Below, in pieces: positions 1 through 64,000 of a stretch of 64,000 bases of DNA. The stretch is from assembly GCF_949628265.1 (NCBI RefSeq), contig NC_088787.1:27890501-27954500 (forward strand). The letters run 5' to 3'. A model generated the notes under the pieces. It was not told where the DNA came from, made no database searches, and worked only from the letters and a program-made list of their open reading frames with translations. The DNA is from Cloeon dipterum (Eukaryota; Arthropoda; Insecta; Ephemeroptera; Baetidae). How positions within the stretch are numbered: position 1 is the stretch's first letter; the number at the start of each line of letters is the position of its first letter. The position numbers and the translations under genes were made by a program.

Positions 1-281
1 AAACTTTTGAGGGTTGTAAAATACTTGTACAATAGCTTCGAAAATCCCTCAAATATTATTTTATTCCTAGCTACCCATAGTCGAAGACCTGAAAGATAAT
101 TATTTTTAGCAAAATTCGTAATTAATATATATTTTTATTTTCTTTATCATAGCAACCATTATGTACCTGTGACTTCGCCAGATATTAGTGAAATTTCTTC
201 TTGCAACTCCTGACAAAACTCTTCATCTTTTTGAGCGGACCGCAAAATTTCTGCTCTGCCAGCTCTGGTTAGACTTGTCAT
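1..281 (-). CDS. Pex10: Peroxisome biogenesis factor 10 (peroxin-10), 5' part only
   Basis: Two minus-strand coding exons are visible, 281..167 (ATG at 281) and 88..1; the gene continues off the left edge. The donor after position 167 (GTACAT) and the acceptor before 88 (TTTCAG) join in phase 1. Exon 1 encodes a segment reading EILRSAQKDEEF and exon 2 one reading LWVARNKIIFEGFSKLLYKY. Both match the N-terminal part of metazoan PEX10 (human ...EVIRAAQKDE... and ...WLEWRKEVEL...). PEX10 is a peroxisomal-membrane RING E3 ligase subunit that works with PEX2 and PEX12 to monoubiquitinate and recycle the import receptor PEX5; the C-terminal RING finger lies outside the window. Without splicing the frame stops three codons past the donor. 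The gene is divergent from the coiled-coil gene at 930, so the two may share a promoter. The identification rests on about 65 residues. Confidence 0.72.
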
Positions 282-778
282 TGTTCAATGATGAGTTATT
301 ATTCTGATTTTGTTTTTGATTTATATTTAAACATAAATGTTGGAAAATTACAGGAAAGAAGAGCAAAATCTGTGTGAAAATTATTTATATTAAAAAACCA
401 GATAAAAAGGCGGCTAGTAGGCGTGTGTAGTGTTGCTGCTCGCAGACGCAGTCGCCAGCTGTCATAGATGTAAATGTAAACAAAACAAAAACATATGGGT
501 GTCTCGCGGGAAGCGGGAACTCGTTTCTATTATTGCCTTTCGCCTCTAGGGTCCGGGGCTGCTTTGTATTCTTGACCGTGCTCCTTGCATTTGCTGCCCT
601 ATGATCTTGATTTTTTAAGATTGATGTATTCTTTTTTATAATCGGTATTTATTTTGTTTTGTACATGAATCAGTAATTCAGCAAATTAGCACATTCTTTT
701 TTAAAACAAAATTCGAGTGGAGCATAAAAGTATCTTTTGTCTCCGTCGTTGTGTCATTGCTCAAAACTAACACATTCG
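282..778. promoter_or_regulatory. Divergent intergenic region between Pex10 and the HAUS5-like gene
   Basis: The two coding starts are 648 bp apart and point away from each other. The non-coding first exon of the plus-strand gene ends at 778, where GTGAGT follows; the in-frame codons before it reach a stop at 725-727 with no ATG between. No TATA box was seen. The segment around 410-560 is locally GC-richer, as expected of a bidirectional housekeeping promoter. This is inferred from layout, not from a recognised factor site. Confidence 0.4.
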
Positions 779-929
779 GTGAGTATTAAAAAAAATCATA
801 GATTCATCATGTACGGACCTGAGTAGGTCCCTTCTAGGGACGCTCCTGTTAGAATTGAGTTCTTGCTGTTTAACTATTACATAATTATCTAATAATAGTA
901 CCTTTGATTTTTTCCAATTTCAGTCGAGA

Positions 930-2881
930 ATGTCATCTAAACTTCCAAAATTAGTTAAAAGGTGCGATGGAAAAATTCCTGGGTCTGGCACACAGAGCAA
1001 CCATCAGAAATTGGCCCATGTCACTGCTGAACAATTGCTAGAGAAAAGGGTTGAGGCTGAGTTTGCTTGCAAAAATTTGGAGGACAATATCAAGATTGCT
1101 GAGCAGAAAATAAAAACCTTGTGTATGAATGTTAAATTGTTCAATACCTTTGAATGTTGATTAAATTTGACTGTGTGTGTCTATTACAGTTGAAATGAAA
1201 GCGCTGGAAGATGCAGCTTTTGAAGAAAGTTATATCAAGAGGGCGATGCTGATGGCCAGATCATCTCTGAGCAACAATCAGTCCGTAACTTGCAGGGACG
1301 TGGAGGAGAGAGCAAAAACAATCACTACAAATCTATCTAGCAATGTGGTAGAGGAAGTCTCATCTCGTGCGCAATCATTCATATTCAATCCAAGCGCTAA
1401 GAAGTTGGAGAGCTCTATGAAAGTACGAAAAGGACATTTTTTTTTCAAAATTGGAATCCTCATCTATATTTCAGAGCTCGCTGAAGTGGTGTTTAGAGTC
1501 GGATGGTGAATTGATGGCTCCGAAAGTGATTTTGGATTTGGTAACAAAGTATTCCTGCAAGGAAAGACTGAATCACATCGTGGATATTCAAAACGAAGTG
1601 AAACACGAGGTTTCCAAGTTTGTTGAGTCAATTAACGTTGAAGAGGACGCACTGAAGTTGAGGTATGGCATTGATATTAAAATAAATCGTTGTTAAATCC
1701 ATTTTAATATAATTAGCAAAGCGCTAGAAAAACTGGAGATAGGTTCGGTAGCTCTTACACCGCTGGAGCAGCATATCAAGGAATTCACTTTGCAAAACGC
1801 CCAGATGGTGTTGGTTGAGCAGGACTTGATCAATGAGAACAAAAGATTGGAAAGAGAGCTGCAAGAACTGCTTCAAAACAATCCAGACATGACTTCTAAC
1901 GTCCAGCAACTGATGGCGGCTGAACAGTCTGCAGTTTTGCACTCTCACTTGGAATCTCTCAACGAAGGCAACCCAAATTTTCAAAAGAACGAATCAGAAA
2001 AGGCGCGAATGTTGAAGAAGATTTCTGTCTTGCTCAAAGAATTGGTAAGGAGTGCTAAAATAATAATGCCTGGTTCCATCATACTTTTTGTTTATTTTAA
2101 CCTAGGAGGAACTAAGGTTTTGTGTTATGAAAGATTTGAGCAGCATGGAGAGCATCTTGACACACCAACAAAAACTAGTTGATGATATGCTAGAAATTGG
2201 CAAATCAAGTGAAGATTTTGGGGAAATGCTAGAAATTGAAAAGTGTGTTCAGGCGCTGATCAGTAACATTTACTCAATGTCATTGAAACCTACAACCGTT
2301 AAGTACGCACTTCTTGAGCTAAATTACAACTTTTTGAGAAATATTTATCATGTCTAGTGTAAATTTGGCTGCACCGCAAGAGATCATTGAGTCGTCTGAC
2401 ATGAAAGCACTGTTACGGCAGCTCCAACTACTCCAGACACACGAAGTTGAAAATCTACAAAAGCAGACTGAAGCCTTGGAACAGTTTAAAGGTTGGTCTT
2501 ATAATAATATAATATATATAAATACTAAAATCTCTAAGTTTATCCATTGATCACTCACAAATGCAGGAGAAATGAGCAAACTGAATGAGACACTGCAAAA
2601 AGACGCAGCGCTTGTGCTAAAATCTGTCTGTGAAGCTCAGAACTTGTACCTGGATCGTGCCAGCGCCTCAAAAGATTTTGTAGAAAAACTGGACAGCTGG
2701 TATGTCTTTAGTTTTATGGTAATGCACAATGAGATCTGAGTGAGCTTAATTTAGCAAGGAGAATTTCGTGGAGAAGAAACTAGCAATCGATTCAGCCAGG
2801 ATTGGAAGTGACTTATCGCTTCAAGAGTGGATTGATCATTTCACTGAGAGCTTCCCTGAAATAAACTGCATCTCTGAATGA
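930..2881 (+). CDS. Coiled-coil protein, probable HAUS augmin-like complex subunit 5
   Basis: Eight coding exons: 930-1122, 1190-1422, 1475-1662, 1717-2044, 2106-2302, 2358-2491, 2567-2699 and 2755-2881. All introns are short (51-75 bp) with GT-AG ends and agreeing phases; a non-coding exon ends at 778 and the ATG exon begins at 924. The product is 510 residues and is almost entirely heptad-like, with no signal peptide or membrane segment. Two C-terminal stretches resemble HAUS5: LLQTHEVENLQKQTEALEQF, and the ending SLQEWIDHF, like the SLPQW...W end of human HAUS5. HAUS5 belongs to the eight-subunit augmin complex that recruits gamma-tubulin to spindle microtubules for branching nucleation. 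Human HAUS5 is 633 residues, so this one is shorter. Exon structure is secure; the family name is a judgement from limited similarity, and another coiled-coil spindle protein remains possible. A polyadenylation signal lies at 3076. Confidence 0.8.
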
Positions 2882-3972
2882 TTTGTGATTGTACAACAAT
2901 GATTTTACAAAATATCGCCTAATTCTAGCTCATGCGCCTACATAACCAGTCTAGCCTATCTTGAAACATGATCATTATTTAGAAAGATTGCATTTTGATT
3001 GGCACATTTCTCAAAATTGTTAAGTAGAAAATACATAATATATTATAGTTCAAAAATGAAAGGTAACTTAGTTAAAATAAAAATTTATTATTAAAAAAAT
3101 CAAATGCAGACATTTCATTTCAAGTAGCCTTGGAAAACTTGCAAAAGATCTCTGCTCAAGGTACACAACTGCCTCTTTTCTTCTGAAGGTTAATATTATC
3201 CTTCAAATCCTAGCAAAATCCGAGACAAATGGAGTTGGATAACGACAAAAATGACAGCATCAGGGCGTCAAAATTTGCATTATTCTGGTAGTTCCCATTA
3301 TTAAACCCTATACAGTTAAAATCCTTGCCTGCAAGGTACTCATCTTTGACGCAATTTACATAATTATGCAAACAATTCAGACGCATTATTCATACTGTGC
3401 TGTCAATTCTCTCAGTAATTTTGATTACTTGAAATAAATCCAAACCTAGATAGATATATATCAGAGAATGAAAATCAATTCACTGGCCATGTTTCTCAAC
3501 TCGCATGATTTTAGGGTGTTTTAACTCGACTTTTAAATGCTTACATCAATATAATTTATCATTAATATGCCAAGATGACAGGTTGTTCATTAAATACTAT
3601 CACGCAAGCAGGCGAGGGATTTGTGCAAGAAGTATATTATAACTTCCATTTAAAAATTTGGTGCGTGGTCTTGCTGGTGCTGACATGAAACTAATAACAA
3701 CCTCTACCCTCTTAACCAATTCAGAACTAATTCGCGTTTTTGGTCTTCAACCTCCAGCTTACACAAGGGTAAGTTGAAATGTTGCTAATGTTTTGGAAAG
3801 AGATTAGAGACCTTTATCCAATTTTTAGATTTCAAAGATTTAATCTGTCTTTACCTTTTTAGATGCCATTCAAATGGTTCCATCAATGTGGTTAACGCTG
3901 TGTATCCGACAGATTTAACCAGTGGGCATTTAGCTCCATTGCTGTCAGGTATACTTTCCAAGATGAAAAGTT
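2882..3972. other. 3' UTRs and spacer between two convergent genes
   Basis: AT-rich and without coding potential. It holds the 3' end of the plus-strand coiled-coil gene, with AATAAA at 3076-3081. A reverse-strand AATAAA (tttatt at 3084-3089) could serve the convergent misato gene if its 3' UTR is about 880 bp long. Nothing else was recognised. Confidence 0.5.
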
Positions 3973-6741
3973 TTAAACTTCAAACTCTTCATTATAGCAC
4001 TCGGCGAATTGCATTAACTGCTCCAAAGATTCGTTGTAGTCATCGCGTTCAAGTCCAGCTTCAGCCAGTTGGGGCAAGTTGCGCCAGTGCGTGTGGGCCG
4101 CCTGGCCTTGCAGACTTTCAAGCATGGCACCCATGCTGCGACTTGAGTGCAGCCCAGCCAGCATAGGTACTGTGCGCACACCAGATGTATTCGGCTGGTC
4201 GTCAGGTAGCAAAGAGCCACTCGGGCTGACTCTTGGTGAGAAAATGTTGGGGAAAGGCGCACCGACTTGGCAGGGCAGAGCTGCCGCAAACACATGACTC
4301 TTGGTCTCAGGCGAGGTGCACTGCAGGAAGTAGCGCAGCATCTCATCCACTCGGGTAGCAGTGAAGGCGGGGTTGCTACTGTTATTTGGTGCATTGGGGC
4401 CCTTCAGCTTGGTTACTGGCACTCCTCTTATGCTGACCGACTGGACCCACACGCGATCATTCTCTTGATCACAACAGGCTGACATTCCCTGAAAGAGTAA
4501 AAGATTTTAGATGTGCAGTTCCAGGCAAAAAGAAAAACGATGATCGATTGGACGTTATTTAAGGCGTTTAAAATTTTTAAGTGATACTTTTATTTGCTCA
4601 AAGTGCTTGTTAGGGGATGGTGAAATACCAGGTTGAATTTACTCTTGGAACATACTGATGTTCACTCCTGAGGTCAGATACGACCATCAGAACAGGTAAG
4701 AAATCAAACCCTGGCGTCAGAGGGACCCTCATATAAACATATCATTCATTGTTCATGTGTATCCACTTGAACAACCCCTAACGGACTATTGTATTGCTTC
4801 GATTTGCAAATGGCCAGGTCAAGAGTTTACAGAAAGTGTTCAATTGAACTCTTTTGAAGTCAACAGGTTGCTCAGGAAACACCATGATGTGCCCAAAATA
4901 TCGTCATAAATTTTACGCATAATCAGATCTTGGTACTACGTACCTGCAGCAAAGGCCCCTCCCACTCCTCCAGGGTGCTTAGCAAGTTTCCTTCCAGGGG
5001 GAACGGGAGGTTTAGACTGGCGGCCACCGCCTTCCTGCCGCTCAACACAAGGTTGTTCTCGAGGTCAGCCATGCCCTGGCCATTGCGCAGACGATAAGGC
5101 AGTGTGCAGCCATCCAGGGTGGCTGCGATCAGGCTGCTCGTGTGGTAAGGCAGGTGGGCGCGGTACTCCACGTTGGCCAGCAACCGTGGCACTGCGTCCT
5201 GCTGCCAGAAGCCACGGCTCGTGCTCATCGGCGCCATCATGCTGCTGTGCGTGGCTAGTGTCTGCAGACACAAGGCCACGTTGGCGATCCGCAGTGTTTC
5301 TTTGCACGCCAGTCGCTCTGCATAGCTTCCATGGCCCACCGGAATGCAGAAAATACTCTTGTTGCTGTATTCGTCAGCCAGGAACTGCGTAGCGCTACAT
5401 GCTAACCCCCCAAACGCGTTTATGGCGTCAGCAATCACCTGCGAGCAAATGTTAAATAATACCAGCTGAATATTTGAAACAATAAAAAAGGCGCAGTAGT
5501 CAAATTGCACCTCACATTAAATCTATTTTATTTTAGTATATTTTACAAAAATATAAAAATGGTTGGAATGTCAAAGAATAAAAAATATCAAATTAAAGGT
5601 TTAAATTTAATGGTTAAAATTCTGGAGAACGATATTTTACCTGGAAGCCTTGTAGATTGTCACACTCCTCAGCGTATCTACGTATACTGTCCACAAAATT
5701 GTCTTCAAAAAAATCTGTCTTCCAGAGAGCGGTACCTTGGGGGAAAGCGTCAAATGCTGAGGTTTCGCTACCCCTTTCATATTCCTTGATGATGTTAATT
5801 GATCGAGGATGGTAACGAGTGCGATGGAAATCGGACCACACGTCCACGTATTCGTCCAGCTTGTATTGTTTGTCCACAGGTAGTGGTTGTCCTACACAAA
5901 TTTTGAGTAAGGAATGACTGGTGCAGCAAATTAAAATCAGTGCTTGTACCCGTTTTTTCTTCATTTGCTAGATCTGCTAAGAATTCATTGTTCTTGAACT
6001 TCTCTTTTCGCTGCACATCGACTTGGTTGACCCAAACAGGTTCAGGCTGCTCCTCGTGGTCTGCTTCATATAAGCCACCGTGCTCGGGCAATGAACCTAA
6101 ACTACCCTTCAGGTCCACCAAAAGAAGACGTGGGGTGAAGGTGGTTTGGCCCAGACGAGTTTCCCCTTCTCGAAATAAGATGTCATGGTTGATCTCTGAT
6201 GGGGATGTCGAAGAGTAATCAAACCCTGATTCCTGGAATATTTAGACGCAGGGTTATCATTTCTCCATTTCGTCCTGGTGTCGGTAAAATTGCGCATCGC
6301 TCATCAACCACTCAAATTTTAATTGTTGAAATTATTGTTTCCCTTTCAAGGAAAATTGAGTTTGGTTGCTGTAGAGCTATGCGAAATTTTACCGGCACCA
6401 AGACAATTTATCTACAAAGCTCGCATAATACATATTAATAAGTATTATGTAGAATTTCTTCATAAATAATACAAAATAAATTTCCTGGGTTAAACAAAAT
6501 ATCTCGCCAGTTCTTATGAAATCCTATAATAAATGGCGAAAACTGAAAGTCGCGGTGAAAAGTGTAATTTTTCGAATTTTTCCAGAATAATTTACTTTAA
6601 CAACGGCTGTATGTAGAGGAAAAAGAGGCGAAGTGCCAAAGTAGTCATATCAATTCTTACCTGAATATTCCACCAGTGAGTGCCAACAAAGTTGGAAAAA
6701 TGACCAAACTGCAGAGAGATCACCTCTTTGCTTGCTGCCAT
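3973..6741 (-). CDS. misato: Misato homologue (MSTO1), tubulin/FtsZ-like mitochondrial distribution factor
   Basis: Five exons: 6741-6661, 6232-5950, 5891-5641, 5438-4944 and 4488-3973, with phases 0,1,0,0 that all agree. The 541-residue product is close to human MSTO1 (570). The first exon encodes the diagnostic N-terminus ISLQFGHFSNFVGTHWWNIQ. Exon 2 has RLLLVDLKGSLGSL, exon 3 VWSDFHRTRYHPRS and EECDNLQGFQ, and exon 4 LADEYSNKSI and the PYHTSSLIAATLD segment. The protein ends with a short acidic tail. Misato is a cytoplasmic protein of the tubulin/FtsZ fold that affects mitochondrial network distribution and fusion and, in Drosophila, spindle assembly and tubulin-chaperonin function. The 428-bp first intron contains a dispersed repeat. 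The 5' flank (6742-6838) exists in a second copy 1 kb upstream. No exon is broken and the gene appears functional. Confidence 0.93.
6483..6600 (-). repeat. Dispersed repeat D, copy in misato intron 1
   Basis: Read on the minus strand this segment contains TTCGCCATTTATTATAGG...CATAAGAACTGGCGAGAT...AACCC. A diverged copy lies at about 19840-19930 on the plus strand (TTTGCCACCGC...CTCATAACAACTGGCGAGAT...AACCCGG). The class is unknown, and the match was found by eye. Confidence 0.45.
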
Positions 6742-7005
6742 AGTTAAACCTCTTAATTTGTCTCTATCTCAAAATATATATGACTGACTAGTGACTATTT
6801 GAGTATTTTGTATGCACATTAGAGCAGACAGAACCAGGCCATTAACTTTAAGAGTGAGCCAGCTGAGTTCGAGTCAGTGACTCAGTTAACGTCAATGTCA
6901 CTGTCGCCAGTAAAGAAGAGCCAAAAGACGAGACAGGTGGGACGTGAGGCTGTGGAGCTGGGCTGGGCCAGGGCTGGGCAGTGCTGCTCAGTGTTGCCAA
7001 CGCAA
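6742..7005 (-). promoter_or_regulatory. misato 5' flank
   Basis: This is the sequence immediately before the misato ATG. It includes the stretch duplicated at 7808-7915 (shared words GTTAAACCTCTTAATTTGTC and GTGACTATTTGAGTATTTTG) and a GC-rich imperfect GGGCTGGGC repeat at about 6955-6990. No TATA box was identified. Confidence 0.4.
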
Positions 7006-7267
7006 ATTAAATAATTCAGAATTATTTGGTGTTCTCATGGTTCGCAAGAATCCACCTTTCGCTCAATAAACGTGGACTCATGAAAGTTTTATGAGGAGCC
7101 TTAATTTGTGTCTATTAGCATCCAAGTTATATTGCTTTGTTTTTACTGGTATTTAAAATTTCGAGCTTCGTTTGCGAGCAAAACGTTTAAAGCCACTCAT
7201 TTCCTGCTTCGCTCGGTTTTGGTAAAGAATTCGGACATATTCGCTTTTTCTTGCTCGGAAATTCGTG

Positions 7268-7271
<4 letters not shown>

Positions 7272-7324
<53 letters not shown>
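7272..7324. repeat. (TA)n microsatellite
   Basis: An uninterrupted run of about 26 TA units in the spacer upstream of misato. Confidence 0.95.
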
Positions 7325-7329
<5 letters not shown>

Positions 7330-7600
7330 TTGAAAATTAATGTGCTTGCTTTTTTGCTTCAAAGCAAACCAGGCTTGAATTAGCTGTTCAATAATATTTA
7401 AAAAGGTGTTAAAACGTATAATACTATAATATACGAGCATGAGGATTTTCCTTGCTTTATATAAGCTAAAAACAAGCACGCTATAATATTGCAAAAGTCG
7501 CTCAACAATTTATGGAATTTATGAAAAAAATCCAAAATAAACCCTTTTGTTGGGGATACTACTGGCAATAGGCGCTGCCACGTAATAATTATTTTTATGT

Positions 7601-7784
7601 GTCAGCGGCGATTGAACGTTATAACCTTCTGAGTCTTCTGACATAGGGTTCAATTTTAATCCTTGAATTGATTATTTTTAATGAAACGTAAAATTTTAGT
7701 GTTACAAAAATCGCTCAGCAAAAAATTCATGAATTAAAATTGAACCCATCGTCGGAGGTTTTACGATTAATCGCCGCTACCTAA
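7601..7784. mobile_element. MITE-like inverted repeat, diverged
   Basis: The left arm at about 7601-7662 (GCGGCGATTGAACG...AACCTTC...AGGGTTCAATTTTAAT) is complementary to the right arm at about 7731-7784. On the minus strand the right arm reads GCGGCGATTAATCG...AACCTCC...TGGGTTCAATTTTAATTC. The centre is an AT-rich loop of about 70 bp. Arms match imperfectly, pointing to an old insertion; no target duplication was identified. Confidence 0.5.
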
Positions 7785-7807
7785 CATTAGCTATAATTAT
7801 ACATATT

Positions 7808-7915
7808 GTTAAACCTCTTAATTTGTCTTTATAGATCTCAAACAATAATATGACTGACTATAGTGACTATTTGAGTATTTTGTATAATACAGTACATTAA
7901 AGACGGGAACAGGAC
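7808..7915. repeat. Second copy of the misato 5'-flank sequence
   Basis: A direct repeat of 6743-6838. Both copies contain GTTAAACCTCTTAATTTGTC, ATGACTGACTA, GTGACTATTTGAGTATTTTG and then a run reading roughly GCACATTAGAGCAGACAGAAC or its diverged form. No coding sequence follows this copy, so only promoter/5'-UTR material was duplicated. Small insertions distinguish the copies. Confidence 0.75.
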
Positions 7916-9022
7916 AGTAACTAGAAGCGAAGGGAGCACAGAAATTTTTGGGATGGAGAAATCAATTAACTATATAGTTTTCGAGAGGTTTTTAAAATCA
8001 GCATTTTCTGTTTCGCGGTGAATAATTAATATAGTAGAGAAATTGAAAATCGCATTATCGGATTTATGACGCAGAAAAAATGTAACATTTATATTTTAAA
8101 TTTTTTTCAATTTTAAAAATTTGTTCATCGATTTTTCTGATTTTTTAAATCGGAGGAAAGACGATATATCATAATATTCTCTCCTAGAAATATGTATACC
8201 CTTGTTCATTTTCACTCCTTTTTGTTTAAAACGTACGATGCTCAATCATTTTTAATATTATGCTTTTTTCGCTTTGGTGTAAAATTAAAATGACCTTACA
8301 TAACATGTTATTTTAAGCTTGAAACTGGCTAAAAATTTCAAAATTGATTAATTTTCTAGGTTTGTATTTTTTTCTAACAATAATAAGTGAAATTTGGTCT
8401 AATCTGGGTCAGTTGAAGAAAAACCAATCTTTATCACTCTCTAATCGTGCGTTTAGTTTAAATCCATCAAAAACACAAAAGAAATTTTTCCATCGAAGCT
8501 TTTTCCTTGTGAGCAAATGAGCAAAACCAATCAAATTAGAGCGAGTCATTTTGGGCAACAACAAACTTTTATAAATATATGTGTATATTTCGCCAACGGT
8601 AATATTGACCGAATTAAACTTTTTAATTGAAGCTGGCGTCAATTTCTAATCAGCGGGCAACATCGCCCTCCTATATAACACCCGATTTCATTTATAATTC
8701 CCAACATATTTTTCGCATATATTATTTGGTATTCTTGTCAAATTACCAGCCCTTCAAAGTGCACGCACATATTATTATTGCAATTTATTAGGTCTCGTCT
8801 TTATGAAGGACACTCTTCTTTAGATGACTTATACAAAAGTTATCTGATTTTCATTCGAAATTATAAGCCTATGTATATTTACTGGTTTATGATTTGATAA
8901 ATTATATTAAAATTTGTAAATGCAAAAGTTAAATATTTTTAATAATTAAGTTCTCACAAAACATTTTAGAGTAATCTCATGCATAATAGTATTTTTGCAC
9001 AAGAATGTTAGTTGGATAAGGC
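7916..9022. other. AT-rich spacer
   Basis: I saw no gene here. The longest frame (minus, 8642-8409) has no recognisable family and ordinary AT-rich composition. Confidence 0.5.
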
Positions 9023-10967
9023 TCATGCATTCCTCAAGGCACGCGGCCTAGATCCACAATTAGCATTCCGTTGGCATCGCAAACTTCTGGTGTCAAAAAA
9101 CTGTCGTGGTGGACAAGTCATCCTAGTTGACTGCCGATTCCCAGGATTACATCTATAATAATGATTACAGCTTGTTGGATCTGGCATTCTCCTCTGCCCT
9201 CTGCACATGGCAGGAGCTGTTGGTTGAATGGAAGGACGTTGTGTTTGTGAAGGTACTGTCTGTGGTGTGGTTCTTTGAACTGAAGAAGCAGTCGTTCGCC
9301 CTATGAATCTAGGGTCACAACCTGCCAAGATTGGGTCCTGACATTCCAGTGTTAGACTGTTGAAATGTAGCCCCACAGGACATTCACTTGGGGAAGGTGT
9401 ACCGCCCGGTCTCTCGCAGTAAAAATATAATCGGCAAGCTGGAAAAATATTGCACGTAATTTAATATTTTTGCGCTGGGCATAATATGATTTTTAAATTT
9501 AGAACGGGATGACACCATGGATATAAAATGAAAATCACGAAACACATAAAGCCTCTACTACAAAAAATAAATAGCACACAATACCGAAAATCAAGTGCGC
9601 TATATTCTCACAAACTCTGCGCCTGACGCCTGACAGCCAAGGCTATGAGGTAAGAGCAAGAGGGCTGAAAGGTGCCGCGATAATACACATACATAATATA
9701 TTATATAGGTGTCGTGAAACTACTCTGCCTGAACTGCCCCAATGCGCGCCTGCAGACTCGAGGCGCGGCCGCCAGCCGCTATACCCAAGACCAAGAACTC
9801 GGGCCGCGCGCCGCGCCTTTAGTCTGCAGGCGCGCGTTCGGGCAGTTAAGGCCGGGTAGTTTTAATATAGGTAAGCATGGCAAAAAAGGCAGACAATCAG
9901 GCAAGAGCTAACTATGGCAGCAGATTATGTTATACATTTAGCCAATTTACATTTAGGCGGATATGATAAAAATAATACCATTTAAGAATACAAAAATATA
10001 GTAGCGTGTGTATTTTATTATAAGAGGATGGAATACCTACCAGTAGCGCCAATTCCAAAGAATCCACGTTCAGGGCATGTCAATGGTACGCAAGGACCGA
10101 CTGGCTGAGATGCAATTTGTCGTTTTAATCGATGAGCAACGATATCAGTTTCAGCCTTCATTGACGGGTCCTGCCCATTATATGTTATTTCCTCATCGGC
10201 TGTGGGTGTTGTCGTTGACGACATGGTTGTTGAGGATTCCGTATTCTCAGTGGATGTTGTGGATTCCGTATTCTCAGCAGTGGATGTTGTCAATGACGTG
10301 GCTGTTGTGGGTTCCGTATGCTCAGTGGATGTTGTGGATTCCGTAGTCTCAGTGGATGTTGTGGATTCCGTAGTCTCAGTGGATGTTGTCAATGTCAATG
10401 ACGTGGTTGTTGTGGGTTCCGTATCCTCAGTGGATGTTGTTGTTGTTGATGTCGTGGGTGTTGTTGTAGTTGTGGGTGTTGTTGTAGTTGTGGGTGTTGT
10501 TGTTGTTATCGGCATGCCCCTGGTGGTGGTGATCGTCGTTCCAGTTGTTGTCGGTCTAGTAGGCTGCAATGTGGTAACATTTGTGTTTGTAGGTTCATCA
10601 ATTTTGACTGCTGAAGAAACACAGAATGTGTTGCTTGCACAAAAGTATATAGTTGGGGGTGCCAAATCCTCAATTATGCCTTTAGCTGGGCATCGTGTGT
10701 AACTTTTTCGGTTAGCTGAGCAGGTAATTGAGTTCGGCATGCATTTAAAATCTGCTTGCGTATTCGCCACGTACAGTAGCACAATGATCTGAAAAAAAAA
10801 ACAATAAATATATATTGGTTGAAAAATTTCTTATTTTTCATGTAGCGCGCCCAATATTTTTTCTATTTGAAAACTATTATCCATTTAATTTAGAGTGCAA
10901 ACACCAATTTTAATATGCAATTATTATTTTAACTCACTATGAATCTTCTGAGATGCTTCCCTTTCAT
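9023..10967 (-). CDS. Peritrophin-type chitin-binding protein P1 with Thr/Ser-rich mucin linker
   Basis: Three exons: 10967-10938, 10788-10041 and 9438-9023, phases 0 and 1. The 397-residue product begins with a signal peptide split across the first intron (exon 1 MKGKHLRRFI, then IIVLLYVANTQA). An N-terminal cysteine module follows (CMPNSITCSANRKSYTRC). Next come about 130 residues of Thr/Ser/Glu repeats (TTSTETTES units), predicted to be O-glycosylated. Then there are two peritrophin-A (ChtBD2) six-cysteine domains, the first starting GPCVPLTC...ACRLYFYC and ending AGCDP. The second is CRGQRRMPDPTSCNHYYRC...CQRNANCGSRP. The family binds chitin in the gut peritrophic matrix or cuticle. A TATA-like CATATAAG box lies at 11046-11039, 78 bp before the ATG. 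The mucin stretch is a minisatellite of 24-27-bp units and probably varies in length between alleles. Confidence 0.88.
9706..9875. mobile_element. Palindromic MITE family A, copy 1
   Basis: A GC-rich foldback element in AT-rich spacer. The left arm runs TGTCGTGAAACTAC...CTGAACTGCCCCAA...GCGCGCCTGCAGACT. The right arm, on the other strand, is AAACTACCCGGCC...AACTGCCC...CGCGCGCCTGCAGACT. The same ends occur at 24341-24434, and a half copy lies at about 14098-14190. It has no coding capacity and would depend on a transposase supplied elsewhere. Confidence 0.65.
10250..10440. repeat. Coding minisatellite in P1
   Basis: Repeats of about 24-27 bp built on TCAGTGGATGTTGTGGATTC encode the Thr/Ser/Glu repeats of P1 on the opposite strand. 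The third copy has a shortened spacer and two copies are nearly identical, which suggests recent slippage. Confidence 0.8.
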
Positions 10968-11034
10968 CCTTCTTTATGAGTATCACCTTGAGTACTCTCA
11001 CAATAGCTAAACTGGCACTAGAGCAAAAACTGCC

Positions 11035-11046
11035 CTTTCTTATATG
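11035..11046 (-). promoter_or_regulatory. TATA box of P1
   Basis: CATATAAGAAAG on the minus strand, 78 bp upstream of the P1 ATG. It sits in the same position as the stronger TATA boxes of P3-P5. Confidence 0.55.
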
Positions 11047-11484
11047 TTCCTCCATTCTATTGTTTACGCTAGACAAACCATCAGAGATGCGCATAAAGTT
11101 TACACGCTGCGTAGTGGCCTAATTTTTAATGTAGACAGATTTTATAATTATGTTTGATCTGTACATAAAAAAGTTCAAACAAAATTTGGGGAAGAGAGCG
11201 TTTTGAATATTATTGCCATTGTGATATATATGCTTCACGCGTGACACGAAATATTTACATCTTATACCAACTATATATTGTGGGCAAACAGTTCACAGGT
11301 TGGCTTTTTATTCTTTGGGGTGCTTTAGTTTTACGTGCACAGAATTACATCATATCTCGTGCAGCTTCCGGAGTCGCGCGCATGGTGAGCATCGACTTTT
11401 TGGAGCCGCTCAGAGAAACTCGATTAGGAATATTTAAAGTATCTGTGATATCTGTGGCAAATAAATCTGCTGTTTTTTTTTTTT

Positions 11485-11830
11485 TTGCGAAAAATCCATT
11501 TCGAGTGCAAAAGTTAAGTGTTAAGCAAGAATCCACCTGTTGCTTGGATGTCACTATTGGTGCTAGTGGGTCTTTTTCCTGGTGTTGTCAAAGGCGTTGT
11601 CGTGGCGTGCTTCGCGTTGTTGTTGTCGTCGGACGTGACCTTTGTGTTGTTGTCGTTGTTATAATTTTGATAATTTGATTCATTTTTTAATTGAGAGCAG
11701 AAAATACACAAAAAGTTTCAGCTGCGCAGAAAAAAACGATTGGTGCGGTTTTAAATTAAAAAATTTTCCTTCAGATGTACGATTTGCGGAGCAGGTGAAT
11801 GTGTTTGGCGTAAGGACGGTATAACTGTCC
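11485..11830 (-). pseudogene. Decayed peritrophin-type gene, exon 2 relic
   Basis: On the minus strand the sequence reads TPNTFTCSANRTSEG, then in another frame FFCAAETFCVFSAL. An Asn/Thr-rich stretch follows (NYNNDNNTKV...TTTPLTTPGK), and finally, in a third frame, SCLTLNFCTRNGFF. These match in order the parts of P1 exon 2: PNSITCSANRKSY, YFCASNTFCVSSAV, the Thr-rich linker and GPCVPLTCPERGFF. Nucleotide similarity is obvious at ACCTGCTC.GC.AA.CG. Frameshifts, a stop and a poly-T run break it. No matching exon 1 or exon 3 was seen. It lies directly upstream of P1 in the same orientation, as expected of a dead tandem duplicate. Confidence 0.8.
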
Positions 11831-12257
11831 TTTTAGTTTGGCGTTAGAGGTTAACTTAAAAGAAATGGTTTATTGAGATGTTCACGCATACTGTTGATTC
11901 TAGGACAGTTCACGTGCATATTTAATATCCCATATGTGGGAAAATAACTGCCCTACGCAGGCAGAATGAATTTTGTTTCTAGGCAAACTGTATAGGATTA
12001 TAAAAAATGTTTGCCTAGGCACAGCAGTGACCTACTTGAATGGCACTATCGCTTTTCATTGTTCTCATCTAGGCCATACATGACAAATTGGTATCTACCC
12101 AAATAAAAACACAAAGACATCAAACTTTAAATAAGTAAATGAATTGATTTATCGTTGGATTATTAATTGAATCGATTGAAATAAAAAAATATTTACAGAA
12201 GTGCAAACATATATCGTATATTTGCTTTTTGATAATTTTTCGCTACACATCTTTGAT

Positions 12258-12267
12258 TATATAAAAG
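12258..12267 (+). promoter_or_regulatory. TATA box of P2
   Basis: TATATAAAAG, 53 bp upstream of the P2 ATG, a near-consensus core element. The likely start site is about 12288-12295. Confidence 0.75.
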
Positions 12268-12310
12268 CCCCCCACACTTTGGCACAACACATTCACACGA
12301 ATTCTTCATT

Positions 12311-13662
12311 ATGTTTGGTCTTAAGGTAAGAGGCATTTGCAAACTTTGATTTATATAACGTTTAATAATATATCATATGTTTAAGGTTCTTCTGTTTTCA
12401 TTTCTTGTAAATAAATCGTTCCAACAAGATACACTTGAATGTGTCAAGGAAACAACAAAGTGCGTTATTACCGATAACAGGAGTAGATATTTCCGATGCC
12501 CATCCACTGGACTATACGATAACAGTACTCTCAGTACCAATACGTATGACTGTCCAACGGAAAATTCAGAAAAATTGTTTTGTTTTAACTCTGTAACAAC
12601 TGGCAAAAAAGCAGATAGTGACATTGTTGGAAACACTGGACCTTGCCTTCAACTTACGTGCCTTTCGTCAGGAATATTTGCAGCTGGATCGATAAATGTG
12701 GGAGGTAAATTTATTAATAAAATTAAACAGAATAATTGTTTTTATTTTAAAATTTGTACTTTTTAAATATTTATATTTTTTTACCTCTGCTCAGGACATC
12801 CCGTGGGCTATGTGCTCACCGGGTCCCAGGTCCCAATAACACCGCTGAGCGGATAACATTGGGCCCGAGTTGGCCGCAGAGGAGCTCGGGCCCAATGTGA
12901 CCATATTTTTGTCTCCCTGCACCGAGGTCTTTTATTGTAACGTCAAATAGATTTTTCCATTAAGCCGCTGGAAAGGTCTGTGCGCCTCCCAGCACGTTCG
13001 AGTCACTAAACTAACCACCTTCTTGCCATCTCTGATATTGGGCAGCCAGCATAGTAGATCTCCGAACAGTTTAAATATCTCCCATTGCCTTGACTGGCAA
13101 ACTGCTGATTTTAAATAATTAAAATGGAGTAAATTTTTTAACTCTTATACCCTATTTTCGTAAAGCAAAAGTATCCTAAAAGTTTCAACTTTCTTCACTA
13201 GGGAACGTGGGATATTCTCAATTTAATATTATATTGATTCATGGTAGGCTACTAAAACATATAATCTGATTTATTACAGCATGCGGAACATACTATGCGT
13301 GTAGAGCAACTGGAGAGCTTCCTGTGTTAATTGATTGTAGTGCTGGGCAGCACTTTAACAGTGCCACCCTGAGGTGCGAACCAGCATCATCTGCAGGATG
13401 CGATCCTGCGTTCTCCACAACACAGCCACCAGTTGAAAGCCCCCAAAGCACAACGCCTGCGGCACCTATCTGCGGTGGTCCTGGCAAATTTGCTGATCCC
13501 ACTAACTGCCGCCAATATTACTCATGTGGACCGTTTGCCCGGGAACCGAAGCTTAAGAAATGTTTGGGCAATCTACGCTTTGATGAGGCCATAGGTCGAT
13601 GCAAGCGAAATGCTGACTGTGGAAGTAGACCAGATGGAGATCTAGTAACTCAAGATTACTGA
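12311..13662 (+). CDS. Peritrophin-type chitin-binding protein P2
   Basis: Exons 12311-12325, 12386-12704 and 13280-13662 have phases 0 and 1, the same as its four relatives. The 238-residue product starts MFGLK|VLLFSFLVNKSFQQ (signal peptide across intron 1). A cysteine module follows (CVKETTKCVITDNRSRYFRC), then ChtBD2 domain 1 (GPCLQLTC...ACGTYYAC...CSAGQHFN...AGCDP). After a very short Pro/Thr linker comes ChtBD2 domain 2 (CGGPGKFADPTNCRQYYSC...NLRFDE...CKRNADCGSRP), with a 9-residue tail after the CGSRP motif. It lacks the mucin block of P1, P3 and P4 and is therefore the shortest member. Intron 2 is 575 bp because a family C repeat is inserted in it. AATAAA is at 13683. Predicted secreted chitin-binding protein of peritrophic matrix or cuticle. 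Confidence 0.88.
12790..13020 (+). repeat. Dispersed repeat family C, copy 1 (inside P2 intron 2)
   Basis: It shares GGTCCCAATAACACCGC.GA.CGGATA with copy 3, and the module CACCGAGG.CT...TAACGTC...CGCTGGAAAGG with the other copies. This copy has an internal rearrangement: GGGCCCGAG and its complement CTCGGGCCC form a small inverted repeat at about 12860-12896. Class unknown; it is short, non-coding and of SINE or MITE size. Confidence 0.65.
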
Positions 13663-16204
13663 GCTTATAGAGAACGGGGATTAATAAAAAAATCAACAAT
13701 AATTTTTTGAACTTTTTCATTTAAAGCGTAGCCTGTTATTTGAAATACTTTGAAGGTGTCATTATTCCACCAGGGAGAAGAGATGAGATAGTTCTCAGCG
13801 ACGTAAAATGCGGGACTTTGCATTGTTTTGGCGCCTTTTTAACTCTGATCTCATGGTATCCGTTTAGAAATCCGTGCCATCCAGTTATTAAAGAGTCGAA
13901 AGCCGAATTCTTTTAACTATCAATAGACAGTAGAATGAAATACAATACTACTTCATTCTCGTTGATTTCATAATTTTTGTAATTGACTCAACCTTTTATT
14001 TTTTTCTCTTGAAATAGGGTGGACTGAATTCACCAAGACTGGCTGAAACTGGTCGAATTTAAAATTTTTGAAATCAACGAAAATGAAGTCTTGTTATTGT
14101 CGTGACAAGACAGTCCTCGGCCTCTGCCCTAACGCGCGCCCGCAGATCCAAGGCGCGACGTGCGGCCGCCGGCCGCTACCCAAGAACCACCGTTTAATTT
14201 ATACAATTGGCCTTTCTTGATTTTTCCGACAAGCGAGCACTGTTTAACTTAGAGCATTTTTGGCATCTGTCACGCCCCTAAATGTAATTTTCCAATCACT
14301 GACTGGCACGTGACACCTCGAATTTAAGTAGTGTCACATCCACCCCCCCCCCCCAAGCCTCCTTGGCGGCTTTCGCCGGCTCGGTCCAGCAGACGGTTTC
14401 CTGACCTCTGCAAAGCATTTCATCTCCTGCGCCTACGCCCGCCAGTAGCCCTCTTTTACTTGTCAGTCACAGTAAGAATTTTCCTTTTAATTTTCAAGTC
14501 TCATCCACGTTAACTTGAACCTAAGTAGTAACGTGATTCACGGTAAATTTCGCGATCGAAGTCTTTTCTCTTTGTTAGGGTCACCTCGAACAATAAACAA
14601 AACTCAACTTGTTTTTCTAAAAGCATAATTCTCGCAGTTTCACTATTTTTGTCAATTTCTTGATCAATAGTATAATTAAAGAGACGATAAAGTAACTTGA
14701 ATACTCCACCATTAATTAAAGGCTCACTGAGGAGCAGCCTTTCTTGCATTTTAAAGCACTTGAAATATTCTAATAATATTACCGCGGCATATCCTGATTA
14801 TACTCAGATTGCGGCCTCGCGTGGCTCTCGACGCTGAATAATTGAGATTGGCTCCGGAATTTGTCAATTGCTTGTGGGCCCTTCCGGCCGCTGGAGGAAT
14901 TAGAAAGCAATATACAATATAAGTAAAAAAGAGAGACGAACGATCGTGAGAGGCAGCCGCCGCGATAGCGAATAAAAGAGACAACCGCTGCAGCAGGGAG
15001 TTCGCTTGGCACGACAGGAGTCGGTCCCAGTCCTGCGAGCTGTAAATCAAAGTAAATTTAAGTTAAAGAGCAGATTAAGAGGTCGGAGAGCACTAATAAT
15101 AGTTTCTGGTTTCGTTGTGTTGCAGCAATTCGCAACAGTTATTCATTTTCCTGTCAAGTATGCAACCAACCTCGGGAGAAATTTTTTCTAAAAACAGGCA
15201 TGCAGACACAAAATTCTTTTATGTAGAGTATTTAACTTCATTATTTATTGTTGCCCTGCCTTAGAAAACATACAGATCAGATACTTTTTACTGAGAGAAG
15301 CCAAATTATTTTAGAGGCTTTCATAAAAATGTTAAAATTTGCCTCTCATATTCAGAATATAGCAGCCAAAAAATTAGTCCTGGTCGTAAAACTGGTTATG
15401 CAATACCAGCTGCTTGTCTTTGGATATGAAATAAAGTATTTATCACTTTTGTCAGGGTACAGTTAAAATTAAATAGTTATATCGCCAAAACCTTAGCTAT
15501 AATATTGCTAACTATTAAAAGTTAAAAAGCTTTAGAACTGTGCTGAAGGATGAGATCCGGGGGAGAGTCTTTAGTTTAGAGGTACATATTTCAGTGGTTG
15601 CTCTCACTTTTTCCTCAACTCGTGTTTAACAAAAGAAACTCTGGATGATTGAAATGTGACGCCTTAGGTATATGAAATATTCTGTAGCAAAATTCATCAC
15701 TTCATTTTTCACTGCTAATCTGTCAGTTTGCCTCAGCCTCCCTCGTCCAAAATTTCTAAACTTGAGAACGCTGCATTTGGAATAATAGTGTTTGAGCTTC
15801 TTAACGGCTAGATAATCAATTAAATTTGCCATGAACCTTTTTAACTCCTCTAAGCGCAGTATGATAGAAGAACCAGATCTTCGGCAAACATTATAAATTT
15901 AATTTGTATTTGGAAAAGCATGCAAAGGTTCACTGGTATTAAAAATGAAAAAAATGAAGAGGAAATGAGAGATACTAGGAATGATACATTTTTAACCAAA
16001 TATATATGGCGAATTTAATTGGCAAACTTTTTGGTTATCTGAGAGAGTGAAACAAACCTAATTTTGGATGGGTATATAATTTATTTTGAATGTTTAGTAA
16101 ACACCAAAAGAGAAATATCAATTTGTAACATATTATCATGGACTTATTTTCTATAGCAAAAATAAATTATATATTTTTTAAATCCAAATCTAGTGAATTT
16201 TATT
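13663..16204. other. Spacer between P2 and P3
   Basis: This 2.5-kb spacer holds the P2 3' end, the half copy of MITE family A, and a poly-C run at about 14342-14354. There is also a locally GC-rich patch at about 14800-15080 that resembles a promoter or 5' UTR but has no gene attached. The frames there show no family resemblance. Confidence 0.5.
14098..14190. mobile_element. Palindromic MITE family A, half copy
   Basis: TGTCGTGACAAGAC...TCGGCCT...CTGCCC..AACGCGCGCCCGCAGAT...GGCGCGAC. The order and wording match the left arm of copy 1, including the shared ..GCCGCTA.CCCAAGA stretch. The right arm is missing, so it is immobile. Confidence 0.6.
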
Positions 16205-18415
16205 TCATTGCGGCCTTGAGCCGCAGTCGGCATTCCTTGAGCACCGACTCTTAACTTCATCAAAGCGAAGCCGAAATGGACACCTTATTCGTTTGCCCTG
16301 CGTTTTAAAGGATCCACACTTGTAGTAGTGCCTGCAGCTTCGAGGATCAGCTAGACGGCCATGTCCTTCGCAGGTTGGGGCCCCAGTGAAAGTAGGTGGT
16401 CTGGTGGTAACACCAGCAGGAGTTGTTGTACTAGTGATTTGAACAGTTGTGGCTGATGAAGTTGACAGTGCAGGATTGCAACCAGCAAGCGCTGGGTCCT
16501 CACAATTAGTAGAATTTTGATTAAAATGCTTTCCTGATGGACAAGCGACCACGGTCGGGAGGCCCCCGCTTGCAGAGCAACTGTAAAAAAACCCGCAGCC
16601 TAAAAATGATTTATATACGTATATTAAAAATTCATTAAATCAAAATCATGATTAAATAGTGTATCCAGAAAATTAGGATATCTATTATTCTGTGGCAGCC
16701 CGGTTAAGAAAAATTAACAATAAGCAATTATTAAGACGAGGTATCCTAAATTAAAAAATAATAACAAATAGTTTGTTTTTATTTTTATTGGTTCACCTCT
16801 TTCGAGATGGGCGACTCCTCTGATAGCGAAAAATTCGCAAGAACTCTGCGTCGCAATAGCATATATGGGCGCACGGGCCTCATTGGAGGAAGCCTAGTCG
16901 CGAGAAAACCAGCGCAGGTTACTGCGCCTCTGCACCGGGGTCTATTAATGTAACGCTAGACATTCGTCCCGTAAAATTCATTCACGCATGCTGGAAAGGT
17001 GCAAACCAACAGTGCTCCCAAATCCAAATGGATCCGTAATTTCAATTCAAGATAATCAAACATACGCGCAATTCAGCCCGCACTCGATCCCAAACATCGC
17101 TCATGTGGGAGTCGATGAACCGTGATAAAAATGCGTCTTTTCTTATACTATGCATCGTTTTTTATTTTGGGCTCGTGGTTTGAAGTATCAGTTAAATTAA
17201 GATCAAAATCGGGACCCGTAGTGCGGGTCTGAAAAGAAATAGCTTCTGGAATATTCTCGCACGAAATCTCAATCCTAGTCGGAGAGGACATGTTGTTTCG
17301 ACTGCTTTCGTGCGTGGTTTAAGGTGCAGTGAGGGGGCAGCGGTTATCGCACCTTTACACTGCCACCTCTGGCGATAATAAGGTTAATTGCAAACTATAG
17401 TTGCTAGGATAGAAGTGGTGGAAAGGCGCCACATTCGGAATAAAATTATTTTTTGTAACATCTTAAATCCAGTTTAATAATGGCAATAGGATAAATTTTG
17501 TTGTATAATACTCGCTTTAATGAGGATAAAGAAATATAGTTCAGTTGCAAGCATGTGTTTTCACAATATGTCATAAACAACAAATAAAAAATCTTACCTG
17601 GAAGATTTGTTGAAGAACCTACAGGGAAAACCCCATTTCCGGTGCAAGTTAGAAAAAGGCAAGGTCCCCCTGGTACTGAATCAATCGTTGTTTTTGGTGC
17701 AGGCGGGGTTGTCATAACCGGTTGGGTTGGTTGGTTCGGTGTGGTTGTGGTTGTGGTTGTGGTCGATTGGGTTGGTTGGTCCAGTGTGGTCGATTCGCTT
17801 GGTTCGTCGGATGTGATCGATTCTGTTGGTTGGCCTGGTGTGATAGATTGCGTTGTTTGACCCGGTGTGGTTGTGGTCAATCGGGTTGGTTGGGTCGTTC
17901 CTGCTGTAGATACTGTATATATTCCAGACATCCCCGAAGTTACCCCATCAATACAGTACGTCGAAATAGGGCAATCGAATAATAAAGATTTATCGTCGTA
18001 GACTCCATTTACGCATCTATAGTAGCTCTTTCGAGCTGACGAGTTGCATATAAAACTGTTAGTTGCACATTGAATTGTCAGCGCTTGAGAGTGGCCAACA
18101 ATAGAATAAACGACGAAAAGCTAGAACAAAACAGATAAATTGACGATTAAATCAATAAAATTACTGTGATTAAAAGATCAATTTGTTTTTTCCTAATCAA
18201 ATGCATGTATTACTGTGCAAATGTCTGGACACCGAATCGTAATCGTTGGTCAAAATTGGAATTTCTAGATTCCAGATATTAACTATGTAATTTCTAACCT
18301 TAACATGAACTGAACAGTAAAGATAATAATAGTGTGAGAAAAATAGTTCTTGATAAATGAAGTATATTAAAAAACATTTAAGTTTCGTACTCACTACTAA
18401 CAATAAGAGGCCCAT
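16205..18415 (-). CDS. Peritrophin-type chitin-binding protein P3
   Basis: Exons 18415-18395, 18120-17598 and 16599-16205, phases 0 and 1. The product has 312 residues. The signal peptide MGLLLLV|LFVVYSIVGHSQA is split by intron 1. The N-terminal cysteine module (CATNSFICNSSARKSYYRC...CPISTYC) is followed by a Thr/Pro/Gln-rich linker of TTPGQTTQS-like repeats. ChtBD2 domain 1 follows (GPCLFLTC...ACGFFYSC...CPSGKHFN...AGCNP). After a shorter Thr linker comes ChtBD2 domain 2 (CEGHGRLADPRSCRHYYKC...CPFRLRFDE...CSRNADCGSRP). The protein ends one residue after CGSRP. Intron 2 is about 1 kb and carries a family C repeat. A TATA box is at 18493-18484. It is predicted to be secreted and to bind chitin. 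Domain 2 is most like that of P4, its same-strand neighbour. Confidence 0.89.
16800..17130 (+). repeat. Dispersed repeat family C, copy 2 (inside P3 intron 2)
   Basis: The longest copy. It contains GGGCGCACGGGCCTCATTGG, CTGCACCGGGGTCT, TAACGCTAGACATTCGTCCC, TTCACGCATGCTGGAAAGG and an extension ending CCCAAACATCGCTC. Those blocks recur, in order, in copies 3, 4 and 5. Confidence 0.75.
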
Positions 18416-18483
18416 TATGTATATTGCACCCTCTCACTGGGTAGCTAAAACAAAAATTGACTTTCCCAACACAGTGCGAATTC

Positions 18484-18493
18484 TTTATATATA
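18484..18493 (-). promoter_or_regulatory. TATA box of P3
   Basis: TATATATAAA on the minus strand, 78 bp before the P3 ATG at the outermost base. Confidence 0.65.
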
Positions 18494-18689
18494 CTGTAAT
18501 TCAAACCTCGAATGTAAACCTCGCAAGTAAACATAAGTACGCCAATAAAGCCACCTCTCTGTTATCACCAAAAGTAATTATTATTCGCAAACTACGCACA
18601 TTCGAAGATAAAACTTTTTTGCTCTTTTATCCCTGTCCGAGGACCGGAGGACCGGGAAGGGCGCGACTTCACTAGCACGAATGCTGAAA

Positions 18690-18860
18690 CCCGGGTCCCA
18701 ATAACACCGCGAACGGATAGCATGGGCGCACCAGGCCTCACAGGGACCCAGCCCACTCAAGGGCCACTTGCCTCCGCACCGAGGACTGCATTGAAACGCT
18801 AGACATTTGTCCCGTGAAGCCAAATCACGCATGCTGGAAAGGTGCAAACCAGCAAGTAGC
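18690..18860 (+). repeat. Dispersed repeat family C, copy 3
   Basis: It holds GGTCCCAATAACACCGCGAA, GGGCGCACCAGGCCTCA, CCGCACCGAGGACTGCATTG, AACGCTAGACATTTGTCCCG and CACGCATGCTGGAAAGGTGC. It lies 275 bp upstream of P3. Confidence 0.75.
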
Positions 18861-18959
18861 GAGTCGGCCTAGATTTTACTGTTTCTTACTTTCAGTTTCG
18901 GTCAATACGTTTCTCCAGTTGTTTCTGTGGTTTCAGTTTTATAAGTCCAAGAAATATTT

Positions 18960-19440
18960 ATTCCCTTGCTTTGTGCAATGACTAAGTTTGAAGGGAAAAT
19001 GTCTGACATAATTTTAGACTCATTAAATAATTATACTGAATCTAATCAAATTTGATTTCTCATATCATTTTTAAAATCTTGATTTTGAGGATCCTAAAAA
19101 TTTGTGCAAATCTCTAAAGTTAAACATGGCCAAAATCACCTCAATGCCATAGCTTCTAATCTGATCCATTGCTATTTTTGGTTCGGAAAAGTCTGAAAAT
19201 TGATAAAAGGAAAGGAAAAGATACAAAGAAAAGGAGAGATGGTTGAGCCCTGCCAAACTCCATTTTATTGTAAAATCAGCATTAAAATCCATCCTGAACT
19301 ACTAGAAAATTTATATCATCAGCATATATGAACGAACGAGCAATCAAATTATTCTACTCAAACGCCAATTTGTTATAAATAATAACTTTCAAACATAGTT
19401 TCAGTCGATTAAGTCAAAAGCTTTCCGGATCACCCAAGAA
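18960..19440 (-). mobile_element. LINE reverse-transcriptase relic
   Basis: On the minus strand, short frame-broken stretches resemble non-LTR reverse transcriptase: RKAFDLID near 19425, then ...KLLFITNWRLSR, then FIYADDINFLV near 19325. YADD is the catalytic core motif of the family, and the KAFD-to-YADD spacing is shorter than usual, which implies deletions. Stops and frameshifts are frequent. Old and inactive; the family cannot be assigned. Confidence 0.45.
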
Positions 19441-19839
19441 AAATGTTTACGATTAGGGATTTCACGGAAAAATATACCATTATATTAAAAATATATTTGA
19501 TTTCATCAATTTTATTAGTATTTTTTAAAAACTTGTACAGAACAGAAAATTCAAACGACGTGAACAATAAAATGCGGCAGCAAACTCTACGCGCGTGCTA
19601 TTAGCGCTCCGTTCGCCACTAATCAACACAGCGCATGCACATTCATTTTAGGAAATCTTTTTCGCGGCACTCACAATCAGATAACTCTTAATCCAAAACC
19701 TAGAAGGTAAGGCAAAATGAAATTAGTTATCTTTTTGACGCAGTTTAGTGATTCCCCTTAAATATAGGTATCAAATTCATATTACCCTTTAAAAACGAGC
19801 TATTATGCGTCCCATATAATTAATTATTATGGAAAAATT

Positions 19840-19930
19840 ACAGTTTTCGCCGCCGAGTTACAGTTTTTGCCACCGCTACTTTTATATGGAATTCTCATAA
19901 CAACTGGCGAGATGTGTAACCCGGCAGAAA
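19840..19930 (+). repeat. Dispersed repeat D, second copy
   Basis: It matches the misato intron 1 copy (6483-6600, opposite strand) over CATAA.AACTGGCGAGAT and flanking words. Here CAGTTTTCGCCGCCGAGTTA is itself imperfectly duplicated. Confidence 0.45.
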
Positions 19931-20942
19931 CTGTAGCTTTACCATACTTGTAGTTTTATTTGAAAAAAATATCAACACAGAATATACTAACCGATTAGAT
20001 CATATGTTTCGGCAAACGCAGAGTACGAATTATAATATTGGTGATCCAATGTCCAATGATTTATAAGCATTTTTAAGCTATTTATTCGCTCGATAATATG
20101 CGTGGGTCCAATAAAATATTTATTTGTTTCTTGTGATCTACGTTAATCAAATTTTCCTTTGTATTAGTTTACTTTTGGCTCAGGATTTTACGAAGTCTAA
20201 AATATCTATATGATTATATACTTAAATTCAATTCATACACAAATCTCTTTTCATTCATCAGCAACAACTGCTCAAAATAATCATAAAATGCTTACCTAAA
20301 AATTTTTCGGGTCGAAATTCCAAGAATTGCTTGTTTTACTGGCTCTCAAAGCTTGCTTTAAAAAAATGAAACCATTCTTAACGAATTTGGCTTTTGCAAG
20401 AATATAAGTTTGAATCAAATTATTTTTAATACGATATAATTGATTTATATTTATCATTTATGTTGGATGTAAAATTCTTGTTTTATCATTTGATTTTCAT
20501 TACGGTTAAGAAAATTTTACATTATTAATTATTTACAGTAATTACTTAGTGAAACACTCAAAGGCGGTGTGTTATATAATTAATTCCTCCTTTTCCTAAA
20601 AAAATGTGAATATATCACAGTCTTCAAGGTCTATATAAGCAACCGTTGTTATATTGCAAATTTAAAACAATGTAAGCATCTATTATCTCTTTTCCATTTT
20701 AATATAAAGGCCGACAAATCTTTAATGCTTTGTATGTAGTACCAATGATTCCACTTATAGCTCAGCACGCAAGATATATTTGATTTTCTTGTGAATATTG
20801 ATTTTAAAAAGGAACATGACATGGGTTGAATAGTTAGAGCGTTAAAAATCTAGCTAGTTTATACATACATTTGCTCTTTCGTTGCTGCTATGATTTCTTA
20901 TTATCTATCATTATACAAATGATAATTTATTTATTTATTTTT

Positions 20943-21448
20943 TCTCACATTTAGTCATAATAATACATTATAGTATCACAAGTCAATTACAAAAAAGGAA
21001 GCATGTGAGAATGGGCGACACTTCTGTTAAACAAGTAAATAAGACTCTGTAGGAATACACAGCCGAAGTGAGCCCAGATTAGGAAATAATTTTAAAATGA
21101 CATCACAATACACGTTAAAAACTTGCCATCACACAATATACCTTACAAAGTGGAGGAAACTGCGCCGCCGAACAGTCTTTGAGCGCGGGTTGCATATCAA
21201 TCCACATTTTCACTACACGATAATCAAACACATTTTTACCGAGCTCGGTGCGGGCGGGTGGCTGCTGCAGCCGTGGATGCAGCGGGTTGTCGCTGCGGTG
21301 CACGCGTCCCAAGGTGATTCGTGCCATCGCGTGGTAGTCCGTCACTCCTGTGAGGCACTTCTTGAAGAACAGGAGATCGTTGTAGGCGAGTTGCGCTGGT
21401 ACAGAAAGGAGGTTTTGCTGATGCGGCGGCGGGATGCGGCGTCCATGG
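20943..21448 (-). mobile_element. 5'-truncated LINE: end of the ORF plus 3' UTR
   Basis: On the minus strand, 21448-21097 encodes the typical C-terminal tail of a non-LTR retrotransposon ORF2: QLAYNDLLFFKKCLTG, then PPARTELGKNVFDYRVVKMW, followed by a degenerate end. It is followed in the same orientation by a 3' UTR-like stretch (21085-20943) ending in an AATAAATAAATAAA tail. The same 3' UTR recurs alone at 32755-32613. The 5' part is absent, as in most LINE copies that arise by incomplete reverse transcription. The segment is much more GC-rich than its surroundings, suggesting a fairly recent insertion. Confidence 0.7.
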
Positions 21449-21459
21449 ATAATTAATTA

Positions 21460-23300
21460 ATAATAATTAATACATTTCTAATATACAGAATTACAGAGTC
21501 AAAAGGCAATTGAGCGATCATTTGAATAGTTGTTGTTGACGAATAAAAATGTGGCTCATGCTTCGCAATACACAAGAATTTGTATATGTTGCAAAAAAAT
21601 ACGTGAAGTCGTTTTATCGCAGAAATAGTGTTAAGACAAAGGGCACCCATTTACCCCTATTTTGGAACCATGACTCATAGTAAAATGAAATACAACTTCA
21701 AATTCCTAATATCCACCCGAACTTCTGTAATTTATGTTATAATCTATTAAAACAAGTGTACGTTTTTAAATCGCACACCAAATTTGACACATTATCGAAG
21801 GCTACCAAATAGATGTTTGATTTTTTTCTACCATGTCTTGCTAAACTAACAATAAGGAACACACTATCATTACCTTTTGGAACTGCTTCGCGCACTAAAG
21901 GAACTATTATAAATGCCGTTTCTCTTTATATAGTTAAAGTCTATTTAACATACCTGTTATATACCCGTTTACTTTGGTAGTAGCGTACTGCGTACTATGT
22001 ATTATTTGTCCAGATAGAGGCCATAAATGAGCCAAACGTTGCCTTATCAGGTTTTTTATTAATTGGGTCGGAAGAAGATTAAGTCTGGTCGGTCCGTGCC
22101 TTTTGAAAGCAGAGCGAATATAGGCGTTCCCTTAAATGTATCCCCCCCCCCGTTTTTTCTTTAATCATATATTTATTTTGTACATCAAAATTAACAAAAG
22201 CAGTTGTTTTGAACTGTTTGATAGCATATTAAAAATTTATTAAAAACTTGAAATAATGCGAGAGATCTAAGCGATGATTGATTTCGTCTAAATTTTCCCC
22301 TTTGTATTATCTGCCACGATTCCATTTAAATTTGTGACAATTTTGTGAAAGCAGTCTGACCCACTTTCTTTCTAGTTTTCACCTTTCCAGCATTTGCATG
22401 AATATAGCTTCAACTAGAAAATTGTCTTGCATATTTTACGAACAACTACAGCTCGAGGAAACAGCAGTCTTTTTCTAGCAATAAGGACCAAGATACCTTA
22501 ACTGCGTCGTGTATTGTCGTCGTTATTTATTTTTTCATTTGTGATGTTTTTATACATGGCTTGTTCCTGACTGTGCTAAACCAAAGCTAAACCAAGCAGG
22601 ACTCCCTGAATCATCTTCCTTTCCAGATGATATAATGGGCATATTTGCTTAATTTTCTTATTGCTTAAAAATCTTCTCCATGTATTAATTGCCAAGCACT
22701 ATATGAATCACCTATATCTGACCACCTCAACTCCTGAAGTGGTCCCATCTTTCCTCTTTTCAAGCAGTGGATTACCGTGTGCGGTAAAACGTGTTTAAAT
22801 TGGAAACTCCCCTGAAAAATGGCAATTTTTTTGTCATCTAAAGAGAAAATCTGCTCTTCGAGTTTTTAGGAAATTGTTTGTTTAATCCCAACCTAAAATA
22901 TAATTTTTCGGATAAAAATTATCTAATTAAAAAAATTATAATTTTGGAAGACAATATCCTGAAAAAACCTACCTTAGCGGGTTTTTGTTAGAATTATTTC
23001 CTTAATAGTAAATAACGAGATTCAATCTCACTATAAAAATTAGAACCTTTTCCTAGAGCAAAAAAATCGTGGTGTCAAAGAAATATTAATTTGCTTGATG
23101 TGTTTCCTAAATAAAAATACTAACGGATTTAATAGAAAATCAGTCAGCAAAGTAGCGTTTTACGTCCGGATTTGGCAAATTCCGATCTTGTTTAATTTTT
23201 TTTTGTCTATGAAATCAAAATTATATAAAAATTTCATTTTTTTAATTTGGATTTAGGGGCTTAATAGAATAGTAATACCTCAATTAAAAAAGATACTCGT
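21460..23300. other. AT-rich spacer
   Basis: About 1.8 kb without a recognisable gene. A poly-C run lies at 22142-22150. No coding exon with peritrophin similarity was found here. Confidence 0.5.
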
Positions 23301-23309
23301 ACTATACTA

Positions 23310-23700
23310 AGGGATGCTACTCAATGCAACGCAGACCATTCGAGAAATCATCAAAAACCAAACGTTAAGCGAATTTTCCAAAAACATTTTAAGCGAGTCC
23401 CAAAATGTCCCAGAAAAAACACAAGACATTCATTGTCGCCAAACACCCATGACTAGGACAGCCGTTTCGGGTATTAACCCTCGTCAGCTAGCCTTTGGTG
23501 CAGCGAGTTCCTCACCTCAACGGAGAGCGAACATCTCTGTCGCGTCAATCTCCACTACTAACTCAACCAGGTTTTAAGCTGGCAGCTTGCATCGGACAAA
23601 AACGCGTGGCGTTCAATTCTAACAATTTCTCGAATAGTATAAATCGTTGCAGGAGTTCTAACACGGAATTTAAAGAAAAATACGCGACCTAATGCAAGGG
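23310..23700 (-). mobile_element. Penelope-like element terminal-repeat remnant
   Basis: This assignment comes from the hammerhead core at 23435-23505 and the surrounding wording (GCTGACGAGGGTTAATACCC, GAAACGGCTGTCCTAGTCAT, GGGTGTTTGGCG). Such wording is characteristic of the pseudo-LTRs of Penelope-like retroelements. No reverse transcriptase or GIY-YIG endonuclease coding was found beside it. The boundaries are approximate, and the plus-strand frame at 23314-23577 is an accidental opening. Confidence 0.55.
23435..23505 (-). ncRNA. Type I hammerhead ribozyme (Penelope-type)
   Basis: On the minus strand the catalytic core is complete. CUGACGA (23487-23481) fits CUGANGA. Stem II is GGGU/ACCC with loop UAAU (23480-23469). 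GAAA (23468-23465) follows. Stem III is minimal: the C after GAAA can pair with the G of a GUC triplet at 23453-23451, and GG..CC lies between. Cleavage is predicted after position 23451. For stem I, CCAAA (23498-23494) pairs with UUUGG (23443-23439), leaving an internal loop near the core. The very short stem III is the form found in Penelope-like elements and retrozymes. Sequence fit is good; activity is untested. Confidence 0.7.
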
Positions 23701-24340
23701 AGCATCAATCTCTCCAATGCAAAGGATTTTTGCTCAATACAAAACGAAAAAAATGCAAAATGATGCTTGTCTCTAAAGCGTTCACGTTTAAAAAGTTTTA
23801 AAGTTCCCCGTACAACACAGTTGGCGTTAAATAAATTAACTGTTTACTTATCTATCACAAAATTAAATTGAAACAGATTAGAATGTTTATTAGACACCAA
23901 CGGTGTACACCCATATTACATAATTGATGAATTCGGGAAACACTTTTTTTAGGAAGCAGCTTATTGAAATAATGTAATACCACACTATTTGTAATATTTT
24001 TTAGCAAATGATTTACATATCCAAACATTCTTGATCACAGACAGAAATATCTAGATATAAACGTTTGTCTTTACACAATAAGGAAATGATAACCACGGAA
24101 GAAGTGTCGTGTGAAAACATGAAAACATACCGATTTTTACAATTGGAAAACCCCACCAGCCTTATTGGTTAATATTGAAGGGGTTCTATAAAAATAAGGA
24201 TGTTTTTTTTTTTGTTTTTAATAAATCAAGTTTTCCAGAAAAAATACACTAAGGTGTTTCTGGAAGAAAAAATTTAATTTTTTAGGTCTTTTTTACAATA
24301 ATCAGTCTCCACTAACTCAAAGACCAGTCTTCATTTCATC

Positions 24341-24434
24341 TGTCGTGACACTTCTCGGTCTGAACTGCCCCAAAGCGCGCCTGCAGATGACCAAAGACGT
24401 TGGGGCAGTTCAGGCCGAGTATAGTGTCACGACA
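24341..24434. mobile_element. Palindromic MITE family A, copy 3, with 5-bp target duplication
   Basis: The left end is TGTCGTGACACT..TCGG.CTGAACTGCCCCAA and the right end is its complement (TTGGGGCAGTTCAG.CCGA...AGTGTCACGACA). The element is flanked by TCATC on both sides (24336-24340 and 24435-24439), a perfect 5-bp target-site duplication. At 94 bp it is essentially two terminal inverted repeats, and its near-perfect arms make it the youngest copy here. Confidence 0.85.
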
Positions 24435-24540
24435 TCATCCTTGTCACCTACCCGCACTTTTATTTTAATAATTTTGTCTGAGAACAACTCTAATTGATAT
24501 TGGGATGAAGATTTAGCAGCAGCAGTTTAAATCGCGATAC

Positions 24541-24720
24541 TTAGTGGTTTACACCTTTCCAGCATGCGTGAATTAATACATATCTTGGGAAACTTGTAGG
24601 AATTAAATTAAAATATCCCGATGCGGGAGCAGTATTAACAGGTTCTGGACTGGGCACCTCCCAATGCGAAGCTCGTGAAAATGTAACTGACGTGAGTTTG
24701 CTCGCTATCAGGGGTGTCGC
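24541..24720 (-). repeat. Dispersed repeat family C, copy 5 (inverted)
   Basis: On the minus strand it contains GCATTGGGAGG.GCCCAGTC, CTGCTCCCGCATCGGG and ATTCACGCATGCTGGAAAGG, in the same order as the other copies. It is the most diverged. Confidence 0.6.
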
Positions 24721-24729
24721 TTTCATTGG

Positions 24730-25690
24730 TTATACGTTACACAATTAAATATTATAATAATTCTAAATTCTAAAAAAATCACTGGTGAAAAAGCCTAACG
24801 ATCATTAGTTAAAATTCAACATATTTATGTTGACGATAGGTCAAGTAAAGAGCGTACTCCAAATAGCGGTTGCGGCGCTCGCTATTTATTTACGTTTACT
24901 AATAAAGTGGAGGTGTTGCATTTAATGTAATAAATAAATTAACTTTAAGTTAAACTGAACGGCTCTACTCTGTGTGGAAAATTAATTCTTGTTAGCTAGC
25001 TGGTAATTTCTTTCTTTGTGGTAAATAACAAACCTATATTGTGCTGTTTTTAGATTACAAAAATCTTTCAACTTGTATCTTAAAGAAAAATAATAGACAC
25101 GAAAATATTTTCCTTTGACGAGCTCTATCTGCTTGCGGTTCGTTTCTAGTAAATATTTTTAGTTTAAACCGTTTACAAAAGAGTCTGTTTGATCATTGAC
25201 CAATGAAGTAAAAGTTGTTGGGCGTTAAATGTGTAATATTTTTAGATTTTCTCAAAACTGTACTAAATTTATTACAATTCACTGAACAAACCACCATTTT
25301 CAAAATCTAAAGCTTTGAGCCCCTGTAAACTAGGCAACTTTTGGAATTTTGTCCAAACATTATGGGGTTTAATATTGGTTCAAGGGCAACACCTTCACCA
25401 AATTTCATTAAGGTCCGAATACCCATGCCAAGGGGATGCGAGTCTATATTTACTTCAAGCCATTGCACTATGATGTTTCAGTATTTTGTCAATCTATGCT
25501 TTTCCCCTCACACACAAAATAAAATAATAAATGGTTGAATTATTAAATCATTTTTGTATTCTTATTTGGACAACTTGTACAACTTTTATTAAACGTCAAA
25601 TCTAAAAAGCTCTAACACATTTTCATATAAATTGCCAAAACTCTCAATAATTTATTTTAAATAAATAAGGGGCATGCACAACCTCGTGCG
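24730..25690. other. Spacer downstream of P4
   Basis: AT-rich and non-coding as far as I can see. It includes the probable P4 3' UTR. Confidence 0.45.
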
Positions 25691-25691
25691 T

Positions 25692-27805
25692 TTAATTAAG
25701 AGGTCTTGAACCGCAGACAGCATTCTTGGTGCAGCGTTGCTCAATCTCATCATATCGGAGACGGAAAGGACACCTCACTCTCTTGCCTCTGTTACTTAGG
25801 AGCCCACATCTGTAGAAATGCCTGCAGCTCCTAGGATCAGTGAAGCGTCCGAAGCCTGAGCATAGTGGAGCTGTAACTGCACTCGTTGCTGTTGCGGCCG
25901 AAGTAGCTGTTGCGCTCGGAGTAGTTGTTGCGGTCGAAGTAGATGTTGCGGCCGAAGTAGCTAGGGTGGGATTACACAGAGCTACTTCAGGTCTGGCACA
26001 ATTATTAGTAGTAGCGCTCCAGTGTTGCCCATTTTCACAATTATAGATTTTGATGTATGGTACCGGCGGGGTCGTGGTCACCGTGCCCACGGTCGTGGTT
26101 TCCGTGTCCAGGGTCGTGGTCTCCGTGCCCGTGCCCGGGGTCGTGATCGTGGTCGTGGTCGTGGTCGAGGCCGGCGGGATTCCAGCCGGGTCACAGAAGT
26201 AATAGAGTCCGCAAGCTAGAATCAAATCATAAATTCCAGTAAAACTTGAAACAATGCTCAAGCGGTATATGCTAAAAATAATTAAACAATAAATAACCAA
26301 TAATGCATTGATTAAAATTTGTGCGTTACAATGCAAGCCATATAGGAAACGTATTATGTAGATTATTAATAATAAACTAAATTTCAATAATTAAATTAAT
26401 AAATTATTCAAACCATCAACTCTAGTTGGACCTCCAACGGGAAAAAAGCCAACAGAAGTGCATGGAGTAGGAACACATGGACCAGTAGTGAATCCAGCTT
26501 CACCAGTGCTCGGATTTCCTGATGTAACCAAATCAATGCATCTCTCTGTTGGGTTACAAAGCAGCGTCGGAGGTGCAGCAGAAAACACTCCGGTTGCAGG
26601 ACATCTGACATATCCCGTCCTGTCTGCTTTACACGCGGCTGTGTTTCTTACGCATGGAATTTGAGATGTAGAATAATGGCAGAGCATTAAAAACGCCAGC
26701 ACTATCTGAAATTATAATTAACAGAGTCGTATTAGGCAAAAAAATGATTTTCCACGCTTTCACGTTTTATTGCAATATAAATTTAAATGTTAGATATTTT
26801 ATTTTGTGATATTTACTTTCATACGTATAAGGTCAATACAGATCAGAGGCAGCTACTGTACAGCTCGAGAGCATGGTATTTAAAATTTCCTTTCATAATT
26901 TCTCTCGCGATTTCAATAGCATGGCGAATGAATGACTATGGCGCACTGGCCTCATTAAAGGAAATAGCCCAGTCGAGAAAGGACCACAGCCTAATATTAC
27001 TGCCCCCGCACCGGGACCTTTCATTCGTCCCGTAAAATTAATTCACGCTAGCTGGAAAAGTGCAAACCAGCAAGTGATCGAGTCTAACTTTCAAATCCGA
27101 ATGGAACTATAATTGCAATGCAAGAGAGTCAAATATCAGCCGGCCGCTCTAAACCCCCAAACATCGCTCTGATTCTCAATTTGCAAGTGCTCGCAAGGTA
27201 TTCACTCAACAATGGGAGATCCAACTGCTTGGTTCATAAACAGTTTTAATGATTTAGTGCGCATTTTTTTAAATTTTCTTTATTTGTATTACACAGCTAG
27301 CGGTGAAAAAATCGAAGCTCCTTCATTTCTGTCCGCGCATTTATAGATGAGTCTCATACGACAAAATTTCAATAGCAATAAATACAAGAAACAAGGCTAC
27401 AAAAATACAATTTCCTTTTGAACTGCCGCTACATCAAATAATGTAGGGTTACCTCATAATATGTATTGCATATTATGTGTATTGTTGTTTAATTCTGTAC
27501 TACTTGATCTAACCCATTATAACAATTATTATTTTTGAAGACTTCTATTAATTTAAATTTAAAGATTTTGAAGCATTCTTTAAAATTACTCAATACCGTT
27601 TATGATCAGAAGCATCACAAGAGAGGTCAAAATATATAGATAAAATTCACTCCAGATTCGAATAAGAACTTTTAAACTTTACTTATAGTGTCTGGATGAG
27701 AAGGTAAAACTTCATAAATGCTAATTATGAATTGCAATAACATAGATAGTTATGCAAGTAAAATTTAAAAATATTTACCTGATAGACCGTCTTCATAGCC
27801 AACAT
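25692..27805 (-). CDS. Peritrophin-type chitin-binding protein P4
   Basis: Exons 27805-27779, 26705-26414 and 26215-25692, phases 0 and 1, give 280 residues. The signal peptide is MLAMKTVYQ|IVLAFLMLCHYSTSQ; a second in-frame ATG, three codons later, is an alternative start. The N-terminal cysteine module (CVRNTAACKADRTGYVRC...CNPTERC) is followed directly by GPCVPTPC and ChtBD2 domain 1 (ACGLYYFC...CENGQHWS...ALCNP). A Thr/Gly/Glu linker interrupts that domain. A Ser/Ala/Thr linker then leads to ChtBD2 domain 2 (CSGFGRFTDPRSCRHFYRC...CPFRLRYDE...CTKNAVCGSRP). The mucin-like segment therefore lies inside domain 1, between its third and fourth cysteines, unlike in P1 and P3. Intron 1 (1073 bp) holds a family C repeat. 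A TATA box is at 27876. Predicted secreted chitin-binding protein. Confidence 0.87.
26050..26170. repeat. Coding microsatellite in P4
   Basis: GTCGTGGTC-type repeats encode the Thr/Thr/Glu linker of P4 on the minus strand. On the plus strand they create an artefactual Arg/Gly-rich frame. Confidence 0.7.
26920..27190 (+). repeat. Dispersed repeat family C, copy 4 (inside P4 intron 1)
   Basis: It contains GGCGCACTGGCCTCATTAAA, CCCGCACCGGGACCTTTCAT, TCGTCCCGTAAAATTAATTC, ACGCTAGCTGGAAAAGTGC and the CCCCCAAACATCGCTC extension shared with copy 2. Confidence 0.75.
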
Positions 27806-30008
27806 ATTGCGTATCTCTGTGGTGAGTTCACAACTGTTAACTGCACGCAAAATGTTATTTGGCAAAAGCTTTTATAGAAACCTGATGCATATTTGTGAGC
27901 AAATAATCATTGTATGCTTTTTTGATGATAACGCCTATTTGCATTGCCTGTTTTGAAGATCCCTCATTCATATTTTAAACAGATTTTGTTGATAGTGCAG
28001 AGAGGGAATTAGACAAGAGCAACAGTTAACCTTATGAGTTGAGAGCTGTGAATTAAATGTTTTTCAGAATATTTCAGACATTTTTTTAGATTACAAAAAT
28101 AAGGATAAGGTCAACATTGGAAACGCATGCAAATATTGCAGTAACAAATCTCATGAAATTTTTGGTTTATGTATATGGCAACAAAAAATTAGAACAAAAC
28201 CAATGTTTTGTGATATTCGACTCTTCATTTTTTACTATAATAATATTAATTTCTACCTTAATTGCAATTCAAATCGACTGATTACTCTCTGATTTCCATA
28301 ATTTTGCCACTTTTTATTCAAAGTTAACAGTAGATTTTTGTTGTTTAAAAGTTGTTCTGTTTGTTATTAAAATCCAATTATGGTTGTTTCAACTCTATCC
28401 TGTTATTGGCTGGTCTTGTTGTTTTTTTTCCATGAAATAGTTATGCTGAGTTTGTGTTCTTTATTATAGAATTTATTTCTATACTCTAGGATTTGTGTTT
28501 GTATTTTATATTAGAGCGTATTTTGATCATGATATATAGGGCGCTACTACGACGCTGTGGGAGGAAGTTTTTTAGCAACGAAGATGAATTATCAAGTCAG
28601 TTTCCTTCATAATATGGCATGACTAAGAGTTTGATGTATGATTTTTATTAAAAGAATTAAGGGTCCGTTGAATGATACGCGGGGATTTCAATAACAAGTG
28701 ACTAACTCAATTACCACATTTTATAAATTCAACAATGGGTTTCAAAATTGAGTTTGGTTTATTTGAACCATATACTATTGCTGTGAATTGAGTTTATCTT
28801 TAATTTCAGAGTTTACAGGTATTTATTATTACATCAAATTAATTTGTCACTGCTTAATTACTAATTAGAATAATTAGTCGAATTTGGTGTGGAAAGATTA
28901 GGATTGCTTAGTGACATATAGCTATAAGGTACGATTTTAATAGCTCATGGAGCCAATTGAGTGCGAAGGATGCCGACGAGAGCCATCCGCAACTCGAATC
29001 GCCGCAGGCAGTCATCTAAAGACAGCGCCGCCGCACACACAAGAAGGTCGGAATGAAGTACTACAATATATTTCCAAATTAAGGGATAAAGACAACGAGT
29101 TAAACTTCCATTATTACAAATAGAATTGATACAGATCCCCTATAAGCATTAAAAATTCAATCTTCGGGTTCAAAACGAAGGATCAAGAACTAACATATAC
29201 TATTATGTAGAGGTACGAGATCGGTTCCGCCCTTTTAGTTGGGAGCCAAAAATGAATTATTGTAATTTTTCATTATTGTTTAACAGCAGAAAGATGATTT
29301 TAAAATAAGAATTCAGTTTTCGCCTTTCAGCCACTCGGTGCTATAGCGTGGGTCGTTAAATAGAGCAGAACCCGATTCAAAGGGAAGTCCCACCGCCAGT
29401 GATAGCAAAAGAATTTGCCATCCATTATATTCTTAAAAAATTTCATATTTTGAAATGTTTAGTAAAAAGAATTAGTTTAAGAGAAGCAGCAAAGACTTGT
29501 AAGAATTGATTGTATAGGATTAGTGTCGCACGCATATTGCGTTTAATAATGTATTCATTCATTATATTCTTAACCATTTCAGTTCTGCTATGTGATTGGA
29601 GTCCAATTGGATTGCAACTGTAAACCTGTATATACATCAAAAAGATTTTAATAGAATTTTATCGGTCTTCGTCATTTCAACCACTCATCCATTTTGTATA
29701 ACCATTTTAGGTTGCATTCGCATTTAGGTGTGCGCGTGTGTGACGCACGGATGCACGCATATTATTATATAATATTCGGTCTTGTTGTCAATGAAGCAAA
29801 AATATGAAGGGCAAACCTCCAAACTGAAATGCTGTTTGGAAATTTCAGAGCCGATGATGACCAAATTTATTTCTAAATTCAATATTCTAATTTCCACCGA
29901 GACTTTTCTATCACATAAATCATTTGAGGATGTATTTATCTGCAGCTGCATATTGCACTAGATAAGAAATTGTGCCACTAGTGCACTGATGAACAAATAT
30001 AGGCTCCA
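27806..30008. other. Spacer between P4 and P5
   Basis: Mostly AT-rich with no recognised gene. A short GC-rich island at about 28965-29055 contains an ATG frame of 28 codons rich in Arg and Ser (start 28968). It stands out by composition but matches nothing I know. It could be an exon of an unseen gene or a transposon fragment. Confidence 0.45.
27869..27876 (-). promoter_or_regulatory. TATA box of P4
   Basis: TATAAAAG, a consensus box, 71 bp before the first ATG. Confidence 0.8.
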
Positions 30009-30016
30009 TATAAAAG
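30009..30016 (+). promoter_or_regulatory. TATA box of P5
   Basis: TATAAAAG, 76 bp before the P5 ATG, within a G-rich context (GGAGAAGCCCC). Confidence 0.8.
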
Positions 30017-30084
30017 GAGAAGCCCCAGTTTTGTAAGGAGCACTTTCTATAGAGTCTGTATTTGAGAGGGTACTATCCTGAATC

Positions 30085-31581
30085 ATGGATCTTGAGCACA
30101 GTTGGAAACACTTGCTGGTAAGTTTTTAATATTGGTTCAAAGTAAGCATTTTCAAAATCAATCTTTGCTTCCATATTCCATTAGTGAGATTGAAAATATT
30201 ATTAAAAAAATTGAACTGCATTTGCAGCTTGCATTGTGTTTGCTGCCGCTGTGTTTCGGCGTTCCTTCAAATGAAGATTGCAGAAGTTATACGAGCCCAC
30301 CCTCTGCGTGCGAAAGTTCAAATCCAAGTGTCTACTATAGGTGCGCTTACGTAGACAGCGGCAAAATGGAGATTGTTGGCGGTGCTAGTGCCGTCGAAAC
30401 TGCTTGCACCCCCGCAGCCAATGTTTGCTATAGAGAGGGCAAGGTGACAGACCCAAAGCCCACTACGCCTTGTGGACCTGCACCTCCAGCTTGCACAACT
30501 GAGGGATCATTTGCACTCCGTGAAAGTATGTAGTTCCTTTTGGAGATTTTTTCTTCAAATTAAAAAATGATCCCTAATTTTCGTAAAAATATTTTGAAGC
30601 AAACAGACAGTTATGATATGACTTAATTTTTTTGTTTTCCAATATCTATATTTTAATCTAAATGAAGGCGCATTAATATTAAACAAAGGAGAGAGAAATT
30701 ATGTTGTTGGAAGTCACCAAGTGAAGGCTGATGGTCTTGAGAATGTCATGATGTTTTAAATTACAGCTACCTAATTTTTTAACTAAATGTTTATTATATG
30801 AAATTTCACTGAAAACCTTGAAAACAACGTAATGGTATCTCGACTGAAATTATTTAATATTTATTTAAAAGTTGAATGTCAGGTTGCATACACTAACAGA
30901 CGGGGAAATTTATTTGCTTGGTAATTCAAATATTACAAATCTGTTTTGCCTTGATGATTGTGTAATTATTAGCAAAATAGGAAAACATTGATTTTTATCT
31001 AATTGGGCGCAAAAATACAACCCATTGGCTCTTTACGAGAGGTAAAGTTAAATAGCGAGTGCTGATGTAGCGTAAATATTTGAACCATAAGAATCGCATT
31101 CAATTAAAATTGCTTTCTTATCACACAATCAATAACAGGAACATCTGGTTTGCAAGGTGAACTTAACAATTTTTTCTCTTCAGGGGGCTGCGCTTCCTAT
31201 TATGTGTGCGTGGGTTCCGGGAGCAGTTACAAGACCGTAATTACCACCTGCGCACAAGGTCTTGAGTTCAGCGAAGCGACCAAGAAGTGCGAGGCTGTGG
31301 CCGTGGCAGGCTGTTCTGTTCCCACTACCCCACCTCCTCCGCCTCCGCCTCCAACTCCACCGAAACCCTCCACTTCCGCTCCTGTCAACCCCGTTACACC
31401 AGCTCGAGATTGTCCGATGACAGGCGAGAGATTTGCTGACGCCAGCTGCCGCCACTTCCTGAGGTGCGACATAAACAACAAAGTGGTCAGATATCAGTGC
31501 CCTTGGCGCCTCAAGTATGATGAAACGAAAAAACTGTGTCTTAAGAAGGTGAACTGTGGAACTAGAAGTCTTATTATGTAA
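30085..31581 (+). CDS. Peritrophin-type chitin-binding protein P5
   Basis: Exons 30085-30117, 30228-30525 and 31184-31581, phases 0 and 1; 242 residues. The start MDLEHSWKHLL joins LALCLLPLCFGVPS to give a signal peptide. The N-terminal cysteine module is CRSYTSPPSACESSNPSVYYRC. ChtBD2 domain 1 runs GPAPPACTTEGSFALRE..GCASYYVC...CAQGLEFS...AGCSVP. It is followed by a proline-rich linker (TTPPPPPPPPTPPKPS), not the Thr-rich linker of its relatives. Domain 2 is CPMTGERFADASCRHFLRC...CPWRLKYDE...CLKKVNCGTRS. The terminal CGSRP of the other four is CGTRS here. It is the most diverged member and has the highest GC content. AATAAA lies at 31613. Predicted secreted chitin-binding protein. Confidence 0.88.
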
Positions 31582-32189
31582 ATAGTATTCGACTATTAGA
31601 CAAATTTCAATGAATAAATTCAGCGTGCAAAAAATATAAATAGTTATTCCTATTACTATAGGCATTGCTTAAGAGTAATATATGTTAAAAATTTTATATA
31701 ACAAGCTTTATTTAGTTGCAATAAATCTCAACATTTTTACAAACAATAAATTACGTAGGAACGCTCTCGAATATTTAAAACAATATCGCGTCCTCCGAAA
31801 GAGAGCTGCTGATATTTAAGAAGCACAGGTCGAAAATCCTTCCTTTAAAATTCAGTGATAAACAAAGTATGATCTCCACGGAAATCACCATTATGTACAA
31901 AAAATTAAATCTTTACAATCATCGCAACAAGACTAGAACAAAAATATACTCAACGCACTCAAGCATTGCATTTTGCGCGGAATTTGGCTCGAATTTTGTA
32001 CCGCTACAAGGGAGAGAGAAACTAAAATACAGGTCTTCAATGAGGAGTGCCTCCTCTGATTTTGTGATTTAACAGTCGCTCGCAAGATAATTGCGATTTA
32101 ATACTTTGTGTGGCAAGCCATTAGTTAACTAGAGATTTGTACTGCTATGAAAAATCTTATAAGGAGAGTAATAGACACTTCCAGAGAGT
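31582..32189. other. Convergent 3' region of P5 and the LRR gene
   Basis: The P5 poly(A) signal is at 31613-31618. On the minus strand AATAAAG at 31712-31707 could end the leucine-rich-repeat gene. Otherwise nothing was recognised. Confidence 0.45.
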
Positions 32190-35100
32190 TCACGGAATGT
32201 CGTTGTCGTCTTCGACCCCGCAGCAAATGGAGCAGTCATTGAGCCAGCCAGCCCTGCGGAGGCCAATTACGGCCAAAAGGGCTGCTAGCATGGCCAGCAG
32301 CGCGAGCACAGGGGCCACAATCAGCAGGGCCAAGTCCACGGTGGGTACGCACTCGGGCAACAACACATCCATCACTCGCAAGTCTTCTGCGCCGCTGCAC
32401 ATGATCAGCGCCGGCGAGGGTTTCACCAACACCATCGTCTCGTTCAACCACACCTAAAATTAAGAACAGTATTAATTTCATCTTGTGAAATTCTTATTTA
32501 TAATAGATTAAGGAATATTGGTTCAAAGTAGTGAATGATACAATGCGCTTACTTGCCAACCTTTACTGCTTAAAAGGGATTAAACTGAATAACAATTATA
32601 ATGGCTGTTTATTCTCACAATTTGTCAGTACATTCATGTTATCACAGGTTGGTTTACAAATAGGAAAAAAAGCATGTGAGAAAGGGCAACACTTCTGGAA
32701 AACAAGTTTCTAAGACTTTGTCCAGGAGGACAAAGCCGAAGTGAGCCCAGATTATTGTGCTTCAAACTATATGAAATCAGTATAACGTTGAAAACAGTCA
32801 TCAAAACGGAAAAGTTTTTATTTGTAAATTATTATTAAGAAAATATAAGCTTAGCGTATACGTAATAAAATTAGGAGCCCTAAGAGAGTCTTTGATTGCT
32901 GTCTTACAAGTTATGCAAAAAAAGCGAGATTTTTAGCTTATAAATGAAGATCGACGTTACAATAATCAAATTTTGGCTTATAATTTACCTGAGTTTCAAC
33001 GATGTTGCAGTCGTTGCAATCGAAAGGGTTGCCATTCAGATTGATGGAAACAAGGCCCTCCACCTCTCGACGTCCGCTGCGCAAACTCAGAGCTGAGATC
33101 AAATTGTGTGAGACGTCGACATTTTCGGCCCAGGTGGAAAAGCGGGCGCCTTCCAAAGAGCGAATGATGTTGTGCGCCAGGTGCAAGGTAACCACCCTGC
33201 CCTCCACGACGATGTCATCCACCGACTGGAAATTAATTGTAAATGTTAAAAACTGTAGTAAAGCCAAAGATTTTTTAAAACTTAAGCTCTTAATTTTCAT
33301 CTCTGCAAGAAAAAGTTATTTGTGCATATTTGGCGAAAATAAATCCTTGTTCTTAGGAATTTGGAATTTTTAATTATTTACACGTATTATGGTTTCAAAA
33401 CTGCTCATAAATTTGTTTGAATGATCTAAACTTTAAATTAACCTTTACAATTCTTCTCACAAATCAATGTGTCTGATGGGATACAATTATAAAGAGAGCA
33501 TTTTGAAGGGTCCAAATTTGTAACACATCCCACGCGGGCGGAAATCGGCCGGCGCACCGATTCCCAATTAATCGTCGCATTCCCGGGGCCGATAGACGGG
33601 CGGCGACCATAAAGTGGAAGTGCATGGGCTAAGTAGGCGATTAATTGGAAAGCCTTGTACCTGCAGCGCGTTGCTGGAGACGTCGAGATCGTGGAGCAGC
33701 GATAGGATGAGTTTGGGCCCGCGGACCAGCTTGTTGCGCGCGAGGTTGAGGTGCCTGAGGCGGGGGCACGGCACCACCAGGCTGGCCGGCACCACCGCCA
33801 GCTCGTTGGCCGACAGGTCGAGTCTTTGAAGCGCCGGCAGCGTGGACAACGCGCCCTCAGACACGTGGCGCAGCCCGCACCGGGACATGTTCAGCAGCGA
33901 CAGCGCCGACAACGCCGGCAGCGTGTCCACGGTCAGCACCTCGGTCTGCACGCCGGACAGCTGCAACTCCTGAAAGGCAATTAAAAACATTAAAAAAGTA
34001 ATAGCGACGTTTTTTCATATGTAAGGCTGACACCAGCCTGGCGTATAATTTTCGGAGACTTGAAAAAATTCTGCAAAACTATTTAAGCTTTGTGGATCCT
34101 CAGACATTTTCAAATAAAATATGACACTAATTACGATATTTTATAATAATGAGTTGAAATTTGGATTATAAACATTTGTATAAAAACAAATTCAAACAGT
34201 TCATGTGACAAAAACTATAAATTTCTTTTAATTTTTATTTATTTTTGAGAAATTTCCGTAGACAAAATAAAGCATAAAAAACTTCTATATTTCGAGAATT
34301 TACAAGCAAATTTCCAAGACCAATTCCGGTTCACGTAACACGCTTTCAACGTTTATCATTTTTGCTTTGTTCAAATATTTGTCCCCATCTCGGATAATTC
34401 ATAATTCCCAACTTGCGTATGCAAATTTTGAAAAAGTAGCTATATCGGTGTGTATCCATTCTTCGAAAGCAAAGCAACATAGATAGGAAGCAACACGCTA
34501 TATGTATTTTGTAAATTGTACACAGTTGGTGTTTGTTAATAAATTTTATTCTAGTTCCGAGAATCTAAATTTAGTTCAATGTTCAAATAATGCCAATAGA
34601 AAGGGTTGGTCTAATTTTTTTAATGAATCAGATAATCAGAATGACTCTCTTTCTCTCTGAGGGACCACAATTTTATTTTAAATCTCTTCCGATTTTTAGA
34701 GTTCAGCACCTGGAGTTGGTTGAGTCCTTTGAGAGCCTCCTTCAGGGCAGCACCGCCTCCGACCTTGATGAGCGCTGGGTTTCCATCCAAGACGAGTGAT
34801 TTGAGGTTCTTCTGGTGCTGCACAAACTCAGGAACCTTCTCAAGATTCGAGTGGGATAAATTAAGACGCTGAATCCTGTCAGAGCCTGGTTCCACTGTGA
34901 CAGAAATTAAAAATCCTTTATTTGGAGGTTTTGTTATAAAAATATCAAATAGCATGGCAATAAAACAGAGGACGAAATCGTTTTATTTCCGAGGAATTTG
35001 ACGTCCAGTCGCGACAAAAGAAGGCTTCGATCGTCAAAGAATGCGGCGGACGCCGAAATTAAGTGAGATGAAATTCTTTACGGGTTCAAAGCAAACATAA

Positions 35101-38100
35101 GAATGGAAACAAACTCCGACACTAGTCAGAAGATTTATTCGATAAAAGCAGAGAGAGAGAGAGAGAAGGAAGGAAAGTAAATCCAACGCCGTAGTCACAA
35201 CAGACATTTAATCTGAGATGCAGCCATTCAAATCTCCGCTTGTATTTTCCTCATTGACGCCTCTGAATGCAAACAGCGCACAAGCATAACACCACACGCT
35301 AGAGTGTAACAATATACATATGAAAAGGCGCTTTTTTTCTCTCTTCCTCTGTGTGGATGAGATTAAATAATAAAATTATTTCCTCGGAGAAGCTAAAGGA
35401 GCGTTAAAGCGACTTTTTTGATCCGAGTGAACGTGCGGTCGGGGGACGGTAAACAAAGCTAGGCAGTATCAAATGCAAACATGTAGTAAAAACCAGTTTG
35501 TTATATCACCGCGCGCCGCGAACGGGGACGCCTCAAATTGGGGCTCGCGCGACTCTATACAAACATGCCGTGGAAAATATAGCAACCTGAATTCGTGTTT
35601 GCTCGTCTGTGATTTACAGCTGCTTTGCTTAGTCTAATTTTCATTGTCTTTAAATTTGGTTCAAAATAATAAGGTTCATTTGTTGAAGTGACGTAATTTT
35701 TAAACAAACATATAAGGCTAAAAATTTGCTATAAGTGCAATGACCTCTGACTAACTTCAAAGAAGATTTAAATAGCTGCCACGATGCTGACAAGAAAGAA
35801 ATTAAATTTAAAAAGGTTTTTTTCTAAATATGTGTGTTTAGCAAGTGAATAATTGAAAAGATTTATTTAACATTTTCAAATTGTATGATTGTTCAACAGA
35901 CACAATTGCGTAATAAGGAACACATATATTTAAAAAAAATCATTGAAAGGTTTTTCTACTCAACTCATATTTTAATGAATTAATTTAGAATAGAAAGACC
36001 TCTTCAAATCTTAAAAGTTGATATTTGAAGATCCTGAAAATAAAAAATCTTTTGATATTGGAAATATTCGTTTCTTGAGATAAAAAAGTGCTTGGATGTG
36101 CTCTTGTTAATTTATTGAACAAATTTCCCACTTCCTCTACTGATGATGACGGATTTATTAGTAATTATGTAATGGGCCGCAAGGTGTGACCCTGCACGTT
36201 TAGATGGTAATTACATTATTATTATCTCCGGCTATAAGGGATCAGAGGCGAACGCACCGCGCTCTCTTTTCACTCTTAATAGTCAGAGAGTCGACAAAAA
36301 AGGGACTCAAAAAATGTAACACAATTTACGCGCATTCATCACCTGGATGTGCTCTGTTTCGAGGCACAATATGTGTGGAATTTGGGATGAATAGAACACG
36401 AAAGCAATAAAACACCTCCAGAGAGGAATGCCAGAGCATCAGCCCTCCATTGTGTGAGAAATTTCGGCCGAATTGAATCTGATGCTGCGGCAACGCCACC
36501 AAAAGTGCCATTTCATCGAGATATGAGATATAGCACTCATGCAAATCAGGGAAAGGCATTTTTTTCTGATTTCTATCTCATTTTTGACTTGGTAGTATAC
36601 GTTAGAACCTTGATATAATTAATTCATCGTAGAAGTTGATCCTGAACCAAAAGAGACGAAAGATAGCAATCTACAAAATATTAAAACTCAGTCTTCATTG
36701 TTAGACCGAGATGTAATTAATTGCCCAGCATCATGAATGTTAAAAATGCATGTTTGCCTTGGATAAGATTACAATGTTTTAGTTCCCTGCTGCGCCGGCC
36801 GACCTGAAAGGAGGCTGCGCGTTTTCAACGCTGTGGTTTCCGTGGAGCCACTCCGAGTGATCGAGTATGATAGTACCATTCTAGTAACTTCCAATGTTCG
36901 TTTTGGCCAAATACACGGCCATCGAGGAAAAGTGACAGCGCATGAAACACAACTATAACATGCCAACTTATTAAAAATTGCGTTTAAATTATTTGTGCGT
37001 TGCTTATATTTTATTTTACTCTTAAAATGAGAGCATAATTAGAGGTTTTGAGTTATGAATTTTTTTTTTAATTATCCAATGCAGATTTTCTTCACTGTTT
37101 GAAACAATGAGGGATAGTTTTTTTTCTGTTGAGACTCTGTCAGGTGCAATTACTTACATTGTTTTAAAGACGAGTCACGCAAAAGTTAACAGCCCATAAC
37201 TGTGCAATTAAGACGACTTCATCCAATTTTACGGCTTCTCTCATTGAGCATCTTGTGTAAACATTGTGTTTCGCGTTGAATCGAATTAGTAATGAAGCTG
37301 CTGTGCGATCATTCCCTGGTGTAATGAACTCGACGATTGTTTTTTGTGATTGCGATTACACCACGCCGCTTTGACTCGACCGCTGAGAAAGGAAGAAACG
37401 GGAGTGAGAGAAGGGGACAAATCAAAAGCGGTGTCATTGAGAATGGGCAACCATTGAGGCGAAACTGGCCCGACTGGTCGCACTCGCGCACACACGGCTC
37501 TCGCAGCTTAATTTGTTGCTGTTTACGAGGCGAGACGCGCTTTGATGAAAGTAAAAACTAAAAATACAGTTAGCCTCTCTCGGCACAGCGTGGACCTCGG
37601 CCAGCCGACGGCGGATGCTGGATGGATGGATGATAAAGTGTCAGGCGGAGGAGATGATTTCGGAGATGCGTTTGTTCTCGGAATATCAAATTATGCTCGC
37701 AACGCACACGATCACGATGGCTGGACATAGCAGGAACGTGTGTCTAGAATTGTTGTTGCTCTATACGTAATAGTGCGAGATAAAGTTGAGAAGTTTATGA
37801 ACTGAAATCTTAGAAATGACTTGAAACTGAGATAACAATTTTGTTATTCAACCAAATGTTTTACTTAAAATGTGTGACGTGTTAAGTATTAATATAATTA
37901 TAAGAAGGCGGGTTTTTAGTTTTTATTGAGCGAGGTTAATTTGTTTGACGTTCAATTGGAAATTGAAAAAAATGTCCTTGCAATCAAGCATTATAATTTT
38001 TAATACGAAAAATGGCGTTGGAGAGTATTGAAGTCAGGCCAATCTAAATTTAAATTAAGTTGTAAGAGAATTATTGGCAATCGAGTTCAATTTTCATGGA

Positions 38101-39404
38101 AAACCGGTGAACATTAATTTGAACTGTGCTCTAAAGGTTCGATTTTAATTCCAAAACCTTTCTTTTCACGTCCCTTTTGTCTTGTGAGGAGAAAAGCGCC
38201 GCAAGAGGTGCACCTTCCTTCTCTTCTTAGCGTAGACATATAATTTTTCACCGCTGCACCGCATCCATTCTCTCATTTTGTCCCGAGGCTTCGTTGGGAT
38301 CGTCATCGCGCGGCTGGACTGCCATTATGCAAGCCTTTTTATTCAATTTACGCCGCCAATTAAAAGGACCACGCGAAAGCTTTTAACGGAAGTTAAATGG
38401 AAACGCCGTAAAAGCTATTTTTGGAAGGCGATTAAAACTGCTAGGGAATCGGCCCGCTTCGTTTTCTATCACACACTGCTGTGTGAAACGCGTGCATAAT
38501 CCTTGTTCGATGGTGATTTATAACGAATTCCACCTGTTCCCTCCGGTCGATGGATTTTTTATTATTTTACGCGAACGCTTTCACAAAGCAACAACAATCG
38601 GCGGGTGATGATAATAATTTCTGCCGCTGGGATTCGGATTCGTGGCGTATGATTGACGCACCGGGAATAAAAAGACGGGTGTCCCTGCTGCGTATCAAAT
38701 GCCAGCAAATTCTCTTCTGACGATAGCAACAGCCTCTTCCAAACTGACGTTTTGTCCGGCAAACCGGCAAATCCCATTTTCCAGCGAGCTTGTTTGCTTT
38801 GCGTATAGCGGCGGATCAGGTGTGAAAAGCTTTTTAGCAACGCCGAGTGCAGAGATCGTTGCGCCAATCGCTTAAAACGACTCATCGACAGACGAGTATG
38901 AAGACAAAGACAATTGATTACGTGTGGCTAATTGATTGTTAACAGTCCGCGACTGATGCCATTATCAGGCACTTTTTGTGTTTCAACGCGTCTTTGAAAT
39001 CTTATTCATTTCATCTGTCCCGTTTGCTGTGATAATGCGTTTCTGATGAGATGGACCTCTTCTTGCATTGTTTAAGCTTCAAATGATTGTTTCATCGCAC
39101 TGTAAAAAGTGCTTTGTAAGTGACAAAATTTAGGATGCACAAAATGTTTGTCACCAGCTCGTAACTATAATCGTAAATTTAAAATTAATAAAACTGCTGG
39201 TCCATATACTCTAGCAAAAAATAGTTTAGACGTTTTTTGCCTTTAGTTAACGATGCTAACCACTATTATAGTGTTTTTGCCTTTTAGAGATATAAATTTC
39301 GCTGAACAATCAGCAGCAATCAAGAAACCCTAAATTCGGACAAACCATAATCAGGAGTTAAGTGATCATGAAGCCGCATCGTTCCGCGAACGGCAATTTT
39401 TCGC

Positions 39405-39466
<62 letters not shown>

Positions 39467-42400
39467 CACACAAAAGCAGCCACTCGGCCAAGGAAAAGAA
39501 AGATATGATAGAGAGAAAAAATAGCCAAGAGGGACTCACACGTGGAGATGTTTCCGAGCGCGTTGAACGAGAGGTCCAGTTCAGTGACGTGGACCCCGAA
39601 GCCGACCGGCAGGGCCTTGGCCTGCTGCTCGTCGGGTTCGACGCCCGGCCCCTTGGCGGCCCCTGGGCCTCCTTGGCTTCCGAGGCCCCCGCGGATGCGC
39701 AGGCTGTGCAGACTGTCAGTGGGCAGGTTGCGCACCACCGAGTGCCCCTTGGAGCTGCGGTCCGGAAAGCCGGACGCGGCAAACGAGTAGTTGAACGAGC
39801 GCAGCACAAGGTTCAACTGCTCAGCCACGTCCACTGCCGAAACAGACACTTCCCTGATGCACCCGCTCGAAGGTCGCTCCTCCCTGAAAGCAAAAAGCAA
39901 AAAAACGGCGTTCAGGTACAGAGCGAAAAAAACATTATGTAATTGTTAAATTTTATAATTATGATGAAATTTGGAACGCAACAATAAAATAATTTTTCAA
40001 ATTTATTTCGTTACCCCAATTTTCCTCAGGTCAAATGTTAATTTTAAAAAGAACTAACCACTAGCCCAAATTTCTCAATATTTTAATCCAATCCAACAGG
40101 TATTTTATCAAGGCGCACGAGATTAAATTATAGTGAAACTTAAATAAAGCTTCGGTGAAAGAAGCAGGGCATTGCGATATAAAAAATTACCGGTGTGTCC
40201 AGTGGGAAAAATCCCCGTGAGCGGCAGCAGCAAGAAATATGACTCCGCCAAAAGAGGCAGTCTTTTGATGTCAGAGAGTTTAATGAAAGGCGGCTTAATT
40301 AGAATTTCGGCCCCCGTTTTAATTTACCGCCTCATTTATTTTTAATGGGATGCACATGCTGCGTCGCCATAAACGTTTTCCGAATTCGGACGCTGAAAAG
40401 AAAATTGGGCTTTTGGTTGGTCACTCAGCGGCCGCTAATTTGTTTTGCTCGAGACGAGTGTAACTGCACTTTTGTGTTTTTCGTTAAATTGGAGGCTCAA
40501 TCGGAAAGAGAAACGCAGCTTTTTCTGCCTTTCGGTTGATTACACTGTTGGGAGGAAAATCGTGTTTTGGAGAAAAAAAGCAATGTTTATTGGAGCCGAC
40601 GCAGCGGCAATTCAGTCGGAGATTTATAATCGGTGCCTTGATTGCCCATCTTGTTAGGCGCGAGAGAAAATATAAATTACACGCCGGCAAGAAAATGCAT
40701 CTTTCTTTCAGGCAGAAGCCGCACAAAAGCCGTTTTTGGAAATTGCGTGTGTTACCACGCGTGGCTAACAATGTGAAAACAATGGTTGCGACGTAGCCTT
40801 GGAGCGGATTTATGTAAAACCACGCACTACCCGCCAGCTCCTCAAAATCCGGCCTCTCGCACCAAAAGAAGTGATTACAGATGACCGTGTTACTTTAAAA
40901 AAAAACTCGATTTCTGCGAGTGTGAAGTGCCATAAAAATTTAAAAAATTTAAATATAGCTGCACTCTTATGTATAATTTTCTTAAAAATGCAACTCTTGT
41001 AATATATATTTGAAATCAAGATAGGACACTGTTTTTGCACCATATTTGCTAACTCTGTTTTCCTCTTTTTGATATGATTTTCTTGGATTTTAATGATTGT
41101 AGTACCAATGGCATTGGAGAAATATCAAAACTTTATTATTTAAAAAAGGTAAAACTTATATTTCTATACATCATTTGCGGGAGTCTGCCTGCATTTCATC
41201 TGATTTGGATCACAAGTATACTTCAATATTTAGAGTAGTTGCGAGATCACTAACGTTTCCTTGATCATTCTTACATCTTACTCTTTAAAATATAAGTATG
41301 GCCTTCAATAAAAATTGAAAAGTGTCTTACCAAACTTCAATTGATTTGGCTTTAGTCTACATCACTTTTAGTGAGTTACGTCACACTTCTTAATTTATTG
41401 GTTACATTTTCGCTCGTGCCAATTTAGAGTGTCAAAGATCGTGACACCTAGTAATTTACCTTTCTATGCTTCGTCAATGGACATGTCATCAATACGGATA
41501 TCAGGGTATACAGAAGATTTTTCATTTGGGGAACATGCATTTGTAATATATTTGTTTTACTCGCGTTAAAACTGAGGTAATTGCGTTGTGAGTATTTGAC
41601 GATATGATCGTTAACGATATGTGCATTGGTATTTGTGGCCGAATCATTGGGGCGGATTACGGCACTGCTGCCGTAATCCGCCCCATTATCGGTGCCTGTA
41701 ACGATAACACTACTAGTATCATCTGCAAATAAACAAAGTGTAGCGATAACATTTATGGATCAATATCATTTGTGTAGATATTAAACACAGAAGGGCCTTG
41801 AGGGATCCCAATATGTGAGGTTTCAGTTGGGGAGTTAATGTCAACATATTATGTTTTGTTTCTAGGATTTAAGTCTGTGAAGTGTACAAATTGCTTTCTA
41901 TTCAGTAAGAAACTTTCTAGCCAATGAAGGGATTTATCGCTCAATCTGTTGATTTTTAATTTCTGAAGCAAGAGTTGGGGATATATAGCGTGCCGAATGC
42001 ATTGAGCTTGTAAGCAGTTTGATTATTTCATGGTGCGGCCTCGAAATTCATTATATCCCTGACGCTTCACAAAGTATCATGGATTCCAAAATTCAGCTTA
42101 TAACAAATTTAAATGGTGAGTTCGTACATAATCTACTTAAAATTTGCCATCGCAACTGATCCAATCCATAAATAATGTCTCTTCCAGAATTTCCGAGAGT
42201 TAGAAAGTCACGAATCTTGAAGGGTCTCTGCACATTCTGCGTGGTATTAACAGTTCTGCCAATTTTTCTCGTCCTAAATTCTTTTCAGAAAAGCCACCAA
42301 AATATCATAAGAATTGAGAAGGTAAAACAATAAACTGACGCTCTTTCGAATACTCTATTTACAGCATAGCTTAAGAATCTTAAATACATACCATAACTGG

Positions 42401-45400
42401 TAAAAATATTATGCACAGCTTCTAACTACAAAAATAAACAGTTTAATTATTTACAGGCACAGCATAATCTAATAGCCCAAGATCTATACACGAGCTATGG
42501 TTTTAAGCTCAGAAGCTAAAGTGCAAATTATTGGTTCTCAGGATTATGGAATTCAACCCCAAACTCAACCTCCTTGCACCGATTTGGTCTGCCAGCGTCA
42601 TGCCCGAATCGACTCAGCCTTAGAAATTTTAGAATCACGCAACATTTCCCGCCAAGCGATTTTCTTCATCGAGACCTCAGGCAGGGGCACTCTGTTACCC
42701 CGGCAGTTGTGCGCCCTAGAGTCGGCGGCCAGGCACAACCCCGACGCCGATATTTACGGGCTGCTGCTGGACCTACCAGCCGACCCTCGTCTCACCAGGG
42801 ATGAGCAGGTGCTCACCCTGCTGCGATACTACGGCAACGTGCGCCTGCTCTGGGCCAAATCCGCCACTTATTTCGTCGGAACGCCACTTCAAGAGTGGAA
42901 CATTGCTAACCGCATCAATACCAGCGTGAACCGCGCTGAGGATGCCAGTGACATTATGAGAGTTGTCACCGTACTAAAGTAATTATAATTGGCTCTTGTT
43001 CCTATAATTTAATTTTTTCATCCCTTTCGTAGGTACGGTGGGATATATCTCGATTTGGACTTTGTGATCCAGCAGTCTCTGACCTCAATGCCGCCCAATT
43101 GGCTGACTTTTGAGTTGGGCAGCAACCCCACAAGTAGCGCATTCGGCTTCCAAAAGGGCCACCCAATGGTGAATATTATGGCCAACGAACAAGCCGCAAC
43201 CTTCGACGGATCAATCTTTGGATACAGTGGGCCCAGCATGGTGGCTCGTGTGATGAGTCGGACCTGCGGAATGAGTCTTTCCGAGTTGTTCAATACAGGC
43301 AAAAACTGCACTGACATCGTAGTACTCAAGCCAGATAAATTCTATCCCATATCCTACCCTGCGTGGCGCCTATTATTCGACGAATCTGTTGCTGGCCAGA
43401 CGATGGAAACTGTGAGAAGCAGTTTAGGCGTGCACATGTTCAACTACCTAAGTCACGGCGCCAATGTTACGCTTGGTTCTAATCAGGCGTATAGTCAGCT
43501 TGCGCAGAAACACTGCCCCCGGGCCTACTGGAGCTGCTTTAAGAACTTTTGATTTAATTTCATTTGAAAATTTCAAGATCAAATAAATTAATCGTACGTT
43601 TGATACTGTATTTTTACTTAGATGAAACGAATGAGCGTATTGAACCTTCCCCGTTTCACCGTGTGAGAATAAGTTGTTTATTTCAATCAGTGGCAAATTG
43701 GCTATTTTTGTTTTGCGGTGGAATTACATAAACCTTTTTTCGGTAAATAAGCTGTCTCTTAATTAAAATTACAGATGCTTTGATCTATAAATCTGCTTTA
43801 CTTAAATACGTAACATTTTATTTATGAAAACAACACAGTGATAAAAAGAAACATTAAAAACAAAAAATATTTAATAAACTTAAACTGACAGTCGACTTAC
43901 TGCCTCCTCAACACTCACAATCATGCATGTTATTCGAATAATCATTTTGCTCAGCACCTATATGCTACAGATAATTAACTTAAGCAAGACATGTGTTGAA
44001 GGTGCACTTGTCGCAAGCAAGTCATGCGGATGAGAAAATATCATAAAACTATTGCATATTTAAAATAAAGGCAGGGATGATATGCCCATATTAACGCGAA
44101 ACATTTTGCGCCAACCCGAATTTCTTCACCGAGACCTCAGTAGGAAAGGGCACTTGTTACCCCATGCATAGTGCCTCGGGTGATGAATTTGAATTGCGAT
44201 TGCGGAATGAATTTGTCAAGAGCTTTTAAACTATGTTATAAACGCTTTGCTCAAGCCAGACAAGTTTTCCCCGTCAACAACCCTGCCATGTAACATCTTT
44301 TCAAGGAAGCCACCACTGCCCAGGTGATGGACACAGTGAATAACAATCTACGTGTTCAAATGTTGAACTATCTGAAGCACGACACCAATGTCACGCTCGG
44401 CTCTAATCAAGCATAATATAGACAGCTTGCGTAAAGATGCTATCCCAGAGCGTATATTTTACTGGAGATGCTTTGCAAGCTTCGTATTTCTAAAATTTAT
44501 TTAATTGTAGCTCGATTCGCAGTGTATCAGAGAGCCCTCCTCGTCCTTTTTTTCCGAATCAACAAATTAAACAAAACTATGGTCATTCTGTAAATTTTTA
44601 CTGCTTATTTTTTAACGCAGCATAATATTCCAATATATAAGTTATTATAAGGTTAAGGACTGTTATTCACTGCTCAAAATTTACGCATAGATTTTGTTTT
44701 TTAAACTCGAAACACCTTTCATTTGTTAAGCCGCACAAGTGTTTTTGTATTCAATATCATTTTGGTTTGCTTACCTGTTATTTGGAATATTAACTGTGTA
44801 TTTACAAAATTGTGCAACTTTGTATGCTTGGAATATAAAACAGTTATGGTTATAATGCAATTTTGTGGTTCAATTTACATTTCAGCTTTTTACATTTTGA
44901 GTGAAGTGATTCTTTGTGTCTATAACTAGTTAAAATTAAATGTATGGTAGAGAGATTTCATTTTGTAATTCGAAACACAATATTAAACGATTCTCCAAAC
45001 CCATTTAGATTAACACCGCCGGTTTACCTCTGTGTCCATAAAATAAAAGGCACTCTTGTTAACAAAAATCGTGTATTTTTTAGGATTATCAAAGGGCAAA
45101 CGAGCTGGTAATTCACTGCTCTCGCCGAGTTTAAAAGACAGTTAACAGAGCCGGCCGACTGGCAGGCATGCAAATGAAATAAAAAGCAATCAGCGTCGCT
45201 CACGAAGACATTAAAAATTTAATTTGCCTTCGCTGCAATCACTCTCCGAAACGCATCACTCTCAGATTCCGCTCTTTCCCACGTTTCGGTTTTTTAAAAT
45301 GCGTCCGTCAGGAGCGATCGTATTTATTATATATGTATTAATGTGTGTGGCACGTAACTGTGAAGAATACATAATAAAAAGCTAAGTCCCCTTTTCCTGC

Positions 45401-48400
45401 TGCCGCTGATATCGTTCGTTCCGCCGCGAGAGAGGCACAATGCTACTGCTGGAGCGCGGATAAATGACTTTGACATTTCTGCCGTAATAAAAGGCTTTTA
45501 GGATTCCCGTCTCATCCTATAAATTATAGCACAGAAGCCGAGGCGGGCACCTGTGCACACGAGATCGCAGGGTGCGCTTTCACACAGAAACACGCATTCG
45601 AGCCTAATGGAGCTCGACGAAAATAAAATGCCATCCCGGAAAAGGGAATGTTTAATTCATGACGCGTGTGTAATTTTTCAGGAATTCCTGCCCTTAAATT
45701 GTTTCGTGTTTGGAATTATTCTGAGCTTCTTGTCGCTCGGCCCGCTTGCTTCCTTTTTCAGATAGCGCGAGAATTGTTTGAGAACCAGGTTTGTGACAGA
45801 ATACTAACATCAAGGAAGTCATTACAATTAGCCTTTATTCGCACATTAGAGGCGAGATTTCAGTCTTGTTAAAAGTGACTGGAATACTTCCACGAAATCA
45901 GGACGTTTAGAAAAATAAAATAAATTGGCTCTCACACAACTAAACCCAGCGGTATAATATTCAATTTAGAAATTAGGAGGCAACAATATTGCATCAAAGT
46001 CATTTATTACAATAAACTTATAAAATTAAATACTTTACAAGCAAATCAATGTAAATGATTTGAATTAAATTTTTATTGGCTGTATGCAATTGTGTTACCA
46101 GTGCATCGAAGCAATGTAGAGTACTCGTTGATTTTTGAGCTCCTCTTTATCGTATTTAGATTTCAATTTTCCATACTTTAATAGATCTTCTGTAGGCCTT
46201 CACCTTGAATATTTTTTTATCAGCGTAGATAACATTTAAGCGACAAAAGAGGAAACTCGGCGGAGCATGAAATGTTTCGTTGGGAATCCACAAAAATACC
46301 ATGATTTTATGAAACTCCCCTTCAAATGAAGGCGCGCGGCGAAAGCTTCTGCTTGTCAGGCCTCTCAACGCACCTGCCAAAGGGCTGAAAAATGAAATGC
46401 ACGTGCGGTCAAAAACAAACCCGCAAATGAATCAATCTTTCACGCGTCCCTCGGCAGCGCGGCAAAAACGCCATTCATCCTCGCATGATTTGTGTATTTA
46501 TAATGGCCTGTGTAAACAGTGGTCGGTAATTTTGATATGATGATTGCGTCGGTCGGTTGGCTCCGTCCCTCGCAGCAGCCGGATGGATGGATGAAAGGAA
46601 AGGAATAGGCTGGGTGGTCCCGCTCCCAAAGGGGAAGAAATTAAAACGTTTTGTGGCCACGCATGATTCCTCGCGCATTCTTCCTCCTTCTTTGCTGCTT
46701 TCGTAATTTATGAGTGTGCGTCGCTCAGTCAGACGTAATTTAGATCATCATCTCGTAGTAAGCCGCGATCACGCGCACTCTTCCCCACAGCATTTCCACT
46801 CGCGCAACAATAACACAGAAAGCAAGCAAGCGACTTTTATGCTCTCAACTCGTGAAACTCCAACTCGTGCTGCACAGCGCGCGATCGGAAGATGAGATTG
46901 TATACACACTCAGTCTCTGATTTTCCGTTCACATTGATGGGAGAGAGAGAGAGAGGTCGATGATTTTGGGTCAAATGTGAAGAAGTGAAGAGTGACAGCG
47001 TACAAGTTCCCACACTCACGGCTCTGAGTGTGTGTCAAAATTTTATAGAGAATACATATTGGTATTGGAAAAAGTCTTCATGTCTGATTGCATTTTGTGA
47101 GAATCTCTTAATAAAGAGGAGTGTTGTGATCTTTTAAATTTTTATGTTTGATGTTGTAGTCATTTCAGATTTCATGTTGTTGACTCCTTTAATGCATTCT
47201 TTTGTAATTTATTTTCATGACACAGGATTTTAATACAAATAGCCGATAGTATCAAATTTAAAGTTTATGATACAATACTAAATTATTGTAAAAATACCCA
47301 CACCAGTATGTATCACTTTTTCGAATGCAGGGCTGATGATTTATCTTTGAAGAAAGCAGCAACATGCGAAAAACAACGTAAGTATATTTTAAAATATAAT
47401 TATTTCCTTGTAAATTGTTCACCGCCGGTGTTTTTTTAATACAGCTATCTGTCTATATAGCAAATTAGATTGTTTCAATTTTGAAACATATAATTTTAAA
47501 TGAAAGATTTAGAGAATATGCTTTAAATCACGTTTTAAGCTGATGGAAGGCGGATGCAGTCTCGATATTTAAATAAAATGCGCTTTTATGCAAGTTAATG
47601 ACTCGTAAAACGTCCCAATTTCCTGCCTGCCTATAGTGTTTTCATAAAAAGCTCGCATAATCCATTCAAGACGTTTTTACGCTCCCGTTCGTTCCTCTCT
47701 GTCTCGCTTCCCAGAGGCTTTGTTCTTGCTCAGCTCATTTTCCTTTATTTCCCGGCGCAATAGAAAGATGCCAGTGCGGTGTACCTTCATTTTCTATACT
47801 AGCTGCAATTCAACGGCTTTGTTGTGGTCTCAACAATGCGAGTGGAATGCTGAGAGTCGCCTTGAAAGGGAAACATTTCACAGATGAATCGGCCGTTTTA
47901 ACAAAGGAACGACTTCCAGGTAACAGGAAAGACTTGAGACAAAGCGAGGAGCAGAAGGAAATACTCGTGTCTGGAGACGGAAAATTTAATGACACTCCAC
48001 ATCTACGAAAACAGAATGTTCTCTGCAGTTGTTAGGGGGTTTTATTCTGTAGGATACAATTATAAATGTGCGCACCTTAAGAACTGAAAATGTGTTGCAT
48101 TTATCAGAAAAATCATGGCCTGAATTGGACAGCAGTAAAATGGAAAGTCGTAAAAATTAAAAAATTATTCTTATTCCTCCCGTCATAATTTACAAATAGT
48201 ATTAATTACTACCTAAAAAAAGGAATTTCACTGGTTCACAACGCATAAAAATTCTGTTTGGCGGGCGAGTGAAATATAAAACTAAATTACAAAGTAGGCA
48301 CCTGGTGAGCAATCACTTATCTCATTAATAAACTTCCCGTGTTGTCTGTGGTGTGCGAAATTGCGTGTCGCGGCACTCACTCATTCACAAAGTGTTTATA

Positions 48401-51400
48401 CGCACTGGCGGCGCGCGCGACTTGTGCAGCCGCGTAATTAGACGAGTTTGCGCTCTCTTGGTGGCTTCTGTTATTTTATGAAGTGCGTTTCCCAACAAAC
48501 GAAACCGGCTGCGTAATATTTTATACATTATTATGTACAAAAGAATACAGGAACGTGCGAGAAATGAGAATGAGTGACGGTCGGCCATAAATCTGATATT
48601 GCGGGTAAAAAAGCAGTCGACTTTGTTCTCCATTCACGGCACTGGCGTATGTTTCTTGTAATTCAATCTTCAAAAGCCAAGAGCACAACTTCATGAGACC
48701 ACTGAACGCGATTTGCGGGATATATTAGAAGAGCGTACGCTGTCACCAGGGAAACTATATAACCTGACATATAAGGAAAAGGAGTCAATAAACTCTGACG
48801 AATTAATTATTTCGCAATTTGAGGATGGTTTAAATTTTAGGAAATTTTGTTCGATCGAATCAATAGGGGAGCACCTTTCTCGGAGTTAGTTTCAATTAGA
48901 AATTTTTAGTACATAAATATTTCAGAAAATGTGGAAAATATTAGGCCAACTTTCAGTAATTGATTCAAAAATTCATGTTTTATCATTTCAAAGATTTTCT
49001 AATATTTATTGTTTCTTCTGTGTGATACTCTGTTAATATCAACATCAGTTCTTCATTAATGTTCAATTCAATTCGTTTTTATTTCTATCTGTTTAAAGAC
49101 TACAAAAGAATGAAAGAACTCTCTAATCCAGAGATTATAGGGAAGCCTGTCGACTTTGGTAAAGTTTATCTCGGGCTTATGTACAGAACCTGAACATTGG
49201 CTATGGACTCGTCTGATTTCCTCCTTTTTATTTTAACCTCCTTGACGCGCTCACAAGCGCACAGACAGTCGACTCGCTACTTTTTCAGTCAGTCAAAATA
49301 TCTGAGGTGTAATTTTACATCCGTTCTCACTCGACTTAGATTACTGCTCTGGCTCTGGCCGTACTCACGCTGCTTAATTTCTCTCTCTTATTCGTCTGAG
49401 CAGAACAGCAGACCCGCAAGTGCTTTTCCCATTCTCGCCGCTTATTCGGGGAAGAGCGACTGAAATCGCTTCTCACGCACAATTAACGAGAATATTACTT
49501 TTTTTCGCCGCGGAAAGAATGAAGTCCTGTGCATGTATGTGTTGTTTTAGTGCGCAGCTCCTTCAAAATGCAAGCTCACGCGTGTTAGTTGCCCCACGAA
49601 AATTGAGACGTTCCATCATGGGATGGGTTAGTTCTTTTTTCTTTACACGTTTCCTTCGTGCATCACGCCTTTATTGTCTCCTTCACACGTTTGTTCAAGA
49701 GTGTAATTGCGATTTATTTTGCAGGAGCTAGTAAATTTTGCGCTGAACATTTTAACTCTGTGCAAATTAATTCCCTGACAATCAAGCTGGGAAATTAATT
49801 TCAAAAGCTTTAACGCACAATTAAAAATCAAAATTCAAATAACTCTCGTGCGAATGAAAATATGTTTTTCATCATTTAAACAGTTGACAACATGAAAAAA
49901 ATGAGAGCAAAATTTGAACTATCAAAAACAAATAAAACTATGAAAATAAAATGGCTATTTCAATTAATTTGAGCAGGAAGGCGTCATGCTGTTTTACGCT
50001 CATTCCATTTACTAAATCCCAAGTCATACAAACTAGAAACAATGCACAATGTGAAACGGTTGCTATACACACGCGGCAACTTGTCACCAGAGAGATTTAT
50101 GTTCCTCGCCGTTCAAAGTTGAGCCACACGCAGGCCGCTGCGCGATAAAAACGTAATCCCGCACAGCGGGGGCAGCGATTACGCAATTAAAGTCAAAACA
50201 ATATACGTGTGCAGAGGGAAAGTGGAACTAGCGCAAATAACCCCCTTTTGGAGAGGCGGAAAGAGCAAAATAATAAAGTGCAGAGCTGGGCGTCGTAAAT
50301 TTCAGATCCGCCGACAGTTTCAGGCTTCCAGTGAGCCGAATGCAAACACGCTCCCATTTAAAAGGCCCACTTTTATCTTTTGTGTTGGCTTTGTGACTGC
50401 ATTTTTATGTATTTCACGGGTTGTTTACTTTAGACCGAGATCTGGCATTTTATTTGCTTTATTTCTTGCGCTGGTACGTGAAATGGGTATGGATCAAATT
50501 GGTTACACCAGTTTTATCATCTGATAATAAAAATTGTCAAGAATCAGTGCAAATTAAATTCGCAATTATTCGAATACAATAGAGCGAGATAGTTGAATTG
50601 GTTTGAATAATAATTCAGCTAACGCTCAATACTGCGGTGCAATGATATTTCTTCCAGAAATTCCAAATATGTGGGATGCGATTCCAAAGAATACAACCCA
50701 AATCATTAGTAAAGAGTGAAACGTGTGTAGGAATAGACGTGAACGAACGATCTCGAAACACATCACTGACCATAATGTAATACTGATAAATGAGAATTTT
50801 GTAGTTACGGAAACTTAAGAACACCAGGGAGCAGCATGCAATGGGATTTAGAGTTTGGAAATCGTTTTTGTAAGGGTTATAAAGCACAATATACGACATG
50901 GTTGGGAAATATGTTATTGTTGTGAGGTGAAATGAACCGAATAAGTGAGTTGTATTTAGTGATTTAGAAATTTATATCACAGCGAATTGGCTAATGGAAG
51001 GCTAGAACTGGGATCCATTTTATCTTTTTTTTCAAATATTGCATAATAGCAAATGCTGTCAATCATACAATCAGCCTAAAAATGGATACTCTATTAATTT
51101 AAAAAGGTGCAATTTGTTCTCGTCATAATAATCAAATAAACATTAATTTTTTTTGAGTCTGAAATATAGCAAAATAATCCAATTATGAGATTTCAGTTGC
51201 GTACCATTTGATGCTGATCACTGTTCAACTGAAAGGTCGATATAAATGGGTAGAATTGAAATGTCTTATTCGATTAAAGTGCATTAGCCGAAGTAAAGCA
51301 AGTCTTAACTATACTTTCAAGCATTACGCCCTCGCCCCCGCACAACTGGGAGCGCAGATAGTGTTGTTTCCGAGTGTAGGCCTCAATGGAGCCCAAGGAG

Positions 51401-54400
51401 CTATGAAAGTCGCTCATCATCGAGCTGTGCGCCGTAAATCTGCGCGATCTGTGACGCCTCTCGCTGCGTGAGTTCATTTGCATAAACAAATAAACAAGTA
51501 GTATGGTAATAATTCCCGAGCAGCTTTGCGTGCTGATTGATTGTTTTTTCGCCTAATCGCACCGCCTTTGTCCGCCGTTTATTGTTGCTCACTCACGTCC
51601 CAGAGAAAGCATTCGAGTTGCCTCGTAATTTATTATACACGGGCAGAATCGGAAAAAAGACGCGAGAGTTTCAACGCCTTCGAGGAAACGATCTTATTGT
51701 GTGTTTCACAGCACCGCTGTTAATTTAACTTGTTGCACATCTCGTTGGAGTAACATTGATGAATGGATACAGTGAAAAGCGCAAGCTCCTGCGCGTTTAA
51801 TTCTTTTCTTGTTATGCTTTGTTTACGACATTTTCTTTTACCATCAATCATTGCAAGATTGTACAATGCGGGCTTTCACTTGAAGACATGTTGAAATTTT
51901 CAAATTTATTTATATAACAAAAATATCATTTAATTCATCCTATTTCTTTTTCTGAAAATTTCCACTTAAGCGCAGTTAAAAAATTTAGCCGAATATAGTC
52001 ATTCTTTTATGTAAAGGGTTGGCCTCAATGCAGAAGTGAGTGTAAAAGCACATTAGACGACTCTTTGCAAGAAATAGAGTAATTTTTATTGTTGTGTTTC
52101 ATATATAATTTGAACCTCATAAATTTTCATGCATTTCACCCAGATTTCACTCATCACTTGCCACGCTCATCGAATTCCAGGTACCCATCGTGCGTGAACA
52201 CTTTTTTGTATCAAGTTTTCTGCATATAATTATGCTGCGGATGCAGCGTCTAGCGGTTGAAAGTTTGTGTTTTCTCTGTGTAGTTATAAATCTTAAAAGT
52301 GATCGGGCCGAGCGCATGTATATTAAGACGTATGCAAATGATGGTGCACGTCGCCCCGTGTGCATAATATTTCATTTTCAATAAATCTCGGCATTGCATT
52401 TAATTATTTCTGAGACGGCGAAAAACGCTTCTGGCGCGGACTGATAATGTTGAGAGGATACAAATATGCATACATTATAAACAAACGCGCGAGCCGTCAT
52501 TTGGAAACGAGGAGAATACGCCCAAAATTCAATGTTTCTAGAGCGTTAAGAGCAGGTTCGAGTTTAAAAACATCATGTTTCTCTCGTTCCAAAGTGGGCG
52601 CACTTTTATATATTACGTTACAAGTACAACGGGTTAGTCTGCATTTTAATGCACTTTTCCTCCGTGGTAAGCATATAAATCTGAAGCGTCATCGAAAATA
52701 AAAAGGACAATTTGTGTAGCAAGCTGTTTCGGTTTCCTCCACGCAGCACAATAAATTTCAAGTATAACAAAAGCAGCTCGTTCATTCAAAACTCACAGGT
52801 GGCGAAAAATTTCCATTCAAAACCATACATCTTTCTTTCATATGCTTGGAAACAGCAGAAAAAAGTCGCTGACTCGCTCCCCAGGGAGTTTCCCGCTTTC
52901 CCAGGCGCAAGTTAAAGTAGCGTATTTACACACATTCTTTTCGGGTCCAGGGCTTGTAAGGTAGCAGATAATATATACACATATTGAAATGAGCGCTAAT
53001 GGCACAGGCGCGCAGCAGCGCCAGCACTTCTGTATGTGTTTGCTCTGGGCGTCGCACCAATTTTTGTGGACTCATCTAGCGGCTGGGCCACACAGCAACA
53101 CACACGGCTCTCAAAAAAGGCTGCTGATTGATTGCTCATTTGGACCCATTCAAATTTCAGACGAATTAAGCACGCCATGATTTATTTTGAAAGGTATGCA
53201 TCTCTCGTCAGCAAATTAGCTCCAACTCCTTGCACTTAACCTGCAGCTCTTGCTTGTTTATGTTCAAAATTAGAATCTAATATAATTAGGGAGCTGAAAA
53301 TTCTTGATAACACATGACCACATGAATTGTCATGAAATTTGAAAGAGTGAATATCAAACTTGCTCTGCTTTGACTATTTATTTGTGTTGATAACTGAATG
53401 TTAACTGAAATTCATTAGTTAATTTCATTTTGTGACAGATGGGAGTTTCATTTTGAAATTAGAAATGAACAGGCCTTTTAGTTTTTTCTTTTCTCCAATT
53501 TTAATTTAAGTGACGGTAAGTGACAAAAATAAATTATCAATTTGTGATAGCGATTTTGATTTAAATGTAACTTCAGTAAAATATTAAAAAAGTTTCCGTA
53601 GAGAACACCAAATTAAAACAAACGAACTCGACACAGAGAAAACAAAATCACATTATGATATTGATGACAGCTAATAAAAACAAATTTCAACAAATTTTTG
53701 CGGTTCTGGTGCACGATTTTTTTCTTTCAAAGCGAACAGTTGGAGCTTGTCGAATACATTTTAAACTTTAAATCCTTGAAAGTCTGCAAAATCGTTCTTC
53801 TGCGCAGTATAATTGTGTCACGTGGCGATTTTCTTTCGTTTAGCCGCGGTCTGGTGGAAAAGCGAGCGTGACCGGAGAATTATTATTGGCATGACACAAT
53901 GTATCCGCTGCCTGAGAGGCGTCGTGGCGGCTGCTGCTGCGAAAGTTATAGTTGTTGCCGTGCGCTGGAATAAATCGGGTTTTAATCCAGACGCAGCAGA
54001 CGTAAAAGGTTCGCGTCCGCTTGCCGCCACGATGAGTCACGCGGACGCGGACCAGGTGCATCTCACTCTTTCGCGAATGCACCTGCGAGTGCGTCTAATT
54101 TCACACTCAGCCGGGCCAACGAGGCTCGGATTACTAATTTCGGTAATGAATCGAGCAAAATGAACACTTCCTCTTATGTTATTGCGCTGCCTTGGTGGGA
54201 ACGCGGCGCGTCAAACCGCAAAAGCGCGCCAGTAAAATCTACGGAAGTCGTGCGCTCGTTTGCAACGCGTTTTTGCTGATTAGGCGTGTGCATCGGTGAA
54301 ATGAGGAGCCGAGTTGCAATCAGGGCAGAAAGTTCAAGCAGAATTGCTATCGGTTTCCTGACGCCGCAGATTCTCACCGCTCGTTTATTGCCATGGAATA

Positions 54401-56335
54401 GCTTCCTGCGAACTCCACTTGGTCTTTATTGATTTTTAAGATTGATAGCTTTACTGCCGAGCCTTCAATAATACGTGGCAGAAAATACGGCCCAACTTAA
54501 TGTGCATGCTAGAACCGAACCCAAATCTTCAAGCTACGAAGAAAAAAATGAACTTGATTGTAAAATAAAATGTATGTGTAGAGATAACGGAGTAAGCAAA
54601 TTTGCATTTTAGCAATTGACTTGTATCCATAAAAAACATCAGGATTAGTATCATCAGATTGGAATTGGAATTCAAGGTTTCGACTAAACTGACTGTTAAC
54701 AATTCAGCAGAATTGTTTATTAAATAATTAATTGAATAAAATCCCAACCTTTTCAAACAATTGAGACACTTTCCACTTGAAAAAAGCGAGCGAGACAAAC
54801 AAGTGAGCTTCAAACCTCAATTGTCTGCAAATTTAATGGAAAATCACGAAGCATGCAACCCAATTTTTTTGTTAAAAAATGTCTTGATCACCAGATATGC
54901 TTCGCAGGCTTGGCCACCTAATTGATGTACGATTCAATTGAATTTTAATGTTTGCAGCACCTGACGCTTGCTATTTGGAACAATTTTCAATTATTTGTAA
55001 CGGTAAAAATGCGCTTGTGTATAGCAATTAATTTTTAATAGGATTTTCGGATTCCAGGTTGGTCGCATTTTCAACAAATTTTCGGCTCTCTTGTGAATGA
55101 ATATCGCTGGAATGATAATGATGCGTGAGGTGCATGATATGCAATAAACTAACCCGTGGAAAATGCTACAAATTCTCGACTTTGGCCATAAAATTGTGAT
55201 GCAGTTTGTAATTAGTCCAAAGGGCCGGCAGCAGAATTCCTCGCGGGCGCATCATTAGGCGGCTAATTTGTACGCGGCGCGCGTTCCCGGAATAATTTAT
55301 GACATCTTATTTCAATTAAGTGTGATTGATATCACACCGATTCCCGAAATCACGGCAGAGGGACGCATTCACCTGTGCCGGTCTGACCGGTCGGTCGCGG
55401 CGTCAAAAATATTACGAGGCACACCGCCGCAAGCGTCTCCCATTTTCACGAGGGAAATTCAGTGAATCCACTTTTTTGTTCCCTTACCGCTTACCGCGGG
55501 ATGCTTCGATCGCAAAGCGAACGCATCTGGTTTGGCGGCTTCGTGTAATTATGCAAATCGTGATTCGCAAAAGGCATTCCGCGTGCGAATATTTTGCACT
55601 AAATCCACGCGTTGAATTCTCTGGCCGAGAACCGTAATTTTTATAGTAAATGTTTGCGGCATGATGCGCCTGAAAACTACTCTTAAATTATCTGCATTCG
55701 ATCAGAAGATATTTCTATTTATATATCGATACCCCGCAGGTTTCATTAATTTCCATTGTATTTAAATGGGAAGGATATTTGAATTGCAAAAGAAAACAAA
55801 CGCTTCCTTACCTGTTCTGGTCCTCAGGGCAGCTGTTTTCGTCGAAGGTGACGATTCCCGCCGCTACCCCGGGTGGCTCGAGGTCTGAGTCGGCGCCGAG
55901 CAGGACGCTGTTGGCTGCCAGGTTGAAGAGTCGCTTTGGCAAGGGGACCTTGGTCCTGCGCTCGCCGTCGCCGCCCCGAACCCTCGTGTAGGCCACCCCC
56001 AACAACACCAAACACGCTCTGTTGACGCCGGGCTCGTCGTCGGCGTCCCTCGCCGGGGGAAGCACCCTGAACCTGAAGCGGTAGTCGAGGTTGACCCTGA
56101 CGACGGCGTGGTACTCGGTGGCCGTGGCGTTCTGCGGCAGCGACTCGGACATGATCCGCACAGTGCAGGTGAGCAGGTCGTCCCTGAGTGCGCAGTCCGT
56201 GCGCTCGAGCGGCCGCAGGTGCGCCCTGCTGCGGTGCAGGTCGTCGCACACGGCGTCCAGCGTCGTCGCCGCCACCCCCGGCGCCAGCAGCGAGATGATG
56301 ATGTTGAAGATGAAGAAGTACAGCTTGTCGGCCAT
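32190..56335 (-). CDS. Single-pass leucine-rich-repeat cell-surface protein
   Basis: Six exons: 56335-55812, 39883-39540, 34894-34710, 33969-33661, 33225-32989 and 32453-32190; phases 2,1,0,0,0 agree at every junction. The product is 620 residues. It begins with a signal peptide (MADKLYFFIFNIIISLLAPG). Next is a unique cysteine-containing ectodomain of about 240 residues, including a Gly/Pro-rich stretch (GGLGSQGGPGAAKGPG). LRRs follow, e.g. VTELDLSFNALGNIS, IQRLNLSHSNLEKVP, LQRLDLSANELAVVP, LRHLNLARNKLVRGP and LHDLDVSSNALQ. An LRR C-terminal cap has NPFDCNDCN. A transmembrane helix spans residues about 574-598, followed by a 22-residue tail reading CSICCGVEDDNDIP at the end. No kinase or TIR domain exists. 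An adhesion or receptor-like role is inferred; I cannot match it to a named gene. Introns 1 and 2 are 15.9 and 4.6 kb; the rest are at most about 740 bp. Joining exon 1 to exon 2 across intron 1 rests on phase and context. Confidence 0.8.
32613..32755 (-). mobile_element. LINE 3'-end fragment (in LRR gene intron 5)
   Basis: It repeats the 3' UTR of the LINE at 20943-21085: GGGCTCACTTCGGCT, AAGTCTTAGAAACTTGTTTT, CCAGAAGTGTTGCCC and TTCTCACATGCTT, then an A-rich end with GAATAAA. No coding part remains. It is a short 5'-truncated insertion in the same orientation as the host gene. Confidence 0.7.
34895..39539 (-). other. LRR gene intron 2
   Basis: 4.6 kb of non-coding sequence. It has a GA-rich microsatellite at about 35150-35166. 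A long (GA)n run begins inside this intron about 75 bp after the donor of exon 2. No conserved reading frame or RNA gene was recognised. Confidence 0.55.
39410..39464. repeat. (GA)n microsatellite
   Basis: About 27 GA units in LRR gene intron 2, close to the exon 2 donor. Read as CT on the coding strand it gives the artefactual SLSLSL frames that extend exon 2. Confidence 0.95.
41330..42060 (-). mobile_element. LINE reverse-transcriptase relic with an internal hairpin
   Basis: The minus strand reads WLESFLLNRKQFVHF, then GIPQGPSVFNIYTNDI, then LFADDTSSVIV, then NYLSFNASKTN. These are consecutive motifs of a non-LTR reverse transcriptase; the GIPQG block has lost about six residues and LFADDT is the catalytic site. 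In-frame stops and frameshifts show it is dead. It lies just upstream of the A4GALT-like gene in the opposite orientation, inside LRR gene intron 1. A perfect 17-bp hairpin interrupts the reading frame between LFADDT and NYLSFN. Confidence 0.75.
41648..41685. repeat. Perfect 17-bp inverted repeat
   Basis: TGGGGCGGATTACGGCA (41648-41664), loop CTGC, then its exact complement (41669-41685). GC-rich inside AT-rich LINE sequence; it is not part of any reverse-transcriptase motif. Confidence 0.9.
42079..43552 (+). CDS. Alpha-1,4-glycosyltransferase, A4GALT-like (GT32 family)
   Basis: Exons 42079-42115, 42188-42321, 42476-42978 and 43033-43552; 397 residues (human A4GALT 353). It is a type II Golgi protein: short cytoplasmic N-terminus, membrane helix at residues about 26-42, then the lumenal domain. 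That domain holds FFIETSGRG, ALESAARHNPDADIY, a YGGIYLDLDFV block with the DxD nucleotide-sugar and metal site at residues about 232-234, and GYSGPSMVARV. The ending QLAQKHCPRAYWSC matches the C-terminal region of the family. Insect members transfer GalNAc to glycolipids (Drosophila alpha4GT1/2) and vertebrate ones Gal; the donor cannot be read from sequence. For exon 3, the better-looking acceptor at 42455-42456 leads to a stop in both usable frames. The AG at 42474-42475 was therefore chosen, which keeps the frame open. AATAAA lies at 43582. Nested in an intron of the opposite-strand LRR gene. Confidence 0.85.
43923..44033 (+). other. Short open frame with signal-like N-terminus
   Basis: A 36-codon frame starting MHVIRIIILLSTYMLQI, then NLSKTCVEGA..., with two cysteines. 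An AATAAA follows within about 40 bp of the stop. It lies between the A4GALT-like gene and its pseudogene. It could be a small secreted peptide or the eroded membrane-anchor exon of the pseudogene; the second is at least as likely. Confidence 0.25.
44090..44480 (+). pseudogene. Decayed duplicate of the A4GALT-like gene
   Basis: Two blocks match the intact gene in order. 44095-44185 resembles 42638-42730, sharing TTTCTTCA.CGAGACCTCAG and TGTTACCCC. 44240-44475 resembles about 43320-43545, sharing CTCAAGCCAGA.AA.TT and AACTATCTGAAG-like wording, then CCAATGT.ACGCT.GG.TCTAATCA. Sequence for the middle of the protein, including the DxD motif, is missing. Stops and frameshifts occur throughout. 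Its position just 3' of the gene in the same orientation indicates tandem duplication followed by decay. Confidence 0.85.
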
Positions 56336-57216
56336 CCTCTCACATGACAGCGGCGCGGCGCGTTGCGATTTGCACCACGCTCCGAAGCAGATTAAGCGTG
56401 GCTTAGACGGTCATCCTGAGTCAAGGGCATCCACTGCTACGCCGGCTCGAGAGGCGCATGCGTCGCCCAGGTAGTCACGCTCGTTTCTCTCTCTTTTCTT
56501 CGCTAGCTCCAGCCCGGCCTTTTCTTATCCCTTCCCGCTCGCTCGCTCGCTTGCAAGCGTCCAACACAGGGCTGCGCGCCGTGTTTTGTATGGATTCACT
56601 TGGAATTATTCTCTCGGCCACAGCCTGCACAGATTACGTGTTTAGTTTGAATTGAGATTCCGAGCATTCCCTTTTTATTCATCATTTGTTCCACTTTTAC
56701 AGGAAATCTACCCTGATTTTTTTTTTCAGTTTATCAACAATTTTTGTTAAAATCGATCTCTTTTTGAAGGATTTTTATTTCACATTAATATCCTTGCTAT
56801 TTAAATGCTGCACCGCTCACTCAAGTCACCAAGCATTGAATGTTTGAAATAAATAGAATTTTGAGTCTTGATTAAAGTTGGCGATATTTTTCCTTGGTTA
56901 TAAGAATAATGAAATTAAAACACTTTAATTCAATTCGGCTAGAGCTTAACATGGCATAATATAATATAAGGAGATTTTTTAGAATATTACTACATCAGGA
57001 CTTGTTTTGATGGACCTTTTTATGCTACGATTTTTACAAAATTAAATTTTTTATCGGCATGACAGTGGTGTCACAGTTCTCGTGAACAAACGTTATGAGT
57101 ATATAATTAAAAAAATAAATCCCTGCCAAACAAGGAAGATCATTGTTTTCTAACACAAATATTGACAGGTAATAAATTATTTTTTTCTGATTCGCACACC
57201 GCTAAATTATCCAAGC
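56336..57216 (-). promoter_or_regulatory. LRR gene 5' flank
   Basis: The first 220 bp upstream of the ATG are GC-rich and CpG-containing (56336-56570), consistent with a TATA-less promoter or 5' UTR. Beyond that the sequence turns AT-rich. Confidence 0.4.
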
Positions 57217-60120
57217 AGTGATCTCAGATTTTTGCCTCGAGCTTCAAGCTCTCTATTTCGCAATAAACTTGATTCTAAGTCACCGCCTTATCTCAATGAG
57301 AGTATTGGTGATCAAGTTATTTACCATTCTATTAATTATTAAAAGTGCTTACTCTAAATTATTTACAGGCATTGGAAATTTTCAGATCGTGAAATATAGT
57401 AGTTTAGTTCCATTTAATTTGTTATATTCGACATATTCCTATAACAGGCTAATTTGCGCAGAATTCAACATAGTTTCATAACTTCTGCACTTCCAGAAAT
57501 TAAAAACCAAATTTCTGTTCCGCAGATGTGTGCTGCGTTGAGTTGAGACCCTGTTGGCCAGGGCCCCTCCTCCTTTGTGTACTCGCGTTTGCCGCCCATG
57601 GAAGAGAGAGAGAGAGAGAGAAAAAAGCAGCGGAGCCAGCGAGCGTACTCTGGATGTTGTGGTTCTGCCGCCGCTGCCGCTGGAGCGATCATTAATTTTT
57701 TTCTTCTATGCTTCATTGCTGAGCACCTATTGTTATGTTGAACTCACGACTCTCGGGCCGTGCCGATGATGGGGCCTCCACCTCGCGGGCTCCTCTCTTT
57801 CTTCTTCGCCTCATGCTCGCTGGCGCAACGCGTATTTCCACTCCAACGGTCGAGATCGTGCGCTTGGAGATTTAAATTTTAAATAGACACTTTTATGGGA
57901 ATCATTTGGTAATAACCGTTCATCAATACAATCCCAAACATCGCGATCAAAGTGCTTATTTTAACTACTGGTCACTTATCTTCAATAATATGAGCTTTAA
58001 TTACTAATAAAAAAGGAAATTAAATTTGCTTATAGAATTATAATAAAAATTTCATTTACTATTGCTATTATGCAGTGCAATTAAAGAAATACATAAATTA
58101 CAAGCAAGAATGGATGGTCATGCTAAAGAAAAAACTATGAATCACATGGTAATCTGAGCTGTAATTACAAACGATCAATGAACTATCCTTGTGTGTTATA
58201 ATAAATACTCATTATAATGATAGCGGATAAAGGTTTCTATTTCCAAAAATTTTCAATGTTGTAATAAAGAGAAAATTTTTCAAATATTTTTAAAATCAAT
58301 TACTTTCTTCACCGTGCTTTTTTCAACCTGACATGCAGTTTTATGTTCAGGGAAACTACGTGATTACAAAAGGTAACTTCCTTCTTATTTTCATGTTCAT
58401 GCCTTTTTATTCAAGGTTCGCAAAACCCCGCATTTTCCGGAAAGAAACCTACTGGATCGCAATAAAATGTTTTTACGATACTTTCACAACCTTGTACATT
58501 TTCCGAAACAAGCAATTGTGTCGTCAGAAAATATCATAAATGGTCGGATGGCCAAAATATAAATTCTAAAAAATAAATTCTAGTGTGCTACTGATTTCAG
58601 AAGAATATGATTTTTTTATAATTTTAATTTAACTGTTAATTCTCTGTGTTGTTTGGTGTTAAAGATGATCTATCAGTTTTCGGAAACCTCGAGAAAATGT
58701 GGAAAAATCCCTAAATTAGTGTTCAATTGCGCATGGTGAATTAGGTGATCTAGATCTGTTTTATCGCATTCATTTTAAACTGGTTTGGAGACATTTAATG
58801 TTAGTAAAAAGTAAACCATTCTCGTCATCTGTTTCAATGACCTCTAACGAAGTCAAGTGCTTAACAAAAAGCGCATCAAGTGAAGTGACCCGAACTGCTC
58901 AAGTGCATCTCTTAAATGTCATGGAAGTGGATTGAAGATTTGTATGCGTTATGGGTGTGTGGGTGCAGCTCTCTCGCCGTGTCTTTTTCTATCGTGCGTA
59001 TGCGGAGAGCAGAATCAAGAAGCCCTCATTTAAATGGAGCAGATGAGAACGTTCCCACCAACTCGCATACGAATAATGCGCCCTTGTTTTCTTTTTAGAG
59101 GGGCCTTGTAAAAATAATCAGCGAGATATATATTACTTGAGAGGCCGGGATAAAAAAGTGCGCAGTATGTGCTTTACGCGCGGAGCTGAAATTCAAACAG
59201 TAATTACTCCTCGTCCGAAGAAGAATTGTGGGCATTGTGGTAAAGTTTCTCTAAGCCCTTAATGATAATTATTGTAATTTTTGTACACAATGCTGCCGAA
59301 CGAATTAATGAAATTCGGAGTGGTTTGCCCTTTGTTCATTGTGTGCGTGCTGGGCTTATAAAGTTTGGGAGAAATTCTCGGCTAATATTCACAGCCTTGA
59401 TTTTTAATGAGAGAGGATTTAAATTAGTTGAATTATATAACACCAAAACTTTGATTTGGATAATAATATATATAGCACACCACACACAATAAGAATTTTT
59501 ATTATCCTATTTAATATGTTTTTGTATTATGCTTTAATACTCCTTTTGTAGCTTTTATTTCTTTTATTATGTCTAAAATAAACAATTATTGTTTCTGATT
59601 GATTTGCCATAATTTCCTCGGAAATCATTTTGTTTCTGCAGAGTAAATATATCTTAGCTTCAGATTCTAAACTAGACTTAAAAATAGCCTTTTAATAACT
59701 CATATTCCTATTTAAAATTAGAGAGAGTATTAAAGAGAATCAAAATGCTGTAAATGGGAAATTTTTACAAACTTCGCAATTTTGGTTTGTAATATAATTC
59801 CGATTTAGTTAACCGATTTTACGCCAGTGGGATAAAATGGCAGTTAAATTATTCAAATCAACAGTAAAACCAACGATTTCAAGCAGTAATGGTTATATTA
59901 AGAATTGTTTAATTTTTGGAGATTTTGTTTTCAGACAAGTATGTAGTTTTATAATAAAAAATATTTATTCTACAATATTTCTTGAAGTGCGTCATTGGAA
60001 CAGCACAAGTGAGCACAATGCACGAAGTATGCAACCTGCGTAACAGAGTTTTTGAATTTTGCGCGCCATCCCCCACCAGTTAGAGTGGTGTTTGTGTCTG
60101 ATAGGATTTGGTGGCGCTGT
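57217..60120. other. Spacer upstream of RpS8
   Basis: No gene recognised. A GC-rich patch at about 57500-57860 contains a (GA)n run at 57605-57621 and CG-rich wording. It could be an upstream promoter or non-coding first exon of the minus-strand LRR gene. The remainder is AT-rich. Confidence 0.45.
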
Positions 60121-60129
60121 TGCTGTTGT

Positions 60130-60313
60130 TAAGGAGGGTATAAGCAGGAGTGTCTGAGGACGACATGTTGGATTGTAGGCAGCGCGCGAACTCGCCCGAT
60201 TGTTTGAATGTTGCATTCTGTAAACACAACCATATTCAAACAATCGGGCGAGTTCGCGCGCTGCCTACAATCCAACATGTCGTCCTCAGACACTCCTGCT
60301 TATACCCTCCTTA
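60130..60313. mobile_element. Foldback/MITE element with 80-bp perfect inverted repeats and 8-bp target duplication
   Basis: The left arm 60130-60209 and right arm 60234-60313 are exact complements over all 80 positions (checked base by base), separated by a 24-bp loop. The outer ends read TAAGGAGGGTATAAGCAGG. GCTGTTGT is present immediately on both sides (60122-60129 and 60314-60321), a perfect 8-bp target-site duplication of the kind left by hAT and P superfamily transposases. It has no coding capacity. The right end is 52 bp before the RpS8 ATG, so it sits at or next to the core promoter. Zero divergence between the arms suggests a very recent insertion or gene conversion. Confidence 0.88.
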
Positions 60314-60365
60314 GCTGTTGTGAACTTACTTGTCTTTCGAATCTGACGATCCTTGCAGCTCAATC
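60314..60365 (+). promoter_or_regulatory. RpS8 5' UTR and likely start site
   Basis: The stretch ACTTGTCTTTCGAATC at about 60326-60341 contains a pyrimidine tract. Ribosomal protein genes of animals usually initiate within such a TCT/TOP-like tract, so the start is probably near 60330-60335. That leaves a leader of about 30 nt before the ATG. Confidence 0.5.
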
Positions 60366-62311
60366 ATGGGTAAGTCGAAACTGATTTTATTCCTTAAAAA
60401 TCCAACGTCATCGTGCTTAAATTTAGCGTTATAATTATGCAAAGCTATCCTTGGATAGTTTCTGCGATGATTAACATTGGGCGTTTGGCGGATTATGGTC
60501 AATTTTCTTGAAAACTTACGTACCGCAAGTCTGCTTGCCGCTCGTAAGAACAATCCGCCATGAAGCCGACGTCGGCCACGTGTGTTATGCTTTCTTTTTT
60601 ACTAGAAGCACAGTGCAAAATCTATTAAAATCAACTTTTCCGTTCTGCATAACTTCGTTCAACTCCAAATCAAGGTTCCTACCTCAAAATTCGCTCACGG
60701 GTTGTTAAGTTCTGCCCCAAAACAAAGTCACGCCAAAGAGGCTGCTAACAATGCAAACGCCATGAGCCCGTGATAAACAAAGACGCTGACCTTTGCGGTT
60801 GATTTCAGGTATCTCCCGTGATCACTGGCATAAAAGGAGAGCGACAGGAGGAAAGAGGAAGCCCCTCAGGAAGAAGAGGAAGTTTGAGTTGGGCCGCCCG
60901 GCTGCCAACACAAAACTTGGCCCTCACCGTGTGCACACGGTCAGAACTCGTGGTGGAAACTCAAAATTCCGTGCCCTCCGACTCGACACTGGAAACTTCT
61001 CATGGGCGTCTGAAGGTTGGTTATTTACTTAAATTTACTATGCTAATTAAACTAATTTTCCCAAAACTTAAATTTAAAAATGATAGCCGATTGTCACCGT
61101 CAAAAGGAATGTTTGGGAAATATTTCCATGATGTTTTTATGTTCATTCCCTTACCTAATCTGAATTTAACAATGAGGATTTGAACCAATCTGATGATAGC
61201 CATCGTATTTTACTATGTGATTAATTAATTTACGTAGTTCATAAAAGAAAATGAATTTTTCAGGATGCACCCGTAAGACCCGCATCATCGATGTCGTTTA
61301 TAATGCATCCAACAACGAGTTGGTGAGGACCAAGACCTTGGTCAAGAACGCAATTCTCGTCGTGGACGCCACCCCATTCAGACAGTGGTATGAGTCCCAC
61401 TACGTGCTTCCCTTGGGACGCAAGAAGGGTGCCAAGCTGGTGAGTTTGTCTTTAATGGTTTGTGCTAACAGGGTTGCTTAACAAGAAAATATTTTTGCAA
61501 ATGTGAAGCCACAACCGGTTGAAATCTTGCTTCTGTGCTCATAATTTTGACACTAGTGTTAGTGTGGTTAATTAAGTTGCACTCCTTGCAGAATAACTTT
61601 AAACCAGTTTTATATTAATCAATCGTATTTAAAAGGATAACTAGTTTTGGCAATCCTGGAAGCTCTTATTTCTCATGATGAATCTTTGCGTGTCAGCAGA
61701 TGAGCTTGGCAATCGGTTTGGAGAGCAGATTAATTTCTGATTTCCCTCTGTTTGTCGAATCTTGCATGAAGATTGCAGGCAACTGACTAATTTTAATCTT
61801 ACATCACAACTAATTGAATGGCATCTTCTGATCTTGCTTTTTTCGTGTTCCAGTCTGAGGAGGAGGAGAAGGTGTTAAATAAGAAGAGGTCCAAAAAGGC
61901 CGACAGGAAGTACAAGACTAGGCAAAGATTGGCCAAGGTCGAGACTGCCTTGGAAGAACAGTTCCAGACTGGTCGCCTCTTGGGTCAGTATTTTTCAATA
62001 TTCGTATCAGAAATCCTTGCACCCTATGATGTCAAAATTATCACGAGATTGCGCTATACCAGGGCTGTTTTAGAACTGGTTGCAGTCAATGGAGATTTGA
62101 TACCTGTCATAGTTACTCTGAGCGTGCCCACTAAATTTTTATTAAAACCTCAAGGAGTATGAGTTAGTTTGAGATACTAATTTGAGTATTTTAAATTTCA
62201 GTATGCGTCGCCTCTAGGCCAGGACAGGTTGGCAGAGCGGACGGCTACATTCTGGAAGGAAAGGAATTGGAATTCTACATGCGCAAGATCAAGGCAAAGA
62301 AGGGCAAATAA
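60366..62311 (+). CDS. RpS8: 40S ribosomal protein S8 (eS8)
   Basis: Exons 60366-60369, 60809-61015, 61264-61439, 61854-61983 and 62202-62311; the phases agree. The product is exactly 208 residues, the length of human RPS8. Exon 1 codes only ATGG. The sequence shows the conserved start [17 protein letters not shown]. It also has [39 protein letters not shown] and [12 protein letters not shown]. It ends with [19 protein letters not shown] and the basic tail KIKAKKGK. eS8 is a component of the small ribosomal subunit. Introns of vertebrate RPS8 host several C/D snoRNAs, and introns 3 and 4 here carry candidates. The promoter has received a foldback element. The stop is followed by a weak poly(A) signal (ATTAAA at about 62363). 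Confidence 0.98.
61670..61745 (+). ncRNA. Possible C/D box snoRNA in RpS8 intron 3
   Basis: A perfect C box ATGATGA (61675-61681) and a D box CTGA (61737-61740) are about 60 nt apart, the normal spacing. A C'-like AGATGAG occurs between them. No convincing terminal stem or rRNA complement was recognised, so this is only a candidate. Confidence 0.35.
62018..62130 (+). ncRNA. C/D box snoRNA in RpS8 intron 4, guide for 28S rRNA
   Basis: C box ATGATGT (62026-62032) has one mismatch to RUGAUGA; D box CTGA is at 62118-62121. A terminal stem GCAC/GTGC brings the ends together. A C'-like TTTGATA is followed immediately by GTCATAGTTACT and then the D box. That 12-mer is exactly complementary to AGTAACTATGAC, part of the nearly invariant 28S segment GGAGTAACTATGACTCTC. 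By the D+5 rule the methylated base would be the second A of AGTAA. In vertebrates RPS8 introns host SNORD38A/B, SNORD46 and SNORD55. Which, if any, is the orthologue I cannot settle. Confidence 0.65.
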
Positions 62312-62977
62312 GCCTTGTAATGTATTTCCTCGCTGTGTTTGAATATACAAGAGGGCAAAAAATTAAATGAAGTTTTCATAATAACCTTATAATTCTTTGT
62401 TACTTCTCAATCACATGGCTACTTCATTTGAATTTTTCTTAAACATTTAAGTAATTGCCTGAAAGTGAAGGAATTATTCGAACCTTGCACAATCAATTGT
62501 GTATGATAAAATCAAACTTATTCTGGTAATACAAATTCTAATCGTCAATAATATGCTAAGAGTTGAGACAGCTTCTTAAACATGATCTGCAACTAGCACA
62601 CTTTTGAAATGCACTTTGCGAACTAAAATTGTGCTGTACCATGGAGGCAGTTGAACAGTGGTACTCATACAGTCAAGCAATAAATTTCATCACACTTAAA
62701 GCAAGAGATTTTTGAATTAGTGATCGCGTGACAGGTGGCAACACATTAATTATTATCAAATTCACTCGTATATTCCTACCCGAAAGAAACTTAAATTAAT
62801 TTTTAGTGACTCATTCAGCAAGCAAATTTTGAATTTTATATTAATATTTTGGGCTAGATAGAATTTTGCTTTGTTGAGAATAAATTGAAGTAGAATCTTA
62901 TACCACACAACAGTGCTGCAAAAGCTTTCGCCTCACTGTCACTACGCTAGGCTCCCCTCTATCGGCCTCAAAGTGAA
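62312..62977. other. RpS8 3' flank
   Basis: AT-rich with no gene seen. The RpS8 transcript probably ends near 62380. Confidence 0.5.
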
Positions 62978-63505
62978 CTAGTAAACCATAACACATGATT
63001 GCAAAAGGTGTCGAGCAGGTTGCCGGCTAGATTGCTCAGCAGTCAGCGCAGGCATCAAGTGAAAGACCCGCTGTGAAGACGCGAGATAAGTGCACGCTTG
63101 CCTGCTAAATTCGTAACAACTACTTTCGCGTGTCAACTGGCTTGGGTCGGCGAATGCTAGAAGTGTCTGTTTCGATTCGTGCCGCGGAAGGCCATCTGCG
63201 ATTTTTGTTGGAATGTCCATTCGGCTTGTCTGTATTGCAGACCAAGAAGTCCTCGTGAGGTACGTGCGCGCCTGATGGTTCATGTTTGCTCTTTTGCGCA
63301 GGTCATGGGACCGGAGTTGAAATAACCTTTTTCTTTTCCTTGTTTCCTTACAATTATCATAGTTGCTGCAATTCTGCGAAAAAAGGGGCGGAGAATCAAA
63401 TTGACGGATTGTATGCGTGTGACCCACATTCATAGGAAGTGAATACATATACGCCAAATAAATAACAAATAAACAAACGGTCATAACGGCTACAAATAAT
63501 CCCAT
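62978..63505 (-). CDS. Doubtful frame with an N-terminal membrane anchor
   Basis: The minus-strand frame from ATG at 63505 gives 175 residues starting MGLFVAVMTVCLFVIYLAYM, a plausible signal anchor. The rest is Ser/Gln/Arg-rich and resembles no family. A GTAAGG donor occurs about 50 codons in, so the true gene could be a type II membrane protein whose later exons are not recognised. On the plus strand the same stretch looks like a non-coding first exon, with a TCAGTCAGC initiator-like word near 63041 and a GTACGTG donor at about 63259. The two readings compete. Confidence 0.25.
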   Translation of the reverse strand: MGLFVAVMTVCLFVIYLAYMYSLPMNVGHTHTIRQFDSPPLFSQNCSNYDNCKETRKRKRLFQLRSHDLRKRANMNHQARTYLTRTSWSAIQTSRMDIPTKIADGLPRHESKQTLLAFADPSQLTRESSCYEFSRQACTYLASSQRVFHLMPALTAEQSSRQPARHLLQSCVMVY

Positions 63506-63514
63506 TGATTTCAC

Positions 63515-64000
63515 CGGAGTCGAATTTTTTGATGCTACTATTATTTGCGTGCTCTTTGTTACTTTTACTACATATTTTTATTGGTTGTGCGTAAACGAGA
63601 ATGAATTGTTAATAGTTATTAGATGTATTGCAGAAGCTATAAGCCTAAATCGAGAGAATCGTTATGTAATCATTTTTGGATGAAAATTTAAGAAAAACAT
63701 TATCGCCTTCATACTTTAACAGTTTGTTCCGAGGGTTCCGAGCGTATTTTTCGTATTTTTTATTTTATCTTTCCTTTTCCAAATTTTCATAGAGTTATAT
63801 TTCTACTCGATTGGATTTTCGACAACGTTTAAGAAAACATTCAGTTCGTTATTTATTTATTTTTTATTAAAGCTTTAATTAGATAGTTACTGAAATAATT
63901 TATGTGTATTTAATATAAAATGTATTAGCAAAATCGGTTGAACTTTTATGTGAATTTCAAATATTTTTTTATTGTTTCTTTTTAAACGTTTTCTCTTCGC
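63515..64000. other. Right edge, nothing recognised
   Basis: AT-rich sequence without a supported feature. Confidence 0.5.

Follow-up and report, generated by a model that had tools for sequence, protein, structure and literature searches.

A hammerhead-bearing, non-coding 610-bp element with Penelope-type insertion scars in the mayfly Cloeon dipterum

We have analyzed a dispersed repeat of Cloeon dipterum that combines a type I hammerhead motif with the insertion scars of Penelope-like elements. The repeat has a unit of 610 bp, and it is probably a retrozyme-like, non-coding retroelement that is mobilised in trans by the reverse transcriptase (RT) and GIY-YIG endonuclease of a Penelope element. 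One copy lies in the stretch of 64,000 nucleotides analysed here (the window), to which all positions refer unless a locus or the reference is named. Motif and element represent a new family of the retrozyme kind, and the insertion scars are new information. The scars bear on how animal retrozymes move, and they point to machinery of the Penelope type.

The motif lies on the minus strand and is, in sequence and predicted structure, a type I hammerhead motif. Its parts are listed in Table 1. A preliminary description of this DNA, made from the sequence alone, had reported CUGACGA, a GGGU-UAAU-ACCC hairpin and GAAA in exact succession, and this string is borne out. After GAAA the strand continues with C-GGCU-G and then UC, ending at 23457, and the whole is preceded by GGCUAG (23493-23488) and followed by CUAGUC (23456-23451), which pair with each other as stem I. 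The window copy has the CUGANGA and GAAA core, the GUC and stems I to III, with stem I open. Two details of the earlier observation, which as a whole is partly confirmed, had to be corrected. The cut had been placed at 23451/23450, after a second GTC (23453-23451) that is in fact the 3' strand of stem I; the GUC at 23459-23457, five bases past GAAA, fits the hammerhead and places the predicted cleavage at 23457/23456. The distal CCAAA/UUUGG stem proposed there (-10.6 kcal/mol) is less favourable than CACC/GGUG (-14.9 kcal/mol). The unconstrained minimum-energy fold of the RNA differs from the hammerhead (-21.8 vs -14.9 kcal/mol) and speaks against the ribozyme reading. The stem II loop region of the window copy is one U shorter than in the other aligned copies, and L051 is deleted there.

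Table 1. Coordinates of the hammerhead and of the element that carries it in the window
Feature	Position	Strand	Basis
Type I hammerhead, stems I-III, core and GUC	23451..23493	minus	Rfam RF00163, 25.7 bits; core pattern
Catalytic core CUGACGA	23481..23487	minus	sequence, Rfam alignment, copy alignment
Stem II hairpin GGGU-UAAU-ACCC	23469..23480	minus	sequence, stem check over copies
GAAA, last A paired with U 23458	23465..23468	minus	sequence, stem check over copies
Stem III, two base pairs and tetraloop GGCU	23458..23465	minus	Rfam alignment, stem check
Predicted cleavage bond 23457/23456, after GUC 23459-23457	23456..23457	minus	Rfam alignment
Ribozyme including distal stem I, CACC 23500-23497 / GGUG 23447-23444	23444..23500	minus	fold energies, stem check
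5'-truncated single-arm copy of the 610-bp-unit element	about 23279..23752	minus	copy alignments; edge words
Near (short) 3' end of the element, ...TTTTTAATTGAG	23279..23290	minus	presumed RT start, one of two

The Rfam model RF00163 (Hammerhead_1) aligned to the window copy over all 45 positions with an E value of 0.00034 (search space 351 bases by 4227 families), and the whole model also aligned in a 251-base stretch of a sister copy, L010, at 25.6 bits. Both scores are below the curated gathering score of 34, which counts against the earlier identification. A search of the whole 64-kb window at gathering thresholds returned no hammerhead, because 25.7 bits falls short of 34. None was found over six whole loci either, though the 251-base stretch of one of these (L010) gave a match; the discrepancy is due to search filters. 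A genome-wide Rfam search gave five weak matches (best E 1.06) among the best 73 of 28838 candidates scored, and it is uninformative because of this small fraction and because the window copy itself was missed. Rescaled to the 190-Mb genome and one family, the RF00163 E value corresponds to ~0.04 chance matches per genome. The pattern CTGANGA..CGAAAC..GTC is found at a single place in the 64 kb, in two rows as two GTCs fit; 0.03 are expected per window, and two or more matches occurred in 0 of 100 shuffles.

At least 48 matches to a 301-base query were found in the genome (best 40 of 55 candidates scored). All copy counts are minimum values, as only the best candidates were scored. The locus sample comprised 30 loci from the search (27 without three that repeat a neighbour) and 11 further stretches for the remaining places. 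Tandem copies elsewhere in the genome, which count in favour of the preliminary reading, are present: dimers with 610-bp spacing occur at two loci on different chromosomes, with the same unit length of 610 bp in both, and a unit plus a partial second one is found at L013. A non-coding repeat, a type I hammerhead and tandem copies, the features by which a retrozyme is recognised, were thus found together. The Rfam alignment and the dispersed and tandem copies also support the earlier view of a mobile element that carries a type I hammerhead whose stem III is minimal. Partial matches to the unit were considered as possible autonomous copies and turned out to be broken copies without RT; one of them, L074, resembles a head-to-head copy that has lost a 3' end and is left out of the counts.

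The window copy is one unit minus about 135 bp. Its 3' end lies where many other copies end, and the far tail end is missing. It has no target duplication, with no common word of at least 6 bp at its edges. Within it is a 14-bp inverted repeat (23335-23348 and 23625-23638). Elsewhere in the window, frames at 13270-13662, 16205-16639 and 31108-31581, on both strands, contain peritrophin-A chitin-binding domains (PF01607), and other frames resemble them by look; the frame at 43013-43552 has an alpha-1,4-glycosyltransferase region (PF04572, E 1.4e-33). An inverted repeat with 20-nt arms, 95% complementary and 26 nt apart (24354-24419), is perhaps a miniature element.

Conservation among copies was assessed against the dimer L010 (1401-2480), in whose numbering (reference, below) the ribozyme lies at about 240-297 and the predicted cut at 284/285. 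The ribozyme core is intact in 23 of the 28 copies that span it, the exceptions being L018, L024, L034, L051 and L052. Among 32 aligned stretches, the 43 ribozyme bases show 2.1% variation, compared with 6.1% in the rest of the alignment. With L010 as reference and both units of the two dimers counted, the ribozyme interval ranks fourth of 390 for low variation, and the three intervals ahead of it are the same one shifted by 1-3 bases. The most variable core position is N7 (24 C, 4 T, 1 A). The hammerhead stems are paired in 96.2% of 319 alignment cells (20 distinct rows); no pair has changed on both sides among the aligned copies, which are too alike for covariation. A chance motif is unlikely given the Rfam alignment, the preservation of the core across copies, the rarity of the pattern and the low variation.

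The ends of the copies carry the main evidence on how the element moves. As derived from BLAST, and accurate to a few bases, most 3' ends lie at reference 456-470 (short) or at 529-539 (tail, an extension of about 70 bp); the 5' ends are variable. In head-to-head copies (twins), exactly one of the two arms extends past reference 475 into the tail at 18 of 18 loci, an agreement with a probability near 5e-6 if the arms were independent; the tailed arm is the plus arm in 8 twins and the minus arm in 10. The 36 twin arm ends consist of 17 short ends, 14 full tails and 5 that lie elsewhere (437, 496, 511, 511 and 513). A nineteenth twin, L024, has both ends eroded and was set aside. Among 17 single-arm copies there are 12 short and 5 tail ends. 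A second set of 16 loci, found only through tail and linker sequence, contains 10 twins, all with one tailed arm; since selection was by the tail, the test bears on the other arm only. In L089, a second-set twin with a 14-bp target duplication, the plus arm ends at reference 50 rather than near 464 or 534, which perhaps marks a third, rare start site.

Edge words of at least 9 bp common to both sides were found at 18 of 34 loci, compared with 14 of 1122 pairs swapped between loci. In the second set, counted without a swapped control, target duplications are present at 9 of 16 loci, eight of them 12-13 bp long and one 14 bp. Overall the duplications measure 9-14 bp and are the sign of retrotransposition expected of a retrozyme; the family therefore consists of retrotransposed insertions and not of satellite DNA. 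The printed 3' ends show no poly-A or simple repeat, and the fold of the RT start region is nothing unusual.

The unit is tied to Penelope by its mode of insertion and not by its sequence. The earlier interpretation, which is partly supported as a whole, had described a Penelope-like remnant with no reverse transcriptase nearby. The second part is correct: no RT remnant was found in the window (tblastn best E 2.7), and around the first 30 unit loci tblastn detected no Penelope RT in 1.5 kb of flank (best E 1.5). The first part stands in so far as the insertion footprint is Penelope-style; the unit is not a recognisable Penelope piece. All 59 Penelope protein matches are, by coordinates, at least 45 kb from the 61 unit places. 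Compared with the Penelope sequences fetched, the unit gave only matches of 14-29 bases (best E 0.006, 19 bases, on the opposite strand), and no Penelope family with ends matching the unit was found among them. We rejected the unit as a pseudo-LTR of the resident Penelope family, there being no common sequence beyond these short matches. Having no coding part and only short matches to Penelope, the unit is therefore not itself a Penelope member. Judged by the features of such elements, it has no ORF with RT and GIY-YIG and no terminal sequence in common with the resident family, and its twins do show a pair of 3' ends, a tail being present on one inverted arm. In this respect the unit behaves like a Penelope template.

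A Penelope family with long uninterrupted frames resides in the same genome; the longest frame has 829 aa, with matches to GIY-YIG and RVT_1. Among the best 120 of 910 relatives of its protein, those with an organism name are animals. Its twins L044, L045 (of which L046 is a likely duplicate) and L049/L050 have, by eye, only one tailed side each, where for L049 the lack of a tail on the other arm is judged from the end of an alignment, and L044 and L045 are bordered by duplications of about 12 and 9 bases (also by eye). The footprint resembles that of Penelope elements in other animals. In a rotifer a 31-bp tail is optional on one inverted repeat and duplications are 8-10 bp (PMC3846280). In a lizard element the tail reaches from one measured RT start site to the other, cutting and extension affect both strands of the target, and a hammerhead lies upstream (PMC11167929).

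Fragments of the resident terminal repeat occur beside two unit copies: 52 bp (88%) directly after the copy at L013 (1871-1922), and 80 bp (96%) about 170 bp past the copy at L026 (1977-2056). They represent nested insertion or co-insertion. The resident family has a hammerhead-like motif of its own near the terminal repeat (L044, about 4060-4110, minus strand), which reads ACUC-AUGAUUA-stem II-GAAAC-UG-GUC-GAG with A and U in place of the canonical C3-G8 pair. This A3-U8 form is found in 3 of 9 fetched relatives (L064, L067 and L069); L066 has one more changed base, L070 has a different form, and the motif was not matched in the stretches fetched for L063, L065, L068 and L071. A second, unrelated hammerhead-like core, with a stem I that looks poor, adjoins a Penelope copy at L047 in inverted copies ~1.5 kb apart (7644-7679 minus and about 9216 plus). 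As a candidate for a second hammerhead-like family it was rejected, having three genome matches of which two are long, both at one place.

The 5' ends bear on the use of the ribozyme. Upstream of the cut site extend 33 of 39 plus arms, and most templates were therefore uncut there or re-ligated. Of 21 arms with 5' ends at reference 100-340, 12 end at 237-287 (4.4 expected) and 3 (L053, L056 and L059) at 283-287 (0.4 expected), in windows picked after the ends were seen and with 16 later loci not added to the count. Three copies thus start at the predicted cut or a few bases from it. Over the ribozyme proper (241-297) the excess is small, 9 of 21 vs 5.0 expected. L059 matches at the cut site with a mismatch. 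In L056 both arms stop near the cut, at reference 281 and 286; one of them passes it by 4 bases, and L056 is therefore only suggestive of a cleaved template. The L056 junction (290-366) is filled by two pieces of 28S rRNA that lie in opposite sense, likely the product of a template jump in which each cDNA would have switched to ribosomal RNA. A GC-rich stretch beside L053, considered as another ribosomal jump, is part of another dispersed repeat. Cleavage of the unit RNA, and the formation of circles, are predictions made from the motif.

Two alternatives leave the retroelement in place and change the meaning of its parts. The unit could be debris of pseudo-LTRs and correspond to the terminal repeat of an autonomous Penelope family whose coding copies were lost or missed; the hammerhead would then be a Penelope hammerhead and the footprint trivial. 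The footprint is the same in kind as that of the resident family, the hammerhead lies upstream of the RT starts as in the lizard element (PMC11167929), and copies that consist only of pseudo-LTRs occur in rotifers (PMC3846280). Against this, no coding sequence was found in the 1.5 kb around each of the first 30 loci or, by coordinates, at distances under 45 kb, and the dimers join unit to unit without a coding part between. In addition, the L010 tail has no ATG (by eye), at the place where Penelope tails lie within the open frame, and the minimal hammerheads that PMC7761336 describes for Penelope have a less complete stem III. We consider this explanation unlikely, and slightly more so the alternative that the retroelement is real and its hammerhead a look-alike, inactive or a coincidence copied along. 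The Rfam scores under threshold for both the window copy and L010 favour a look-alike, as do a chance expectation that is not negligible, the preference for another fold, stems without covariation and the many arms that read through the cut. It is opposed by a complete core with three stems in the least variable part of the element, by the position of greatest core variability, which at N7 is as expected of a hammerhead, by the gathering of 5' ends at the ribozyme edges, and by the occurrence of this very ribozyme in such elements (PMC7229834).

The remaining explanations concern the mode of movement itself. Twin priming by L1 produces head-to-head copies with target duplications, and 5' truncation is likewise seen in LINEs; the repeat could on these grounds be of LINE or SINE type and depend on a LINE for its movement, with its head-to-head copies arising by L1-like twin priming. 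Such an origin is very improbable: it is at odds with the twins, in which each side uses a different one of two fixed internal 3' ends (18 of 18 and 10 of 10), and with the printed 3' ends, which have neither poly-A nor simple repeats. Satellite DNA or a miniature DNA transposon would be suggested by the tandem dimers and the 14-bp inverted repeat. Both are contradicted by the dispersal of the copies, the target duplications, the variable 5' ends and insertion ends that lie outside the inverted repeat, and we regard this last explanation as barely conceivable.

Under the preferred reading, a non-coding retrozyme-like element copied by Penelope machinery, units would be transcribed and the hammerhead would cut part of the unit RNA, with re-ligation into circles possible. 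A Penelope-type protein would make staggered cuts ~12 bp apart and prime cDNA from one or both target ends; staggered cuts and target-end priming are suggested by the target duplications and twin copies, both observed directly. Synthesis would begin inside the RNA, downstream of the ribozyme, at one of two places ~70 nt apart. Where both target ends are used, each would take a different start, one near and one far, and the result in the genome is seen in the twins. Synthesis would then run back and stop at varied points, often in or beside the ribozyme, and the window copy may be one such 5'-truncated single-arm insertion. A more specific version, in which an animal retrozyme is copied by Penelope with an obligatory near and far start in each two-sided insertion and with some cDNAs made on hammerhead-cut RNA, we put forward tentatively, as it is slightly short of an even chance. 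The pairing of near and far starts in every twin counted constrains models of Penelope priming on two target strands. The link to Penelope can be checked in other genomes by a single count, that of tailed arms per twin copy.

Animal retrozymes are described as tandem repeats that lack coding capacity, measure 150-450 bp and carry type I hammerheads; for their movement Penelope elements have been called a strong candidate on the basis of common features and co-existence (PMC7229834). The element described here agrees with the metazoan non-LTR retrozymes in being non-coding, in its type I hammerhead whose stem III has two pairs and a tetraloop, and in having tandem copies, target duplications and Penelope elements in the same genome (PMC7229834, PMC7761336). 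The unit of 610 bp is longer than their 150-450 bp, a range given as a description and not as a stated limit (PMC7229834). Among the copies seen here there are at most two units in tandem, and most copies are truncated and single or head-to-head. The scars are of Penelope type, whereas a review finds in retrozyme repeats no conserved motif that reveals an autonomous partner (PMC7761336). In the literature examined, including a paper on a Schistosoma satellite (PMC8490949), we saw no retrozyme described as having insertion scars of the Penelope type; coverage of older work is incomplete, and we therefore make no claim of priority. With respect to Rfam RF00163, the full model aligns to the window copy and to L010 at scores below the curated value.

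L1 twin priming also yields head-to-head copies with target duplications; here there are two internal 3' ends, one per side, and no poly-A was seen on the unit copies. Relative to Penelope-like elements, the unit is without RT or GIY-YIG and without a terminal sequence common to the resident family, its tail is 70 bp where theirs is 30-40 bp, and its stem III is fuller than that of the minimal Penelope hammerheads (PMC7761336). With these elements it has in common the tandem and head-to-head arrangement, a tail that is optional on one inverted end, short target duplications and a hammerhead upstream of the RT starts (PMC3846280, PMC11167929).
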